This document shows, piece by piece, positions 1-64,000 of a stretch of 64,000 bases of DNA. The DNA lies in assembly GCF_021379005.1 (NCBI RefSeq), contig NZ_CP075171.1, positions 2,418,001 to 2,482,000 on the forward strand, written 5' to 3'. Both the position numbers and the translations under genes were made by a program. Source of the DNA: Leptodesmis sichuanensis A121. GTDB lineage: Bacteria; Cyanobacteriota; Cyanobacteriia; Leptolyngbyales; Leptolyngbyaceae. Within the stretch, counting starts at the first letter, position 1. The number at the start of each line of letters is the position of its first letter. The notes beneath the pieces were generated by a model. The model was not told the origin of the DNA. It was given only the letters and a program-made list of their open reading frames with translations, and made no database searches.

Positions 1-141
1 GATCGCTTAAAAGGCCAAGCCTCCCAACGCAGTTATTTGGGTAGCACGGGCCGGTTATGATGCTGTCTACGCAATCGGTGGAACGCTGGTCAGAACGGCA
101 TCGTGATCAACGGCACAGTTTGAAAAGCGCTCGCGCTGACC
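1..141. other. Window edge, no identified gene
   Basis: Frame 1 of the plus strand is open from the window edge to a TGA at 58-60 and could be the last 19 codons of a gene outside the window. Nothing in those codons is recognisable. The rest of the stretch lies downstream of the stop of the minus-strand gene that follows, and I see no clear terminator in it. Confidence 0.2.
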
Positions 142-1722
142 TCAGCGAACTGTGCAGGCTTTGCGATCGCGATCGGAACCCGGCTCCTGCCAGGAATAGG
201 CAAAATGACTCACAGACGTAATATTGGGAGCCAGATCCCGCAACACACTCATTTGGGCTTCCAGGGGGGGACGATTGCCGATCGATTGTTGCCAGATACC
301 CGCCAGTACAGGTTTCACCTCTGTTCCAGGAGGAGCCTTGCTGAGTACCTTCTGAATTTGCTGCATGATGCAACTGGTATTCCCACACACGCCATAAGCC
401 ATTGGATGCCATTCCGCAGAAGTGGGAAACCGATCCCACAATTGCAACCGCGAATCATAGCCCTGGCCCACCACGGCGTTACCCTCTGGGAAAAAGACTA
501 GCCCGATGGATGGACTCTGACTCCGCGCTGTATTCACAGCATGGTTGACAAAATCGATCACTCCTTGAGCGGCATGAGCAACGGCCAGTCGCCATAATTC
601 TGATTGCAAAAGCGTCGCCTGTTTAGCTGCTGGCAGTGTAGCAGGTAGGCTAGAGGTATCGACTCCCTGCCATTGGGGCATTTGGGCCTTAAGGCTATTT
701 GTTTGCTGCAGATCGTCCGCCTTTAAAGAACCTTGCTGGAGAAAGCGGCGCAATAGTTCTACCGCATTGATGGAACGTGCCCGTTGAAACAACGTCTGCT
801 GTGAGGCATCTCCATAAATCCATAAGTCCTGTACTCTAGTGGCCACTGAGGCGGCTCCATTACCCCGTGGGTAGCGAATGTAGTCGAACAATACGCCATC
901 CGGTTTCCGTTGTAATACCGCCCCAATCAGATCACTGTAGTCCTGGCGTACCTGGGGACTGTAGGGATCCACAAACGCCTCATCTGGATTTCTCAAACCC
1001 CAGTCTGTACTGAGGCCAGCGACGATGTTAGCCGTCAGACTCGTTTGTCCCCAACCATTGCGGGCCAGAGTTTGCTGGCGATCGTACCGTCGCGCATAGT
1101 TGGCACCAAAATTCATGCCAAATAGCCAGGAATAGACTTTTAAGCCCCGCTCACGACCTTTCCGAATGGCAAGCGCTAGCAGGTCAACGTTATCCGCACC
1201 GGAGCCTGCCAACATAGACAACCAGGGAGTTGGATTTTGATTGGCTGGGAGCATCACCCGACTGTTGTAAAACGTTTCCACGTAAACCTGGTTATAGCCC
1301 CGGTCAACAATGCGATCGAGCACACTTTCTAAAACACCCGGTCGGGTATCGCAGGGGTAGAGGCGAATCCAGATGGCTTGATTTTGAGGCCAGGTGGTGC
1401 GGCGGCAGCGTTGCAGGCGTTCTCCATGCTGGGCAATCATGGTGTTGTATTTCTTTTGAGCCTCCTGGTTCCCTTTCAGGGCCTCTTGCCGCATTTTTTC
1501 TTTCTGGGCGATCGCTTCAGGAAACTGCTGACAGTAAGAGGTGAAATCAGACTGAGCCGCGTAACTCGGTACAGATTGAAGTAGCCAAACCGGACTGGCC
1601 GCGGTAATGGTCAATAAGCTGCCCAGGATGGAGGAAAAAAAACTGGACAACCTGTGAGAGTTTTCGCAAGTAGAAGGGGATGTGGGAATTGGCTCAGAGT
1701 AAATAGGACTGTCGAAGGTCAT
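142..1722 (-). CDS. Exported GH10-like (COG1649/DUF4015-type) putative glycoside hydrolase
   Basis: 526 residues from an ATG at 1722. A hydrophobic stretch at about residues 28-52 followed by SYAAQ looks like a signal peptide, so the product is probably exported or anchored on the periplasmic side. From about residue 115 the sequence fits the TIM-barrel family annotated as family 10 glycosylhydrolase-like. It shows IWIRLYPCDTRPGVLES, a GYNQVYVETFYNSR strand, FVDPYSPQVRQDY and the conserved DGVLFDYIRYPRG motif, in which an Asp and an Arg line the presumed active site. Family members are thought to act on cell-wall or extracellular glycans, but the substrate here is unknown. A charged helical region (residues about 65-110) precedes the barrel. 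The gene stands alone on its strand, downstream of the sigma-factor gene. Confidence 0.75.
   Translation of the reverse strand: MTFDSPIYSEPIPTSPSTCENSHRLSSFFSSILGSLLTITAASPVWLLQSVPSYAAQSDFTSYCQQFPEAIAQKEKMRQEALKGNQEAQKKYNTMIAQHGERLQRCRRTTWPQNQAIWIRLYPCDTRPGVLESVLDRIVDRGYNQVYVETFYNSRVMLPANQNPTPWLSMLAGSGADNVDLLALAIRKGRERGLKVYSWLFGMNFGANYARRYDRQQTLARNGWGQTSLTANIVAGLSTDWGLRNPDEAFVDPYSPQVRQDYSDLIGAVLQRKPDGVLFDYIRYPRGNGAASVATRVQDLWIYGDASQQTLFQRARSINAVELLRRFLQQGSLKADDLQQTNSLKAQMPQWQGVDTSSLPATLPAAKQATLLQSELWRLAVAHAAQGVIDFVNHAVNTARSQSPSIGLVFFPEGNAVVGQGYDSRLQLWDRFPTSAEWHPMAYGVCGNTSCIMQQIQKVLSKAPPGTEVKPVLAGIWQQSIGNRPPLEAQMSVLRDLAPNITSVSHFAYSWQEPGSDRDRKACTVR
1508..1515. repeat. HIP1 palindrome GCGATCGC (one example of many)
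   Basis: The octamer GCGATCGC is strongly over-represented along the whole window; other instances include 7681-7688 and 9725-9732, with many more in coding regions. This is a known cyanobacterial hallmark (highly iterated palindrome). I did not count them. Confidence 0.9.
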
Positions 1723-1805
1723 TAGACAGAAGAATAAAAAGAGATGCTAGCTGCCCTAATAAACTAATGCAGGATCGAAAATTTGAAACAAAAATTTGAT
1801 CCTGT

Positions 1806-3023
1806 TTAGCCCAACCAGCCTCTTAAGCGTTCGGCAATCTGGGGCCGACGCAGTTTCCGCATGGCCTTACTTTGAATCTGTCTGACTCGTTCGCGGGAGA
1901 GATTAAATAATCCTCCAACCTCTTCCAGAGTGCAGGGTTTGTTGGAACTGAGGCCGTAGCGCAAGCTGATGATGTCCTTCTCCCGCTCGGTCAACACATC
2001 TCCTAGCACGTCCCAGATTTCCTGACGCAGCATGGTTTCACTCATTTGAGCTTCCGGCGAGCGGGTTTCTGCGTCTTCCAACAGATCCACTAATTCCGTA
2101 TCCTCGTCCTTTCCGATGCGGTAGTTCAGGGAGAGCGATCGTCGATGGAGTTGCTGCAGGGTTCTCAGTTGTTCGGGGGTCGTTTCTAACGCCTCTGCCA
2201 ATTCCAATTCTGTAGGGTTGCGATGCAGAGTCCGCTTGAGTTCCCGTTGCGCCGATTTCAGCTTATTCAGTTTCTCAACGATATGCACTGGGAGCCGAAT
2301 CGTTCGAGAATCATTGGAGATCGTGCGGGTAATCCCCTGCCGAATCCACCAGTAGGCATAGGTCGAAAACTTATAGCCTTTGTCTGGATCAAATTTCTCT
2401 GCGGCCCGGTTTAAACCTAGTGCTCCTTCTTGAATCAAGTCCAGGAACGGCACCCCCCGGTTTAAGTACCGTTTCGCAATGGAGACTACCAACCGCAGAT
2501 TTGAGCGAATCATTTTGCGCTTGGCTACCCGACTCCGGTGCAGTTGATGTTCTAACTGCCGCTCGGTCATACCAGTGGCAGCAGCCAACTCGGCTTTGCT
2601 AGGTAGATGTCCCAAGTCTTGAGCGAGCTGCGATCGTAATTCCTCTATCTCATAGAGGTAGCGGATGCGCCGTGCCAGTTCTAATTCCTCATCTGGCCTC
2701 AGCAGTGGGTAACGAGCCATTTCTTTAAAGAAGGCACCCACGGAATCGTCCGCCAGAGTTTTGCTATACCCGGAGGGCCGTTCATCCGAGAGAGAGTCTC
2801 CTTCTACCTTGACCGCTACCAGTTCATCATCCGAAGGCTCTCCTCCAAGTTCTAGAGCATCCGTAAAACCCAGAACCGCTGAGCCAAGAGCGGTATCTGC
2901 CAAGTCCCCTTCTGCGAGTTGCTCCAGTGATTCGATCAATTCAGCATCTGATAGGGGTTCCAACTCCACTAGCTCAAGGGGGCTTGTATTGTGATTTTGG
3001 GGATGAGACATTTCCTGGTACAT
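1806..3023 (-). CDS. sigC: Group 2 RNA polymerase sigma factor, SigC type
   Basis: Sigma-70 family initiation factor. Region 1.2 is at DDSVGAFFKEMARYPLLR and region 2 contains RKMIRSNLRLVVSIAKRYLNRG, FLDLIQEGALGL and the -10-recognition segment YKFSTYAYWWIRQGITR. Region 3 is RTIRLPVHIVEKLNKLK, and region 4 has TLEEVGGLFNLSRERVRQIQSKAMRKLR. An acidic N-terminal extension of about 100 residues and a total of about 405 residues fit cyanobacterial SigC better than the shorter SigB/D/E. The frame is open 40 codons further upstream. I prefer the ATG at 3023, or the nearby ATG at 3011 (401 residues), because the extra N-terminal residues look non-coding. SigC-type factors are known from nitrogen-, stationary-phase- and heat-related expression; that role here is inferred from the family only. 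Confidence 0.88.
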   Translation of the reverse strand: MYQEMSHPQNHNTSPLELVELEPLSDAELIESLEQLAEGDLADTALGSAVLGFTDALELGGEPSDDELVAVKVEGDSLSDERPSGYSKTLADDSVGAFFKEMARYPLLRPDEELELARRIRYLYEIEELRSQLAQDLGHLPSKAELAAATGMTERQLEHQLHRSRVAKRKMIRSNLRLVVSIAKRYLNRGVPFLDLIQEGALGLNRAAEKFDPDKGYKFSTYAYWWIRQGITRTISNDSRTIRLPVHIVEKLNKLKSAQRELKRTLHRNPTELELAEALETTPEQLRTLQQLHRRSLSLNYRIGKDEDTELVDLLEDAETRSPEAQMSETMLRQEIWDVLGDVLTEREKDIISLRYGLSSNKPCTLEEVGGLFNLSRERVRQIQSKAMRKLRRPQIAERLRGWLG

Positions 3024-3671
3024 AGCTTTATCAAAATATGAGGACAGCAAACCATTCGCCCTGTTATCAAAACAATTCATCCAATTACTGATGTGAGCCA
3101 GGTATCTGCCTATATTAACGAGATGGGCTGCGAAACACCTCAAACCAATGACAGAAACTGACTGAAGCCAACAAGCACTCCTCTGTACCCCTCAAAGTAC
3201 AAAAAACTTCTTATTTAGTTAAACTATCGGAACTTTGTCCATAGATTGTTCATATCGCTACAAACGGTGGTTATCGCCAAGATTTCAGAGTAAATTTAGA
3301 TTTGCCTCTACTGAGGGGCATTGCAAGTCTGTTCATGACTAGAAAATCAGATGGGCTGATTGGTTTGTCTGTGTGTGTTGATCCCTATATGAAGATTCGG
3401 CTCACCCCAGAGACAGTCAATATTTAGCGGTGCTATCTTTAATTTAGTTTGGGAATACTTAGCATAGACGTTAGTGTCCTGCTGTAGGTTTCAATAGGTA
3501 AACGGGTGTTGCCCATCTTGACTATTTGAAACAGAGGACGCATACTGCCAAAGGTTAAGCTTCTGTGCAGTCACGTCTTTCATTCTCCATGGGTTTAGTC
3601 ATTTAACTCCTTCACAAGTCACTTAAACTCGTTCACCATATTCAGCACTCCCTTACCCCTACTGATTCATC
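3024..3671. other. 648-bp intergenic region upstream of sigC
   Basis: The divergent region between sigC (minus) and a small plus-strand ORF must carry the sigC promoter. It is AT-rich compared with its neighbours. The only simple structure I noticed is a GTAC...GTAC palindrome near 3187-3202. I see no tRNA, no convincing riboswitch and no NtcA box (GTA-N8-TAC). Confidence 0.3.
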
Positions 3672-3899
3672 ATGAAGACCCAACCAGAACATCTGCAATT
3701 CCCGGTCGGTAGCCGTCAACTGATGCACTCCATCAACTCAGGCTCGGCACAGCAGGAGGGAAGAGTCGGTGTTTTGACTTCTAACTTATCTGAGATTGTG
3801 ACAGGGTTACGGGAGTCTTTACCTGCCGATCTCAGTCCAAACAAAAGAGCGGTGGTTAATCGATTGATTACGCTGTGGGCTGAAGGGGCATTAAGCTAA
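3672..3899 (+). CDS. Small hypothetical protein (75 aa)
   Basis: 75 residues from an ATG at 3672, soluble, with no transmembrane segment or cysteine. The C-terminal half (SNLSEIVTGLRESLPADLSPNKRAVVNRLITLWAEG) is predicted to be amphipathic helices. The codon use resembles neighbouring genes, which supports a real gene. I do not recognise the family. An 8-bp inverted repeat lies 50 bases after its stop. Confidence 0.45.
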   Translation: MKTQPEHLQFPVGSRQLMHSINSGSAQQEGRVGVLTSNLSEIVTGLRESLPADLSPNKRAVVNRLITLWAEGALS

Positions 3900-3948
3900 C
3901 GCTTTTCCAGTTACCAAAGACGAAGGTTTAAAAATCTTAAGTTCCAGG

Positions 3949-3970
3949 GTAGGTTGGGTTTTCAACCTAC
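3949..3970 (+). terminator. Hairpin after the 75-aa ORF, possible terminator
   Basis: GTAGGTTG (3949-3956) pairs perfectly with CAACCTAC (3963-3970) across a 6-base loop containing four Ts. There is no strong T-run directly after the stem, so termination is uncertain. Confidence 0.35.
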
Positions 3971-4044
3971 TCATTGGTGTCGTTAAGAATTTTGCAGGGA
4001 GAATCGTTTAAGCTAGGGCAAAAGGCGACAATATTAAAGTTAAA

Positions 4045-4103
4045 CCAAGTCCAGCTAGAGAACGGTCGTTTTCCGATCAGAGAAACTCCGGTTCTGGACT
4101 TGG
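4045..4103 (+). other. Long imperfect hairpin in the intergenic region, candidate structured RNA
   Basis: CCAAGTCCAG (4045-4054) is the exact reverse complement of CTGGACTTGG (4094-4103). Inside it, AGAACGG can pair with CCGGTTCT with one bulged G if the outer stem shortens to 8 bp. The hairpin lies in a 406-bp gap (3900-4305) between the 75-aa ORF and the pentapeptide-repeat gene. No T-run follows. It could be part of a 5' leader, a small RNA or an operator. Confidence 0.35.
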
Positions 4104-4305
4104 ACAAGGTTTAGTCGCTGACAACTGGTAGTCCTTTACATATTTTTTCTCTAGAATGGATTCACCTTTGCCAGTGACTGCTGAGTCTGGGCGCGATCGT
4201 CTGCTTTACAAAAATTCGCCTGGTTCCCTACATATTTTTGGTGTGATTTCAGGACAATTCTGAATTGGATGTGATTCTAGTGTTGTTCCCCATCGTGGCA
4301 AACCT

Positions 4306-5034
4306 ATGGACTCTGGCTCCATCCTATCTGTGCCTCCCTCTCAAATGACGAGCGACCCGTCTCTGCAAAAACTTCAAGCGCTAATTCAATTAGTCACAGA
4401 ATCTCAGACTGACGACTTTTTTGAACTTGCAAAACTGGCTGGCTTGAGGCCCAAAGAAGATTTTTCGGGAGCCGATTTGAAGTGGGTGGACTTGCGATCG
4501 GCCCAACTTGCCAAAGCTAATTTCATTAACACCAATCTTTCTGGGGCCAACCTGACCAATGCCAACTTAGAAGAAGCCAGGATGATTGGTGCTCAACTTA
4601 TGTCAGCCACACTGACAGGAGCAAATCTGGACTATGCCAAATTGGTCAATAGCAATTTGCTGGGAGCAAATCTGATTGGGGCTTCACTCAGTAGTGCTGA
4701 CCTGACCCGTGCCAATTTGACTCAGGCTGATCTGAGCCATGTAGATTTAGGGCGGGCAAACCTGACCGCAGCGATATTGGAACGGGCAAATTTAGGGGAA
4801 GCGAACCTCAGCCATGCCAACTTGCAACGGGCTGATCTGTCCAGGGCTGACCTGAGCGGTGCCAGCTTCTATGGTGCAGATTTAAGTAACTGTGATTTGC
4901 GCTGGGCTAACTTAAGTGCAACGAATCTGGTAGGTGCGACCCTCACAAGAGCCGTATTTGCAGAAAATCCTGGGATCTCCAAAGAAGAGGCTTTAGCGCT
5001 TCAGCGAAGAGGGGCAATCTTTTACGTGTATTAA
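4306..5034 (+). CDS. Pentapeptide-repeat protein
   Basis: 242 residues. After about 55 non-repeat residues (MTSDPSLQKLQALIQLVTESQTDDF...), residues about 60-225 are tandem A(D/N)LXX pentapeptides, for example LSGANLTNANLEEARMIGA, SADLTRANLTQADLSHVDL and LQRADLSRADLSGASFYGA. Such repeats form a right-handed quadrilateral beta-helix. No signal peptide or membrane segment is evident, so a cytosolic location is likely. Cyanobacteria encode many of these proteins and most have no assigned function. The C-terminal tail (EEALALQRRGAIFYVY) is shared by many cyanobacterial members. The gene is convergent with the downstream histidine kinase; the two stop ends overlap by 4 bases. Confidence 0.88.
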   Translation: MDSGSILSVPPSQMTSDPSLQKLQALIQLVTESQTDDFFELAKLAGLRPKEDFSGADLKWVDLRSAQLAKANFINTNLSGANLTNANLEEARMIGAQLMSATLTGANLDYAKLVNSNLLGANLIGASLSSADLTRANLTQADLSHVDLGRANLTAAILERANLGEANLSHANLQRADLSRADLSGASFYGADLSNCDLRWANLSATNLVGATLTRAVFAENPGISKEEALALQRRGAIFYVY

Positions 5035-7730
5035 GGGCGATCGAGTGGTAAGCGGGAGAGTGGGAGGGTAAACCAAAACTGGGAACCGCGTCCAGGCTGA
5101 CTATGAACGCCTATTTTTCCACCATGAGCGCTAATAATTTGTTGACAGCGGTGAAGTCCCAAGCCAATTCCTGTTAAATGCCGATTATCCAATCCGCGTA
5201 CATACAGTTGAAACAGGCGATCGCATTGATCGGGCTGCAGCCCTTCTCCATCATCCTCAACAGTGCAGTAAAGAAAGGGTGTGTTGCGCCTGTTACAGCG
5301 GTGATTGGTATCCTGGGCAGACTTGATCTCAATTGCATTCAGGATCACGGTGCGTCCAGGCGGATTGTGTTGCATCGCGTTCAATAATAACTGCTCGAAT
5401 ACCTGTTGAAGTTTGGTGGGATCGACCGTTACAGGGGGCAAAGCAGTGGAAATCTGGTTGATCACAGTGGAGCAATTTTTAGTCAGTTTGCCGGCCAGCG
5501 CCGCCAGCGCATTTTCTACTAGATGATGCAGATATACAGGTTGATAGCTACAGGGAAGAGGAGGTTTCGTATCTGTGTGGTTTTCCATGAGGGAATTGAG
5601 TAAAGTCAGTTGACGATCGCTGCTTTCAATCATTCGATCCAGCATTGATCGCGGCATGGATATCATTTCATCTCCCTTATCCCGTAGGTGATTGAGTACC
5701 ATCAACATCCCCTGGACAGGAGTACGCAGATCATGGGTCACAGCATGGAGTAGGACATCTTTCACCTGGTTGAGATTTTGTAGCTCCTGCATTCGCTGCT
5801 GCAGTTCCAGGGTACGTTCTTCTACCTGGCACTCCAAATTGGTCGCCATTGCTCTCAACTGCTGATACAGTTGTCCCTGTTGAATGGCAATTTCCACTTG
5901 CGTGCCTAACCGCTTCAACAATTCCACCTCAAAGGGTTGCCATCGTCGAGGTGCTGAGCATTGATTGACAATTAAGACTCCAAAGAGATCGCCATTCAGC
6001 AGGATTGGTACGCCCATTCCTGCCTTGACCTGACAGCGTTGATAGTGCTCCTGAAGCAATGGAGTTTGGGCGATCTCGCGAATGTCATTCACGGCCAACA
6101 CCGCATCGGATGTAAATAATTCCCGAATAATGGTTGCCGATCGGCCATCCACTTCCCAGCCCAACATCGATTTCCACTGGGGATCTACTGATTCTGCGAT
6201 TGTCCGACATCCACCCTCCGGATCCAGGTAGGCCACAAATACCCGATCGGCTTTTAAGAACTGGCGTACCTCCGCAACAGTGGTCTGCAAGATTTCTTCC
6301 AGATTGAGAGAACTGCGAATCCGTAATGCAATTTCAGCCATCAGGCGATCGCGATTCGCCGCCAGTTGCAGTTGAGCTTCAGCTTGTTTCCGTTCTGTAA
6401 TGTCGTAAGCGGTAGCCAGGGCAGCGGGTTGTCCATTCAAGCAAGCTGTGCCTCCCGTGACATCCACCCAGCGTTCTTCGCCATTTTTCGTCACAATCTT
6501 GATTTCATAGCGGCGAGGAACTGACTCCCCGCGCTGCCGTGCTAATCCCCGTTGTCGCACCAGATCACGGTAATCGGGATGAGCCAGTTCCCAAAAAGGC
6601 ATTTGCAGTAATTCTTCATAAGAGTAGCCAGTAATCTGCTCCGTTGCTGGATTCACGTAACGGAGGTGATTGCCCTGATAAATTAAAAAAGCACAGGAAG
6701 CTGTTTCGGCAACGACTCTGAAGCGGGCTTCACTCTGTTGCAAGGCAGTTTCGGCTTGTTTGCGTTCCGTAATGTCTTCAAAAATGAGTCCCACACATTG
6801 ATTGGGAAGGGGAAAGGCTTTACTGGTACAAATGCGAGTAGGATTAGACCGATCGCCAAACCACATTTCCCCTAAATCTCGTACCTGTCCTGACCGAATC
6901 ACCTCTGCATATAACTTGGGAAAAGCGGTGTCTAGCAGCTCAGGAAAAATGGTTGCCATATTCTGGCCGATGAAAGCCTGCCGTTCTACGGTTACTTGTA
7001 AGATGTCACAGGCCGCAGGGTTACATTCAATCAGCCTGAAACTGGTGAGATCATCCAGATCCTGCAACTGCCAGACGAGGATCCCAAGTTGCATCCGTTG
7101 GACAATATCTCCGTACAGGGTGACGCTTTCCTGAGCCTGCTTGAGTTGGGTAATGTCTTCGGCCACCGCGATCGTGTATTTCGGATCGCCATTGGAGTAA
7201 CGCACCAGGGAATTGGTCAAGCGCACCCAGCGTAGTTCTCCATCCTTGCGAATGTGGCGCTTGTCAATTTGATACGAGTCACGATTTCCAGCAATCATTT
7301 CACTAAACAGTTCGGTATCCACCGCCAAATCATCCGGATGGGTAAATTCGGCAAACCTCATCTGAGCAAGCTCTTCACGGGTGTAACCCAGCATGGTCTG
7401 GAGTGCCGGATTACTTTCAACGATCGTGCCGTCTAAACTATCCAGCCCAATGCCGATCGCGGCTCCAGCAAAAATGTGTCGAAACTTTTCCTCATCCAAT
7501 TTGTATTTCAGGATGAAGGTATGCAAGAGCCAGACTGCTACGGCTAGACTTCCCAGCACAAGGGCCAGAAGCAAGGTTGGCAACAACCAGCGATCGTAAG
7601 GGGAATGAGTTAGATGGGAGTGCGTGATCAGGTAAGCAGTGGCAGCACTGGAAATGATTGCAGAACCACCACAGACACTGGCGATCGCACCCAAAGTTAA
7701 CCAGGATTGAGCTGTTAATTGAAGCTTCAT
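5031..7730 (-). CDS. Membrane-anchored multi-PAS/GAF sensor histidine kinase
   Basis: About 899 residues from the ATG at 7730; the frame stays open to 7823 but that start would be TTG. Two N-terminal membrane helices (about residues 10-32 and 46-70) are followed by three PAS/PAC modules (about 82-200, 207-325 and 333-450), a GAF domain (about 465-630) and a coiled-coil linker. The HisKA box is LHAVTHDLRTPVQGM, with the phospho-accepting His near residue 665. The HATPase_c domain has an N box (LLLNAMQHNPPG), a G1 box (VEDDGEGL) and a G2 box (TGIGLGLHRCQ). It should autophosphorylate and pass phosphate to a response regulator. No regulator gene is adjacent, so it is an orphan kinase and its signal is unknown. 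The GAF domain has no obvious chromophore Cys-His motif. Confidence 0.88.
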   Translation of the reverse strand: MKLQLTAQSWLTLGAIASVCGGSAIISSAATAYLITHSHLTHSPYDRWLLPTLLLALVLGSLAVAVWLLHTFILKYKLDEEKFRHIFAGAAIGIGLDSLDGTIVESNPALQTMLGYTREELAQMRFAEFTHPDDLAVDTELFSEMIAGNRDSYQIDKRHIRKDGELRWVRLTNSLVRYSNGDPKYTIAVAEDITQLKQAQESVTLYGDIVQRMQLGILVWQLQDLDDLTSFRLIECNPAACDILQVTVERQAFIGQNMATIFPELLDTAFPKLYAEVIRSGQVRDLGEMWFGDRSNPTRICTSKAFPLPNQCVGLIFEDITERKQAETALQQSEARFRVVAETASCAFLIYQGNHLRYVNPATEQITGYSYEELLQMPFWELAHPDYRDLVRQRGLARQRGESVPRRYEIKIVTKNGEERWVDVTGGTACLNGQPAALATAYDITERKQAEAQLQLAANRDRLMAEIALRIRSSLNLEEILQTTVAEVRQFLKADRVFVAYLDPEGGCRTIAESVDPQWKSMLGWEVDGRSATIIRELFTSDAVLAVNDIREIAQTPLLQEHYQRCQVKAGMGVPILLNGDLFGVLIVNQCSAPRRWQPFEVELLKRLGTQVEIAIQQGQLYQQLRAMATNLECQVEERTLELQQRMQELQNLNQVKDVLLHAVTHDLRTPVQGMLMVLNHLRDKGDEMISMPRSMLDRMIESSDRQLTLLNSLMENHTDTKPPLPCSYQPVYLHHLVENALAALAGKLTKNCSTVINQISTALPPVTVDPTKLQQVFEQLLLNAMQHNPPGRTVILNAIEIKSAQDTNHRCNRRNTPFLYCTVEDDGEGLQPDQCDRLFQLYVRGLDNRHLTGIGLGLHRCQQIISAHGGKIGVHSQPGRGSQFWFTLPLSRLPLDRP

Positions 7731-7832
7731 ATCACTAGAGTGACGGTTTACTATCCAATGTGCTTCACCCACCTGGATGAGTGATGGAGATTGCTTTTGA
7801 ATCACCCATTTGAGGGATTGCAAGAGATTTTG

Positions 7833-7860
7833 GATTTGCGATTTGCGATTTGCGATTTGG
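7833..7860. repeat. Heptamer tandem repeat (GATTTGC x3 + GATTTGG)
   Basis: Four consecutive 7-bp units in the intergenic region between the histidine kinase and the exported hypothetical protein. Arrays of this type (short tandemly repeated repetitive sequences) are common in cyanobacteria; heptamers also occur near 24402, 49327, 49842, 61570 and 63443. Confidence 0.8.
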
Positions 7861-8042
7861 CAACGGTGGATAGTTCATAGTGGCAGTGAATTTTGGATTG
7901 TAAAGGAATCAAGAACCTGAGGAATCAGGGGAACTCTAGGAAGCAGATCAAACTCCTCTTGTTTAGGTTGGGTGCGACCTTCGACTCTTTTGCAAATACT
8001 TCCAGGAGGCAAACCTTGGTTCTTAATTCATCTGTCTTTTCC

Positions 8043-8894
8043 ATGTTCAACAACAGCACTTTAGCCGTTACCAGTCTGGCATTGATGACCGCGATCGCGG
8101 CTCCCTTACAGGCTGCAACCGTCCGATCTGAGGCCATTCGTTCAGATTCATTGGTCACTATGGGAACAGAGTACTCCAGCTCGGCCAATCATTTCAGGGG
8201 CACCAGTTCGTCAAAGTGGTTGATGGCTGATAAGGATGATAAGGATGACAAAAAACGGCACAAACGCGATCGGGACGATTGGGAATATCGCAGCAACCGG
8301 GTTGACTTGAATCGGGCGAAGAATCTGGCTCGTCAAGCGGCAGAAGCAGCCAATGGGGGAATTCGGGTCTACCGGGCAGAAGCCTCGATGCATGGGCCTG
8401 CTCAAGACTGTCCCTATGTGGATAATGGTGACTCCTGGACGTTTACCTTTTTGGGAGGGCGACCTGGCTCCAGTGTGATGACGACTGAAAGTGTGGTGAC
8501 GGTTTACAAAGATAGTCCCAGAGTCGTTGTGGCTTACAATGGGGCAATTCGGCGGGTGCAACAAACCCGAATTTCCAGTTTTACCACCAACCAACGCACC
8601 GTGTTAGTGGATTTGCTGCGTGGCAACTGTGGCTGCAATCACTTGTTGACCAATGCGGTTCGCACTCAAATTATCAGTCAGGCAAGATCGTTCCCTCCTG
8701 GTATTGAAAAGCGGTTGCTCAAGGGCAAAGGCTTACCTCCCGGGATTGCTAAAAAATGGGTGTACTTACCCAAAAAAGTGAACACCTATATCAATCTGCC
8801 CACCTATTATGATTTGGTGGTGATTGGTTCCAATCTGGTGCTTTTAGATCAAACGAATGAAGTGGTGGTCGATTTGATTGCCAATGCTCTGTAG
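8043..8894 (+). CDS. Exported hypothetical protein with a basic/acidic linker
   Basis: 283 residues from the ATG at 8043; the frame is open upstream to 7893 but this start gives a clear signal peptide (STLAVTSLALMTAIAAPLQAATVRSE, cleavage near LQAAT). After the signal comes a highly charged stretch (DKDDKDDKKRHKRDRDDW), then a folded domain with NLARQAAEAANGG, YRAEASMHGPA and VYKDSPRVVVAYNG. The pair CGC (residues GNCGCNH) and an earlier Cys in QDCPY could form a disulfide. I do not recognise a named family. Location is probably periplasmic or extracellular. The gene sits alone between two oppositely regulated units. Confidence 0.6.
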   Translation: MFNNSTLAVTSLALMTAIAAPLQAATVRSEAIRSDSLVTMGTEYSSSANHFRGTSSSKWLMADKDDKDDKKRHKRDRDDWEYRSNRVDLNRAKNLARQAAEAANGGIRVYRAEASMHGPAQDCPYVDNGDSWTFTFLGGRPGSSVMTTESVVTVYKDSPRVVVAYNGAIRRVQQTRISSFTTNQRTVLVDLLRGNCGCNHLLTNAVRTQIISQARSFPPGIEKRLLKGKGLPPGIAKKWVYLPKKVNTYINLPTYYDLVVIGSNLVLLDQTNEVVVDLIANAL

Positions 8895-8986
8895 GAGCCA
8901 GATTGCAAACTGTTATCCATCTTTAAAGAGACAGGATGTCACACAGTATAGTGGAGGCATCCCTGTCCGGGTGGAGAGTTTGACCG

Positions 8987-10432
8987 ATGGCCTCAGAAAA
9001 ATTTCGCCGCCAATTGCGCCACGAATCTGAACAATGGTGGTCTGAAGGGTTGATTGATGCAGCCCTATACGAAAAACTGGCCGATCGCTACCAGTTCGAT
9101 CGCTTAGAAAAAGAAGCCAGTTATCGTTTCGTTGCGATTTTAATTGGCTTAGGAGCGGTTCTATTAGGACTGGGAGCCATTACCTTTGTTGCCGCTAACT
9201 GGCAGGTATGGCCCCGTGCCTTCAAAATGCTCCTATTGTTCAGTAGTTTTGTTGGTGTGAATGGGGTCGGGTTTTACCTCTGGCGCCAACCATCCACGCA
9301 TGGCGGTCAGCAGCGACTGGGACAGGGGTTATTGCTGCTGGGTGCCTTGTTGCTGGGTGCCAATCTGGGGTTAATGTCCCAAATGTTTCACCAGAGCGGG
9401 GATTGGTATGAATTGCTGCTGGTGTGGGGATTGGCAGTCGCGGCAATGGCCTACAGTCTTCAACTCACACCTTTGGGGGTACTGGCTCTGATTCTGGTGT
9501 CTCTGGGATATGCCGTCAGTTGGTCTGGTTGGTCGGTCTGGCAGGAATTTTCAGGTACGGCTCTGGTGATCCAGCATTTACCATTAGTGGTCAGTCTGGT
9601 TTTTGTGCCTCTAGCTTACTGGTGTCGCTCGCGGATCATTTTTGGCCTCAGTGCGATCGCGATTGCCATAGCATTAACCTTTAATCTCAAACCCTGGAAT
9701 GCCTGGAGTGTGGGATGGATTTTGGCGATCGCCTTTGTCTTACCTGCGGCCCTGTTGTGGGGCTATAGTACGGACTTGTGGCAAATTCCTGCCAGAAATC
9801 GGCCAAGGTCATCCGCTCGGCCTTTGCCCTCCGGTGGTGCCACTTCTGTTGATCCCTTTCAGCCGATCGCTCGCAGTTTAGCCCTCTGGTTTTTAAGTAT
9901 TCTTTTCTTCATCTTTGCCTTTCGGGGATGGTGGGTCACCAGCCCGACTGAGGCGATCGCACGATTACAGGATTGGCATTGGTTCCCACTCATTGATGCT
10001 GTGGTATTGGGAATTGTGGCGGCTTTGGGCTGGCTCCAGTTGAAACCCCAATGGCGATGGGGACAAATTCAGGAACGGTGGATTAATAGTGGGACGATCG
10101 CGGCCTTTCTACTGGTTACGGCCCTGTTGTTTATTGCCCATACCCCTTTAGTGCAGGTGTCGGTACTGCTGGTAGTTGCCTTCAATGCCATGCTGTTCCT
10201 GCTGGCACTGGGGCTGATTCGTGATGGACTGGCTCTGGCTCACCGATTTACCTTTTGGGGTGGCATGGTGTTACTGATCCTGGGGATCATCAGCCGCACG
10301 CTGGAATATGACACCGGATTATTGCTGAAAGCGATCGTATTCACCGTTTGCGGTGTGGGCGTGATTGTTGCCGGACTCCGGTTTGAACGCAAAACCCACT
10401 CGCCACGCTCGTCCTTACCCCATTCCTCGTAG
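8987..10432 (+). CDS. DUF2157 multi-pass membrane protein
   Basis: 481 residues. The cytosolic N-terminus (KFRRQLRHESEQWWSEGLIDAALYEKLADRY) is the typical helical start of DUF2157 proteins. It is followed by about ten to twelve hydrophobic helices with characteristic short segments such as GAITFVAANWQVWPRAFK and LLLGANLGLMSQMFHQSGDWYELLLVWGL. Function in the family is not established. It is 11 bases upstream of a GDYXXLXY-type protein gene, a pairing often seen in cyanobacteria, so the two proteins probably work together at the membrane. A variable linker rich in Arg, Ser and Pro (about residues 265-290) separates two helical bundles. Confidence 0.8.
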   Translation: MASEKFRRQLRHESEQWWSEGLIDAALYEKLADRYQFDRLEKEASYRFVAILIGLGAVLLGLGAITFVAANWQVWPRAFKMLLLFSSFVGVNGVGFYLWRQPSTHGGQQRLGQGLLLLGALLLGANLGLMSQMFHQSGDWYELLLVWGLAVAAMAYSLQLTPLGVLALILVSLGYAVSWSGWSVWQEFSGTALVIQHLPLVVSLVFVPLAYWCRSRIIFGLSAIAIAIALTFNLKPWNAWSVGWILAIAFVLPAALLWGYSTDLWQIPARNRPRSSARPLPSGGATSVDPFQPIARSLALWFLSILFFIFAFRGWWVTSPTEAIARLQDWHWFPLIDAVVLGIVAALGWLQLKPQWRWGQIQERWINSGTIAAFLLVTALLFIAHTPLVQVSVLLVVAFNAMLFLLALGLIRDGLALAHRFTFWGGMVLLILGIISRTLEYDTGLLLKAIVFTVCGVGVIVAGLRFERKTHSPRSSLPHSS

Positions 10433-10443
10433 GAGCACCAATT

Positions 10444-11073
10444 ATGACATCCCCCCCTCCCCTTGAACCATCCGTTCCCGCTCTGCAACCCCTGCCAGCA
10501 CAGACGCAGGTCGCTGAGAAATTACCTGGGTGGCGATTCTGGCTGCCGCTGTTGTTTCAATCAGCCTTAATTCTGGCAATTCCGGCGCACAGTGCTTATA
10601 CCTATGCCACGGGTAAAACTGTTGCCTTGCAAACCCTGCCCGTTGATCCCTATGACTTGCTGCGGGGCTATTCCCAAACCTTGAGTTATCAAATTTCCGA
10701 CTCTCAAACGTTGAGTAAACTCCCCGGTGGGAACCAAATTCATTCCGGTTCGTTTTATGTTGTGTTAGAAGCACCCGCCGATACCCATGCTCATCCTCCT
10801 GCTCCCTGGAAACCTGTGCGGGTCAGCCGCGATCGTCCAACCAATCTCCCTGCCAATCAGGTAGCTTTGAAGGGAAATTGGAATGCCTGGAGATCGATCT
10901 ATGGCCTGGAAACCTACTATATGCCCGAAGATCAGCGAGAGCAGGTGAATCAAGCCATTCGGCAGGCCCAGTCCCAATCCCCGCAAGCCTTTGTGGTAGA
11001 AGCGAAAGTGGATGCAGCCGGAAATGCGGTTCCAGTCAGTCTCTGGGTGCGCGATCGCAATTACCGCTTCTAA
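10444..11073 (+). CDS. GDYXXLXY-domain membrane-anchored protein
   Basis: 209 residues. A Pro-rich N-terminus is followed by one membrane helix (WLPLLFQSALILAIPAHSAYT, about residues 30-52) and then an extracytoplasmic domain. The hallmark segment reads VDPYDLLRGYSQTLSYQI, a variant of the DPYDLLRGDYxxLxY motif. Later comes LYYMPEDQ-like YYMPEDQREQVNQAIR and a C-terminal strand region (AFVVEAKVDAAGNAVPVSLWVRDRNYRF). No enzymatic function is established for this family. It is transcribed with DUF2157 upstream (11-base gap) and the XdhC-like gene downstream (6-base gap). The Asp of the GDY is replaced here by Tyr-Ser (GYSQ), a small deviation from the motif. Confidence 0.75.
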   Translation: MTSPPPLEPSVPALQPLPAQTQVAEKLPGWRFWLPLLFQSALILAIPAHSAYTYATGKTVALQTLPVDPYDLLRGYSQTLSYQISDSQTLSKLPGGNQIHSGSFYVVLEAPADTHAHPPAPWKPVRVSRDRPTNLPANQVALKGNWNAWRSIYGLETYYMPEDQREQVNQAIRQAQSQSPQAFVVEAKVDAAGNAVPVSLWVRDRNYRF

Positions 11074-11079
11074 CCCTGC

Positions 11080-12039
11080 ATGCTGATTCCGTTCTATCGT
11101 CAATTAGCGAAATCTCTAACAGCAGGCCCGGTGGTTGTCGCCACGGTAGTCAGCACACGCGGATCTGTTCCCCGCGAGGTGGGAGCCAGGATGATGATTG
11201 ATGCAGAGGGGCGATCGCACGGCACGATCGGGGGTGGAGCCGGAGAAGCCAAAGTCATCCAGACGGCTAAAACTATCCTGACAACTGGAGAAAAGCAACT
11301 GGTAGCAATTGATCTATCCGGTGCGCCCGATCGCGATACCCAGGGAGTGTGCGGCGGACAGATGCAAGTCTGGTTAGAACGTTGGTCAGGGAACGAGGCG
11401 ATCGCCCTGGTTCAGCAAATCCTCACCCATCTAGAGGCTGGACAATCTGTGACTCTGGTAACGCCCTTTGAAGTGGAGCGATCGCCCTACCTGGAAGAGG
11501 CACGAGGCCCTGCTCCCTGCTCCCCTTTCTCCGAACTCCTCCATCCCCCTCCCACCCTGCTAATCATTGGTGCAGGTCATTGCGGCATTCAACTGGCAAA
11601 AGTGGCTGACTTGATCGGGTTTCAGGTGATGGTTCAGGATCAGCGAGAAGAATGGGCGAACAGGCAGCACTATCCCCAGGCAGCCCGGATCTTTACTACG
11701 CCGATCGCCACCGCCCTCACCCAACTGGCTCACCACACCCAACTGTATGCGGCACTGCTGACCCGCGGCTATCAGTATGATCTGGAAGCGCTGTCAGCCT
11801 TGCTCAAACGAGAAATTCCCTGCACCTACATTGGCATGATTGGTAGTCAGAAACGAGTCCAAAAAGTAAAGCAGGCAATGGAGCAGGCGGGATTTGCTGC
11901 GGAACAATTGCGATCGCTGCACGCTCCGATCGGCCTCAGCATTGGTGCCCTGACCCCTGAAGAAATCGCCGTCAGCATTGCCGCCGAACTGATTCAGGTA
12001 CGACGGAGTGGTAAAGCTTATTCAAACAGCCTGAAATAA
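11080..12039 (+). CDS. XdhC/CoxI-family protein
   Basis: 319 residues. The N-terminal XdhC_CoxI domain shows VVVATVVSTRGSVPREVGARM and GTIGGGAGEAKVIQ. The C-terminal Rossmann-like XdhC_C domain shows LLIIGAGHCGIQLAKVADLIGF, YIGMIGSQKRVQKV and APIGLSIGALTPEEIAVSIAAELI. Members bind molybdenum cofactor and help mature xanthine-dehydrogenase-type molybdoenzymes; no such enzyme is encoded in this window. A low-complexity Pro/Ser linker (about residues 140-160) separates the domains and may be a repeat-derived insertion. It is the last gene of the DUF2157 run, and its 3' end overlaps the convergent TIGR02652-type gene by 22 bases. Confidence 0.8.
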   Translation: MLIPFYRQLAKSLTAGPVVVATVVSTRGSVPREVGARMMIDAEGRSHGTIGGGAGEAKVIQTAKTILTTGEKQLVAIDLSGAPDRDTQGVCGGQMQVWLERWSGNEAIALVQQILTHLEAGQSVTLVTPFEVERSPYLEEARGPAPCSPFSELLHPPPTLLIIGAGHCGIQLAKVADLIGFQVMVQDQREEWANRQHYPQAARIFTTPIATALTQLAHHTQLYAALLTRGYQYDLEALSALLKREIPCTYIGMIGSQKRVQKVKQAMEQAGFAAEQLRSLHAPIGLSIGALTPEEIAVSIAAELIQVRRSGKAYSNSLK

Positions 12040-12527
12040 GGATAGCGAACAGGTGCGCCCGGTTCTTTTTCCAGGTCGAAGTTGATGACTTCCCAGCAGG
12101 GGACTTCTTCTGGATCAGGACTGAATTCTACCGGAAGGCCATATAGTCTGGGCTTTGGAGCTTCATTCTGGCCTCGCCAGGGAGTGCTGCGCTCCAGATA
12201 GGTGCTGATCAGGTCTTTGTAGCGCTTGGCAATGATCACGCGCGTTGCCCGGTAGCCCTGGGTGTAAAGGCGATCAAGGGCTTCGTGAATTTCAAATCGG
12301 ATGCCATCAGGATGGGTATGTTGGCGATACCATTCCCCTTCCCAGCGCCGCCAATGTCGCCCAGACTGCAGGTGAATCAGTTCACTGGTCTTTGGGTTCG
12401 CTTCAAAAGCACCATGTCGCTGACAGAGATAAGTATCCGTCAGCGTGAGTGCCGGAATGGTCTGGCGACAGTGAGGGCACTGAATTTCCGGGCCAAAAAT
12501 TGGGTACTGCAGGGCGGGGTTGATCAT
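12018..12527 (-). CDS. TIGR02652-type conserved cyanobacterial protein with zinc-binding cysteines
   Basis: 169 residues. The N-terminus holds CPHCRQTIPAL and CQRHGAFEANP, a likely zinc ribbon. The rest is conserved in cyanobacteria: GRHWRRWEGEWYRQHTHPDGIRFEIHEALDRLYTQGYRATRVIIAKRYKDL and a C-terminal GAPVRYPYFRLFE. It fits the cyanobacterial family TIGR02652, whose function is unknown. No membrane segment. The gene is convergent with and overlaps the xdhC-like gene. Confidence 0.75.
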   Translation of the reverse strand: MINPALQYPIFGPEIQCPHCRQTIPALTLTDTYLCQRHGAFEANPKTSELIHLQSGRHWRRWEGEWYRQHTHPDGIRFEIHEALDRLYTQGYRATRVIIAKRYKDLISTYLERSTPWRGQNEAPKPRLYGLPVEFSPDPEEVPCWEVINFDLEKEPGAPVRYPYFRLFE

Positions 12528-12642
12528 TGAGGGCGAATCTGCCTATTCTCTACGCATCAGTGCCAATAGGTCTATTATATCGAGGTAGGTTTACTCCTCC
12601 ATTAGGTAATTCTATCGGCACCCATAGCGACTTTTAGATACT

Positions 12643-13197
12643 GTGAACGATTTTAGCGACCAACGGATACAATCTTCATCTTTCTGGCCCCCTCCCGACC
12701 TGTCTCAAGCGGCCTTTGTCGCTGCCAATGCCACGATCGTGGGGCAAGTTACGATCGCCGAGGGAGCCAGTATTTGGTACGGGGCCGTGTTACGAGGTGA
12801 TGTGGAAGCAATTGTGATTGGCAAAAGCACCAATGTTCAGGATGGGGCAATTCTCCACGGAGACCCGGGAAAACCCACGGTTCTGGAAGAATACGTCACG
12901 GTTGGTCATCGCGCCGTCGTTCATAGTGCCTATGTGGAACGCGGATCCTTGATTGGGATTGGGGCGATCGTCCTGGATGGCGTGCGGGTTGGGACTGGCA
13001 GCATCATTGGGGCCGGAGCCGTAGTGACGAAGGATGTGCCACCGCGATCGCTGGTGGTCGGGATTCCTGGAAAAGTTATCCGTACAATATCCGATGCAGA
13101 GGCAGATGAGTTAATTGACCATGCCCGCCGCTACCAGCAACTCGCCTTAGTTCATGCCGGACGAGGGACGGATACAGGATTTTCAAGAAGGGGCTAG
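12643..13197 (+). CDS. Gamma-carbonic-anhydrase-family hexapeptide-repeat protein
   Basis: 184 residues from a GTG start. A left-handed beta-helix is built from hexapeptides such as IVGQVTIAEGASIWYGAVLRG, VIGKSTNVQDGAILHG and GIGAIVLDGVRVGTGSIIGAGAVVTKDVPP. The three zinc-ligand histidines of the gamma class can be placed at ILHGD and at VGHRAVVH. Arg and Asp in LRGDV and Gln in VQDG, which belong to the active-site network, are present. Whether it has CO2 hydration activity is uncertain; many YrdA/PaaY-like homologues are poorly characterised. It lacks the RuBisCO-small-subunit-like repeats of CcmM. Confidence 0.82.
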   Translation: MNDFSDQRIQSSSFWPPPDLSQAAFVAANATIVGQVTIAEGASIWYGAVLRGDVEAIVIGKSTNVQDGAILHGDPGKPTVLEEYVTVGHRAVVHSAYVERGSLIGIGAIVLDGVRVGTGSIIGAGAVVTKDVPPRSLVVGIPGKVIRTISDAEADELIDHARRYQQLALVHAGRGTDTGFSRRG

Positions 13198-13230
13198 GCA
13201 TTCTGGCGAACATACGATACATAATAAATA

Positions 13231-13245
13231 TGAGAATCATTCAAA
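13231..13245. promoter_or_regulatory. Fur-box-like half palindrome upstream of psbY
   Basis: TGAGAATCATTCAAA matches the 7-1-7 Fur consensus (TGATAATnATTATCA) well in the left half and poorly in the right half. It lies 30 bases upstream of the psbY start. A weak call. Confidence 0.2.
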
Positions 13246-13275
13246 AATCTTTATTAACTGAGTAAGAGGTGTCTC

Positions 13276-13392
13276 ATGGATTGGCGCTTACTGATCGTTC
13301 TGCTTCCTCTGGTTCTCGCTCTGGGTTGGGTTTTCAAGAATATTGGACAGCAAGCCTTAAAGCAAGGTCAGGATTTTTTGTCTAAGCAATAA
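13276..13392 (+). CDS. psbY: Photosystem II protein Y (PsbY)
   Basis: A 38-residue ORF starting MDWRLLIVLLPLVLALGW and ending in a Lys/Gln-rich tail (KQGQDFLSKQ). One membrane helix spans residues 4-20. The MDWR start, the single helix and the length of about 40 residues match cyanobacterial PsbY, a peripheral low-molecular-mass subunit near cytochrome b559 in photosystem II. A ribosome binding site (AAGAGG, 13264-13269) lies 6 bases before the ATG. An intrinsic terminator follows. It is a monocistronic gene downstream of the gamma-CA-like gene. Confidence 0.85.
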   Translation: MDWRLLIVLLPLVLALGWVFKNIGQQALKQGQDFLSKQ

Positions 13393-13424
13393 TGCCAGAT
13401 TATTAGTCTGCAACATAAATTAAC

Positions 13425-13455
13425 ATCGTCCTGCAGTAATGGAGGGCGATTTTTT
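13425..13455 (+). terminator. Intrinsic terminator of psbY
   Basis: ATCGTCCT (13425-13432) pairs with AGGGCGAT (13443-13450), one G-U pair, loop of 10 bases. It is followed by a run of six T residues including the last stem base (13450-13455). It sits 32 bases after the psbY stop. Confidence 0.75.
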
Positions 13456-13533
13456 GTTGGTATTTTGATCGAGTTCCAGAGCCGTTGTTTGTATTTGCTG
13501 GAGAGACGTTCCATCGGAACGCCTCTCCTGTTT

Positions 13534-13995
13534 TCAAAGCCCTAATGCGGCTTTCAGTTTAGCGAGAGTGGCAGCTTCCCTGTCACTCACTTTCTGAGCA
13601 CCAGAGCCAAATAGACCGCTTCCTGCAGCATTCGCTACTGCTTCAGCGGAAGTGTACACGAACTGTTTAAACTCATTCACTTCCGCTGGAGTTGCTTTCG
13701 TTGATAGCAGGGAGATGGCTGAATTGATCGCCTCGATCGCTTTATCAGAGGCATTTTCAGGCGTAATATCCTTGGGCACTTCCCCAGGTGAATTGTGCTT
13801 CAGGGCTGCTTCCGAAAAGATGGATTGAATAATACTGTTGTTGGGGTAATGCCTGGTCGCTCCTACCAATTCTTTAGCTAAAGCAGACATTTCGATCGCT
13901 GTTGAAATAATTCCCATATCGGCGATTGCGACTGCCATTCCACTCATCATTACGGCTTGCATAACCGTTTTGGATTCATCGGCTGTATAGGTCAT
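13534..13995 (-). CDS. Hypothetical helical protein (153 aa)
   Basis: 153 residues from an ATG at 13995 with a good ribosome binding site (GAGGATATTAAA before the ATG). The composition suggests an all-alpha soluble protein (TVMQAVMMSGMAVAIADMGIISTAIEMSALAKELV, then helices around DKAIEAINSAISLLSTKATPAEVNEFKQFV). A TerB-like or similar helical fold is possible, but I cannot assign it. It has no signal peptide. The gene is convergent with psbY and codirectional with the glycosyltransferase downstream. Confidence 0.55.
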   Translation of the reverse strand: MTYTADESKTVMQAVMMSGMAVAIADMGIISTAIEMSALAKELVGATRHYPNNSIIQSIFSEAALKHNSPGEVPKDITPENASDKAIEAINSAISLLSTKATPAEVNEFKQFVYTSAEAVANAAGSGLFGSGAQKVSDREAATLAKLKAALGL

Positions 13996-14088
13996 TTTAA
14001 TATCCTCATAGAAAAACTACTTGGGAACTGGGTATGCGGTTATTTCTACAGACGCAGAAATAGAGGCTAGCTTGTCATGAGAATCATG

Positions 14089-15576
14089 CTAAGGCAATAA
14101 AGGTTCTTCTGTGGAGCCGAGGCCGGTGGTTGAACCCAACACAGACCCGGCATCTGGTTGAACCACGGGAGTAGATTGTTTGCCACGGGGAGTCACCACC
14201 CAACTGTTCTGACCACTCAAATGGTCATACAGCCCTACGGTCGAGATCATGTTTTTCAAAGTGGTGTAGAGAAAGATGAGAATCGCGTGCTGGGCAAAGT
14301 AACGGTTGGGATAACGAATGGCTGCTATTTTCATGGTTACAGCCGTTTGATAAAACCCGCTGAAAAAGGTAATCAGCGTACTGATCCACAGGTAGACATT
14401 ATCGGAAGGTGGCAAATAGCCGTGGAACAAGAACATACTGAGAATCAGCGGCAGAATCTGCAAGGCACACAGGGAATAAATAACGCAGTAGTAGAGCAGG
14501 TATGTCCAGTAGATCTTCTGCCAGAGGGTGAAGTGGGGCGATCGCCAGACTCGTCGCTGATACTTAAAACTGACCTCCAGCCAGCCCTGTGCCCAGCGTT
14601 TGCGCTGAAACCAGAAGGAGGTGAAATCTTCCGGCGCTAATTCCGTGGCAATGATACTGCGATCGTGAACGATGCGATAGCCATTCAGCAACGTTCGCAT
14701 CGTGGCATCAATGTCCTCCGTCAGCATCGTGGGATTAAACCGGATTCTCTGCAAGGCGGAGGTATGCCAATAGCCATTGGAGCCACCAAAAATGGTGGAG
14801 TCGGTTAAGAAAGACTTAGCCGGGTGACTCACGCCATACAGCGATTCAAACTCCACAGCGATATTCTGAGTTAACAGACTGTGGGCATGATTGCGGATAA
14901 CATTGCGCCCCTGGACTACGTCGTAGCCTTGTTCTAGCCAGCGCCATGCTCGGGCAAAACAGTCGGCACTGGGATGGTGGTCAGCGTCCAGAATACAGGT
15001 GATCTTTCCGGTCACAATTTCCAGCGCGGCATTAATATTCTCTGCTTTAGAATGACTGCCCTCCACCCGCAGGAGCCGCAATTCTGGATGGGCCTCGGCC
15101 AACAGGTGCAGGTCGGCTTCGATCGGTAAATCAACCGGAGTGTTATAAGCCAGAATCAGTTCCAGGCCAGCGGGCGATCGCTCCACTGTGGTCAGAATGT
15201 GTTGCAGCGTTTCCAGAATAATGTCCTGTTCGTTCGGCAGGTAGGCCACTACGATAAAAGAGCAGCGGGGTAAAGGAGTTTGCGGACAAAGGCAGCGGCC
15301 CTCGATGCCAAAGACCGATTTGAAGGATCGCCTGAGCCGCTTCAGAGGTTCTGGGGCTGGCTTTTCGGATGCAACCGCATAGCGACGGAACAACGCATTA
15401 GACGATTCCACAATAATCATCAGGGAACTGACTAAGAAGAACGTTGCGATCGCCATGTGGACATCGATCAGGGTAAAGCCGCCCCGTCGCAGGCAGTAAT
15501 AAAAAATCGTAGGCACCCCAATCAATAAGATGTGGGTATAGATTAATTTGTGCAGATCGACTGACCACTTCCTCAC
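14089..15576 (-). CDS. Membrane-bound family 2 glycosyltransferase (cellulose-synthase-like)
   Basis: 495 residues from a GTG at 15576 with GGAGG 7 bases before it. Two N-terminal membrane helices (residues about 8-27 and 33-55) are followed by a cytosolic GT2 domain. Key motifs are ILDADHHPS (DxD for UDP-sugar and metal, near residue 195), LTEDIDATMR (catalytic Asp) and FQRKRWAQGW, the QxxRW motif of processive enzymes. Three to four C-terminal helices form the likely translocation channel. Such enzymes polymerise and export beta-linked polysaccharides; the sugar cannot be read from the sequence. It lies 106 bases downstream of an acyltransferase gene on the same strand, suggesting synthesis of an acylated exopolysaccharide (inference). 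Confidence 0.85.
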   Translation of the reverse strand: MRKWSVDLHKLIYTHILLIGVPTIFYYCLRRGGFTLIDVHMAIATFFLVSSLMIIVESSNALFRRYAVASEKPAPEPLKRLRRSFKSVFGIEGRCLCPQTPLPRCSFIVVAYLPNEQDIILETLQHILTTVERSPAGLELILAYNTPVDLPIEADLHLLAEAHPELRLLRVEGSHSKAENINAALEIVTGKITCILDADHHPSADCFARAWRWLEQGYDVVQGRNVIRNHAHSLLTQNIAVEFESLYGVSHPAKSFLTDSTIFGGSNGYWHTSALQRIRFNPTMLTEDIDATMRTLLNGYRIVHDRSIIATELAPEDFTSFWFQRKRWAQGWLEVSFKYQRRVWRSPHFTLWQKIYWTYLLYYCVIYSLCALQILPLILSMFLFHGYLPPSDNVYLWISTLITFFSGFYQTAVTMKIAAIRYPNRYFAQHAILIFLYTTLKNMISTVGLYDHLSGQNSWVVTPRGKQSTPVVQPDAGSVLGSTTGLGSTEEPLLP

Positions 15577-15682
15577 TTCAGTCCTCCAGTCCTTAGGGTG
15601 AAACGTTGAATGATTGGCGAACGGCTCGATTGAGATTCCAGACCAACCTCAGCAAAACAAATCAGGATGTGCTTCAGGCTAC

Positions 15683-17077
15683 TCATGAAAGGCGTTGCCC
15701 AATCGGTTCCAGATCGTCCTCGTTGGCCCAGAGCGATTGCCGTCCATCGCTCACCTGACAGAGGAAAAACTCCCGTTCGTCCAGCAGTTTTTCTACCTTT
15801 AGCACTGTCCAGCCTGCTTCCCCCCGATACCGCACTTGGTCGCCCACTTGTGGATTCCAGAACCGTTGGGGCAGGGTCGGGGTCGTCGCCAGAACATAAT
15901 CCAGATCCCGCGCTAATCCAACTACAATGCGTCGAATTAGAGGACTGATATACTCCACTACCATCGCCAAAATCAACGTGCCTCCCACTATCACGGGTAG
16001 CATCAGGACATACCGGGTCGGGTCGCCCTGAACAATTAACTGCAGTATTCGATCGGCCACCAAACCATGCAGCAGGAAGTAGGTATAGGTATAGGTTCCC
16101 AGCGTTACCATTGTTGCCGCTGCCATCGGTTGATTGGCTAGAGCACGCAAGGCCACCATGATACACAGCCCTAGCCCGATCGGCAGCAATAAATCCGATA
16201 GCACCCAACCCCAGAGATAAAACTGGCAGAAAAAGCCGATCGCATATACCCCAATCCCTGTGATTAAAGCCTTGCGAGCTGGCCAATATACTGGCCCACG
16301 CCGCCGAGTAAACGCCTGTCCTACAACCATACCCAGGACAAATGTACTCAATTTAGACAGAAACAACGCGAAGGGATGCCAGCCTGCTGCACTGTCCCAA
16401 ATTACGGAAGTTGGATGTCCGCCTAAACCATAGACTGCCAGGGCACGATAGCTGATGGTCAGAATAGTACTCAGCAGCAATAAATTTATTCCTCCCCAAC
16501 GCTGCATCAGCTTCCACAGCCAGGGAGAGATCACGGCAAAGCTCAGGATTAGTGACATGAGCCACCACGGGCCACTGGTGCCGACTAATAATTCACTGTC
16601 ATAACTGAATGTCAGAGGATAGGTTATTCCAGCAAACAGATACCAGGGTTCAGGAAGACGGCTTCCGGTGGCGACTGCGATCGTCCAGAGCAGGGGCACA
16701 GCCAACCATACCACCGTCCAAAAAGGGATGAGAATCCTCGACAATCGGCGGTGTAGAAACTGACCGACCTCCAGATATTTTCCCTGTAGGGATAGCACCA
16801 GGCTAAATCCACTGACCAGTACCAGCACATCCACAAACTGAAATCCAAACCAGGCGGGTAGAGCCAGCAATTGCATCCAACTGCCCTGGCCCGGTAATTC
16901 TTCTGTCACCGCAATTAACTGGTTGAGATTATCTACCAATCCGGTTGGCTGGGGAGTATAGGCGTATCCCGTAAACCGTAACTGAACATGATAGAGGAGC
17001 AGCATCACCACTGAGAGGATCCGAACTCCTTCTAACCAGGCTAGACGCTGCGATCGTTCTGCCCTTTGATTAACCAT
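15683..17077 (-). CDS. Acyltransferase 3 family membrane protein
   Basis: 464 residues. The start LAWLEGVRILSVVMLLLYHVQLRF carries the R and H expected near the active site of acyltransferase-3 (OafA/NodX-type) proteins. About ten membrane helices follow, including FQFVDVLVLVSGFSLVLSLQGKYL. The helices end near residue 395. A soluble C-terminal extension of about 65 residues (WNPQVGDQVRYRGEAGWTVLKV...) resembles a small beta-barrel and is not part of the core family. The enzyme probably O-acetylates a surface polysaccharide, perhaps the product of the adjacent GT2 enzyme. Confidence 0.82.
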   Translation of the reverse strand: MVNQRAERSQRLAWLEGVRILSVVMLLLYHVQLRFTGYAYTPQPTGLVDNLNQLIAVTEELPGQGSWMQLLALPAWFGFQFVDVLVLVSGFSLVLSLQGKYLEVGQFLHRRLSRILIPFWTVVWLAVPLLWTIAVATGSRLPEPWYLFAGITYPLTFSYDSELLVGTSGPWWLMSLILSFAVISPWLWKLMQRWGGINLLLLSTILTISYRALAVYGLGGHPTSVIWDSAAGWHPFALFLSKLSTFVLGMVVGQAFTRRRGPVYWPARKALITGIGVYAIGFFCQFYLWGWVLSDLLLPIGLGLCIMVALRALANQPMAAATMVTLGTYTYTYFLLHGLVADRILQLIVQGDPTRYVLMLPVIVGGTLILAMVVEYISPLIRRIVVGLARDLDYVLATTPTLPQRFWNPQVGDQVRYRGEAGWTVLKVEKLLDEREFFLCQVSDGRQSLWANEDDLEPIGQRLS

Positions 17078-17731
17078 TTACGTGTTGCTCTTTCTGCTGC
17101 TAAGTGAGAGGTGTGTGGAGGAGGAACAGCGAATTCACGAACCGTCAACAGGTTATTCTTTGAGCCGCAAAATAATACCATCCTGGATTGAGTTTAAGGA
17201 TGGCATCTCTGAATTGAACCCACGGTGAGTGTTACTGGTGTTAGGTAGAACAACAAGGGACTTGAGCCAGTGAATGAACAGATTGCCTTAAAGATACGGT
17301 CGGTCATCATACACTACAAATTTTTTCTATTAATAAGATTTGATCAGGGATGCATCACCCTGGTAAATTGTTCGGCTATACAATCTTTCTCCTCCAGGAT
17401 ACATATTTCTTTATAGTTTAAAGAACTCTTTTTCGTCTGCCTCAACAAAGATTTTTCTCTCTCCATAAAAAGATAGATATATGGCGGGATTAGCTGCAAT
17501 AAACTTTTCTGAAAAAGAGATGTCTTTAGAGTGGGTCATTGAGGTTGACAGAAACATCACACTTGCTCAAGCAGACCAATAGTACTCTGTTATTGAAAGC
17601 CTGCTTGTTGACGGTGGAAGGGGAAAGGGGAGTAACCCCCTTGTACTTTTTCGTTCTGAATGGGCATAAAGGCTATTGAGTACGTCTACGAGCTTAATCA
17701 AACCACTACTACCTGTTGGGTGCTTCACACC
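17078..17731. other. 654-bp intergenic region
   Basis: The divergent region between the acyltransferase and the TPR gene must hold both promoters. It is AT-rich at 17320-17480. Small hairpins are visible: CCATCCT (17178-17184) with AGGATGG (17197-17203), and a CAGGG/CCCTG repeat near 17346-17363. I see no tRNA-like or riboswitch-like fold and no gene. Confidence 0.35.
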
Positions 17732-19147
17732 ATGCCCCGGATGTCGAACCTGGAAGCAGAACTTTTTCTTCAGCAGGGATTACAGCTAAGCCATGCTGGT
17801 GCTTTTGAAGACGCGATCGCCAACTTCGATCAGTCCCTGCAACTTAATCCGAATTGGCACGAACCCTGGTATCACAAGGGTATTACCCTCTGCGAGTTGG
17901 GCCGTTATAGTGATGCCATTACTTGTTTCAACCAGGCGTTGGATTTGCAGCCCAATTACCCAGAAGCCCTGAATAGTCGGGGGATTGCTCTCTATCATCT
18001 GGGAAGTTATGAAGCCGCGATCGCCAGTTACGACCAGGCCCTGAAGTTACGACCATCCTTTTATCAGGTCTGGTACAACCGGGGGAATGCGTTGGATAAG
18101 TCAGGCTGTTACGAGGCAGCCCTGGAAAGTTACAACCAATGTTTGCAACTGGAACCGGACTATTCCAAGTCCTGGTATAACCGGGCGATTATTCTGGACA
18201 AGTTGGGGCGCTATGAGGAAGCGATCGAAAACTACGATAAGGCAATCGAATTCCGGCCCCATTATTCCAATGCCTGGTACAACCGGGCTAATATTCTGCA
18301 CCGCCTACAGCGCTACACCGAAGCACTGACCAGTTACGAACGGGTATTGACGATCAAACCTGACTGGTACGGAGCCTGGTATAACCAGGGCAATGTGTTA
18401 CACAAACTGGGACGACATGAAGAGGCGATCGCCAGCTATGACCAGGCCCTCAAAATTAAGTCAGATCTGCATGAAGCCTGGTATAACCGGGGCAATGCGT
18501 TAGATGCACTGGGTCGGTATCGAGAGGCGATCGACAGTTACAGTAAGGCGCTGCATCTCAAACCCGATCTGCGAGAAGCCTGGTACAACTGGGGAAGTAC
18601 CCTCTACAAGTCTGGACGCTACGAGGAAGCCATCCGCAGCTATGAGCAAGCCATTCAATTAGATGCTCAATTTTCCAGAGCCTGGTACAGTCGGGGGTCC
18701 GCTTTTCGTAAATTGGGGATGTATACAGAAGCGATTAGCAGCTACGACAAAGCTGTGGAGCATCAACCTGATCTGTACGAAGCGTGGTATGCCAGAGGTG
18801 TAGCCTTGGGGCACCTGGGGCAAAATGAAGCGGCGATCGCCAGTTACGATCAAGCATTGCAGATCAATCCGGATTTTTATCCTGCCTGGTATAGCCGAGG
18901 GGTTGCCCTTAGCCATCTGGGGGACTACAAAGCAGCGTTGGAGAGCTATGACCGGGCTTTACAGCTAAAGCCAGATTTTTTACAGGCTATCAGTCGCCGT
19001 AAGCTGGCTCTTAGTCAGGGGTGCCCACCCGCGATCGCGCCGGATCAAGATCAGGGACAGGAATCTTCTGCCTTTCCAGACCTACCCTCTAATCCGGATG
19101 AACCGACTACCGAGTTGCAAAATCCCAATCAACGGGCCACCCGGTAA
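17732..19147 (+). CDS. Tetratricopeptide-repeat protein
   Basis: 471 residues from the ATG at 17732; the frame is open 24 codons upstream, but MPRMSNLEAELFLQQGLQL begins the first helix. About twelve to thirteen 34-residue TPR units follow, each close to AWYNRGNALDxLGRYEEAIASYDQAL. The repeats are very regular, which implies recent internal duplication. The last 50 residues are a Pro/Asp/Gln-rich tail. No signal peptide or other domain. TPRs form a superhelical scaffold that binds other proteins; the partner is unknown. It converges with the PilB-like gene (3 bases between the stop codons). Confidence 0.88.
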   Translation: MPRMSNLEAELFLQQGLQLSHAGAFEDAIANFDQSLQLNPNWHEPWYHKGITLCELGRYSDAITCFNQALDLQPNYPEALNSRGIALYHLGSYEAAIASYDQALKLRPSFYQVWYNRGNALDKSGCYEAALESYNQCLQLEPDYSKSWYNRAIILDKLGRYEEAIENYDKAIEFRPHYSNAWYNRANILHRLQRYTEALTSYERVLTIKPDWYGAWYNQGNVLHKLGRHEEAIASYDQALKIKSDLHEAWYNRGNALDALGRYREAIDSYSKALHLKPDLREAWYNWGSTLYKSGRYEEAIRSYEQAIQLDAQFSRAWYSRGSAFRKLGMYTEAISSYDKAVEHQPDLYEAWYARGVALGHLGQNEAAIASYDQALQINPDFYPAWYSRGVALSHLGDYKAALESYDRALQLKPDFLQAISRRKLALSQGCPPAIAPDQDQGQESSAFPDLPSNPDEPTTELQNPNQRATR

Positions 19148-19149
19148 AT

Positions 19150-20430
19150 TTATTCCTCTTCTGCGGAATCGTTCAGCTTCAGGGTCTGTAAGCTGGACAG
19201 TTGGTAGCCAATACGTTTTAGGATGCGATCGAGTTCAGAGTAAATCCCTAAATGGTCTGGCGGCTCCACGGCATGATCCCGACTGTAGGCAGCCATTTCA
19301 TTCACCTTTTTTTGCAGTTGCTGGGCAATCCCTGTGGCTTCTTGGGCCAGATTAACCAGTTGCTGTTGTCGATAGAACTTGAGTGCAGCCCCGCGCAGAA
19401 CTTGTAAGGTTGCTTCTTCCCCGTGCTTTCCGGGCATCAACCGTAGCCGCAATAATAAGCGACGGCCCTGATACATTTTTTCAATTTCAACTTGCTTATT
19501 CTTTTCAACCACGGCTGCGGGCACATTGGTTAATTGTTTTAGTTCCCGAATTACGCCTTGCAGCGTAGCAGTGGGCAACTCTTCCAGCACAGCTTGCAAA
19601 ACACCATTCTGGCTCCACAAAATTCGGCCATGTTCGAGCCGTTGCTCTAAATACAGACGACCAATTCCCCATGCCAGAATGCGCCCTAGAAGCTCCTGGA
19701 GTAAGGCATCGGCTGGAAGAGATGCCAACACGACTGGATCATCCGCCAGGTGTTGAGGCGCAATGTCTAACTCAGCCGCTTGATCTGATGGTGTGGTGCT
19801 TTCAAAGGGTTCGCTGAAGATAACCGTATCCTCATCTTCATGAACTCCCAGGGGTTGAGGAGCCAGCGATCGCTCACTTTCTACAAGCCCATTATCGGCT
19901 GGTGGGTTCGGGCGAAAGGACGGTAATTCAGTTGGGCTATCTACCAGGAGCGTTGGACTGGTATGGGGATCGGGCGAATGGTCGGCTCCGGTATCAGAGC
20001 CTCTTTGGGAAGATTGCTCAGCCAGCTTTTTGGCAATTCGTCTAGCTACCGAAGGTGCCGCAGGGCTAACAGCCTTCTTTTGTTGGTCAGAATATTGCAG
20101 GTAAGCCGACAACGCAGCATAGTGAACATCTGAAGCCAGGGGATGGGGCACCAGGGAGCAATTCATATAAGCCAGGATGCGACGGACATAATCCAGGGCT
20201 GCCGTATCATCAACGTTTACCATTCCCAGCTTCAGTCGGCTCCCCTCCAGAGAGAGGGGCAAGATTTGATGATACAAGCAAGCCTCGAAGGGAAGAATGC
20301 TGTCTACCAATCGAAAGGCTTGCTCGGCATCAATTTGATTCATCCAATCCGGTTTTGACTGTTGTGCCTGAGCAGTGCGTCGTGGTTCAGATTCTTGGGA
20401 CTCGGACGGGGCACCAGGAGGAAACACCAT
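19150..20430 (-). CDS. PilB/GspE N-terminal-domain protein lacking the ATPase domain
   Basis: 426 residues. Residues about 30-125 look like a GspE/MshE-type N-terminal domain (LPFEACLYHQILPLSLEGSRLKLGMVNVDDTAALDYVRRIL). A Pro/Ser/acid-rich linker covers about 130-215. Residues about 225-370 resemble the second N-terminal domain of PilB/GspE secretion ATPases: LGRILAWGIGRLYLEQ at the place of the SDIHLEP segment, then QNGVLQAVLEELP and LLLRLRLMPGKHGEEATLQVLRG. The C-terminal ATPase domain with Walker A and B motifs is absent; a coiled helix (residues about 370-426) takes its place. It may be an adaptor or regulator of type IV pilus assembly. This is an inference from fold similarity. Confidence 0.6.
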   Translation of the reverse strand: MVFPPGAPSESQESEPRRTAQAQQSKPDWMNQIDAEQAFRLVDSILPFEACLYHQILPLSLEGSRLKLGMVNVDDTAALDYVRRILAYMNCSLVPHPLASDVHYAALSAYLQYSDQQKKAVSPAAPSVARRIAKKLAEQSSQRGSDTGADHSPDPHTSPTLLVDSPTELPSFRPNPPADNGLVESERSLAPQPLGVHEDEDTVIFSEPFESTTPSDQAAELDIAPQHLADDPVVLASLPADALLQELLGRILAWGIGRLYLEQRLEHGRILWSQNGVLQAVLEELPTATLQGVIRELKQLTNVPAAVVEKNKQVEIEKMYQGRRLLLRLRLMPGKHGEEATLQVLRGAALKFYRQQQLVNLAQEATGIAQQLQKKVNEMAAYSRDHAVEPPDHLGIYSELDRILKRIGYQLSSLQTLKLNDSAEEE

Positions 20431-20557
20431 AGGAAATTGCTCAGTAGGTCTGGACTACTATGCTAATCTGCCAGGGAAACTTAGATCCCTGATTAACCAA
20501 CGACATAGCATAAACTCCATAGAGTATGAGACAAAAACCATCAAAACCTTACATTAT

Positions 20558-21517
20558 CTAATTCTCAGATTTAGGTTGGTTTCCTAACCAGGCGGCCACA
20601 AGATCAGCCTGGGTTTTGGAGGCAAATACCTTGACAGCGTGGTAGCTCACCTTTTCTCGCAGGCGATAAATTTGTTTCACCTCCATATTGAGTTCTTTTG
20701 CGATCGCTTCTTGCGATCGGCCCTGGAGATACAGCCGTAGCCAGTTAACGGCTTGAGGATCCACATTCTTCTCGATCAGATAGGCTTCAAACCGCTGCTG
20801 CACAGAATTTCGCAGTTCTTGCTGTTCCAGGTCTGCTTGAGCATCCAGATACTCATCGACAGCACGGGAATCTAACAGGCTGACCGAGCCTTCCGAATCA
20901 TCGGGCGAAATTTCTTCAGAAACCAGACGGATGAAATCGTCGGTGGGCACCTGAGTCATCCCGCCTTTTTGGGTACGGCGCAGGTAATTTACGAAGCGGT
21001 AACACAACAGAGGTTGATTCCGAATTGGGCGCAGACAATACTCTTCGGTACTGGCCAATAACAAAGCATTCCGCAGGCGAGCATCACGGGTACATTGGGC
21101 AATCCAGGCCACCTGCTGTTGCATATAGCGATCGTTCTGCAAAAGTTCCTGAATCACTTCTTCCAGCACATCCACGACGGTACGCTGGCGATCGCGAGAT
21201 AGGGCAATCCAGGTACGAATTTTGTTGCGGATCAAAAACAGATTGCTAAGCCGTTGGATCAGTCCTTTATAAGCTTTTTCTGGCAACATTCCCAGATAGC
21301 GCTGACGCAAAATTCGGTAACGATAGTCCATCGCCTGCGCGATAATTTGCCGCTGTGTGGCATCCAGGCCATCAAAGCGAGAGGTATCTTCCCCAACTAG
21401 CCAGCGCACAATGCTATTACGGGTTGCAGGACTGTGCTCAGGTAGTTCCTCCTGCAGTCGCGCTTGCCATTCATCGGAGATTGTTTCAGCCAGTGCCATT
21501 TCTTCAGCTAACATCAT
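20558..21517 (-). CDS. HetZ-related regulatory protein with C-terminal HTH
   Basis: About 319 residues from the ATG at 21517; a TTG at 21532 would add 5. The protein is helical and soluble. The C-terminus (YLQGRSQEAIAKELNMEVKQIYRLREKVSYHAVKVFASKTQADLVAAWLG) looks like a sigma-region-4-like helix-turn-helix. The overall layout recalls the HetZ-related proteins of cyanobacteria, known from heterocyst patterning in Anabaena but also present in strains without heterocysts. I am moderately sure of the family and do not claim a developmental role here. It is 127 bases upstream of the PilB-like gene on the same strand. An 8-bp inverted repeat lies just before its start. Confidence 0.5.
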   Translation of the reverse strand: MMLAEEMALAETISDEWQARLQEELPEHSPATRNSIVRWLVGEDTSRFDGLDATQRQIIAQAMDYRYRILRQRYLGMLPEKAYKGLIQRLSNLFLIRNKIRTWIALSRDRQRTVVDVLEEVIQELLQNDRYMQQQVAWIAQCTRDARLRNALLLASTEEYCLRPIRNQPLLCYRFVNYLRRTQKGGMTQVPTDDFIRLVSEEISPDDSEGSVSLLDSRAVDEYLDAQADLEQQELRNSVQQRFEAYLIEKNVDPQAVNWLRLYLQGRSQEAIAKELNMEVKQIYRLREKVSYHAVKVFASKTQADLVAAWLGNQPKSEN

Positions 21518-21534
21518 AGGTTGCTGTCCCAACG

Positions 21535-21571
21535 GTTGTAAGTACCCTCGTTTTAGAGTCTGCCTTACAAC
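21535..21571 (-). promoter_or_regulatory. Inverted repeat directly upstream of the HetZ-related gene
   Basis: GTTGTAAG (21535-21542) and CTTACAAC (21564-21571) are perfect reverse complements spaced by 21 bases. They sit within 20 bases of the start codon on the minus strand. They could be an operator for a dimeric regulator or a 5' leader hairpin. Confidence 0.4.
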
Positions 21572-21864
21572 TCCCAGTCAGCGCACTCACCCTCATGGGT
21601 CAAATTTGATCCTCGCCCCAAGCCCAGAATTAGTGGTTGTTCTGTGGAGAAACGCTGCCGTTTTCTACCGGACTTCGTTTAGAGTATAGACCAGCATTGT
21701 AATTCCATCCATGCCCCGAAAGATTCGAGAGACTAGAAGTGCTGAAAGTTAAGTGCTGAATGCTGAGAACAATCTAAGCAGATCCTGGAGCCTTTTCCCC
21801 TTCATGAGGAGGAAATTTATCCCACTTCCTGGGCCGCCAGGGGTTGGAGATGCGTCAAAATGCC

Positions 21865-24285
21865 TTATAAACAATAGTGGACGCGGGCTTCTGCCTGGAC
21901 GATCGCGGCCTGAGTACGCTCTACTGCATCTGGAACCACGGAGATGGCATCAATTCCCCACTCCACTAAATCCTTGATCAGATCGGGACTGCGGGAGGGC
22001 GCTTCTCCACAGATAGCACAGGGAATTTTCAGTTGTCGAGATTGCTGGATCAGGTAGGCGATCGCCCGTTGCACGGCTGGATGGCGTTCATTAAACACGC
22101 TGGCCAGTTCAGGTTGATCTCGATGCGCTCCCAGCAGCAGTTGGGTTAAATCATTGGTGCCAATGGAAATGCCCTGCACTCCCGCCTCCACAAACTCTGG
22201 CAAAAGCAGCAACACGGCAGGAACTTCAGCCATAATCCAGAGTTGAAATTCTGGCGCTTGCAGGAGTCCGGCCTGTTCCACATACTGGCGGCACACCGTA
22301 AATTCCTCTACAGCCCTTACAAAAGGCAGAATCAGCCGCACATTGGCATAGCCAGCCTGTTGTACCTGCGCGATCGCCGCCAGTTCTAATTGAAAGAGTT
22401 CGGGAGCAAGTTGATAGCTGAATGCTCCTCGCAGTCCCAGTACGGATGCCTCCGAGTGCGGCATCTGATCTGCAGCACCATGCCATTCGTGAGGCCGCAG
22501 ATCCAGAGAGCGGTAGAACACAGGGCGCGGGTGGAATGCCTGAGCAAATTGCTGAATCGCCGCCGCCATCTGCTGAATAAATTCCTGCTGGGAATGGCGT
22601 TGCAACCAGTGATCAGGAGATTGGGCATCCAGCACTGACAGAGCCAGCAATTCCGATCGCAGAAGGCCAACGCCATCCACAGGTAACGCCGCTATTTGCT
22701 CCAGGCGGGTGGGTTGGCTCAAATTCACCATCAACTGAGTGCGTCGGGGCGATCGGCTGACCGTCTGGGGTAAGGGCTGCTGCAGGGACAAAGCCATTTC
22801 CAGATGAACCGTCCGCTCAGATAGGGTAGGCAGGGGTGAGTGAACAGGATTCTGGGTGGGTTTGGTAATTCGGTAAATTCTGCCGCGATCGCCATCGACC
22901 CACAGTAATTCACCGGATTGGATTTGCTGGGTGACGTTGGGAACTCCCAGCACCGCAGGCACCCGCAACTCACGGGCCAGAATCGCACAATGACTGGTCA
23001 TGCTGCCCTGTTCAGTAACCAATGCCGCGGCTGTTTCAATCCAGGGCAACCAATCCAGGGGAATCGTCGGTGCAACCAACACAGTATGGGGGGAAATATC
23101 GGCTGGGATGCGATCGGAGGCAATCACGCTGGCCCTGGCAAAGACCTGGCCCCCGGATGCGGCCAATCCAGTGCCAATTAAAATCTGCTGATTGGCGGTG
23201 CGCTTATAGGGAGCCTGTCTGCTAGGGGGACTGCTTACCACGCGAGAGGAGCGGTTGTTCTGTCCGCTAACGCGTGTCTCTCGGTGATCTCCTGTGGGTA
23301 GAACGTGGGTGAGGTACAGTTGGCGAGTCCCATTAGCCTGCTGATACAACAGCCATCCCAGAGACAAATTGGCACCAAAATCGGCCATCACCTGTTGCAC
23401 CAGATCCACAAGTTGTTCCAGGTCAATGGCTTGCAGGGTGTGTCGCTGTTGCTCCTCATCTGAGAGGGGAACCGCTGTTAGCAGAGACGTTGACTCGGCC
23501 AGGGGGGCAGCCAGATGATAGGCGATCGCTTTCCAGCCCAAGTGCTTCGCCTGCACCGTGCCCGTTTCCAGTTGAATCTGATAGGTGTCGGGAACCACTT
23601 CTCCCCGGTCGATCGCCATTCCCAACCCCGAAGTTGCCTGAATCTGCACCTGGGAGGGTGTGGTCATGGCTGTACCTGCCGCGATCGCATCTTGCATGGA
23701 TTGCACCAGGACAGCCAATCGCACGTTTTGTAGGGGAATCTCCGATCGCTGCCAGTAAAACAAACTTTTAGCACTGAACAGATTGGCCCAAACGACTAGC
23801 AAGGCTTTTGCTAATGAGGGCAGGTTCGCCGCGCAAATCTCAGCGTTAAAGAGTCCTCCACCGCTGCCCGTGGCTAACCCAACATGGTCAGCAAGGGTGG
23901 ATTGGGAAATGTGATTCACCAGCAGCGAAGGCCGTAGAATCAAGCCCGTCGCGGGTAATTCTGCCATCCTGATCTCCAGTTCCTGTAGCAGGGAATTGGG
24001 TAAGGGGGAGGTCGTGATGGAGTGACGTAGCTGAGTGGCGATCGCTTGCAGTTGCGCGGGATTGTCGATATCAACCCGCAGAGCAGAACTGGGAAAATCT
24101 GCAAACAACGGCTGCTCCCAGGCGATCGAGTGCAGAAAAGACCACAATACCTCTGCCGTAACCACAAATCCCGGCAGCACTGGATATCCCTTCTGCAAAA
24201 GCTGACTGAGATGGAATGCCTTGTATCCCACCGATGTTACAGAAGGCAAGGGAGCCTGATTCAGTGAGTAGAGGAGAGGATCCAC
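21865..24285 (-). CDS. PEP-synthase-like PEP-utilising enzyme
   Basis: 806 residues from a GTG at 24285. The layout matches PEP synthase. An N-terminal ATP-grasp-like domain (about 1-340) is followed by the phosphohistidine domain with GSMTSHCAILARELRVPAVLGVPN (catalytic His near residue 430). The C-terminal TIM barrel has GVGLLRSELL, SIGTNDLTQLLLGAHRD and IPCAICGEAPSRSPDL (catalytic Cys in CGE). PEP synthase converts pyruvate and ATP to PEP, AMP and phosphate. The N-terminal nucleotide site is diverged: the usual RSSATAEDLPDASFAG segment reads LILRPSLLVNHISQSTLADHVG, without Ala-Thr-x-Glu-Asp. Activity as a true PEP synthase is therefore doubtful; it may be a paralogue with a changed substrate. 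Confidence 0.72.
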   Translation of the reverse strand: MDPLLYSLNQAPLPSVTSVGYKAFHLSQLLQKGYPVLPGFVVTAEVLWSFLHSIAWEQPLFADFPSSALRVDIDNPAQLQAIATQLRHSITTSPLPNSLLQELEIRMAELPATGLILRPSLLVNHISQSTLADHVGLATGSGGGLFNAEICAANLPSLAKALLVVWANLFSAKSLFYWQRSEIPLQNVRLAVLVQSMQDAIAAGTAMTTPSQVQIQATSGLGMAIDRGEVVPDTYQIQLETGTVQAKHLGWKAIAYHLAAPLAESTSLLTAVPLSDEEQQRHTLQAIDLEQLVDLVQQVMADFGANLSLGWLLYQQANGTRQLYLTHVLPTGDHRETRVSGQNNRSSRVVSSPPSRQAPYKRTANQQILIGTGLAASGGQVFARASVIASDRIPADISPHTVLVAPTIPLDWLPWIETAAALVTEQGSMTSHCAILARELRVPAVLGVPNVTQQIQSGELLWVDGDRGRIYRITKPTQNPVHSPLPTLSERTVHLEMALSLQQPLPQTVSRSPRRTQLMVNLSQPTRLEQIAALPVDGVGLLRSELLALSVLDAQSPDHWLQRHSQQEFIQQMAAAIQQFAQAFHPRPVFYRSLDLRPHEWHGAADQMPHSEASVLGLRGAFSYQLAPELFQLELAAIAQVQQAGYANVRLILPFVRAVEEFTVCRQYVEQAGLLQAPEFQLWIMAEVPAVLLLLPEFVEAGVQGISIGTNDLTQLLLGAHRDQPELASVFNERHPAVQRAIAYLIQQSRQLKIPCAICGEAPSRSPDLIKDLVEWGIDAISVVPDAVERTQAAIVQAEARVHYCL

Positions 24286-24401
24286 AAAGGCGGATGTATA
24301 GATACGGCTCGATCTTAGCCGTCAATCGTTGAACAGGTGTTCCTTCCTCACAATAAATGAAGAATTATCACAAGTTTGGCTCAAGCCCTGGGCACACTTC
24401 G

Positions 24402-24432
24402 TTGGGGTTGGGGATTGGAAATTGGGGATTGA
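24402..24432. repeat. Heptamer-type tandem repeat (GGGGATTG units)
   Basis: TTGGGGTTGGGGATTGG-like units repeated in the 178-bp gap between the PEP-synthase-like gene and comF; same repeat class as elsewhere in the window. Confidence 0.6.
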
Positions 24433-24463
24433 GTGTACTGCATGCGAGTGAGAAGCGCTAGCA

Positions 24464-25159
24464 ATGAAAGGCTTGAAAAGATTACTGGATCGGGGACTGG
24501 GGGTGCTTTTGGAGTCGCCCTGTCCACTCTGTCAGCGATCGGCTCCGACTGAGATTTGCAACACCTGTCAGCGGCGGATTATGGCCTGCCAGGTGACACC
24601 AACCTGGGACAAAGTGGAGAACCTGCCAGTGTTTGCCTGGGGAGTATATAGTGGCGCGTTGAAGCAGGCGATCGCCGCTCTGAAATATGACAATCAACCT
24701 CATCTGGCTCATCCGCTGGGAGTCTGGATGGGAAATGCCTGGAATCAGACGCATCCTGTTTTGACTCCCGCGATCGTGGTTCCCATTCCCATGCACATCA
24801 GCAAACAGCGAGAACGAGGGTTTAATCAGGCGGCGTTACTGGCTCGCTCTTTTTGTCAGGCCACCCGCCTTCCCTTAAAAGCGGATGGCTTGGAACGACA
24901 GCGAGCAACAGCAGCCCAGTTCACACTGTCGAACCTGGAACGACAACAAAACTTGCAAGATGCTTTTTGCCTGGGTCGAGCCTTACTCCATCAGCGACCC
25001 TCTCAGCCTATTCTGCTGCTCGATGATATTTACACAACCGGGGCAACTGCTCAAGCCGCCGCCAAGACCCTCCGCGATCGTGGCTTTCAGGTGAGGGGCA
25101 TTGTGGTGCTGGCCAGAGCAATGAGGATGGAAGGATGGAAGGGTGAGAGGGTGGGATGA
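24464..25159 (+). CDS. comF: ComF family protein (phosphoribosyltransferase-like)
   Basis: 231 residues. The N-terminal zinc finger CPLCQRSAPTEICNTCQ is followed by the ComF core: ALKYDNQPHLAHPLG, VVPIPMHISKQRERGFNQAALLARSF, a short conserved Gln/Arg segment (ERQRATAAQFTLSNLERQQNLQDAF) and the PRPP-binding loop LLLDDIYTTGATAQA. ComF is required for DNA uptake in naturally competent bacteria. Several cyanobacteria are transformable through type IV pili, consistent with the ComM-type gene at 38402. The last residues (MRMEGWKGERVG) derive from a repetitive stretch and may be a variable tail. Confidence 0.85.
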   Translation: MKGLKRLLDRGLGVLLESPCPLCQRSAPTEICNTCQRRIMACQVTPTWDKVENLPVFAWGVYSGALKQAIAALKYDNQPHLAHPLGVWMGNAWNQTHPVLTPAIVVPIPMHISKQRERGFNQAALLARSFCQATRLPLKADGLERQRATAAQFTLSNLERQQNLQDAFCLGRALLHQRPSQPILLLDDIYTTGATAQAAAKTLRDRGFQVRGIVVLARAMRMEGWKGERVG

Positions 25160-25219
25160 TGAGAAGGCGATCGCCTCATCGCCTCATCTTATCTTCTGTC
25201 ATCCCATCATCTCATCATC
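25157..25219. terminator. Repeat-rich convergent stop region, possible bidirectional terminator
   Basis: ATGATGAGA near 25157 and TCTCATCAT near 25211 are reverse complements, and the stretch between them contains a GCGATCGC site and repeated CTCATC units. It lies between the convergent comF and ArsR-type genes. The absence of a T-run makes termination unproven. Confidence 0.35.
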
Positions 25220-25563
25220 GCTTCAGGTCGCCGCAGACCTTCCAACTGTTTGAGTTGTTGAGATTGTTCTTCTAAGCGGAAGGACAGGCGATCGCTCACC
25301 AATTCACACAGATCGAAAATAAACGGTTCGGCAATTTCGTAGTACACACTCACACCTTTGGGAGTACGAGACACGATTCCAGCCTGAGCCAGGATCTTCA
25401 GATGCTTGGAGACATTAGCCTGCCCCAACCCTGTTTCTTCCATAATTTCTGTCACATTCTTGGATCCCGATCGCAGGCAACAGAGTACCTGTAAACGGCT
25501 CAATTCAGACAGGACTTTGAAGTAATCGGCTACATGTGCCAGGGCAACGGGAGGTAGGGTCAT
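25207..25563 (-). CDS. ArsR-family winged-helix regulator
   Basis: 118 residues. Helix-turn-helix core: LSELSRLQVLCCLRSGSKNVTEIMEETGLGQANVSKHLKILAQAGIVSRTPKGVSVYYEI, typical of ArsR/SmtB dimers. The classic metal-binding ELCVCD motif is not present. One Cys pair (LCCLR) lies in helix 3, and a Cys is in FDLCELV, so redox or sulfide sensing like that of BigR/SqrR-type members is conceivable but not shown. Upstream on the minus strand there are two direct copies of an ATATTCT element at about 25600-25630 that may be part of its operator. It is likely autoregulated. Confidence 0.8.
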   Translation of the reverse strand: MTLPPVALAHVADYFKVLSELSRLQVLCCLRSGSKNVTEIMEETGLGQANVSKHLKILAQAGIVSRTPKGVSVYYEIAEPFIFDLCELVSDRLSFRLEEQSQQLKQLEGLRRPEAMMR

Positions 25564-25689
25564 AATTTTTTGAGGGTATTCTTAAGCATAATTCTTCATA
25601 TATTCTAACAGTTGGAACATATTCTCATACAGTGATTTTTGTGTGCTTAGAACTTAGAGTTGGTTAAAAACTTCGAGTCCTTCACTTCT

Positions 25690-26643
25690 CTAGTACACTT
25701 GGGGCACGAAGAACTGTTCGTTGCGGGGTGCGCGTACGTAGTCTTCACAAATGATGCGGGGGGGAAGTTCCAGGGGCGGGGGCACCATATCTTCGTAGGG
25801 AACTTTGCTCAAGATGTGGTGGATGCAGTTGAGCCGTGCCCGTTTCTTATCATCAGCTTCGATCGTGAACCAGGGTGCCTCTGGAATATTGGTATGGGTA
25901 AACATTTCATCCTTGGCTTTGGAATATTCTACCCAGCGGTTTCTGGATTCCAGATCCATGGGGCTGAGCTTCCAGCGGCGAATTGGATCTTGGGTGCGGG
26001 CTTGAAAGCGTCTTTCCTGTTCTTCGTCACTGACGGAAAACCAATATTTCAGCAACACAATCCCCGATCGCACCAGCATTCGTTCAAACTCTGGGCAGGA
26101 CTGCATAAATTCCTGATATTGCTCATCGGTGCAAAAGCCCATCACCCGCTCCACTCCTGCCCGGTTATACCAACTGCGATCGAACAGCACAATCTCCCCG
26201 GCTGCGGGTAAATGCGCCACATAGCGCTGAAAATACCACTGCGTTTTTTCAATATCAGAGGGTGTTCCCAGGGCCACCACCCGGCAACCACGGGGATTGA
26301 GTAGTTCAATGATCCGTTTGATAGTACCACCCTTACCCGCGGCATCCCGCCCTTCAAAAATAATCACTACCCGATAACCCGTGTGCTTGATCCAGTACTG
26401 CATCTTCACCAATTCAATCTGCAGCTTCTTCAGTTCTTTCTCATAGAACTCAGTAGAAAGCTTTGCAGAAATATCTTCTGCACTCTCATAAAGTATTTTA
26501 CTTAGTTTCTTATCTGATTTTTTAGGCAGCTTATCTTTATTTTTCTTTCCTTTGACTTTGCTTTTTTTCTTTTGCTTTTCTTGATCGTTTTCCTTTAAGG
26601 GAACTAAGCCATTGTCATTATTGTTGACTTTTGAAGTTTTCAT
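25690..26643 (-). CDS. ppk2: Polyphosphate kinase 2 (PPK2)
   Basis: 317 residues from the ATG at 26643, which has GGAGG 7 bases upstream; an in-frame TTG four codons earlier overlaps that ribosome site and is less likely. The first 50 residues are Lys-rich. The P-loop kinase core has Walker A GRDAAGKGG (near residue 100), the lid region with YFQRYVAHLP, Walker B-like LFDRSWYNRAGVERVMGF and the DPIRRWKLSPMDLESRNRW segment. The single-domain architecture indicates class I PPK2, which uses polyphosphate to phosphorylate ADP or GDP. No other polyphosphate gene is adjacent. It is 30 bases downstream of the SDR gene on the same strand. Confidence 0.9.
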   Translation of the reverse strand: MKTSKVNNNDNGLVPLKENDQEKQKKKSKVKGKKNKDKLPKKSDKKLSKILYESAEDISAKLSTEFYEKELKKLQIELVKMQYWIKHTGYRVVIIFEGRDAAGKGGTIKRIIELLNPRGCRVVALGTPSDIEKTQWYFQRYVAHLPAAGEIVLFDRSWYNRAGVERVMGFCTDEQYQEFMQSCPEFERMLVRSGIVLLKYWFSVSDEEQERRFQARTQDPIRRWKLSPMDLESRNRWVEYSKAKDEMFTHTNIPEAPWFTIEADDKKRARLNCIHHILSKVPYEDMVPPPLELPPRIICEDYVRAPRNEQFFVPQVY

Positions 26644-26673
26644 GTCATCCTCCAAGAGTTTTATTGATATTCT

Positions 26674-27369
26674 TTAAATGTTTCCATACACAGGCACTGC
26701 CGCGCCTCGAATATCGCGTGCGGCTTCAGAGGCTAAAAAGCAGATGACCTGAGCCAGCGATTCTGGTTTCACCCATTGAAAGGCATGGTCTGCTCCCATA
26801 GCTGCTCGATTGGCAGGCGTATCAATAATGCTGGGGAGGACGACATTGGCTGTGATATTGGTGCCTTTCATTTCATCGGCGATCGCCCGGGTTAACGCCA
26901 CCACTCCAGCCTTGGACGCACAGTAAGCGGCCAGTTGTCCTCCTGGTTCCACTGCTCCCCGTGACCCTACCGTGACAATCCGGCCATATCCAGAAGTCAC
27001 CATCTTTCGCAAACTATGCTTACAGGCCAGAAAGGCGGTCGTCAAATTTAGCTGAAAGTCATTCTGCCATTGTTCCAAACTATACTCATAGGTTTTGCCC
27101 ATCGAAAACCCACCCACGAGATGAATCAGTACATCCACCTGACCCATCTCATCCACCAGTTTCTGAACTGAGGGTTCATGGGTTAAGTCCGTCGCCACAA
27201 ATTGAATTCGGGCAAAATCTGCAGGGGACAGAAATCCCTTTAACCGTTCCACCTCTTTGGGATTGTGATAGGGAATCGTAACATCGGCTCCCTGAGCTAA
27301 TACGGCGGGCGTTACCCCCAGCCCTAAACCGCCTGTGCCACCAGTTAACAGAACTTTCTTGCCTTTCAT
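26674..27369 (-). CDS. SDR-family oxidoreductase
   Basis: 231 residues from the ATG at 27369; an open frame runs further to 27516 but lacks family similarity. The Rossmann start is KVLLTGGTGGLGLGVTPAVL (TGxxxGxG variant GGTGGLG). The NNAG position reads HLVGGF. The catalytic Ser and the YxxxK are in VTVGSRGAVEPGGQLAAYCASKAG. Cofactor specificity is not clear. Substrate is unknown. PPK2 follows directly on the same strand. Confidence 0.8.
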   Translation of the reverse strand: MKGKKVLLTGGTGGLGLGVTPAVLAQGADVTIPYHNPKEVERLKGFLSPADFARIQFVATDLTHEPSVQKLVDEMGQVDVLIHLVGGFSMGKTYEYSLEQWQNDFQLNLTTAFLACKHSLRKMVTSGYGRIVTVGSRGAVEPGGQLAAYCASKAGVVALTRAIADEMKGTNITANVVLPSIIDTPANRAAMGADHAFQWVKPESLAQVICFLASEAARDIRGAAVPVYGNI

Positions 27370-27541
27370 GAGTGCTCGATCGTGGACAGTCAATAGCCTG
27401 CAATCAAACCTTGCAGTCAATAGCCTAACTCTTCGATCCAGGGTTCTTCCCGAATCCCTATTTACTTTTAACGATTTACCCGACCAACCTGTTCCCCTCT
27501 CGTAGAAGTATGCCACTGGAACAGCTCTACCAATTCCCGAT

Positions 27542-28234
27542 CTATTCCTTCGTCAATCCGTGTTCCAGGGCATACCGCACCAACTCGGTACGACTGTTGG
27601 TACCTGTTTTGACAAACAAACGGCTGACGTATTTCTCCACATTCCGCACGCTGGTTTCCAGGCGACGGGCAATTTCTTTGTTCATCAGACCATCGACCAC
27701 CAGATTCAGCACGCTCTGCTCCCGCGGGGTGAGGTCAAGTTTGACAGGGGTGGTGGTCTGGGCGATCGCGCCTCTCTGAGTCAGTAAGGCCCGAATTTCT
27801 GCAATCTGCCGCGCCATGTCAGCAATATTGTGTACCTCATCATCGCCTCCACTGCGAGTCGCTGCTTGTTTCTCCAGCAAGTTCTTGACCACTGCGACTA
27901 ATTCGTCGGGATCAAAGGGCTTGGAGATATAGGCATCACATCCGGCGTTGTATCCCTGAATGCGATCGGCAGTCATCCCCCTGGCGGTGAGAAACACGAT
28001 CGGGAGGGTCTTAAACTGAGGCTCTTCGCGCAACTGTTTCAAAAACTGATAGCCATCCACCTGAGGCATCATGATGTCCGTAATCACCAAGTCAGGCAGT
28101 TTCTGTCGAGCCAGATCCAGCCCTTCACGGGCATTACTGGCTACATCGACGGTAAAGCCGCTATCTTCCAGGTAGGCTTGCACCGCTTCCCGCAGTCCCG
28201 GTTCATCATCGACCAGTAACAGTTGACCTGCCAT
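27542..28234 (-). CDS. rre1: NarL/LuxR-type response regulator, Ycf29/Rre1-like
   Basis: 230 residues. Receiver domain (residues 1-120): LLLVDDEPGLREAVQAYLEDSGF, phosphorylation site DLVITDIMMPQVDGYQFL, VFLTARG and KPFDPDEL. A linker of about 45 residues leads to a LuxR-type helix-turn-helix (LTPREQSVLNLVVDGLMNKEIARRLETSVRNVEKYVSRLFVKTG). The sequence and length fit Rre1/Ycf29, the partner of the conserved sensor kinase Hik2 in cyanobacteria, linked to plastoquinone redox and heat or salt stress. The Hik2 gene is not in this window. Confidence 0.78.
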   Translation of the reverse strand: MAGQLLLVDDEPGLREAVQAYLEDSGFTVDVASNAREGLDLARQKLPDLVITDIMMPQVDGYQFLKQLREEPQFKTLPIVFLTARGMTADRIQGYNAGCDAYISKPFDPDELVAVVKNLLEKQAATRSGGDDEVHNIADMARQIAEIRALLTQRGAIAQTTTPVKLDLTPREQSVLNLVVDGLMNKEIARRLETSVRNVEKYVSRLFVKTGTNSRTELVRYALEHGLTKE

Positions 28235-28321
28235 TTTGGCTGTTAGCTCCTAATCTTTTTTACTCATTCTAATCATAGCGGTTGATATAGCAATCCTCTG
28301 AGGATGGACGGGCACCCTATC

Positions 28322-28349
28322 TCAGGGAAAATTGATCCTAACTCCCTGA
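28322..28349. other. Inverted repeat in the Rre1/hypothetical intergenic region
   Basis: TCAGGGA (28322-28328) and TCCCTGA (28343-28349) are reverse complements in the divergent gap between rre1 and the next plus-strand gene. It could be an operator. Confidence 0.3.
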
Positions 28350-28493
28350 TTCATTAACTATTTAGGGCTATGTAAGAGCAGTGCAATGAATAGAAAAGCA
28401 TTGTCCGCCAGACAGAAATAGGGTATGCCATTATAGGATGAAATCTGGTGAGTAATGAATAAGATTGGGTGACTCCCATCCGGTATTACTATC

Positions 28494-29072
28494 ATGCTTC
28501 TTAAAGATTGGCTTCCTATTCTGATTGCTGCTATTTCACTGGTGGTTAGTTTGGCTGTTGCCTATAAGTCTTTTTTTTCAGGCTTTGCAGGTCAGGTTTT
28601 TCTGGGTAACTATGTAGTTTTAAACTATGTAAACAACTTGCCTTCAGTCACCTTATTTTGCATTTTTGAGAATTCAGGAGCTAAGTTAGGAATCTTAGAT
28701 GATTTGCGGGTAATTGTTGAACATCATCAAACAGGTGTGACCTATAAGTTCTTTCCAATTTTGCTCAGAGATGACTTTAATATTTTCAAACAATACAGTA
28801 ATGATGATTGGTCAGCTTTTAGCGGAGTTGTTCTCTCTCCCAACAGCCGAATTCAAAAATTTGTTGTATTTAGAGCCGTTTCCGATAGCTTTAGGATTCA
28901 AAAGGGACAGTTTAAGATCACGGTGCAAAGTAGATGGTACGGCAGAAATCGCTGGCAAGACTTACCTTATCCACTCCAGTTCTCGCTCACAGAGGATGAT
29001 GCCCAGCAATGGAATGACCCACAAAAGGGGCAATTGCAAGTCGCCTCTGAGGCCATCCTGGGACTGAGGTAG
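28494..29072 (+). CDS. Hypothetical membrane-anchored protein (192 aa)
   Basis: 192 residues. One N-terminal membrane helix (WLPILIAAISLVVSLAVAYKSFF, residues 5-27), then a beta-rich domain (GQVFLGNYVVLNYVNNLPSVTLFCIFENSG...). The later segment FKITVQSRWYGRNRWQDLPYPLQFSL is also strand-rich. No family recognised. The lower GC content compared with its neighbours and its location next to the EAD-type gene suggest an accessory gene. Transcription is codirectional with the following three genes, but gaps of 169 and 106 bases make a single operon uncertain. Confidence 0.55.
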   Translation: MLLKDWLPILIAAISLVVSLAVAYKSFFSGFAGQVFLGNYVVLNYVNNLPSVTLFCIFENSGAKLGILDDLRVIVEHHQTGVTYKFFPILLRDDFNIFKQYSNDDWSAFSGVVLSPNSRIQKFVVFRAVSDSFRIQKGQFKITVQSRWYGRNRWQDLPYPLQFSLTEDDAQQWNDPQKGQLQVASEAILGLR

Positions 29073-29241
29073 AGGTGGGTATATATTCTGATAGGTTTAC
29101 TGGCATTCGGAGACTAAAATTGAGGAGCAAAGCTAGACAATCAAAATAAAGACTGAGGAAATCTGGCTGTTAGGGCTGGATTCCGTTTTAGCTCTTCCAT
29201 AAAGGAAGCCTTGCTTTGTGGCGTAAACTTAATAAATCTAT

Positions 29242-29610
29242 ATGGAATCCAACATTGTTGTAACGGGCAATCAGAACATTGTCGTCAGTGGGAGCTTTCA
29301 GGACGGAACGATCGCAACAACAACTGGTAACGTCGCTAACGAGCCTACTCCGACAAAAATTAAGCCAGAAAAGGGAACAGTAAATCTTATTAAGCTGCGG
29401 GATATGCTTGAAAGTCGCTTCAATCCGCAAGAGTTATCGGTTTTAGTATTTGACTTAGGGGTTGATTATGATGCCTTGTATGGTCAATCTCGTTCTCAGA
29501 AAACAAGTGATCTGATTTATGAACTGGTTCGTACTGATCGCCTGGGTGATTTGATAGAAGTCGGGAGGCGATTACGTCCGGATATTCCCTGGGACAATGC
29601 GATTAGTTAG
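29242..29610 (+). CDS. Stand-alone effector-associated-type domain protein
   Basis: 122 residues. The N-terminus has a short repeated motif (NIVVTGNQNIVVSGSFQDG). Residues about 46-120 form a compact helical domain: LIKLRDMLESRFNPQELSVLVFDLGVDYD, then KTSDLIYELVRTDRLGDLIEVGRRLRPDIPW. This matches the pattern of the small adaptor domains called effector-associated domains (EAD), described as coupling elements between effectors and NTP-dependent sensors in bacterial conflict systems. Here no effector is fused, so it would have to act in trans. No ribosome site stands out. The assignment rests on motif resemblance only. Confidence 0.55.
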   Translation: MESNIVVTGNQNIVVSGSFQDGTIATTTGNVANEPTPTKIKPEKGTVNLIKLRDMLESRFNPQELSVLVFDLGVDYDALYGQSRSQKTSDLIYELVRTDRLGDLIEVGRRLRPDIPWDNAIS

Positions 29611-29716
29611 CTTGCCCGTCCCAGTTGCTGTCTAGCATCCCGATTCTTGACTTTGGGCTGATTTGGGGCAAACTGGTTCTTGCAGGGAAAGCTCTCGTGT
29701 TAAGGCCAATTAACTT

Positions 29717-31087
29717 ATGCTCCAGGTTACTCAGGCTCCCCAGGGGCCAGTTCTAGTCCAGCAGCGATTCTCCATTCTGGGGATAGCCTCAACAACCTAT
29801 GCAGGTAGAGCACTGGTTTTAACCGTAGATGGGGTTTACACAACCAATGGCCCGGTTATCAGACCCAATGGCACCTGGCAAGTTGATTTTTTGTTTCAGC
29901 AGACCGGCAATCGTCGTTTGCGAATCGCTGTTGGCACGGATAGCACAGAAATTATCATTCCTGTTGTGGATAGTGTGCCGCAGACGCGACAGTTGCGGTT
30001 TACCCAGGTTCCTACCCGCTTGCCAGTTGGACAGGCTGCCGTCATTGAGGGAACAGCCACCAATTTTCCTGACGGGTCAGCGCTGTTTTTGCGGGCAGAT
30101 GGTCAGTTTGAACTGGCCCGCCCGATTGTGCGGCTAGGGAAATGGCAGGCGACGATCGGGTTTAAGCAGTTGGGAAAACGTACTCTAGAGATTATTAGTT
30201 CAGATGGGAAGAACCGGGCTACTGCCGAAGTTGAGATCGTGGCGGCTCCACCCCGTCCACCCCGGTTAAGTTTTACAAATCCTCCTCAGCAGGCCAGGGT
30301 GGAAGAAACCATTCTGCTAACCGGAACCGCAGAAAATTATAATGACGGCGATCAACTGGTACTGCGGGTCGATCAAAAAGTGGAACTGGCTCGTCCCCTG
30401 GTTAGGGCTGGGCAGTGGCGAGCACAAACCTTATTCCGACAGACAGGCAACCGCTTAGTAGAAATTATTGGTTCCGAACAAGACAAAGCTCAGACCATCA
30501 TTCAGGTTGTGCAGGGAGATACAGACTTTAAGGTGCTGTCCCGCAGTACCTGGACTAGTACGCCCACGCCAACCAGTCTGCCTGATCTGCAACCTAAAGG
30601 AATCACCATCCACCATACGTTTTTGGGCGCGGCTCCTTCTCCGAATGCCGCGATCGCTGATGAAGTCGCCCGAATGCGGGTGATCTGGAATGGTCATGTC
30701 AACGGCAATGGTTGGTCAGATATTGGGTATCACTTCATCATCATGCCCAGTGGCCGAGTTTATGCTGCCCGTTCGGAAACAAAACGAGGCTCACATGATG
30801 TAGTGAATGATGGGTTAGGAGTTGCCTTTGATGGTATTTATAGTTCGGCCACAATTAATTCACAGATGTACAACGCTGCTGTAGCCCTCTGCACCCTTTT
30901 GTGTAAACGCTATGGCATCACGGATACCGTAACTCCCATTCCCACTCCCACGGCAGACTTTGGCACCCGCAATCTACCTCGCATCATGGGCCACCGCGAT
31001 CGGGTCGCCACCGAATGCCCTGGCAGTGAAGGAGGTCGCACAGTCCGGCTATCTGAGCTACGGCAAGCGGTGAATGCCCAGATTTAA
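29717..31087 (+). CDS. Three Ig-like repeats plus N-acetylmuramoyl-L-alanine amidase (PGRP/amidase_2)
   Basis: 456 residues. Three related beta-sandwich repeats (about residues 1-85, 88-175 and 178-268) share a pattern such as GTATNFPDGSALFLRADGQFELARPIVRLGKWQ and GTAENYNDGDQLVLRVDQKVELARPLVRAGQWR. The C-terminal domain (about 280-456) is amidase_2/PGRP-like: KGITIHHTFL (first zinc His), GWSDIGYHFIIMPSGRVY, GHRDRVATECPG (second zinc His and the Cys). The zinc triad His, His, Cys is complete, so amidase activity is plausible. No signal peptide or lipobox is visible, which is unusual for a peptidoglycan hydrolase. The stop overlaps an upstream start option of the next gene. Confidence 0.8.
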   Translation: MLQVTQAPQGPVLVQQRFSILGIASTTYAGRALVLTVDGVYTTNGPVIRPNGTWQVDFLFQQTGNRRLRIAVGTDSTEIIIPVVDSVPQTRQLRFTQVPTRLPVGQAAVIEGTATNFPDGSALFLRADGQFELARPIVRLGKWQATIGFKQLGKRTLEIISSDGKNRATAEVEIVAAPPRPPRLSFTNPPQQARVEETILLTGTAENYNDGDQLVLRVDQKVELARPLVRAGQWRAQTLFRQTGNRLVEIIGSEQDKAQTIIQVVQGDTDFKVLSRSTWTSTPTPTSLPDLQPKGITIHHTFLGAAPSPNAAIADEVARMRVIWNGHVNGNGWSDIGYHFIIMPSGRVYAARSETKRGSHDVVNDGLGVAFDGIYSSATINSQMYNAAVALCTLLCKRYGITDTVTPIPTPTADFGTRNLPRIMGHRDRVATECPGSEGGRTVRLSELRQAVNAQI

Positions 31088-31097
31088 GAACTGTGCC

Positions 31098-31595
31098 ATG
31101 CAAACAATTATCGGGGTAATGGGGCCAGGGGAGCAGGCGACAGCAAGGGATGTACAGGTTGCTTATGAGTTGGGTCAGGCGATCGCCACTGCAGGATGGG
31201 TTTTGCTTACAGGAGGCCGTCCGGTGGGGGTAATGGAGGCCGCCAGCCAGGGAGCGAAAAGCGCAGGAGGACTAACGATCGGGATTTTGCCCAGTAAGTG
31301 CCGGGAGGATGCTGCTGATGCGATTGATATTCCGATCGTGACGGGGATGGGCAATGGCCGCAACATCATTAATGTGCTCTCCAGTTCTGTGATTATTAGC
31401 TGTGGTTTAGGAGCCGGAACTGCGTCCGAGGTGGCTTTAGCGATCAAAACAGGCAAACCTATTGTGCTCCTGAATCTCTCAGAAATGGATTGCCAATTTT
31501 TTCAGAATTTAGCCAGTTATCCGTTAGGAATTGCAGACCATGTTGGGGACGCGATCGCTCTGGTGCGTCAGTTTCTGTTATCAGCCTCTGGATAG
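31098..31595 (+). CDS. TIGR00725-type SLOG-fold protein
   Basis: 165 residues from the ATG at 31098. The SLOG/LOG-like Rossmann fold shows TIIGVMGPGEQATARDVQVAYELG, GWVLLTGGRPVGVMEAASQGAKSAGG, GILPSK, GMGNGRNIINVLSSSVIISCGLGAGTASEVALAIKTGKP. This is the TIGR00725 family, related to LOG cytokinin-activating enzymes but without the full PGGxGT motif (here GAGTASE). Function is unproven; SLOG domains are also used as nucleotide sensors. The start lies 10 bases after the amidase stop, so the two genes are probably co-transcribed. Confidence 0.78.
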   Translation: MQTIIGVMGPGEQATARDVQVAYELGQAIATAGWVLLTGGRPVGVMEAASQGAKSAGGLTIGILPSKCREDAADAIDIPIVTGMGNGRNIINVLSSSVIISCGLGAGTASEVALAIKTGKPIVLLNLSEMDCQFFQNLASYPLGIADHVGDAIALVRQFLLSASG

Positions 31596-31726
31596 AGGAA
31601 AAATAAGGTAAGATGGGGGGAGGATGGGAAGGTGGAAGAGCGGGAGAGGCCGTAATTTAGAAAACATCGAAGAAATTGAATGCAGGTGGGGATGGGAGCC
31701 TATACCTGTTCTTCGAGTAGATCAGT

Positions 31727-32071
31727 ATGATCAAAATGGTGCAGGCGATCGCCATTGCCTCTTCCTTGAATCAAAAGCCCTCTAATGTGGAATTTTTTGC
31801 CGTGGCAGACAGTACTGAAAAAGAAAACTTCTTGTACCCCATTGGTCGGTATCGCGGAAACTTTACGCCTGAACAACTTGCGTTTAATGCCAACTTGCAG
31901 GAGTTTGCCCAGCGGGTATCGCTGATTTGTGGCCTGGAAACAGGTGGCAAAATTAGTACTGAAGATGCTTATAGACAGATTAAGCAGTTGTGGAAGACCT
32001 TGAAAGAGTCGAAGAAAGAACTACTCGATCAGCAGAAGCCACCTCGTCCAGAGTTGCCAGAGGATGAGTAA
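31727..32071 (+). CDS. DUF7219-type small cyanobacterial protein
   Basis: 114 residues. The core ENFLYPIGRYRGNFTPEQLAFNANLQEFAQRVSLICGLETGGKIS and AYRQIKQLWKTLKESKKEL is a pattern I recognise from a cyanobacterial family annotated DUF7219. Soluble and helical, Pro-rich acidic tail. Function unknown. A second ATG at 31736 is also possible. Confidence 0.6.
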   Translation: MIKMVQAIAIASSLNQKPSNVEFFAVADSTEKENFLYPIGRYRGNFTPEQLAFNANLQEFAQRVSLICGLETGGKISTEDAYRQIKQLWKTLKESKKELLDQQKPPRPELPEDE

Positions 32072-32073
32072 GC

Positions 32074-33204
32074 TTATTCCCTACTCGCAATTCCCTCAAA
32101 ATAATCTGTCACAATTTGCAAAATGCGATCGCTGGCATGACCATCTCCAAAGGGATTGATGGCTTTGGCCATCGCGTCATAGGCCCGTGGATTGCCCAGT
32201 AACTCGGTGGCAGTCTCCAGGATGCGATTCGGGTCTGTACCAACCAACTTAGCAGTTCCGGCCACGATCGCTTCCGGTCGTTCGGTGGTTTCTCGCAATA
32301 CCAGAACAGGTTTTCCTAAACTGGGGGCTTCTTCTTGCAGGCCACCAGAATCCGTCAGTAATAAATAACTGCGCTGAATCGCTCCCACCAGTTCGGCATA
32401 ATCCAGTGGCTCGGTTAAGAACACACGGGGATGATTACCCAAGGTAGCCTGCAAGGGGTTCCGCACAGTCGGATTGCGATGGAGCGGTAGGAGCAGTGCC
32501 GTATCGGGAAACTTATCCAGCACCTTTAAAAATCCCGTTGCAATGTCCTGCAGCGGTTCTCCCCAATTTTCCCGGCGATGCACAGTGGCGAGGATGACGC
32601 GGTACTGATTCCAGTCCAGACCGGGCACCTCACAGTGGGGATGGCGATCGGCTACGGACAGCAAGGCATCAATCACTGTATTGCCCGTTTGATGGATTTC
32701 TCCTGGTACAGACGATCGTTGCAAATGCTCAACCGCCAGGGAGGTTGGGGCAAAGTGCAGCCAGGAGAGTTGGGAAATCAGGCGACGATTGGCTTCTTCG
32801 GGATAAGGATTATAGAGATTATCGGTGCGTAACCCCGCTTCTACGTGGCCGACTGGAATTTGCTGATAAAAAGCGGCCAGCGCGGCGGCAAAGGCTGTTG
32901 TGGTGTCTCCCTGTACCAGGACTAAGCGAGGTTGCAACGTTTGCAATAAAGTTTCCAGACCTTGCAAACTGCTACAGGTAATACTGGTCAGGGTTTGCTT
33001 CGGCTGCATGATCGCCAGATCCTGATCCGCCGTCAGGTCGAACAATTCCATCACCTGATCGACCATTTCCCGGTGCTGCCCCGTTAAAATCACCTGCGTG
33101 GTAAATAACCGAGAAGAGCGAAATTTCTGGATCACGGGAGCCATCTTAATGGCTTCGGGACGGGTGCCAACGATAATGCTGACGGGGATGGGCGATCGAG
33201 ACAT
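32074..33204 (-). CDS. wecB: UDP-N-acetylglucosamine 2-epimerase (non-hydrolysing)
   Basis: About 376 residues from the ATG at 33204; an ATG at 33210 is equally possible and the frame is open to 33279. Key signatures are VSIIVGTRPEAIKMAPVI, LTGQHREM, LVQGDTTTAFA, HVEAGLRT, PEEANRRLIS, HRRENWG and TDSGGLQEEAPSLGKPVLVLRETTERPEA. The enzyme interconverts UDP-GlcNAc and UDP-ManNAc for surface polysaccharide synthesis. No other Wec gene is adjacent. A strong terminator hairpin lies only 80 bases upstream. Confidence 0.92.
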   Translation of the reverse strand: MSRSPIPVSIIVGTRPEAIKMAPVIQKFRSSRLFTTQVILTGQHREMVDQVMELFDLTADQDLAIMQPKQTLTSITCSSLQGLETLLQTLQPRLVLVQGDTTTAFAAALAAFYQQIPVGHVEAGLRTDNLYNPYPEEANRRLISQLSWLHFAPTSLAVEHLQRSSVPGEIHQTGNTVIDALLSVADRHPHCEVPGLDWNQYRVILATVHRRENWGEPLQDIATGFLKVLDKFPDTALLLPLHRNPTVRNPLQATLGNHPRVFLTEPLDYAELVGAIQRSYLLLTDSGGLQEEAPSLGKPVLVLRETTERPEAIVAGTAKLVGTDPNRILETATELLGNPRAYDAMAKAINPFGDGHASDRILQIVTDYFEGIASRE

Positions 33205-33283
33205 TGCCATAAACCACAAAACGGCTGAACACATGAAAACTTTTCCTATCCTAATGGCTCCTGGTTCATTGGTCAGCACGCAA

Positions 33284-33308
33284 CAAAAAACCCGGTTAAA
33301 AACCGGGT
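33284..33308 (-). terminator. Intrinsic terminator on the minus strand between a membrane-protein gene and wecB
   Basis: ACCCGGTT (33290-33297) and AACCGGGT (33301-33308) are perfect complements with a 3-base loop. On the minus strand the stem is followed by a T-run (complement of AAAAAAA ending at 33290). It probably ends the transcript of the gene at 33458-33832. It may also act on wecB expression, because little space is left for a wecB promoter. Confidence 0.8.
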
Positions 33309-33457
33309 GGGTGGGGAAACATCAACAAAGCAATTTGTCCGCCTTGTAAGTTTCAGACTTTGTCAGGGTGTGACATTCGGATATTAGACTTCTGCAACTA
33401 AAGGTAAAATCATCTGCCGAATGCCGCGCCCGGACTAATTGGTAATGCTCTTGACAG

Positions 33458-33832
33458 CTATTTTTCAATTCCACACGTTAAAGGGCAAGAGGCAAATACA
33501 GAAGTATGTCTGGGGTTTTCTTCACCTTGCAACCAGCGCAACCAACTCACCTGATCAGGATGAACCCCTTTAAAGGTGAGCACACCAGCACCGAATAAAA
33601 CAGCCACAATATTCAAGCCAATAATGCCACCTGCAACCAGTAACACTGAACTCATGGGAATAACGGCTTGCAGAATAACGGCGAGGAGAGACCCTACAGT
33701 CACCATCAAAATGACAAGCGGAAACCCTACAACCAGCAGACAAACTGCTAATGTAAAGCTCCAAATCAAAAAGCTTCTGATCATCAACAAACCATAAACG
33801 CTTCTAAAGCTTGGACTGTGAGAGAGTGCCAT
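33458..33832 (-). CDS. Small hypothetical membrane protein (124 aa)
   Basis: 124 residues with a strong ribosome site (AGGAGG before the ATG). Two long hydrophobic segments (residues about 18-58 and 60-88) form two to three membrane helices. The C-terminal 35 residues (GVHPDQVSWLRWLQGEENPRHTSVF) are cytosolic or lumenal. Not a family I can name. A terminator follows at 33284-33308. Confidence 0.6.
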   Translation of the reverse strand: MALSHSPSFRSVYGLLMIRSFLIWSFTLAVCLLVVGFPLVILMVTVGSLLAVILQAVIPMSSVLLVAGGIIGLNIVAVLFGAGVLTFKGVHPDQVSWLRWLQGEENPRHTSVFASCPLTCGIEK

Positions 33833-35189
<1,357 letters not shown>

Positions 35190-35205
35190 GGATAACTCTT
35201 GATAT

Positions 35206-35826
35206 TTACAGTCCAAATAGTTCCCGGATACCTTCACTGCCAATTTCCACGGCTAACGCAGCCAGCAGAAAGCCCAACACCTGGGTCACAATGACGGCTC
35301 CCTGCACGCCAATCCATTTATCGATGCGGGAAGCCTGGCGAACAATGATCCAGGTGACGAGCATGGCAGAAACGATGCCAGCGACTACACTCAATTGAGC
35401 CTGGGGTGATTCGGTCATGACCACCATCACGGTAGAGAGAGTTCCAGGGCCAGCCAGTAATGGGAGCGCCATAGGGGTAATGGCTACGTCCCGTTCTTTC
35501 TCTACCAGGGGGGTGTCCATCTCGCCGCGCAACATATCTAAGGCAATCAGCAACAGAATCAGTCCACCGGATACCTTTAAAGCTGCCAGACTGATGTGTA
35601 AATAATCGAGAATGGCCTGTCCGGCAAAGGCAAAGGCCAAAATTACCAGGGTGGCAACAAGACTGGCTCGATCGAACACCCCGTTACGCTGATCTGGTTC
35701 CATGTCCTTCGTCAGCACCAGAAACATGGGGGCATTGCCCAGGGCATCGGCCATGATGAAAACAGCAGTAAAAGTGCGAACAAAGGTTGGAATATCCACG
35801 TTATGCAGGAGCGATCGCGTGATCAA
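35206..35826 (-). CDS. MarC-family integral membrane protein
   Basis: 206 residues if started at TTG 35826; a GTG at 35799 gives a more typical N-terminus (VDIPTFVRTFTAVFIMADALGNAPMFLVLT). Six membrane helices, the conserved PLLAGPGTLSTVMV segment and the closing GIRELFG are typical of MarC/YhgN proteins (UPF0056). Despite its name, the family is not an established drug-resistance factor; its function is unknown. It converges with fabG. Confidence 0.82.
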   Translation of the reverse strand: MITRSLLHNVDIPTFVRTFTAVFIMADALGNAPMFLVLTKDMEPDQRNGVFDRASLVATLVILAFAFAGQAILDYLHISLAALKVSGGLILLLIALDMLRGEMDTPLVEKERDVAITPMALPLLAGPGTLSTVMVVMTESPQAQLSVVAGIVSAMLVTWIIVRQASRIDKWIGVQGAVIVTQVLGFLLAALAVEIGSEGIRELFGL

Positions 35827-36003
35827 GGATTTCAGGGCTTGCTTCTAAATCATACAAAGCAAAATTTCCCTTGTGTTAGGACAGATCGGTGGATGCCCAC
35901 GATTGGCCGTCCGTGAAATGTGATGTGCAAAACCATCATCCCTCGTCTTCTGCCGATACAATTTTCCTATCTAGCGCAATCAACCATCCAACCAGTAATG
36001 TCA

Positions 36004-36032
36004 AGTCCGGGATCCATCTTACCGGGCTTTTT
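36004..36032 (+). terminator. Terminator-like hairpin just before the potassium channel start codon
   Basis: AGTCCGG (36004-36010) pairs with CCGGGCT (36022-36028), one G-U pair, followed by five T residues (36028-36032). It faces the plus strand and ends 9 bases before the GTG of the channel gene. No plus-strand gene lies immediately upstream, so it may be a leader attenuator or the end of a small RNA. Confidence 0.6.
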
Positions 36033-36040
36033 CATCGCTC

Positions 36041-38236
36041 GTGAACCTGCCAGATCTGGAACCATTGCTTTCTTCGTCGCCTCTAGCCGGAGGTGAGTAT
36101 TTCATTGTGTGTGGGTTGGGTCGGTTGGGACAACATTGTGTGCTGTCGCTGAAATCCTTTGCGCTGGATGATTTTGAGATCAAAGTAGTGGCGATCGATC
36201 GCAAGCATCCCGATGATTGGGAGATTGAGCAGTTGCCCGATCTGTTAGCCGAGGAGATGGTAACGGGAGATTGTCGGCAGGATGCGATTTTGCACCAGGC
36301 AGGCATTCAGCACTGTCGAGCGATTTTGATTGTAACGAGCGATGAAAACGTCAATATTGAGACAGCGATCGCAGCCCGACGGCTGAATCCGGATGTGCGC
36401 TTGATTGTACGGTCTGGTAAGCATAATTTGAATGAGTTGTTGAAACAGAAACTGGGCAACTTTGCCGCCTTTGAACCGATCGATTTGCCAGCCGCCTCCT
36501 TTGCCTTAGCGGCGTTAGGAGCAGCCACCCTGGGATTGTTTAAGGTGGGCGATTGCCAGTTGCGCGTGATCAAACACCAGGTTGCATTTGGGGACGATCG
36601 GTTTGAAAACCTGCCCATTCACAAACTCCATAAAGAAAGTGGCCGGCTGCTACAATACTGTCCGGCTGCTCCCGTTGATTCGGTGCCCTTGAACAATCAG
36701 CTACCCCTCCACAACAATGGTGTCACTGCCAGACCTCAAGCCTCAGCCCTGGCAGCATCCGCCTGTTCCAATTCTGAATCAATCTTTTACCAATGGCCGA
36801 CCGATACGCGCATTCGACCCGGAGATACGCTGATCTACATTGAGCAAGTCGCATCCTACAAGGTATCCCATCCCTCTACTCAAGGTCAAAGGAACTGGCA
36901 ATGGCTGGGACAGCAGGCGCGGCGGCTGGCTCCGGGAAATTGGCGGCAGGCTGTGGCTCGTGCCTGGAACTGGATCAATCGGGAACAAACCCGCCGCCTG
37001 ACTGGCCTGGGTTTTCTCTTGGCTTTCTTATTGGGGATACTGGGGGCAGTTTTGCTCAAACTGACGGTAGAGGGAATGACCTGGCAGGCTGCTATCTCCA
37101 GTGCTGTGATTCTGCTGCTGGGAGGCTATGGGGATGTTTTTGGTGGGTTAGAGGTCGCAGTGCCGATTCCCTGGTGGGTGCAGGTGATTTGTTTGTTAAT
37201 TACGGCGATTAGCATCTTGTTCGTACTTAGCGTATTGGGGCTGTTGGCCGATCGCCTGCTAAGCACCCGCTTCGAGTTTTTACGGCGGCGACCTCCCACC
37301 CCCCAGGCCAATCATGTTGTGCTGGTGGGTCTGGGTCGGGTGGGCCAACGGATTGCCGCCTTGCTGTATGAATTTCGGCAACCCTTTGTATGCCTGACGG
37401 ATGTCAAAGAGCAGCAAGACTTTATGCCGCAAGTGCCTCTGGTTTACAGTCCCATTGCCCAGGGGTTAGCCAGCGTTAATCTGGCTCAGGCCAAAAGTTT
37501 GATTGTGGCTACGGATGATCAGATGCTGAATCTAGAAGTGGCATTGACGGCTCGCAATGCGGCCTCTCAGATCGATCGCACCCTGAATTTAATTATTCGT
37601 GCTCAAGATCAGCGGTTTTGCGATCGTCTAAATAGCTTACTGCCCGATGCGAAGGCGCTTTGTGTCTATGCCTTATCGGCTGAAGCCTTTGCCGGAGCCG
37701 CTTTTGGGGAAAACATCCTGAGTTTGTTTCGGCTGGCTAATCAAACCGTTCTGGTAACGGAATACCACATTGAGGCAGCCGATACCTTGCATGGCAAACT
37801 TCTGGCCCAGATTGCTTACGGCTATGGCGTAGTGCCGATCGCCTACCAATCCCATGCCGATTCCCATCTGAAACTGATGCCTGCTGATGAGATTCGGCTG
37901 CAAGTGGGCGATCGCTTAATCGTTTTAGCCACCATTCAGGGACTGCAAAAAATTGAATGGGGAACAATCACCCCTCCCCGACGGTGGCAATTACAGGCCC
38001 ACAGACCCCTGAATGCTGGAGCTACCTATTACGCTGGAAATACGCTGGAAAACATTGCTGGATGCCAACTGAGCGAAGCCAGAGCCTTTATGGACCATTT
38101 ACCGGAAAATCCCGCTATCCCCGGTGTGATGGAACTCTCCCTCTATGACCACCAGGCGGCTCATCTGCTCCGCAAACTCCGAAAACTATTACCGGTGCGG
38201 TTGATTGCGATCGATCAACAACTAGATCCTCCCTAA
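36041..38236 (+). CDS. Potassium channel-like protein with two TrkA/RCK domains
   Basis: 731 residues from a GTG start. The N-terminal TrkA_N/RCK domain (YFIVCGLGRLGQHCVLSLKSF, about residues 18-170) precedes the membrane part. A two-helix pore unit follows at about residues 320-410: helix LGFLLAFLLGILGAVLLKLTV, pore loop WQAAISSAVILLLGGYGDVFGG, helix VQVICLLITAISILFVLSVLGLLADRLL. A second RCK domain starts at HVVLVGLGRVGQRIAALL (about 425) and a TrkA_C-like part follows. The filter reads GGYGD rather than TVGYGD. The Rossmann loops suggest NAD(H) or nucleotide gating. Cation conductance is an inference from the family. Confidence 0.78.
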   Translation: MNLPDLEPLLSSSPLAGGEYFIVCGLGRLGQHCVLSLKSFALDDFEIKVVAIDRKHPDDWEIEQLPDLLAEEMVTGDCRQDAILHQAGIQHCRAILIVTSDENVNIETAIAARRLNPDVRLIVRSGKHNLNELLKQKLGNFAAFEPIDLPAASFALAALGAATLGLFKVGDCQLRVIKHQVAFGDDRFENLPIHKLHKESGRLLQYCPAAPVDSVPLNNQLPLHNNGVTARPQASALAASACSNSESIFYQWPTDTRIRPGDTLIYIEQVASYKVSHPSTQGQRNWQWLGQQARRLAPGNWRQAVARAWNWINREQTRRLTGLGFLLAFLLGILGAVLLKLTVEGMTWQAAISSAVILLLGGYGDVFGGLEVAVPIPWWVQVICLLITAISILFVLSVLGLLADRLLSTRFEFLRRRPPTPQANHVVLVGLGRVGQRIAALLYEFRQPFVCLTDVKEQQDFMPQVPLVYSPIAQGLASVNLAQAKSLIVATDDQMLNLEVALTARNAASQIDRTLNLIIRAQDQRFCDRLNSLLPDAKALCVYALSAEAFAGAAFGENILSLFRLANQTVLVTEYHIEAADTLHGKLLAQIAYGYGVVPIAYQSHADSHLKLMPADEIRLQVGDRLIVLATIQGLQKIEWGTITPPRRWQLQAHRPLNAGATYYAGNTLENIAGCQLSEARAFMDHLPENPAIPGVMELSLYDHQAAHLLRKLRKLLPVRLIAIDQQLDPP

Positions 38237-38401
38237 CCCTTCTTAAGAAGGCTACCGTGTACACAGATTTTGGTAAAACCTAAGGTCTAGATCCGAGGGG
38301 CTTCCCCCCGCCCCCTTAACAGGGGTAGGGCTGATTCGTTGTTTGGTTGTTTCAATGCATGATTTTGGGCATCTTGGATGAGCAGCGATCGCAAGAAAAA
38401 C

Positions 38402-39928
38402 ATGCTTTCAAGGGTCTGGAGTGCATCGGTTGTCGGTATTGATGCCGTTAAGGTGGGGGTGGAAGTCGATATTGCAGGTGGACTACCCGGAATTGTGGTG
38501 GTCGGCTTACCGTCGCAGGAGGTACAGGAATCGAAAGAGCGAGTCAGGGCAGCGGTCAAGAATGCAGGATATCTGTTTCCTTTGCGAAAAGTCGTTGTAA
38601 ATTTAACGCCTGCGGATCTCCGGAAGGAAGGCCCCAGTTTTGATTTGCCGATCAGCATTGGGGTGCTGGCCGCTTCCGAACAGGTGAAAACAGATTTGCT
38701 GGAGGAGTTCCTGTTTTTAGGCGAACTGAGTTTGGATGGAAGCTTACGTCCCGTGGCAGGGGTATTGGCGATCGCAGCCGCTGCCAAACGCATGGGCATC
38801 AAAGGACTCGTCGTTCCATCTCACAATGTCCGGGAAGCTGCCGTGGTTAAAGGCTTATCCGTCTTTGGCTTCCAACATCTATCGGAAGTGGGCGAATTTC
38901 TCAGCGCTCCTACCCAGTACCAATCTGCTCATGTCAACGGCATCGAAGAATTGGAGCGCAACCGCTACAGCGGCCCCGATTTGCAGGATGTGAAAGGCCA
39001 GTCTCATGCTCGTCGCGCCCTGGAAATTGCCGCTGCAGGAGGGCATAACTTAATTTTTGTCGGGCCACCAGGAAGTGGTAAAACCATGTTGGCCCGTCGT
39101 CTGCCCTCGATCATGCCGGAGCTAACTTTTGAAGAAGCACTGGAGGTGACGCAAATCCACTCGGTTGCCGGATTACTCAAGGATAAAGGTTCTCTGGTAG
39201 CCACCCGACCGTTTCGCAGTCCCCATCACTCCGCCTCTGGCCCTTCTCTGGTCGGGGGAGGTAGTTTTCCCCGCCCTGGTGAGATTTCCCTGGCCCACCG
39301 GGGGATCCTTTTTTTGGATGAGCTAACGGAATTTAAACGGGACGTTCTGGAATTCCTGCGGCAACCCCTGGAAGATGGCCATGTCACGATTTCCAGAACC
39401 CGACAGTCGGTGATTTTTCCGGCTCAATTTACTCTGGTGGCCAGTACTAATCCCTGTCCCTGCGGCTTTTATGGGGATACGGTACAACCCTGCACCTGCA
39501 CCCCTCGATCGCGAGAACAATACTGGGCACGCCTCTCTGGCCCGTTAATGGATCGAATTGATCTGCAAGTCGCTGTCAATCGCCTGAAGCCAGAAGAGAT
39601 TACCCAGCAACCGAATGGAGAAGGATCGGCCACTATCCGGGAACGAGTACAGGCGGCACGGGCGATCGCCCAGGAACGGTTTAAGGGAACTAATCTCCGC
39701 TGTAATGCCGAAATGCAGGCCCGGAATTTGCGCCAGTGGTGTCCCCTGGATGAGGCCGGACGGAATTTGCTAGAGGCGGCGATTCGTAAGTTGGGATTGT
39801 CGGTACGGGCCAGCGATCGCATTTTGAAGGTTTCGCGCACGATTGCGGACCTGGCAGGTGGTGAAGCTTTGCAGCCACAGCATATTGCTGAAGCGATTCA
39901 ATATCGAACGATCGATCGTATGCAGTAA
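38402..39928 (+). CDS. comM: YifB/ComM-type Mg-chelatase-like AAA+ protein
   Basis: 508 residues from the ATG at 38402. The N-terminal lon-like fold domain (VDIAGGLPGIVVVGLPSQEVQESKERVRAAVKNAGYLFP) is followed by the AAA+ module: Walker A LIFVGPPGSGKTMLARRLPSIMPEL, Walker B GILFLDELTEF, a zinc-like CPCGF...CTCTP segment and the C-terminal SVRASDRILKVSRTIADL. The family helps branch migration during natural transformation (ComM in Vibrio and Haemophilus). With comF in the same window it suggests competence functions, though the genes are not linked in an operon. Confidence 0.88.
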   Translation: MLSRVWSASVVGIDAVKVGVEVDIAGGLPGIVVVGLPSQEVQESKERVRAAVKNAGYLFPLRKVVVNLTPADLRKEGPSFDLPISIGVLAASEQVKTDLLEEFLFLGELSLDGSLRPVAGVLAIAAAAKRMGIKGLVVPSHNVREAAVVKGLSVFGFQHLSEVGEFLSAPTQYQSAHVNGIEELERNRYSGPDLQDVKGQSHARRALEIAAAGGHNLIFVGPPGSGKTMLARRLPSIMPELTFEEALEVTQIHSVAGLLKDKGSLVATRPFRSPHHSASGPSLVGGGSFPRPGEISLAHRGILFLDELTEFKRDVLEFLRQPLEDGHVTISRTRQSVIFPAQFTLVASTNPCPCGFYGDTVQPCTCTPRSREQYWARLSGPLMDRIDLQVAVNRLKPEEITQQPNGEGSATIRERVQAARAIAQERFKGTNLRCNAEMQARNLRQWCPLDEAGRNLLEAAIRKLGLSVRASDRILKVSRTIADLAGGEALQPQHIAEAIQYRTIDRMQ

Positions 39929-39940
39929 TCATGCGATTGT

Positions 39941-40305
39941 GCTCCCTTCCCTGATTGACTGACAAAAATTCTGCAAGGCTCAAGTCGAGAGCATGTCACC
40001 TTTGCAGGCCCTCATCCCCCAGCCCCTTCTCCCAGGTTGGGAGAAGGGGGGCCGAGCCATCTCAAAGTCCCTCTCCCAAATTGGGAGAGGGATTTAGGGT
40101 GAGGGCAAAAGTGACATGCACCCCTCAAGTCTTTGTTGTCAAACCGCCCAAAAATAAATTTTGGGCTAACAGCGCAAGTCCATGCAAATGGACTGAAACT
40201 CTTGTCCAGTCGTCTTTAGATGACTTTGGCTATAAGCCAGGAAATTGATTTCCTGGTGGTGCAGCGGGTGTTCAGGAGATTTGTCAGTCAACCAGGCTCC
40301 CTTCC
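39941..40305. mobile_element. 200-bp miniature element (copy 1) interrupted by a 137-bp element, with 10-bp target duplication
   Basis: Terminal inverted repeats CTGATTGACTGACAAA (from 39951) and its near complement ending CAGTCAACCAG at 40295. The element is flanked by the identical decamer GCTCCCTTCC at 39941-39950 and 40296-40305. Its total length of 345 bp minus the inserted 137 bp and one 8-bp duplication gives 200 bp, the exact length of the uninterrupted copy at 42712-42911. It contains no gene, so it would need a transposase supplied in trans. Four hairpins occupy the interior. Confidence 0.85.
39987..40123 (+). mobile_element. 137-bp palindromic miniature element (copy A), inserted in the 200-bp element
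   Basis: It starts GAGAGCATGTCACC and ends GTGACATGCACCC, with imperfect terminal inverted repeats. It is flanked by 8-bp direct repeats CTCAAGTC at 39979-39986 and 40124-40131. Two perfect hairpins are inside: stem 40023-40034 with 40038-40049, and stem 40069-40079 with 40081-40091. A second copy in opposite orientation is at 46910-47046. The repeated core (CCCTCATCCCCCAG...) is a type often seen between cyanobacterial genes. Confidence 0.85.
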
Positions 40306-40701
40306 TAAGAACCATAGAAAGTAGGGTCAGAAAGTAAACTGTCACGATCGCAACAGACAATAATGCAGATTTCCGATCTGCAATTCAGAAAATTATTTGA
40401 GTTTTCAGAAAATTGCTGATGACATCGAGTAATCTTTGTCTCAAACCTACATTGGCATTGATCGATGATTTTTCCTTGAAAATTGGCTTTTTTCTGAAGA
40501 TCCGCATGAACAATCAGAGGGGCGATCGCTCGTAAGGTAGACAACTGAGAAACCGTCTAACGCTAATCTGCAGCGCTAATATGCACCTTGTAACGTAGCG
40601 GACAACTTGGCAATTAGGATTTCTACCAAAGAATTAGGGTTTCTGCCTCATGCTCTGAATCAGGGTGTTTCTCAAGCACTCACCAAGGAGAAATCACAAT
40701 C
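40296..40701. other. 406-bp leader region of the CAP-domain gene
   Basis: No gene is visible. A short hairpin, GCAGAT with ATCTGC around 40365-40382, is present. A good ribosome binding site (AAGGAGAAATCAC) lies just before the ATG at 40702. Confidence 0.35.
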
Positions 40702-41679
40702 ATGTTTTTCCAATCATCAAATGTTCAATTTACTGGATCCTCACCTTTAACACCGGATGTATCTAACGGGTTTCTGACCACAAATTCTTCAACGCTCAGA
40801 GATCCACTCATATCAGACAATTCTCTGAGAGTTAGTGCGGCTTCATCGCCAGTAACAACGGATCCAGGAAATACATTAGGTTCTGCGCTGGATCTGGGAT
40901 CATTAAGCAAAACTCCCACCACTCGTTCAGATTTTGTGGGCAGTAGCGATCGCAATGATTACTACCGTTTTTCAGTCAGTCAAGCGATAAACTTCAACCT
41001 CACTCTCAGCGGCTTGAGTGCAAATGCTGGCGTACAACTGTTGGGAAGTAATGGCTCTGTCCTCAATACGTCTAACCGGGCGGGTACAGCCAATGAAATA
41101 ATCAATCGCACGCTGAACCCAGGAACCTATTACGTGCGCGTCTATCAATCCACTGGCAACACCAACTATACTCTGAACCTGGCCGATGTCACTCCCGCAT
41201 CAACGCCAACTCCTACTCCAACTCCTACCCCAGCCCCAGCGCCAGTGGCAGACTTTGTGCAACGGGTTCTGGAGCTAACCAATCAGTTCCGAGCACAGAA
41301 TGGGGTAGCTCCCCTTCAGTTGAATGCCGAGTTAAATGCGGCTGCCCTCAACCATTCCACAAACATGGCACTGCAAGATTTCTTTAGTCATACCGGGAAG
41401 GATGGTTCCACGGCGGGCGATCGCATGAGACAGGTCGGCTATGTATCGAACGCCTGGGGAGAAAACATTGCGGCAGGATATGCCACCCCGGAACAGGTGG
41501 TGCAAGGCTGGATCAACAGTCCAGGTCACCGAGCCAATATGCTGAACTCCAGGTTTACCGAACTGGGCGTGGGCTACTATCACCTGGCTAATGACACGGG
41601 CAGCGTCAACTACAACAACTATTGGACGCAAAATTTTGGCAGCGGTGACACCAATCCTGCAACGTATCTCCCTGCCTAA
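40702..41679 (+). CDS. PPC + CAP (SCP/PR-1) domain protein, probably secreted
   Basis: 325 residues. Residues about 55-160 look like a bacterial pre-peptidase C-terminal (PPC) domain (GSALDLGSLSKT, DYYRFSVSQAINFNLTLSG, LNPGTYYVRVYQSTGNTNYTLNL). A Thr/Pro linker (PTPTPTPTPAPAP) follows. Residues about 185-320 form a CAP domain: LELTNQFRAQNGVAPLQLNAELNAAALNHSTNMALQDFFSHTGKDG, AWGENIAAGY and WINSPGHRANMLNSRFTELGVGYY, with the two CAP histidines and the Glu. There is no classical signal peptide; such cyanobacterial proteins may use type I export, which is inference. Role unknown. Confidence 0.82.
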   Translation: MFFQSSNVQFTGSSPLTPDVSNGFLTTNSSTLRDPLISDNSLRVSAASSPVTTDPGNTLGSALDLGSLSKTPTTRSDFVGSSDRNDYYRFSVSQAINFNLTLSGLSANAGVQLLGSNGSVLNTSNRAGTANEIINRTLNPGTYYVRVYQSTGNTNYTLNLADVTPASTPTPTPTPTPAPAPVADFVQRVLELTNQFRAQNGVAPLQLNAELNAAALNHSTNMALQDFFSHTGKDGSTAGDRMRQVGYVSNAWGENIAAGYATPEQVVQGWINSPGHRANMLNSRFTELGVGYYHLANDTGSVNYNNYWTQNFGSGDTNPATYLPA

Positions 41680-41682
41680 AGC

Positions 41683-41706
41683 CATTGGCGATCAATTCAG
41701 CCAATG
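41683..41706 (+). terminator. Hairpin after the CAP gene, possible terminator
   Basis: CATTGGC (41683-41689) pairs with GCCAATG (41700-41706) just after the CAP gene stop. No T-run follows, so the function is uncertain. Confidence 0.3.
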
Positions 41707-41861
41707 ACTCCGGATGAGCCATCATTCGCACTGAGTGATTCATTTGCTGTGTGCGGTGATGGTTTTCCTTGTAGGTGAATAGACTTGATTATTTGTAGAA
41801 TTTGTAGAACGGGTTAGCGATCGTGCTCATCTATCAGCCTCGAAATTTTCATGGCTCGATC

Positions 41862-42443
41862 TCAAGAATTAGTAATTTCAATACCTTCATAAAAATCAGC
41901 AACTCGCATTTGTAATTCAAATGTGTTGAAAGACAGAGTAGCATCAGGATTGTCGTATTCCGAAAGTAGCCACTGATGAGCCGATGTTTTAACGTAATGT
42001 TCAACATGGATACGATATTGATCAATCAGGAGATACTCCTGAAACTGCTCGATCGTTCGATAAGCCACGAACTTTCCACCACGATCGTAATCCTGTGTAG
42101 ACTTGGATAACACTTCGGCAATAAAGCAAGAATTGATTCCTGTGTCTGTACATCCGGCCTGAAGTTGCAAGGGCTTTTCTACAACCATAACATCGGGATA
42201 GGTGTAGAGAGTGCAATCAGGAATCCACAACCACTGATCGGTGATGAAGATCCGGTAGGGTTTTCCTCTTAACGCTAACTTGAGAGCAACAACTAAATTG
42301 CTGGCAATATCATGATGATCTGGCGTGCCTCCAGTCATCGGAACAATTTCTCCATTACGGTATTCACTGCGAGTTTCGGAGGGCAGTTCCTGTGCAAAAT
42401 ATTCTTCAACGGTATAGTGCTTTCGCTCTAGTTGGGTAGTCAT
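41862..42443 (-). CDS. Uma2-family (DUF820) nuclease-fold protein
   Basis: 193 residues. Restriction-endonuclease-like core: LPSETRSEYRNGEIVPMTGGT, TLYTYPDVMVVEKP (PD), SCFIAEVLSKSTQDYDRGGKF (E-x-K equivalents) and YRTIEQFQEYLLIDQYRIHVEHY. Cyanobacteria carry large numbers of these genes, often dispersed near repeats; biological function is not established. A second (50548) and a third, interrupted copy (63559) occur in this window. Confidence 0.85.
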   Translation of the reverse strand: MTTQLERKHYTVEEYFAQELPSETRSEYRNGEIVPMTGGTPDHHDIASNLVVALKLALRGKPYRIFITDQWLWIPDCTLYTYPDVMVVEKPLQLQAGCTDTGINSCFIAEVLSKSTQDYDRGGKFVAYRTIEQFQEYLLIDQYRIHVEHYVKTSAHQWLLSEYDNPDATLSFNTFELQMRVADFYEGIEITNS

Positions 42444-42711
42444 GCCAGGTTAGCTCCAAGATTGCAGGGATGGATCCGCAGGCGTTGGCAATGCACGAGT
42501 GATAAACACCTTGAACGGGACTTGCGATCGTACCAAAGTTTCGCCTCCCTAAAAAGAATGGCCTCTGTTGCCATCCTACCAAATGCATAGTGTGCGATCG
42601 CCCACTCTTTCAACACCCCCAGACCGATCCTGATCGCTTCACGTCTCTACCAAAAATATAAGCGTGGATGAATTGACGGAGTAAGAATTCAAAACTGAAT
42701 AAGGCAAAAAG
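42444..42711. other. Intergenic region between the Uma2 gene and a miniature element
   Basis: Carries the Uma2 promoter region and GCGATCGC-like sites. I see no gene or RNA fold in it. Confidence 0.3.
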
Positions 42712-42911
42712 CTGATTGACTGACAAAAGTTCTGAAAGGCTCATGTCTCTGTTGTCAACCCGCCCTAAAATAAATTTTGGGCTAACAGCGCAAGTTCATG
42801 CAAATGGACTGAAACTCTTGTCCAGTCATCTTTAGATGACTTTGGCGATGAGCCAGGAAATTGATTTCCTGGTGACGCAACGGGTGTTCAGGAGATTTGT
42901 CAGTCAACCAG
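42712..42911. mobile_element. 200-bp miniature element (copy 2)
   Basis: Uninterrupted copy of the element at 39951-40295. Terminal repeats CTGATTGACTGACAAA (from 42712) and TTTGTCAGTCAACCAG (to 42911). Internal hairpins: AGTTCAT/ATGGACT (42793-42810), GTCATC/GATGAC (42825-42840) and CCAGGAAAT/ATTTCCTGG (42853-42872). No exact target duplication is left at this copy. It lies directly beside a truncated gene. Confidence 0.85.
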
Positions 42912-42939
42912 GCTTGAAAGACAGGGACTTTCAGCGTTC

Positions 42940-43104
42940 TTATCGGTAAGCTTCACCAATGTCCAGGTAAGCGATCGCGTCATCTGTAGAGGCAATATTG
43001 CGATAGGCCCAAATTTGGAGCAGTCCCAAAATCAGAAGTAATAGTCGAAAACTGGCTCTTAACCAGGATTCTTGCTTTTGCAGGAATTGATCGATGGAAA
43101 GCAT
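42940..43104 (-). pseudogene. Truncated N-terminal fragment of a membrane-protein gene (glycosyltransferase-like)
   Basis: 54 residues: MLSIDQFLQKQESWLRASF, one hydrophobic segment (RLLLLILGLLQIWAY), then NIASTDDAIAYLDIGEAYR and a stop. From memory, cyanobacterial multi-pass membrane proteins related to glycosyltransferase family 39 begin with a helix followed by a DDAIAYLDxGDAYxRGDW segment. This fragment would therefore be the first 50 residues of such a protein, cut off where the family motif continues. The truncation point is 29 bases from the miniature element at 42712-42911. The recognition is by motif only. Confidence 0.5.
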
Positions 43105-43272
43105 AGCTGCAATCGTTTCAAGAGGTCAACGAAGGCTAGAACAGGACTGTTCAGTAGCCAGTCGGCGATCGCAGCGATTGGGTAATCACCGCAACCTGAA
43201 CTCTTTATTATGAAGGCTGAGACAGGTCAAAAAACTTGATAGCATCCAGAAGCAACTCCCAGCGATCGAGCA

Positions 43273-43695
43273 ATGTCGTCAAACTATCGCCTCATCTTGT
43301 ATCACAAGCATCCTTCCAGTGGCCGTACCCTGTTTTTACGCTTGCATGAAACTGTTTGCCAGTTCGATGGCCTATCGACAGCATCCCGTGTTGTGGAAAG
43401 CCATGTGGGAGGAAACCAGGTCAACGATAATCTTTCAGATTTGTTAACAGATGCCGAACACCGTTTAGGAATGGCAAACGGCACTCTGACAATTGATCGA
43501 GAATTCAATGCGGTGATTGACGATGCAGATACTCCAATTCAAATTTATTTAGCTCGATTTACCACGATCGATCCGCCTCAAGAGCACCTTGCTGAACACG
43601 CAGGAAAATTCATTGCGCTGACTGAAGCTCGTCGCCTGCTGCCAACCGAATTAGAGTTATTGCGATTGGCGTACTCAATTATCATGGACGATTAA
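43273..43695 (+). CDS. Hypothetical protein (140 aa)
   Basis: 140 residues, soluble. Notable segments are SNYRLILYHKHPSSGRTLFLRLHETVCQFDG and a C-terminal helix EARRLLPTELELLRLAYSIIMDD. No family recognised. No membrane segment or signal. It converges with the small hypothetical gene downstream (7 bases between the ends). Confidence 0.5.
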   Translation: MSSNYRLILYHKHPSSGRTLFLRLHETVCQFDGLSTASRVVESHVGGNQVNDNLSDLLTDAEHRLGMANGTLTIDREFNAVIDDADTPIQIYLARFTTIDPPQEHLAEHAGKFIALTEARRLLPTELELLRLAYSIIMDD

Positions 43696-43702
43696 GCAAG
43701 CC

Positions 43703-43930
43703 CTAATTATTTGTAGATTTGTCGGATGGATGAGCGACGGCAGGGTTCCCAGCAGGTTGATCCTGCGGCTGTAAGGTTTCAGGCGATCGCTCAATGGCAC
43801 CTTCATTGTACCCCAGGTCATACAGGCTGGCGGCCTCCGGATCCAGGTCAGGTGGGCACTTAGAGCATCCTAACCAGGCATCTTCTTTCCCTCGGTTGAA
43901 CCAATCTTCTATCCCAAAATTGCCAATCAT
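43703..43930 (-). CDS. Hypothetical small protein (75 aa)
   Basis: 75 residues with a strong ribosome site (AAGGAGGACACC before the ATG). It begins MIGNFGIEDWFNRGKEDAWLG and has a Cys pair in CSKCPPDLDP, which might bind metal. The C-terminal half is Pro/Gln/Asn-rich and probably disordered. No family assigned. Codirectional with the nuclease inhibitor gene upstream. Confidence 0.5.
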   Translation of the reverse strand: MIGNFGIEDWFNRGKEDAWLGCSKCPPDLDPEAASLYDLGYNEGAIERSPETLQPQDQPAGNPAVAHPSDKSTNN

Positions 43931-44050
43931 GGATGGTGTCCTCCTTGGCAGTAAGCAATTCTTGTGCGTGCGATTCTCCTCACCCTGCTTTCATTATCCC
44001 GCCTGGAAAAATCTTTGGACTGAGTTTTTCCCTGGTCATGGCGATGGTTT

Positions 44051-44458
44051 TTATGTTTCCACCGCTTGAGTTGCCAATCCCACCCAATCCCCGGATTCTG
44101 TCTGACCCAGAATATAAAGATCGATATTAACCTCTCCCACTCGATACACTTGCAAATTAGAAAGGGATTGCTTGAGGATCGCCACCAAATTCCTATATTG
44201 TTCAGCGATCACTCGTTCCTCCTCCCCAAACCAATCCTGTTCTTCCGTGGCTCCGGCAAAGAAAGTATCTACCGCCACCCTCTTTACAGGGGTCATTAGG
44301 GGATGATGCGTCAGTTTCAGCAACTGTTCCGGCGTCAGTTCCAGAACCGATGGCGACCAGTGAATCACCTCTAGAGGCGCGTCAATCTCACTCATCCACA
44401 GTAAACCCGTTGTCGCATCTTGCAAGCGGGCGATCAGCGCTGAAATCTCATCATTCAT
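44051..44458 (-). CDS. nuiA: NuiA-family nuclease inhibitor
   Basis: 135 residues. Resembles the Anabaena nuclease A inhibitor NuiA along its whole length: TTGLLWMSEIDAPLEVIHWS, VAVDTFFAGATEEQDWFGEEERVIAEQYRNLVAILKQSL and the C-terminal QVYRVGEVNIDLYILGQTESGDWVGLATQAVET. NuiA binds NucA in the active-site region and blocks cleavage. A nuclease gene of the right family is divergently transcribed 113 bases away, which supports a pair. No signal peptide, so the inhibitor stays in the cytosol, as expected for protection of the producer. Confidence 0.85.
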   Translation of the reverse strand: MNDEISALIARLQDATTGLLWMSEIDAPLEVIHWSPSVLELTPEQLLKLTHHPLMTPVKRVAVDTFFAGATEEQDWFGEEERVIAEQYRNLVAILKQSLSNLQVYRVGEVNIDLYILGQTESGDWVGLATQAVET

Positions 44459-44571
44459 AGAGTCCTACATCCTGAAAAAGGGCCTAACTGATGGTCTGAG
44501 GGACAACGCACCTGTCCGCTAAGAATGAGCATAGAATGCAGATGGCCATGTAACCATCATTAGACCTCACA

Positions 44572-45456
44572 ATGACGACTCCAGCTACCCGGAACTTCTC
44601 CCTGTCTCACCCTCTGTCTCGCTGGATAGGCTTGGGGTTACTGTTGTCCTGTCTGATGATTACCGCCTGCACAGCAACCCAACTTCGCCATTTCCAGGCT
44701 CACAATTATGGTAGCGTTCAACTGCTGATGGGAGCACCCAGTAGTACTCCTGGTTCTACGAATAAAGACGATTATCTGATGATCAAACCCCAGTATGCTC
44801 TGTCGTACAACAACAGCAAAGGCACCGCAAATTGGGTAAGTTGGCAGTTGAATGCTTCCTGGATAGGAGATGTGGATCGATGTAGCAGTTTTCGTCCAGA
44901 CCCTACTTTGCCCAGTGACTTTAAAGTTGTCCTGCCCAGTGATTACACCAACAGTGGATTTAGTCGAGGACATCTGGCTCGTTCCCGCGATCGCTCCGCC
45001 AGCCCCACCGACAACTGTGCCACATTTTTGATGACCAACATTGTTCCCCAAACTCAGGACAATAACGAAGGCCCGTGGCTGGAACTAGAAAATCTGGCAA
45101 AAGAGTTAGCCGAGTCTGGTAAAGAGCTTTACATCATTGCGGGGCCTTTGGGGGAAGGAGCAACAGGTCTGAAGGGTACTAAAACGAAGATTGGCAAACA
45201 CGAAGTGACGGTGCCCAGTAGTCTCTGGAAAATTGTCGTAGTTTTAGATAAACCTGGATTAGGAGTAAAAGGGGTGACAGCCAATACTCGCGTGATTGCC
45301 GTCAATATACCGAATCAACTGGGCATCAAGACGAATAGCTACAAAGATTACCTGACTACCGTTAAGGAGTTGGAGAAACTGACAGGCTATAACTTCCTCT
45401 CAGAGGTTCCCAGCCAAATTCAAGATATCATCGAAGTCCGGCAAGACGGAGCTTAG
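44572..45456 (+). CDS. nucA: DNA/RNA non-specific endonuclease (NucA-like), lipoprotein
   Basis: 294 residues. The signal peptide WIGLGLLLSCLMITAC ends in a lipobox (ITAC), so it should be a membrane-anchored lipoprotein. The beta-beta-alpha-metal nuclease core follows: NWVSWQLNASWIGDVDR, the catalytic motif FSRGHLARSRDRS (RGH, the His of the DRGH motif) and the metal-binding Asn in NIVPQTQDNNEGPW. The motif has Ser in place of the first Asp (SRGH). The protein degrades DNA and RNA outside the cytosol in its relatives. A NuiA-type inhibitor is encoded divergently next door. Confidence 0.88.
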   Translation: MTTPATRNFSLSHPLSRWIGLGLLLSCLMITACTATQLRHFQAHNYGSVQLLMGAPSSTPGSTNKDDYLMIKPQYALSYNNSKGTANWVSWQLNASWIGDVDRCSSFRPDPTLPSDFKVVLPSDYTNSGFSRGHLARSRDRSASPTDNCATFLMTNIVPQTQDNNEGPWLELENLAKELAESGKELYIIAGPLGEGATGLKGTKTKIGKHEVTVPSSLWKIVVVLDKPGLGVKGVTANTRVIAVNIPNQLGIKTNSYKDYLTTVKELEKLTGYNFLSEVPSQIQDIIEVRQDGA

Positions 45457-45472
45457 CGATCGTCTTCTCTGC

Positions 45473-45616
45473 TTAATCCTCGTCTTCGTATTCGTCGGGG
45501 TTTTCGTAGGCTTCCTTCCACTCTTCATCCCCTTCTAGTACATCCTCGGCAACGTCCTCATCCGCTTCTTCCAGATCTTCATCGGCTTCAAAGTCGTGAT
45601 CGGGTATATAAGTCAT
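45473..45616 (-). CDS. Small highly acidic protein (47 aa)
   Basis: 47 residues starting MTYIPDHDFEADEDLEEADEDVAEDVLEGDEEWKEAYENPDEYEDED. About half of the residues are Asp or Glu. A ribosome site (GGGAGGT) lies upstream of the ATG at 45616. It converges with nucA (16 bases between the stops). Very acidic small proteins can bind nucleic-acid-binding or basic proteins. No function is known. Confidence 0.5.
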   Translation of the reverse strand: MTYIPDHDFEADEDLEEADEDVAEDVLEGDEEWKEAYENPDEYEDED

Positions 45617-45822
45617 GGTGGCCTTTACCTCCCTTGCTCCACATTTGAATTTTACCCTTCTCTCCCGATCCTATCCTCTTCCAATGCCAGGTTCAACGTC
45701 AGCAGACCAGTCTTTGAGCATAGCATTAAGCTGAGGCAAGGTTTCAAGTCGTCTTCCTATGGCTGGGTAATGAGTACCCATGAGCTAGACTATGAAGCGT
45801 TCCTAAATTAACAATCCTAACC

Positions 45823-46683
45823 ATGCGACCCGTCAGTATACAGCACCGTGAAGAGTGGCTTGAAGGGTTTCAAGGTCTCAAGCTCTTTTGCCAAAGCTGG
45901 TACCCAGACTCTTCACCGCGTGCCGTTTTGCTCCTGGTGCCCGGACTGGGGGGACATAGTGGTCTATTCTCCAACTTGGTGCAATATTTTCTCCCTTTGG
46001 GATATACCCTCCATGCCTATGACTTGCGTGGCAATGGTCGTTCTCAGGGAAGGCGGGGCCACATTCACCGCTGGGCTGAGTTTCGGGAAGACTTACGTCA
46101 CGTTTTGCACTGGGTACAGGAACAGCAGCCGGGGTATCCCTGCTTTCTCTTGGGGCATAGTCTGGGCAGTGTGATTACCCTGGACTATGGGCTGCACTAT
46201 CCTGCTGAAGCCCAGTGGCTGCAGGGGGTGATTGCCATTGCTCCAGCATTGGGTCAAGTCGGTGTCTCTCCGATCAAAATTGCTTTGGGACGGCTGCTAT
46301 CAGGGATTTGGCCTCAGTTTAGCCTGCCAACCAGTTGGGATCGCAGTACAGCTTCCCGGGATCCGGCATTTGTCGCCACGGCAACTCAGGATCCCCTCCG
46401 CCATTCCTGGGTGAGTGCCCGGTTATCCACGGAATACTTTGCCACCGTAGACTGGATTCAGTCCCATGCAGCAGATTGGCCTCTACCATTGTTGATCCTC
46501 CAGGGGGAAGACGATCGCGTTGTTTCGCCAGAGTCTAGCCACATCTTCTTCCAGCATGTAACCTTACCCGATAAGGAATGGCAGTCCTACCCAGAGGGTT
46601 ATCACGAACTGCACAATGATTTGTGTGCTGCCGCCCTGTTTGCCGACCTGGAAGGCTGGTTGACCCGGCATCTGCCGTCCTAG
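45823..46683 (+). CDS. Alpha/beta-hydrolase, lysophospholipase-like
   Basis: 286 residues. Serine hydrolase fold: VLLLVPGLGGHSGLF (oxyanion), YDLRGNGRSQGRRGHI, nucleophile elbow LLGHSLGSVITLDYG, Asp in LILQGEDDRVVSP and His in GYHELHNDL. The family includes monoacylglycerol lipases and lysophospholipases; the substrate is unknown. The C-terminus runs into a transposase remnant, so the last residues may be altered. Confidence 0.82.
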   Translation: MRPVSIQHREEWLEGFQGLKLFCQSWYPDSSPRAVLLLVPGLGGHSGLFSNLVQYFLPLGYTLHAYDLRGNGRSQGRRGHIHRWAEFREDLRHVLHWVQEQQPGYPCFLLGHSLGSVITLDYGLHYPAEAQWLQGVIAIAPALGQVGVSPIKIALGRLLSGIWPQFSLPTSWDRSTASRDPAFVATATQDPLRHSWVSARLSTEYFATVDWIQSHAADWPLPLLILQGEDDRVVSPESSHIFFQHVTLPDKEWQSYPEGYHELHNDLCAAALFADLEGWLTRHLPS

Positions 46684-46871
46684 CTCCCATCCCTCCCTAT
46701 TCCCCGGACTTGAATCCAATTGAGCATTGGTGGTTTGTGCTCAAACATTGGCTGCGGCAACGCTGGGATGAATTTGACACCTTTCGTGATTGGTTGATGC
46801 TGCTTTCAAGCATTGTCCTAACGTGCTGCCGTAGGGCCATACTTGATAGTCAAAGTTTAATCCTGCTATGA
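46680..46871 (+). pseudogene. IS630-family transposase 3' remnant
   Basis: About 60 codons in the frame that begins near 46680: PPYSPDLNPIEHWWFVLKHWLRQRWDEFDTFRDWL. The PPYSPDLNPIE segment is the third-acid motif at the C-terminus of IS630-type DDE transposases. The rest of the transposase is missing, and the frame continues upstream inside the hydrolase gene in a different reading phase. A decayed insertion. Confidence 0.8.
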
Positions 46872-46909
46872 ATTACTGAAATGAGTTGTCCAAAATAGTT
46901 AAACCCTCA

Positions 46910-47046
46910 GGGGGTATGTCACTTTTGCCCTCACCCTAAATCCCTCTCCCAATTTGGGAGAGGGACTTTGAGATGGCTCGGCTCCCCTTCTCCCAGGTTG
47001 GGAGAAGGGGCTGGGGGATGAGGGCCTGCAAAGGTGATATGCTCTC
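46910..47046 (-). mobile_element. 137-bp palindromic miniature element (copy B)
   Basis: Reverse-complement copy of the element at 39987-40123, exactly 137 bp. Flanked by the direct repeat AACCCTCA at 46902-46909 and 47047-47054, an 8-bp target duplication different from that at copy A. The two hairpins are conserved. It lies in the 5' region of the GTP cyclohydrolase II-like gene, 134 bases upstream of its start. Confidence 0.88.
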
Positions 47047-47179
47047 AACCCTCATCCTCAGATAGGCTCAGGCTCTCTGACCAATTAAGCTGATAGAATC
47101 GTGGCTTCAGCACTATAACGATGTCCTGGTTTAACGTTTTATCTATCATCAGTGGTTCATTTATAGGGAAAGCATCTTT

Positions 47180-48445
47180 ATGACAGCCGATAAAATAGTT
47201 CCCAGAGCAAAACATATTGTTCTGACCTCCCACCCGACACGGTTTGGCCCGAAACCAATCCCCATTCACTGGGGAGAATCTGACCCGATTAAACGTGGTC
47301 CCATTATTGGCACGCTTTCCAATGCTGCACACCGAAATGTGATTGGCAGTCATTCTGGGTCGTATGGAGTTTACCGCGCTTTAGCTGTTGCCAGTGGCAG
47401 GCTGCAATCCAATCATCGGGCTGACCTGACGAATACCGCTCCTGCTGAACGAATTGGCCCCCATCTGTCCTGGTTTGACCCCGATAAAATTGTCTCTCTG
47501 GATCCTTTTGGTGCTCTGGTTGGGGAAGTTTATCCGTCCTACCAGGAGCAGGGCTATGATATTCGCCCCACGATCGCGATTACCAAAGCCCACATTAATA
47601 TGCCGGAACTGGCCGATGCAGTCGCCAAAGGACGGTTGCAGCTAGATGGGACGCTGGTGAAAGCAGGGGGCGATCTGGTCGTCACTAAGGCAGCGATCGA
47701 ACCTGTCTGGTATCTACCCGGATTAGCGAAACGGTTACAGGTCAGCGAATCGGAATTGCGCCGCGCTTTGTTTGAGCAAACAGGTGGGATGTTCCCCGAA
47801 CTGGTGACTCGTCCCGATTTCCATGTCTTTTTACCACCGATCGGAGGGGCAACGGTTTACATTTTTGGTGATCCTGCCGCCATCACCGATCCGACCAAAC
47901 CATTAGCCGTGCGGGTGCATGACGAATGTAATGGCTCAGATGTATTCGGCTCAGATATTTGCACCTGTCGTCCCTATCTGGTGCATGGCATTGAAGCCTG
48001 CGTACAAACGGCTCAGGAAGGAGGGGCTGGGGTCATCGTCTACTTGCGCAAGGAAGGCCGCGCCCTGGGAGAAGTCACCAAATTCCTCGTCTATAACGCC
48101 CGGAAACGGCAGGAAGGGGGTGATCGCGCCGATGCTTACTTTACCCGGACCGAATGTGTGGCCGGAGTGCAGGATATGCGCTTTCAGGAATTGATGCCGG
48201 ATGTGCTGCACTGGCTGGGTATTACTCGCATCGATCGCTTCATTTCCATGAGCAATATGAAACACGATGCGATCACGCGATCGGGCATTGAAATCATGGA
48301 ACGGGTGCCCATTCCTGATGACCTGATCCCAATGGATGCCAAGGTGGAAATTGAAGCCAAGAAAGCTGCAGGCTACTATACCGAGGGCGAAGTCCTCACC
48401 GAAACAGGTTTAGCGGAAATCAAAGGACGTAGTTTAGTTGAATGA
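47180..48445 (+). CDS. GTP cyclohydrolase II-like protein (URC1/RibA family)
   Basis: 421 residues. GTP-cyclohydrolase-II-like domain in the second half: AVRVHDECNGSDVFGSDICTCRPYL (zinc Cys residues), VIVYLRKEGRALGEVTKFLVYN, and LGITRIDRFISMSNMKHDAI. The N-terminal half (about 190 residues) is not the RibB synthase domain, which separates it from fused ribBA enzymes. This longer form is the type found in the URC uracil-degradation pathway of yeast (URC1) and in bacterial URC clusters. The next gene overlaps by 4 bases (ATGA) and encodes URC4, and upp follows, so this is an operon. Confidence 0.82.
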   Translation: MTADKIVPRAKHIVLTSHPTRFGPKPIPIHWGESDPIKRGPIIGTLSNAAHRNVIGSHSGSYGVYRALAVASGRLQSNHRADLTNTAPAERIGPHLSWFDPDKIVSLDPFGALVGEVYPSYQEQGYDIRPTIAITKAHINMPELADAVAKGRLQLDGTLVKAGGDLVVTKAAIEPVWYLPGLAKRLQVSESELRRALFEQTGGMFPELVTRPDFHVFLPPIGGATVYIFGDPAAITDPTKPLAVRVHDECNGSDVFGSDICTCRPYLVHGIEACVQTAQEGGAGVIVYLRKEGRALGEVTKFLVYNARKRQEGGDRADAYFTRTECVAGVQDMRFQELMPDVLHWLGITRIDRFISMSNMKHDAITRSGIEIMERVPIPDDLIPMDAKVEIEAKKAAGYYTEGEVLTETGLAEIKGRSLVE

Positions 48446-49767
48446 GCCTGAATCTAAAGTTTTGTGCCATTAAAGATCTTGCGGCCCAGGTTGCCTACTT
48501 GCGATCTCCGATCGCGATTCGCGATCGCTGTACCCAACTGTTTCAACTGGCCTGTTCCGATCAGTTGCGCTACTTCCGGTGCGACTTCAGCCAGTTGGAA
48601 CGAGTGGCGGATTACGGGATTGCCGTCATCCGTCAGCAGTATCCCGATTTACAAATTCCCTTTCATAGCCGTTGGCGACATTTTGAAGGGGGAAATGGCT
48701 CCCGGTTAAACCTGCTGAATACCCAACTGCAAAACCTGTCCCCTCTGGAAAAAGCCCAGGCCAAATTTGATTTAGCGATCGTCAGTGTACTTCTGGATGC
48801 CGGAGCCGGAGCCACCTGGCAGTACATCGAAGAACAAAGCAGACAAACCTATCGCCGCTCCGAAGGACTGGCCGTTGCCAGCTTCTGGATGTTCTGTCAG
48901 GGAGCCTTCTCCAGTGATCCAACTCGTTTGCAAGTGGATGCGATCGCCCTCCAGACCCTCAATGAAACGACTCTTGCTGAAGGCTTGCAAGTTAGTGCAA
49001 CCAATCCATTAGTAGGTTTACAGGGTCGTACCCAGTTGCTGCAACAGTTGGGTGAAACCTTATCTCGGTATCCCCAGTTGTTTCGATCCGACTCGTCCTC
49101 GCTCCTCCGTCCTGGCCATCTGGTGAACTACTTACTCAACCAGGCTGAAAACGGCCAGATAGCCGCGACCCAGGTTCTTAGTGCAGTTTTAACAGGCTTT
49201 AGCGACATCTGGCCCGGACGCATTACCCTGGCAGGCACCAACCTCGGCGACACCTGGCCCCACCCCGCCCTTGCCTCTCCCCATCCCCCCGATGCAGACG
49301 GAATTAATCGCCTCTCTACCCTCCCCCCCCAATCCCCAATTCCCGATCCCCGATCCCTGATCCCCTTCCACAAACTTTCCCAATGGCTCACCTACTCCCT
49401 GCTAGAACCCTTACAAGAATTAGGATTGGAGATTACTGAACTGAATGCTCTCACTGGTTTGCCTGAATACCGAAATGGTGGTCTTTTCGTGGATTTAGGG
49501 GTGTTGCAGGTGAAGGACAAAATCGTCTTGCATCAAGCTCAGCGTCCTGGCTCTGAAGCGATCGTGGAATGGCGTGCGTTAACCGTGATTTTGTTAGATC
49601 AGGTCGCAGAAATCATGCGACAAAAACTCAACCTGACTGCGGCTGAACTACCGCTCGTGAAAGTCCTGCAAGGAGGTACCTGGGCCGCAGGCCGCCAAAT
49701 TGCTGCCGAACTCAGACCTGAAGGAACTCCCCCAATTCAGATTGAAAGCGATGGCACAGTGTTTTAG
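48442..49767 (+). CDS. URC4/urg3-family protein (DUF1688)
   Basis: 441 residues. Segments such as [39 protein letters not shown] and [15 protein letters not shown]-like [22 protein letters not shown] identify the DUF1688/URC4 family, known from the URC pyrimidine degradation pathway; its biochemical activity is not settled. Residues about 290-315 (Pro/Ser-rich, ...[13 protein letters not shown]) are encoded by heptameric repeats (49327-49365), apparently expanded inside the gene without loss of frame. Confidence 0.82.
49327..49365. repeat. Heptamer-type tandem repeat inside the URC4 coding region
   Basis: Successive CCAATCC, CCAATTC, CCGATCC, CCGATCC and CTGATCC-type units. The array is in frame and codes for [11 protein letters not shown]. 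The same repeat class appears upstream of upp. Confidence 0.65.
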
Positions 49768-49841
49768 AAGGAAGTTTTGAGTTCGGGGTTTGCAACTACT
49801 CCTCTACTCACCTTCCCAACCTCTTACCTTTGCATCACCTT

Positions 49842-49868
49842 CCCCAACCCCTAATCCCCCCAATCCCC
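49842..49868. repeat. Heptamer-type repeat just upstream of upp
   Basis: TCCCCAACCCCTAATCCCCCCAAT-like units end directly before the ATG at 49869 and replace the usual ribosome-site sequence. Confidence 0.5.
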
Positions 49869-50504
49869 ATGTCTTCCCAAGTTATTCTGATTGAGCATCC
49901 CCTGATCCAACACAAGCTCACCCTGATGCGGCGGGCTGAAACCAGTACGGCAAAATTTCGATCGCTCCTGACTGAAATCAGTATGTTGCTGGCCTATGAA
50001 GTCACACGCGATCTACCGCTGAAATATGAACAGATCAAAACTCCCTTAGCAGAAATGCAAGCCCCTGTCCTGGCAGCAGAAAAGAAACTGGTGATTGTTT
50101 CAATCATGCGGGCGGGACAGGGGATTTTGGATGGTATGTTGCAACTGATTCCTTCGGCTCGTGTTGGGCATATTGGCCTGTATCGGGATCCAACCACCTT
50201 GATTCCTGTGGAGTATTACTTCAAGTTGCCCCATGATACGGAAGACCGGGACATGATCGTTGTGGATCCGATGATCGCCACGGGGAACTCCGCGATCGCC
50301 GCCGTTGATCGGTTGAAGCAAACCAACCCTAAATCCCTGAAACTGGTTTGCTTACTGGCCGCGCCGGAGGGTGTCGAAAATTTTCACAGTCACCATCCTG
50401 ACGTTCCGATCTATACGGCGGGTGTGGATGACAAGTTGGATGAACATGGGTACATCCTTCCTGGACTGGGGGATGCAGGCGATCGCTTGTTTGGAACGAA
50501 GTAG
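49869..50504 (+). CDS. upp: Uracil phosphoribosyltransferase
   Basis: 211 residues from the ATG at 49869; an in-frame start at 49830 would add repeat-encoded residues. Signatures: [65 protein letters not shown], the PRPP loop [19 protein letters not shown] and the C-terminal [17 protein letters not shown]. It converts uracil and PRPP to UMP. In the URC pathway a uracil phosphoribosyltransferase (URC6) is required, which fits its position as the third gene after URC1 and URC4. Confidence 0.92.
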
Positions 50505-50547
50505 GTGGCGATCGCTTACACTAAAGACAATCTCGACGGTACTACCG

Positions 50548-51111
50548 ATGGTCAGTCATCCTCTGCGTTGGACAATCCGAGATTTAGAGGCGATCCCCGA
50601 TGATGGCGGTTGGAAACGCTATGAAATCATTGATGGAGAACTATTTGTGACCCGCCCTCCTCACATTCGCCATCAAGACGCAGGCGGCAATATCTATTTT
50701 GAGCTTGAAAGTTGGTCAAGACAGACGCAGTTGGGTAAACCATTCCAAACACCAGGAGTGATCTTCTCTCCCCTGGATGCAGTAATTCCCGATGTGGTCT
50801 GGATTAGCCAAGAACGGCTTGCCACTGGCGTTGATGAAGCAGGACACCTGATAGTTGCCCCTGAACTGATCGTTGAAGTACTCTCTCCTGGAGAACTCAA
50901 CGAACAGCGAGATAAAGAAGTTAAACTCAAACTTTATTCTCTGTATGGAGTTCAAGAATATTGGATTGTTAACTGGCAATTGAAGACACTCGAAATTTAT
51001 CGTCGCTCAGATGCTCAACTCCGACTTGTCGCTACCCTGCTCGCAGGCGACATCCTTACCTCACCACTACTGCCGGAATTCAGCACCGCCGTAGCCCAGA
51101 TTTTTCTGTAA
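50548..51111 (+). CDS. Uma2-family (DUF820) nuclease-fold protein
   Basis: 187 residues from the ATG at 50548; a longer frame upstream overlaps upp and is not coding. Core motifs: YEIIDGELFVTRPPHIRHQ, VIPDVVWISQERL, PELIVEVLSPGELNEQRDKEVKLKLYSLYGVQEYWIV (E-x-K core) and LEIYRRSD. Second of three family members in this window. Function unknown. Confidence 0.85.
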   Translation: MVSHPLRWTIRDLEAIPDDGGWKRYEIIDGELFVTRPPHIRHQDAGGNIYFELESWSRQTQLGKPFQTPGVIFSPLDAVIPDVVWISQERLATGVDEAGHLIVAPELIVEVLSPGELNEQRDKEVKLKLYSLYGVQEYWIVNWQLKTLEIYRRSDAQLRLVATLLAGDILTSPLLPEFSTAVAQIFL

Positions 51112-51142
51112 ACTGGGGACACTTTTGTTGGTGCTTGTTGCC

Positions 51143-52732
51143 ATGATTCTGTCCGATCTCACCCATTATCCTTATCCCTCTGGTCGTCGTGTGGTGATGG
51201 GGCAGCGGGGAGCTGTGGCGACTGGTCAACCATTGGCGACGTTAGCTGGCATGGAAATGTTGTGGGCAGGGGGAACGGCGATCGATGCAGCGGTGGCTAT
51301 GGCGATCGCCCTCACCGTCGTGGAACCCGTCTCCAATGGCATTGGTGGAGATAACTTTGCGCTGGTCTGGGATGGGCAACTGCATGGCTTGAATGCATCG
51401 GGGAGAAGTCCGGCACGATTCACTCCAGAGTTATTCAGTGATGCCGAGCAAATTCCGGCTCTGGGTTGGCGGAGTGTGACTGTACCAGGAGCCGTTTCCG
51501 GCTGGCGATCGCTGTGGCAGCGGTGGGGCAAGTTGCCGTTTGAAAAATTATTTGAACCGGCAATTCGGTATGCGGAAGAGGGATATCCGGTGTCGCCAGA
51601 AGTTGCAGTCCACTGGCGGCAGGCGGAATCAACCTTTTTGTCCTTAAAGCAACCGGAATTTCAGGCTTTTCAAGCCGTCTTTTTTCCCCAAGGACGGGCA
51701 CCTGCCGCCGGAGAAATGTGGCACAGTCTGGCTTATGCGGCCACCTTACGGACGATCGCTGAAAGTGAGGGAGAGGCATTTTACAGGGGCAGTCTGGCCG
51801 ATCAAATGGCTGAATTTGCCGCTCAGACCGGGGGCTTCCTGACCTTAGCGGATCTGGCGACTCACCGGGCGGATTGGGTGACTCCGATTTCTACCACCTA
51901 CCGGGGCGTGACGGTCTGGGAAATTCCCTCCAACACGCAGGGAATTGCCGCCCTGATGGCCTTGAACCTGCTATCGGAAATTGAGTTATGCCAGTATCCA
52001 CGGGAGTCGGTCGAGAGTTATCACTGGCAAATTGAAGCCATGAAACTGGCGTTTGCCGATGCCCATGCCTATGTGTGCGATCCGGCCTGGATGAGGGTAG
52101 AGCAGGACCATCTGTTGAGTCGGGACTATGCTCGCGATCGCCATCGCCTGATTCAGGACACAGCGATTCCGTTAGCCAACCCCGGTTTACCGAAAGGCGG
52201 AACGGTTTACCTGGCAGCCGCCGATGGCGATTTGATGGTGTCGTTGATTCAGTCCAACTACATGGGCTTTGGCAGTGGTGTATTAGTCCCAGGGACGGGA
52301 ATTGCGTTCCATAATCGCGGTTTAGGCTTCAAACTGGAACCCGGTCACCCCAATCAAGTCGCACCTGGAAAACGGCCTTTTCACACGATCATTCCCGGTT
52401 TCTTGACCCAGGATGGTCAGCCGATCGGCCCATTTGGGGTCATGGGTGGGCCAATGCAACCCCAGGGACATTTGCAAGTGGTGGTGAACCTGGTGGATTA
52501 CGGCATGAATCCGCAGGCGGCATTGGATGCTCCTCGCTGGCAGTTTGTGGCAGGCAATCGGGTGTTGCTGGAACGTACTGTGGCCGAGCCGATCGCCACG
52601 GGATTAGCCGATCGCCAGCATCTGATTCGACGGGGTGGATTCTTCGGTCGAGGACAGATGATTTTGCGCCGCAACGGCGTATTAGTGGCCGCTTCAGAAC
52701 CGCGTGCAGATGGGCTGGCGATCGCCTGGTGA
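51143..52732 (+). CDS. ggt: Gamma-glutamyltransferase family protein
   Basis: 529 residues from the ATG at 51143. The large-subunit region has GAVATGQPLATLAGMEMLWAGGTAIDAAVAMAIAL and GGDNFALVWDG. The cleavage site and catalytic Thr are expected at PKGGTVYLAAADGDLMVSLIQSNYMGFGSGVLVPGTGI. The canonical DHGTTH is replaced by PKGGTVY, so the Thr is kept but flanking residues differ. The small subunit ends with GGPMQPQGHLQVVVNLVDYGMNPQAALDAPRW. No signal peptide, so it would act in the cytosol or by an unknown export route. Substrate could be glutathione or other gamma-glutamyl compounds. Confidence 0.85.
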   Translation: MILSDLTHYPYPSGRRVVMGQRGAVATGQPLATLAGMEMLWAGGTAIDAAVAMAIALTVVEPVSNGIGGDNFALVWDGQLHGLNASGRSPARFTPELFSDAEQIPALGWRSVTVPGAVSGWRSLWQRWGKLPFEKLFEPAIRYAEEGYPVSPEVAVHWRQAESTFLSLKQPEFQAFQAVFFPQGRAPAAGEMWHSLAYAATLRTIAESEGEAFYRGSLADQMAEFAAQTGGFLTLADLATHRADWVTPISTTYRGVTVWEIPSNTQGIAALMALNLLSEIELCQYPRESVESYHWQIEAMKLAFADAHAYVCDPAWMRVEQDHLLSRDYARDRHRLIQDTAIPLANPGLPKGGTVYLAAADGDLMVSLIQSNYMGFGSGVLVPGTGIAFHNRGLGFKLEPGHPNQVAPGKRPFHTIIPGFLTQDGQPIGPFGVMGGPMQPQGHLQVVVNLVDYGMNPQAALDAPRWQFVAGNRVLLERTVAEPIATGLADRQHLIRRGGFFGRGQMILRRNGVLVAASEPRADGLAIAW

Positions 52733-52906
52733 GTTTTCCAATTCACCCGATCGGACGAACACATCGCAGGAGGTCAGGTGATTTTGACCAATTTAGGATA
52801 GTGGCACACAACTCGGTTTAACTCCCGACTCTCTCCAGCACAATCAATGCGTTGCAACCCAGTGCCCCTGTTGTGCTAAATGAAAAACCGTCACTCAAAC
52901 AAAGAC

Positions 52907-54259
52907 TCACCTGTACGGCCCCTTAAATCTGGATGCCGTCGTGCAGGTGATTGACTTTCCACCCAATGAAGTTGGGGAGTTTGAGTTGCCAAAGGCGATC
53001 CTTGCCAACAAAGCTGTCCCATAAGCCGCCTCAACGTGAGCAGAGGGCAAAACAGGCACTTGTAAATGACGCTGGCGAATGGCTGTCCAGGCAGGATTGG
53101 ATGCACCTCCACCAGCGGTATAGACTTTGGTGAGCGGGGTAGCCCCTAGAGATTGCAACAACTGATAGCCGCGTGCTTCGATGCGGGCCATGCTCTCCAG
53201 CAAGCCGTGGAGAAATTCCACGTCGCTCTCTGGTCTGGGATCGAGTCGGGGGGGAAGGAGTGGGTCGTTGATCGGAAAGCGTTCTCCGGGGCGGGTTAAC
53301 GGGTAGTAATCCAGAGGGCTGGGACGATCGCGATCGATTTCTACACTTAAGGAGGCCAGTTCAGCCGTTGAAAAAAACTGCTGTAAAACGGCTCCTCCCG
53401 TATTCGAAGCTCCTCCTACCAGCCACAAGTCTCCCAGTCGATGACTGTAAATCCCGTATTGCCCATGCTCAACCGGGGTGTGGCTCAACAGTTTCAAGAC
53501 CAGGGTAGACCCCAAGGATGTAACAGCTTCTCCAGGGGCATTGGCTCCACTGGCGAGAAAGGCGGCAATGCTATCGGTGGTGCCAGCGCAAACCTGGCAG
53601 CCTTTTGGTAATCCTAACTGCTCAGCAACGCTGGGTTGAATGCACCCAATGGGTGTTCCTGGTGCCACAACCCTGGGCAGTAGGGATTGCACGTCCAGAT
53701 CTGCAAACCAGGCGGGATAGCAAAGTTGTTCCACGTCATAGCCCAATTTCAAACTATTGTGATAATCGCTGATACCGGGTTGACCGTGCAGTAAAAAAGC
53801 CAGCCAATCGGCTTGATGCATCAGGTAGCGGGCCTGGGTAAAGCAGGGTTGTCGTTTCCACCAGAGCAATTTGATCAGGCTGGAGGTGGCATTGAGTACA
53901 TTGTCCTTACCTCGCACATTGGGATGTCGCTCAGCAAAAAACTGTTGCAACCAGGGGAGTTCTGCCGCTCCACTGGCATCGTTATACAGCAAAGGAGGGG
54001 CTAACGGTTGACCGTTACGATCGCACAACAACACCGTGGAAGAGGTGCCATTGATCGCGATCGCCTGGATCCTGGCTCGCTTGTCCAGGGGAATGCGTTC
54101 AATTAGATCCAATAAAACTTGCTGCCAGCAGGCTGCCTGTTCAGTGGATGGAATGTTGCCAAACCGCTGGCTGATCTCTGCTTCCAGTTGACAGTCCTGA
54201 TTTAGCACGATCGCCCGTGCCCCTGATGTGCCAAAGTCAATTCCCAGGTAACAATTCAT
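52907..54259 (-). CDS. FGGY-family carbohydrate kinase
   Basis: 450 residues. ASKHA fold: LGIDFGTSGARAIVLN (phosphate loop 1), AIAINGTSSTVLLCD, LYNDASG, GCQVCAGTTDSIAAFLASGAN, SLGSTLVLKLLS (phosphate loop 2) and VYTAGGGASNPAWTAIRQRHL (adenosine loop). Similar to the cyanobacterial ribulose/xylulose-like sugar kinases; the true substrate is not readable. The gene converges with ggt and is divergent from the next small gene. Confidence 0.82.
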   Translation of the reverse strand: MNCYLGIDFGTSGARAIVLNQDCQLEAEISQRFGNIPSTEQAACWQQVLLDLIERIPLDKRARIQAIAINGTSSTVLLCDRNGQPLAPPLLYNDASGAAELPWLQQFFAERHPNVRGKDNVLNATSSLIKLLWWKRQPCFTQARYLMHQADWLAFLLHGQPGISDYHNSLKLGYDVEQLCYPAWFADLDVQSLLPRVVAPGTPIGCIQPSVAEQLGLPKGCQVCAGTTDSIAAFLASGANAPGEAVTSLGSTLVLKLLSHTPVEHGQYGIYSHRLGDLWLVGGASNTGGAVLQQFFSTAELASLSVEIDRDRPSPLDYYPLTRPGERFPINDPLLPPRLDPRPESDVEFLHGLLESMARIEARGYQLLQSLGATPLTKVYTAGGGASNPAWTAIRQRHLQVPVLPSAHVEAAYGTALLARIAFGNSNSPTSLGGKSITCTTASRFKGPYR

Positions 54260-54384
54260 TGCTTTTTATTACAAAAAATTGAGAAATGCTTAAATCTGTC
54301 TTTTAGATGACGTTTGCCCAAAATCAAACTGATTAAAATTCAATGCTCATAAGAACTAGATTGAGTTGAGCTTGGAGGATTGGC

Positions 54385-54726
54385 ATGGCGTATACATTCG
54401 AGTTGCTCGGTGTATCTCCTGTGTTGGATTTTTTCAATCATCAACAGCAATTATCACAACGAAAGCATCATAGCGGAGTGGAATACTTAAGTGCTTACCA
54501 GTGTACCCTGGATGCATTCATTCAATCGATCGAAACAGTACCTCCTGAGCGAGGCTGGCGGTTAGATCAGGCCGTTGATACCGTCGTTAATTTTTGGCTC
54601 AGTAATGTGGAAACAGTCCGTCACTGCAAGCAGCGCTTAGAGGACGCAGGAGAGCAAAATTTAGTCGTCGCCCGATTGGGGGATTTGCGATCGCTGCAGG
54701 CCGAGTTTGAGCAGCTTTTTAGTTAG
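54385..54726 (+). CDS. Hypothetical protein (113 aa)
   Basis: 113 residues with a good ribosome site (TTGGAGGATTGGC). It starts AYTFELLGVSPVLDFFNHQQQL and contains a long helix around WRLDQAVDTVVNFWLSNVETVRHCKQRLEDAG. Soluble. Looks conserved in cyanobacteria, but I cannot name a family. Confidence 0.6.
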   Translation: MAYTFELLGVSPVLDFFNHQQQLSQRKHHSGVEYLSAYQCTLDAFIQSIETVPPERGWRLDQAVDTVVNFWLSNVETVRHCKQRLEDAGEQNLVVARLGDLRSLQAEFEQLFS

Positions 54727-54794
54727 ACAAGGTTGTCCTTAGCTCCAGAAGGAGGAGATGGTGAGCGGCTCAAGACTCGGGGTGAACAATGCCC

Positions 54795-55545
54795 CTACCT
54801 GCGTCCCAAATACCACACCAAACCCACAAATAACAGGATCCCAGTTACGTATTTGACTAAATCTGGGATATTGGGCTGGGGGGAAAAGAAACCTTCAATA
54901 ATCCCAGCCAGCACCAGCATGGGAACCAGGCCAAACGCAAGCTGAGCTGCCTGAGCGCCATACAGTTTCAGGGCATCCGATCGCCGATATTGGCCTGGAA
55001 ATAATAAGGCTCTGGCTAACAGGAAGCCTGCACCCCCTGCAAGAAATATGGCCGGTAATTCCAGCGAGCCATGGGGAAAGACGAAGGCCCAGAAGGGAAC
55101 CGCCAGATTATTTTGACCCACCAGCGCCCCCACCGTACCAATTAGTAAGCCATTGAATAGCATCATGTAGGCCGTGAGCAGTCCCCCGGTCATGCCACCC
55201 GCGATCGCGCCAAAAGACACCTGGATGTTGTTTACCATAATGCTGCTGGAGGCAAAGGGTTCAATGCCGACGATCGACCCTGTCCACAATTCGCCCCGAT
55301 CGCGCACCTGATGGATCATTCCTGATGGCACCACCAAACTGATGAACCGGGGATCATGCCAGGATAGCCACCAGGCCATTAATCCGGCAAACACAAACAG
55401 AGCCGTGGCCAGAGCAATATAGCCCCGCGATCGCTGCACAACGGCTGGAAAGCCCCGCTGAAAAAACTCCAGTACCGCCTGCCATTCTTGCCTGCGGGAT
55501 CCTTGATAAATTTGGGCATAGCCCCGTGCAGTAAGGGATTGCAAG
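54795..55545 (-). pseudogene. SpoIIM-family protein, C-terminal part (gene split by an IS)
   Basis: About 249 codons, reading ...LQSLTARGYAQIYQ, then membrane helices (GYIALATALFVFAGLMAWWLSW, GMTGGLLTAYMMLFNGLLIGTVGALV, ALLFPGQYRRSDALKLYGAQAAQLAFGLVPMLVLAGIIEGF). These are the multi-helix portion of the stage II sporulation protein M family, found in many non-sporulating bacteria. The 5' part is at 56935-57139 and the gene is interrupted by the IS at 55546-56934. Removing the IS and one 8-bp duplication restores one frame (...VSDLQ-SLTAR...). Confidence 0.88.
55538..55545. repeat. Target duplication ATTGCAAG, left side of the IS
   Basis: Exact match to 56935-56942, on the two sides of the 1389-bp element. 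Confidence 0.95.
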
Positions 55546-56934
55546 GGGTGTGACTAAAATTTGATGTAGCTATTCTGCAAAAGTGAAGCCATAGCGATTA
55601 ATCTTTGACCAAAATTGCTGCCATCGTCCTTGACTGTAACTCAAGGTTCGTAAGCTCAAAACAATCCCCGCTCCATGTTCTTTCCACTTCATTCCAGAGC
55701 CACACAGACGTGCTTTGACAATGACTTTACATCCCGCTTCGGTGACTCCTGAGCCAATGGGTAAATGAGCAGCAATCGCCTCGGCATAGCGCATCTGATG
55801 GTGGTGATTGCGAAAGTAAGTGATGGCATCTTGTAATCCCTTTTGCACCGATTGACTCACCCGTTTCGGCACAATGGTTTCCATTTCTGTCAGCAGTCGT
55901 TGAGCGGCACCCACCTCGTGCTTCAGCAGATGACAATGCTCATCCATCCAGCTTTTTTGATGTTTAGGATTGCGGGGATGGATGGCTTTAGCAACGTTGT
56001 CGAGATACTGAGTGGCATGAAAGAAATCCAAAACTTGACTATCCGTGACGGGTTCGAGAAACGTCCAATTCTCCGGTGCTCCATCGGCTAACCCTTGATA
56101 ATGGGAGTTGGGATACAACCGTTTGATGTGTTCAATTTCTCGTCGCATTCGATCTAAAAAGGTTTGCCGTCCCTGTTCGGGTGCGGCGGCGACATAGGTG
56201 GTGTGGAGCCTTTCCCCTGAGCATCATAGAGACTGAGGGTCCCAATCATGGCTTGGCGAAATCCGTCTTTGCATAACAACAGGCAGGTGCCATCGACACC
56301 GAGACTGACCGTTGCCACCTCTACAGGTAATTTTGGTGTCTGATAGTGCCAATCCTCTTCCTTGAGCAAGGCAATCTCACCGACCGCTTCGGCTAACGTT
56401 TGCACAAACGAACGGTGGATCACTCGTCCATGATTTTCCCGCAAATCTTCTACCACTCGGACACTACTCATCTCCGCATATTTGTGGGAGATTTGTTTGG
56501 CCAACCGGGGGGTTGAAGTCATGATGATCCGAGCATCGACTTCCAGGGGACAAAAGGTGGGTCCACCCGCGCTCGTTTGGTACACATGCCGATGTACTTC
56601 TACTGTTCCATAAGGGGTTTGATAGGTTTTGGGCAATTGTCCTTTACTCGTCCAATTCATCCCGCCCATTGCAATGGCACTGCCATCGGTATCAAACTGT
56701 TTGAGCGCTGCTCCACTGGCCAGAGTTCCTGCTTCATTCAGTACTGATTGGATGGTTTCTTCGGTGTCTAGAAATGATTGACTCAGAGGAATAGTAATTT
56801 GAAGAGTGATTGACTCTGTTGTACTTTGGACAATAGTTGCGGTCATTCCTTGCCCCTCCACAAGTCTGGGAAAGAGAATCCAGTCTTCAGAGCATATCAG
56901 GTCTTACCTCCTACATCAAATTTTAGTCAAACCC
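55546..56934 (-). mobile_element. 1389-bp insertion sequence, ISKra4 family (ISMich2-like features)
   Basis: Terminal inverted repeats begin GGGTGTGACTAAAATTTG at 55546 and end with the near complement (CAAATTTTAGTCAAACCC) at 56934; only one base differs over 24 positions. An 8-bp target duplication (ATTGCAAG) flanks it. The length, GGG ends and 8-bp duplication fit the ISMich2 group of ISKra4 as I recall it. The single transposase gene is frameshifted (see the coding entry). Confidence 0.9.
55570..56846 (-). pseudogene. ISKra4-family transposase, frameshifted
   Basis: The N-terminal frame (56154-56846) reads MTATIVQSTTESITLQITIP, MNWTSKGQLPKTYQTPYGTVEVHRHVYQTSAGGPTFCPLE and SLGVDGTCLLLCKDGFRQAMIGTLSLYDAQGK. 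The continuation in another frame (55570-56148) reads MRREIEHIKRLYP, GLADGAPENWTF, DFFHATQYL and GSGVTEAGCKVIVKARLCGSGMKW. The break is at GGGGAAAGG on the minus strand, where one extra A would restore the frame (DAQGK-RLHTTYVAAAPEQG). This is either a decay mutation or a programmed frameshift site. The DDE-type residues fall in both halves. Confidence 0.8.
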
Positions 56935-57139
56935 ATTGCAAGTCGCTAACCAGGCGTTCCCCTACCTGATTGGTCTTAGCACGAGCCAGATCGCCAGATA
57001 CAGAACGGTAAAGACTGGCAAACTGGCGGATTTCTTCGGCAGATAGAGCCTTCACACCGCGAGTTTCCAGCTTTTTTAGGAGGGCATCCAGAGCCTGCCA
57101 GGTTGGTTGGCGGCGGCCAATCCAGCGTCGAATATTCAT
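56935..57139 (-). pseudogene. SpoIIM-family protein, N-terminal part
   Basis: 68 codons from the ATG at 57139: MNIRRWIGRRQPTWQALDALLKKL, VKALSAEEIRQFASLYRSVSGDLARAKT, GERLVSDLQ, then the IS sequence. This cytosolic helical start is typical of the family. The stop that follows is made by the IS end. The neighbouring plus-strand genes (membrane protein and RDD protein) commonly accompany SpoIIM-type genes in bacterial clusters, which points to loss of a member of that group in this strain. Confidence 0.85.
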
Positions 57140-57219
57140 AAAGGTTCACATTTGATGGGAATCAAAAAAAGGTGGATTAGGATAGCGACATCACTCACCC
57201 GTCTACAGGAGTTTAGCGC

Positions 57220-58197
57220 ATGGCTCAAAGCGCCAGTTCACCGAATCCCATACAGCCGTTAAGTGTGGGAGATGTCGTTACTACCGGATTCCGGCTTTAT
57301 GGTGCCCAGGCTAAGCCGTTTTTGCTGATTTCATTGATTGCCACTTTATGGGTGTTAGTACCCTTTGTGGCCGCTTTTGCGATCGCCCTGTTTTATGTCG
57401 TGACGCAGGATTACTATGCCCTTTTAGGGTTGGTAATCCCGGCCTGGGTTGTCTTACTTCTCTACTGTCTGGGAAAGTATCTCGCCAATTCCGCTTTGAT
57501 TTCCCGGCTCTCGTTCAAAGAGTTAATCAATCAGCCTGAATCTCTGACAGATGCCCGCCGCTATACTCGTTCTCGGGTGTGGAGCTTTTTGCTGGTGGCA
57601 TTGGTGGTTACATTGATTTTTTTAGGTATTACTATTGCTTTTTATTTGGCGATCGCCGTATTAGGATTTGGTGCGATCGCAGCTTTAGGTGGTTTTCCTG
57701 GTATTACTACAGGTAATACCAATGCGGCTTTAGCCATTATTTTGGTTCTACTATTCATACTGATTTTAATAGCGGCCATTGTGTTCTTTGGTTGGCTCAG
57801 TGCTCGCTTATCTGCGGTAGAACTTCCCTTAGCCGTTGAACCAGAAACAACGGCTTTGCAAAGTATCAGTCGATTTTGGGAATTGACCAAAGGCAACGCC
57901 TGGAGAGTCCTTTTGATCCTGTTTATCACCTTTTGCATCACGCTGCCGATTCAATTGCTTGCCCAGTTTCTTGTCAATACCGCAGAGGTGATTGTCGCTA
58001 CTGTTGTGCCGCAAGAGTCTGCTTCTGCAGTTGCGTTCCAGGTATTAACACTATTACTGATTTATATGATGAGCTTTGCGTTGGGAATTGCACTTCTTCC
58101 CTTATGGCAGACCGTTAAAGCCGCTATTTATTTTGATCTACGAAATCGACGGGAGGGATTAGGGCTGGAACTCCGCGATCGTAGGTTAAAGGAGTAA
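57220..58197 (+). CDS. Multi-pass membrane protein of unknown function
   Basis: 325 residues with ribosome site CAGGAG. It begins IQPLSVGDVVTTGFRLYGAQAKPFLLISLIATLWVLVPFV and has about six to seven membrane helices. The pattern (GDVVTTGFRLYGAQ, a final LPLWQTVKAAIYFDLRNRREG) resembles DUF975/glycerophosphodiester-phosphodiesterase-type membrane domains. Six bases separate it from the RDD gene, so the two are co-transcribed and probably act together with the SpoIIM-type protein (inference). Confidence 0.75.
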   Translation: MAQSASSPNPIQPLSVGDVVTTGFRLYGAQAKPFLLISLIATLWVLVPFVAAFAIALFYVVTQDYYALLGLVIPAWVVLLLYCLGKYLANSALISRLSFKELINQPESLTDARRYTRSRVWSFLLVALVVTLIFLGITIAFYLAIAVLGFGAIAALGGFPGITTGNTNAALAIILVLLFILILIAAIVFFGWLSARLSAVELPLAVEPETTALQSISRFWELTKGNAWRVLLILFITFCITLPIQLLAQFLVNTAEVIVATVVPQESASAVAFQVLTLLLIYMMSFALGIALLPLWQTVKAAIYFDLRNRREGLGLELRDRRLKE

Positions 58198-58203
58198 GAT
58201 TGT

Positions 58204-59010
58204 ATGCGATTCTTAAATCGAGTCACCCTTTCCACACCAGAAAGTGTAGAACTGGATTTCACCCTGGCGGGAATTGGTAATCGTACCCTGGCCCTGTTCA
58301 TTGACTACCAGATTTTGCTGCTAATCTTACTGGCCTTCTGGCTGTTATGGGGATTGTTTACACTGGGGTTATTCAGTGTGCTATCAGCCAGAAATATCAA
58401 TTACAGTTCGCTTCCCTGGTGGTTATTAGGTGTCGCCATCTTACTTAACTTTGTGATTTACAGTGGCTACTTTGTTTATTGCGAAGTGATGTATCAGGGA
58501 CAAACTCCCGGCAAACGATTTGCCAAAATTCGTGTTGTTCGAGATAATGGCCGTCCCATTGGTGTATCTCAAGCTCTGTTGCGATCGCTATTGCGTCCCG
58601 TGGATGATTTCTGCTTCATTGGTGCCTTCTTTATTTTGTTCGGCAAGCGGGAAAAGCGAATTGGTGATTGGGTTGCCGGAACATTGGTGATTCAGGATCA
58701 ACGTGGCGATCGCACGACGGCCCTAACGATCTCTCCAGCCGCAGAAGAATTGGCTACTAAATTACCGATCCTGGCTGATGTTACTCAACTCATTCCTGAT
58801 GATTACGCAGTTTTGCGCGAGTATTTGCAACGGCGTGCCAAGATGACCGCTAAAGCCAGAGCCGAGAAAAGTATGGAGTTAGCTCGTCAATTGCGAACTA
58901 TCATTGGTCTGGAAACAGTTCCCCCCAACACCACCTCGGATCAATTTCTGGAAGCCCTGTACCTGACCTATCAGCAGATGCAGAATAGTTCAAAAGACGC
59001 AACTTCCTGA
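58204..59010 (+). CDS. RDD-family membrane protein
   Basis: 268 residues. The RDD domain covers residues about 20-165: GNRTLALFIDYQILLLILLAFWLLW (R and D signature), two further helices, QGQTPGKRFAKIRVVRDNGRPIGVSQALLRSLLRPVDD and KREKRIGDWVAGTLVIQD. The C-terminal 100 residues are soluble and helical. Function of RDD proteins is mostly unknown; some move ions. Good ribosome site (AAAGGAG). Confidence 0.88.
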   Translation: MRFLNRVTLSTPESVELDFTLAGIGNRTLALFIDYQILLLILLAFWLLWGLFTLGLFSVLSARNINYSSLPWWLLGVAILLNFVIYSGYFVYCEVMYQGQTPGKRFAKIRVVRDNGRPIGVSQALLRSLLRPVDDFCFIGAFFILFGKREKRIGDWVAGTLVIQDQRGDRTTALTISPAAEELATKLPILADVTQLIPDDYAVLREYLQRRAKMTAKARAEKSMELARQLRTIIGLETVPPNTTSDQFLEALYLTYQQMQNSSKDATS

Positions 59011-59128
59011 TAGTCGGTAGTTAGCTGAGATGATCTGAGCCAGGTTTAAGGATAAAGCGGATGCCACGGCATACTTGCTATTTCTTTGCTGAACTTGCCC
59101 CTGTAAACATTGAGCCTATACATCACAA

Positions 59129-59152
59129 AGGCCAGGAGTGGTAACCCCTGAC
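59129..59152 (-). terminator. Imperfect hairpin after psaK
   Basis: CAGGAGT and AACCCCTG pair with one mismatch around a short loop, in the intergenic space downstream of psaK on the minus strand. The T-run is weak. Confidence 0.3.
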
Positions 59153-59186
59153 CCGAAGGAGGTATTTTAGCTGACTGAAAGATCTG

Positions 59187-59438
59187 TTACAGAACTCCCA
59201 GATTTGTCAACCCCAGAATAGTTCCAGCCCCAAGAATATGACCGAGTGCGAGACTGCCAAACACAGCAGGCGCACTCATGCCAGCAATCGGAGTTGCAGG
59301 GCCAACATCTTGCCGCTGAATGCTGAATTTTCCGATCGCGATCGCGAGAATGTTGCACAGGATCATAACAATGCCAACATTCAGTCCCCAATCAGATGCC
59401 CGTTCTACGGCAAGTGCTAATAACGATGGAGTAAGCAA
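59187..59438 (-). CDS. psaK: Photosystem I subunit PsaK
   Basis: 83 residues. Two membrane helices: LNVGIVMILCNILAIAIGKFSIQ and APAVFGSLALGHILGAGTILGLTNLGVL. The segment GKFSIQRQDVGPATPI matches the charged inter-helix region (GRYAIQ) of PsaK, and the end (GHxLxAGxxLGLxxxGxL) is typical. PsaK is a peripheral PSI subunit at the antenna edge. The start is a TTG at 59438; a strong ribosome site (AAAGGAG) 11 bases upstream supports it. Confidence 0.85.
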   Translation of the reverse strand: MLTPSLLALAVERASDWGLNVGIVMILCNILAIAIGKFSIQRQDVGPATPIAGMSAPAVFGSLALGHILGAGTILGLTNLGVL

Positions 59439-59648
59439 TTGACTATCTCCTTTATTTCAAAATCTTAAGCGATCATTGTCCAAAAATTCGCTCCAGGTAG
59501 ATAGCGATCGCATTAATAGTTAACATTTCAGCTTGATTTTTTAGTACAAATGAACTACTATATGGAAAGTTTTGCTAGTCCGCTTGTGAAAAAGGCTATC
59601 AACGCTTTGTCATCACCACTTCCATAGACCTATCCAACCACAGTGATT

Positions 59649-60026
59649 ATGTCTCGAACTTTTCTTCCTATTCTGGCTATGGGCGCGATCGTTCTAAGTC
59701 CAGGGATGCCCACAACCTTTGCCCAACCTGCTCCTGGCGCTCCCCCGCGATCCTATCAAGACGACACCCTTAAAATGGTCATGGTGGATCAATCCCGATT
59801 AGACGATGGCCAACGGCAGGCATTCCAGCGCTTCCTACAAACGGCCAACCTGCCCCATACCAAAATCGGCCAACGCTGCCAGTACTATGGCAAACCGCAG
59901 GTATGGTGTTTGCTTCTAGATCCCCCAGTTGCCGAAAGAGTGTTTCAGCAACTCAAAACCCAATCCTTTGGGGCAGCCGTAGATATTAGAACCGTTCGCC
60001 GTTTTAGAGGGGTAGAAAAAGGTTAG
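59649..60026 (+). CDS. Small exported hypothetical protein
   Basis: 125 residues from the ATG at 59649; a GTG two codons earlier is also possible. Signal peptide: FLPILAMGAIVLSPGMPTTFAQPAPG (cleavage near FAQ). The mature part has two Cys residues (QRCQYYGKPQVWCLLL) that could form a disulfide. Small periplasmic protein of unknown role. It is divergent from psaK and convergent with the serine hydrolase gene. Confidence 0.6.
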   Translation: MSRTFLPILAMGAIVLSPGMPTTFAQPAPGAPPRSYQDDTLKMVMVDQSRLDDGQRQAFQRFLQTANLPHTKIGQRCQYYGKPQVWCLLLDPPVAERVFQQLKTQSFGAAVDIRTVRRFRGVEKG

Positions 60027-60096
60027 GGGCATTGGCAGAGTGGTATTGTCCATCCTGTTGCTCCTGCCTGCCTCCCCGATCCTTCCAGGGTTGGGA

Positions 60097-61479
60097 TCAA
60101 AATCCTCCTGCCTGCTCGACTGAGGCTGTCGTTGAATTGCTCAGGTAGGTGTAAACAATGCGAGATACATCCTGAATAAAATCTCTGGCTCTGGGGTCAT
60201 CATAGGCACTCTCCACCAGAGCCACAACCACATATCGTTTCCCTATCGGCATTTGCACAATTCCGGCATCTCCCAACAAAAAGCCGATATCTCCGGTTTT
60301 ATGGGCGATCGTCGCTCCTGGCCCCAGGCCGACCACTAACAGCTTGCGATTACGGACTCGTTGCAAAATGTCGATCGCCTGCGCCTGACTGCGAGGAGAG
60401 AGCATTTGCTGGCTATTCAGCATCACCAGCAGTTTGCCTAACTCCTTAGGAGTAGTGACATTGGTGCCTTTCAGGTCTGGGAGCCAGTTTCGCATTCCGG
60501 TTTTCTGCAAGCCCCAGCTACGAAAGCGTTGATTCAGATACTGGATGCCGCCCATACGCTTGATGATCATATTGGTGGCCGTGTTATCGCTGATGGTGAT
60601 CATCTTATTGGCCGTTTCCAGCACACTGAATTTACTGCCCACAGGCAAATCCTGCATCTCGCCGGAGCCGCCCACCACGACATCCCGCGTCATGATCAGG
60701 GTTTCATTGAGGTCAATTTTTCCGGCATCCACATCTTGAAATAGGGCAATCAGGATCGGCAGTTTGATAATGCTGGCCGTGGCATAGATGCGATCGCCAT
60801 TGATGTCCAGATAGTTGCCCGTCTCCAGATCCAGCACATACAGTCCAGTTCCCAGGGACGAGTACTGGGAGGACTTGAGAGTAGCCAATCGTTGCTGCAG
60901 CCAGGTTAAATTACGCCCTGCGGGAATCAGGCCACCAAAAGTATCGCCCGGTGGAGCAATGGTGGCCAGGGGTTGAGCCAGTGGAGTCATCACCGGACGG
61001 GTACTGTTGGGAAACAGGGCAGGACGAGCGGGAGTAGCAGGAATGGGATTGGCGATCGTCGCACTGGTGGTGGCATCCATCCGGGGAGTGGGCCATTGCA
61101 CCGTCCAGCGATTAGCTGTCAGGCCGCGAATTTTCACCTGTTGCGGATCTACCGTATAACCAGGAGCTAACTCCACCACCACTCGCGTCGTTTGAGCATC
61201 AAATTGACCAATCCGCACACTTTGCACGGCACCACCAACCGATTGATTAATCTTGGGGCGGCCTAACCGGATTCCTGGCAGATCAATCACCAACCGGGTG
61301 GGATTGGCCACCAGTTGGGCGGAGGGTTGCACACTCTGGTCCGTGATCAGTTCGAGTTGATTCTGACGAGTATCAAACCGCCAGGATTGGAGCGTATCGG
61401 CCTGAGCCGCGGCAGTGGATAGCCATAAACAACCCGCGACACCGGAGAGAACCCAGGGAAAACGTGTGAGGGATGACAT
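60097..61479 (-). CDS. AMIN domain plus class A beta-lactamase-like serine hydrolase
   Basis: 460 residues from the ATG at 61479. Signal peptide: MSSLTRFPWVLSGVAGCLWLSTAAAQAD. Residues about 28-130 form an AMIN domain (LQSWRFDTRQNQLELITDQSVQPSAQLVANPTRLVIDLPG), which targets peptidoglycan-linked proteins. Residues about 180-455 have the beta-lactamase/DD-peptidase signatures: TASIIKLPIL (SxxK), ISDNTATNMI (SDN) and IAHKTGDIGFL (KTG). A clear Glu166 equivalent is not obvious, so beta-lactam hydrolysis is uncertain; a cell-wall role is as likely. Confidence 0.8.
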   Translation of the reverse strand: MSSLTRFPWVLSGVAGCLWLSTAAAQADTLQSWRFDTRQNQLELITDQSVQPSAQLVANPTRLVIDLPGIRLGRPKINQSVGGAVQSVRIGQFDAQTTRVVVELAPGYTVDPQQVKIRGLTANRWTVQWPTPRMDATTSATIANPIPATPARPALFPNSTRPVMTPLAQPLATIAPPGDTFGGLIPAGRNLTWLQQRLATLKSSQYSSLGTGLYVLDLETGNYLDINGDRIYATASIIKLPILIALFQDVDAGKIDLNETLIMTRDVVVGGSGEMQDLPVGSKFSVLETANKMITISDNTATNMIIKRMGGIQYLNQRFRSWGLQKTGMRNWLPDLKGTNVTTPKELGKLLVMLNSQQMLSPRSQAQAIDILQRVRNRKLLVVGLGPGATIAHKTGDIGFLLGDAGIVQMPIGKRYVVVALVESAYDDPRARDFIQDVSRIVYTYLSNSTTASVEQAGGF

Positions 61480-61569
61480 AGTCAGCAAAAGTGCAATTGG
61501 GGTGCATTATCCCTTATTTCGGGGGGCATTGATGCAGTTGTTTGCTGGAGTTCCACGTATGCTGGTTGT

Positions 61570-61633
61570 GGTTGGGGATTGGGAGTGAGGGTTGGGGGTT
61601 GGGAATTAGGGCTTGGGAATTAGGGATTGGGGG
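61570..61633. repeat. Degenerate GGGATTG/GGGTTGG-type tandem repeat
   Basis: About nine imperfect heptamer-like units upstream of the crtO-type gene, the same class as the other short tandem arrays in the window. Confidence 0.6.
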
Positions 61634-61717
61634 AGAGATGGGATGAATAGCGTCTGTACGGGAGTGGGGCAGGTGAATCAAAATGGTTGTCGTTAAGGGT
61701 GGCAAGGAGCAGTAGGA

Positions 61718-63400
61718 ATGGAAGCCTATGATGTGGTGGTGATTGGCGCGGGGCATAATGGATTGGTTTGCGCGGCGTATTTGTTGAAGGCGGGTTACAG
61801 CGTGTTGCTGCTGGAAAAACGTCCGGTTCCGGGTGGTGCAGCGACAACGGAAGAGGTTTTACCAGAAGAGGCTCCCGGATTTAAGTTCAACCTGTGCGCG
61901 ATCGACCACGAATTTATCCATCTGGGGCCAGTGGTGCAGGAACTGGAATTGACAAAGTATGGCCTGGAATACCTGTTTTGTGACCCGGTCGCCTTCTGTC
62001 CCCATCCGGATGGCAAATATTTTTTGGGACATCGATCGCTGGAACAAACCTGTGCCGAAATTGCCCGCTACAGTCCCCGTGATGCCCGCAAGTATGCTGA
62101 GTTTACGGATTACTGGCTGCGAGTGATTCGGGCCATGAGTCCCATGTTCAACGCCCCCCCACGATCGCTGCTCGACATCGCTGGAAACTTCAGTGCTGGC
62201 AAAGTGAAGGATTTAATTTCCGTAGTTGGTTCTACCAATAAAGCGATGGATTTTGTCCGTACCATGCTCACCAGTGCCGAAGATTTGCTCAACGAGTGGT
62301 TCGATTCGGAATTTCTCAAAGCGCCTCTGGCCCGATTGGCCGCAGAAATGGGGGTGCCTCCTTCGCAGAAGAATTTGGGAATTGGCACGATTATGATGGC
62401 CCTGCGGCATGATCCGGGGATGGCACGACCGAAAGGGGGAACAGGAGCCTTGACCCAGGCACTGGTGACGTTGGTGCAGGCGCTGGGAGGAAAAATTCTT
62501 TGTGATCAGAACGTGGAAAAGGTGCTGCTAGATGGCGATCGCGTGGCAGGAGTGCGCGTGGCAGGAGGCACCGAATACCGGGCAACAAAAGGCGTGATTT
62601 CCAATATTGATGCTCAACGGTTATTCCTGCATCTCATGGATCCGGCAGAGGTGAATGCCGCCGATCCAGAGTTGAGGGAGCGACTGGAACGCCGCATTAT
62701 CAACAACAATGAAACGATTTTGAAAGTCGATCTGGCCATGGCTGAACCGTTGCGGTTTGAGCATCACCATCATCGGGATGAATACCTGATCGGTTCCATC
62801 CTGATTGCCGATTCAGTGCGCCATGTGGAAATCGCTCATGCGGATCCGGCGCTGGGCCGCATTCCCGATGCGGATCCATCCTTGTATGTGGTGCAGCCTA
62901 CAGTATTAGATCCGACCATGGCTCCAGCAGGCAAGCACACGGTCTGGATTGAGTTTTTCGCGCCCTATCAGATTGCCGGATTGGAAGGCACCGGGTTGTA
63001 TGGAACGGGCTGGACGGATGAGTTAAAACATAAAGTGGCCGATCGCATTGTGGATAAGCTGGCGGAGTATGCCCCTAACGTAAAAACGGCAACCCTGGCG
63101 CGACGGGTGGAAAGTCCCGCGGAATTGGGAGAACGGTTGGGCGCATTGAAGGGCAATTACTACCACCTGGACATGACCCTGGAACAGATGGTCTTTTTCC
63201 GCCCCCTGCCCGAAATTGCCAACTACAAAACTCCCATTGAAGGATTATTTCTGACGGGAGCCGGAACCCATCCCGGTGGCTCCATTTCGGGAATGCCAGG
63301 ACGTAACTGCGCCAGAGCCTTTTTGCATAGCCAGAAGCCCTGGGCCACCACCTGGATAGATGCCAAAGAGACATTGCGATCGCTCTTGAACCGAAGATAG
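61718..63400 (+). CDS. crtO: CrtO-type beta-carotene ketolase
   Basis: 560 residues from an ATG with ribosome site AAGGAG. FAD-binding start DVVVIGAGHNGLVCAAYLLKAGYSVLLLEKRPVPGGAATTEE. The middle and end fit the phytoene-desaturase-like CrtO family (GTGALTQALVTLVQALGG, MVFFRPLPEIANYKTPIEGLFLTGAGTHPGGSISGMPGRNCA). CrtO adds 4-keto groups to beta-carotene, giving echinenone or canthaxanthin. The length matches CrtO of other cyanobacteria. Related FAD enzymes exist, so the exact substrate is not proved. Confidence 0.78.
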   Translation: MEAYDVVVIGAGHNGLVCAAYLLKAGYSVLLLEKRPVPGGAATTEEVLPEEAPGFKFNLCAIDHEFIHLGPVVQELELTKYGLEYLFCDPVAFCPHPDGKYFLGHRSLEQTCAEIARYSPRDARKYAEFTDYWLRVIRAMSPMFNAPPRSLLDIAGNFSAGKVKDLISVVGSTNKAMDFVRTMLTSAEDLLNEWFDSEFLKAPLARLAAEMGVPPSQKNLGIGTIMMALRHDPGMARPKGGTGALTQALVTLVQALGGKILCDQNVEKVLLDGDRVAGVRVAGGTEYRATKGVISNIDAQRLFLHLMDPAEVNAADPELRERLERRIINNNETILKVDLAMAEPLRFEHHHHRDEYLIGSILIADSVRHVEIAHADPALGRIPDADPSLYVVQPTVLDPTMAPAGKHTVWIEFFAPYQIAGLEGTGLYGTGWTDELKHKVADRIVDKLAEYAPNVKTATLARRVESPAELGERLGALKGNYYHLDMTLEQMVFFRPLPEIANYKTPIEGLFLTGAGTHPGGSISGMPGRNCARAFLHSQKPWATTWIDAKETLRSLLNRR

Positions 63401-63442
63401 AAGCATTCCCCATCCACAGCTAACACTCTATAACCAGCTAGC

Positions 63443-63474
63443 AATCCAAAATCTAAAATCCAAAATCCAAAATC
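63443..63474. repeat. AATCCAA-type heptamer tandem repeat
   Basis: About four to five units (AATCCAA, AATCTAA, AATCCAA, AATCCAA) in the gap between crtO and the last Uma2 gene. Confidence 0.75.
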
Positions 63475-63558
63475 GAAACCCCTTCCCCATCACAAAACCA
63501 CTGGCAGAGGCAACGATCCCTTGATCTGTCAGAATGAGTTCAGGATTGAGGAACAACC

Positions 63559-64000
63559 ATGACCTCCATACAAACACAAGCAGAGATGACTTTGGCAGAG
63601 TTTTTACGACTTCCAGAGACAAAACCTGTGAGTGAATATATTGAAGGTCGTATCTACCAAAAACCTGTGCCCCAAGGAAAACATAGTCGCCTACAGACCC
63701 GACTGCCGGCTGCCATCAATCAGCAGTTAGAACCTCAGCGGTTAGGGTGCGCTTTCACAGAATTGCGATGTACCTTTGCGGGCCGCTCCATTGTTCCAGA
63801 TATTTCCGTGTTTACCTGGGAGCGCATTCCGCTAGATCAGAACGGAGACATTCAGAATGAATTTACGATCGCTCCCGATTGAAGCATTGAAATTCTTTCT
63901 TCGGATCAGTCCCCTACTCGTGTGATTAACAACATCCTGTTTTGCCTTAATCATGGAACGCAATTAGGATGGCTCATTGATCCAGACGAGCGAAACATCA
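63559..64000 (+). pseudogene. Uma2-family gene with an in-frame stop, continues past the window
   Basis: The open part gives 107 residues (TLAEFLRLPETKPVSEYIEGRIYQKPVPQGKHSRLQ..., RSIVPDISVFTWERI) and ends at TGA 63880-63882. Reading through in the same frame continues the family: SIEILSSDQSPTRVINNILFCLNHGTQLGWLIDPDE. In homologues the position is normally Trp (APDW), so TGG changed to TGA by one base. The nuclease core E-x-K lies after the stop, so the product is probably inactive unless the stop is read through. The gene leaves the window at 64000. Confidence 0.85.

Follow-up and report, generated by a model that had tools for sequence, protein, structure and literature searches.

The window analyzed here is the whole 64,000-nt stretch of Leptodesmis sichuanensis A121 DNA. 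Within it, a short mobile element lies 133 bp upstream of the start of a URC1-like gene, in the leader of a URC locus that is laid out as follows.

46696..46844, + strand: remains of a further transposase gene, lying upstream of the MITE, with ~90% identity to 10 other genomic sites
46902..46909, + strand: left target-site duplication, AACCCTCA
46910..47046, + strand: MITE of 137 bp, ISKra4-type (type A), with ~40 copies in the genome and duplications of 8-9 bp at a constant boundary
46910..46927, + strand: left terminal inverted repeat, GGGGGTATGTCACTTTTG (usual form GGGTGCATGTCACTTTTG; compare the partner IS end GGGTGCATGTCACCTTCTTG)
47028..47046, - strand: right terminal inverted repeat, GAGAGCATATCACCTTTGC from the outer end inward
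47047..47054, + strand: right target-site duplication, AACCCTCA
47180..48445, + strand: URC1-like gene (GTP cyclohydrolase II family, PRK07198; 757.6 bits)
48442..49767, + strand: URC4-like gene, assigned by position, with no NCBIfam match
49830..50504, + strand: uracil phosphoribosyltransferase gene (upp)

The gene at 48442..49767 is presumably URC4-like, a name that we give it from its position. By eye, the transposase remnant resembles the terminal part of a DDE transposase of IS630 type.

Exactly 137 bp separate the two copies of AACCCTCA, and the unit between them is a MITE in being short, non-coding and closed by terminal inverted repeats (GGGGGTATGTCACTTTTGC / GAGAGCATATCACCTTTGC). An earlier copy in the window interrupts a host repeat, of which a second, uninterrupted copy is found 2.6 kb away.

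39953..40292, no strand assigned: host repeat with ends CTGATTGACTGACAAA / CTGGTTGACTGACAAA, bordered by GCTCCCTTCC and split by the first MITE copy
39987..40123, - strand: first copy of the 137-bp MITE, with CTCAAGTC at 39979-39986 and again at 40124-40131
42712..42911, no strand assigned: second, MITE-free copy of the host repeat, a related empty site with the target CTCATGTC present singly at 42740-42747

The preliminary description had given the element ahead of URC1 as 137 bp long, bordered twice by AACCCTCA and inverted relative to the first copy. The coordinates and the pairwise match bear this out, given that the two copies stand in opposite orientation and are 94% complementary over 140 nt. 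The host repeat is ~200 bp long, and its MITE-free copy is direct evidence of insertion for the first MITE copy. For the copy at 46910, a search for an empty site gave none, because its flanks are carried neither by URC leaders in relatives nor anywhere else in this genome.

A search of the 5.35-Mb single-contig genome returned ~40 copies of the 137-bp MITE, together making up 0.09% of the genome, with flanks that are unrelated nearly everywhere. Counting duplications in the copies that retain both ends (n = 30), we found exact duplications at a constant boundary in 23 of these full-length copies (8 bp in 18, 9 bp in 5) and near-exact ones, off by 1-2 bases or an indel, in 4 more; the remaining 3 are without any duplication. 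Chance would be expected to give exact 8-mer duplications in ~0.0005 copies out of 30. When the boundary was shifted by -12 to +29 bases in the same 30 copies, no duplications appeared except at the +1 shift, which marks the 9-bp cases. The preliminary description had proposed that the palindromic repeat travels as one discrete unit and makes an 8-bp duplication, a claim that would have suffered had other copies lacked repeats at the same boundary; with 23 of 30 copies showing exact duplications of 8-9 bp there, the claim of movement stands. On these comparisons, the identification of the 46910-47046 element as a MITE, including its mobility and its boundaries, is firmly supported.

The interior of the element is occupied by two motifs that face each other head-to-head, one per strand.

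46928..46964, - strand: left PIT/BoxC motif, CCCTCTCCC-AAATT-GGGAGAGGG-ATTTA-GGGTGAGGG, by pattern match (consensus from PMC4666352)
46984..47024, + strand: right triplex-type motif, CCCCTTCTCCC-AGGTT-GGGAGAAGGGG-CTG-GGGGATGAGGG, by the same rule, with a mirror purine third strand

Read by this rule, the interior consists of two inverted pyrimidine-purine-purine intrastrand-triplex (PIT/BoxC) motifs. The preliminary description had recorded neither these paired motifs nor the fact that unrelated transposon ends have the core in common. Compared with the consensus CCCTCNCCC-N3-6-GGGNGAGGG-N3-GGGNGAGGG, the left motif is exact in its arms and first loop, and its second loop is 5 nt long, which is outside the N3 of Escherichia coli and inside the 1-6 nt range of the database search in PMC4666352. 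In the right module the arms are 11 nt long and of another sequence, unlike BoxC/PIT/TMECO, and both halves share with that family the class II arrangement (a pyrimidine-purine-purine third strand) and the inversion. Using a pattern that permitted a second loop of 3-6 nt and that, like the reading of the right module, was picked after inspection of the sequence, we found 28 exact triplex motifs in this genome (G000), 25 of them within the MITEs of this family, and none with a reversed control pattern. The window itself holds 2 motif matches, one in each MITE, where 100 shuffles gave 0, and across 58 genomes, G000 included, each genome has between 0 and 283 matches, with the reversed control at 0 in all. 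An E. coli BoxC/TMECO form is known to make a triplex in vitro (Holder et al. 2015; PMC4666352), and the same study reports very high motif counts in cyanobacteria and, for E. coli, no association with transposons. The cyanobacterial motifs described here differ from E. coli BoxC in the latter respect, being the inside of an element with target duplications. In one other genome (G054), paired triplex motifs with 3-nt second loops are numerous (e.g., C2:11524-11613), and they resemble the BoxC consensus of E. coli more closely than do the motifs of the window.

Conservation is 97-98% in the arms and third strands and 64% in the hairpin loops, as measured on 117 distinct cores that come from 17 genomes. 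Given that pairing within an outer stem would likewise conserve the third strands, their conservation alone is no proof of a triplex. The 46910 element folds far better than its shuffles (z = -6.3 with DNA energies and -7.8 with RNA energies); DNA energies favor two inner hairpins within an outer stem, and RNA energies favor pairing of the modules with each other. In the cell, the core may fold as triplexes or hairpins, and such folding may have a role. A comparison with Rfam yielded nothing beyond sub-threshold chance matches to families of hairpins (e.g., mir-150). In this genome, the triplex-core hairpin is interrupted at L033 and at L036 by another small element with ends like CTACTGTGTACAT / CTGCCGTGTACAC, and at L036 the element inserted in the core has CCCAATTGGG on both sides.

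What might move such an element? The ISKra4 transposase model has >100 matches in this genome, among them three intact-looking IS of 1154-1155 bp (L041-L043) with ends GGGTGCGTGTCACCTTCTTG / GGGTGCATGTCACCTTCTTG and 9-bp duplications. Their first 13 bp equal those of the usual left end of the MITE, GGGTGCATGTCACTTTTG, the shared form being GGGTGC[AG]TGTCAC, and beyond these 13 bp the MITE ends differ from the IS at a few positions. An IS with matching ends, which the preliminary description had proposed to look for, is therefore present in the same genome and belongs to the ISKra4 family: its transposase scores 280.1 bits against the NF033572 cut-off of 205. From the layout of the open reading frames, in which ORF1 and ORF2 of L041, offset by -1, overlap at a stretch of seven T residues (L056 is laid out similarly), we predict that the transposase is joined by a -1 frameshift. 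Two-ORF, -1 frame transposases are described for the ISMich2 group of Mutator-like elements (Guerillot et al.; PMC3942029), and the likely partner IS resembles this group (p-MULT 4 in that work) in its NF033572 match, its GGG ends, its 8-9 bp duplications and its two ORFs in -1 relation. The MITE shares the ends and the duplications with the IS and differs from it in coding for nothing, so that only the ends are held in common. Further ISKra4 elements (L056 and L058-L060) likewise have ends beginning GGG and 9-bp duplications, and a second ISKra4 group (L044-L054) has ends GAGTGCATCCCAGTTTTG, which are GAG ends, with duplications mostly of 8-9 bp. A second MITE subtype of the present genome (L038, L040 and L120) carries the same core between ends GGGTGTATCCCACTTTTG / GGGCGCATCCCAG of CCCAC type, and in genome G057 a CCCAC-type MITE occurs together with CCCAG-type ISKra4 ISs with ends GGGTGCATCCCAG. 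The two MITE subtypes thus match two ISKra4 groups separately (GTCAC with GTCAC, CCCAC with CCCAG), which strengthens the assignment of the partner. At L261, an IS630 element lies immediately past an ISKra4-type transposase gene and probably forms a nested IS pair with it.

In total, these observations very probably describe a non-autonomous MITE that encloses a paired triplex cassette and is mobilized in trans by a transposase of the ISKra4 family, ISMich2 group (Mutator-like DDE, p-MULT 4). The copies, boundaries, duplications, empty site, IS-matching ends and conservation of the motif arms can be demonstrated from the sequence, and the naming of an ISKra4/ISMich2-type transposase as the mover is a strong inference from them. 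In the proposed mechanism, the transposase would recognize the GGGTGC[AG]TGTCAC ends in trans and would insert the 137-bp unit, at sites of little specificity and with duplications of 8-9 bp; between its ends, this unit carries a cassette in which two intrastrand-triplex (PIT/BoxC) motifs stand inverted to each other, each on its own strand.

Could the element instead be a static palindromic repeat of the REP or BoxC kind, spread by vertical descent, gene conversion or segmental duplication only? Its core is indeed palindromic, and BoxC in E. coli has no reported association with transposons (PMC4666352). This reading is contradicted by the duplications, which differ from copy to copy, are 8-9 bp long and sit at one boundary in 23 of 30 copies, and it must also contend with the empty site in the window and with unrelated flanks nearly everywhere; we consider it extremely improbable. 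That the mover belongs to some other family with 8-9 bp duplications (e.g., IS256, ISLre2 or an IS4 group) is a less remote idea, one that we nonetheless hold to be very unlikely. Duplications of this length are common to Mutator-like families, our comparison of ends covered ISKra4 elements only, and several MITE-bearing genomes give no strong ISKra4 match: at E <= 1e-40, no ISKra4 transposase was found in 5 of the 9 genomes searched, most of those 5 being MITE-rich, which implies that the partner is possibly often lost or divergent. Against this stands the separate matching of both MITE subtypes by ISKra4 elements in the same genome. A different question, raised in the preliminary description as a possible influence on the operon, is whether the copy at 46910 regulates the URC leader, as a hairpin attenuator, an insulator or a block to transcription. 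Its position 133 bp ahead of URC1 and its strong folding (z = -6.3 for DNA, -7.8 for RNA) would suit such a function. However, the core was absent from all 80 other URC1 loci examined (mostly cyanobacterial, with flanks of up to 6 kb), so that the placement of the MITE ahead of URC1 is lineage-specific and the insertion not conserved; a pattern scan of the leader gave no sigma-70-like promoter and no intrinsic terminator; and the remaining copies have the same core regardless of location. We therefore regard a regulatory role as unlikely.

The non-autonomous ISKra4 MITE is not the only carrier of this core, which is found throughout the cyanobacterial class beneath several further kinds of transposon ends. 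Within ISKra4-type ends and with 8-9 bp duplications, the core recurs in G022, G025, G026, G032, G039, G040, G050 and G057. In the present genome, type C copies (L260 and L262-L269) have ends CTAGTNC...GGCGNAAGT, the same as those of the IS630 element at L261, whose transposase scores 107 against the NF033545 cut-off of 100; sharing IS630 ends and a TA/CTAG target, these copies are IS630-type MITEs. Among rarer end types, for which duplications were read by eye, the core lies between GACCTCTTGCAAAAGTC in G004 and similar ends in G052, between TTAACCTGGCA in G005, between ACGCGATGTGCAAC with 7-8 bp duplications in G032 and G057, between CAGCCTTTACC with TA duplications in G039, and between CTGATTGACTGACAAAA with a 9-bp duplication at L394. 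In the core tree, end types are clustered yet mixed, with 26 changes of label where 8 is the minimum, on sequences too short to resolve most forks. The MITE had no match in phages, and its matches in plasmids are confined to cyanobacterial ones.

How might one core come to lie under so many ends? G039 is a cyanobacterial genome of 4.4 Mb in which most TA-type copies that were read carry the triplex core with a recognizable ISKra4-type end to its left (L392, p < 0.001 versus shuffles; L278, p = 0.01). In G039, then, an ISKra4 MITE became nested in another MITE and was co-amplified with it. For the IS630-type copies of G000 and the types in G004, G005 and G032, nesting was statistically unsupported. 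As a general route of end switching we accordingly set nesting aside, its support being confined to the G039 elements. Beyond the ISKra4 explanation itself, the core could aid transposition or replication, through fork stalling, single-stranded exposure or cruciform extrusion, and unrelated ends would then share it because it makes the MITEs that carry it more successful. The conservation of arms (97-98%) over loops (64%), the several unrelated end types that carry the core and the abundance of motifs (up to 283 per genome, with the reversed control at 0 in 58 genomes) are in keeping with this addition. Nesting and hitchhiking, however, account for the G039 case at least, and third-strand conservation would also follow from outer-stem pairing alone; we think such an aid rather unlikely. 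Only slightly better odds, still short of even, attach to our wider speculation that the paired triplex cassette has passed class-wide between unrelated ends (ISKra4, IS630, TA-target and others) since it aids spread or persistence. If this were true, the abundance of triplex motifs in cyanobacteria would be a record of MITE activity. In any case, one core under differing transposon ends offers a clean case for the study of end exchange among MITEs.

Knowledge of BoxC/PIT motifs goes back to the 1990s; they are abundant and are tied to genome instability in E. coli. We know of no account of the means by which they spread. In this cyanobacterium, nearly all exact triplex motifs are the inside of a MITE, and because that MITE is a transposable element with a nameable transposase, the spread of the motifs becomes testable. 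This suggests that MITE movement in cyanobacteria could contribute to the link between motifs and genome variability. MITEs, ISKra4 elements and PIT/BoxC motifs are each already known, and it is their link that we provisionally consider new: in a search confined to literature outside subscription, we found no paper joining the three, and searching the literature by sequence strings likewise gave no paper. A close parallel is a 187-bp MITE of Microcystis (PMC11448079), which is also cyanobacterial, has 8-bp duplications and a stem-loop interior, and was paired with its IS by shared ends; it differs in having ends GGCTCTTCG and an ISL3-type transposase, versus GGGTGCATGTCAC and ISKra4 here. REPINs and REP sequences (PMC3116915) are comparable in being short palindromic units in many copies. 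The REP/REPIN class is marked by mobilization through a RAYT-type transposase and by a lack of target duplications, whereas target duplications are present here. For REPINs, transposon ends accompanied by 8-9 bp duplications are not known.

Several elements related to this core have features of their own. The 218-bp TA-target element of G039, TACAGCCTTTACC (e.g., L364, L367, L372 and L382), reaches >230 ends, or ~115 copies. At L147 in G042, the core is bordered by 20-bp direct repeats, CAGTTTGGTGCCTTAGCGCC, that exceed every duplication seen elsewhere. The host repeat of the window (39953-40292 and 42712-42911) is itself MITE-like, and its ends, CTGATTGACTGACAAA / CTGGTTGACTGACAAA, enclose the triplex core near position 5071265 of this genome (L424) and in another genome (L394), where ends of the host-repeat type are accompanied by a 9-bp duplication.
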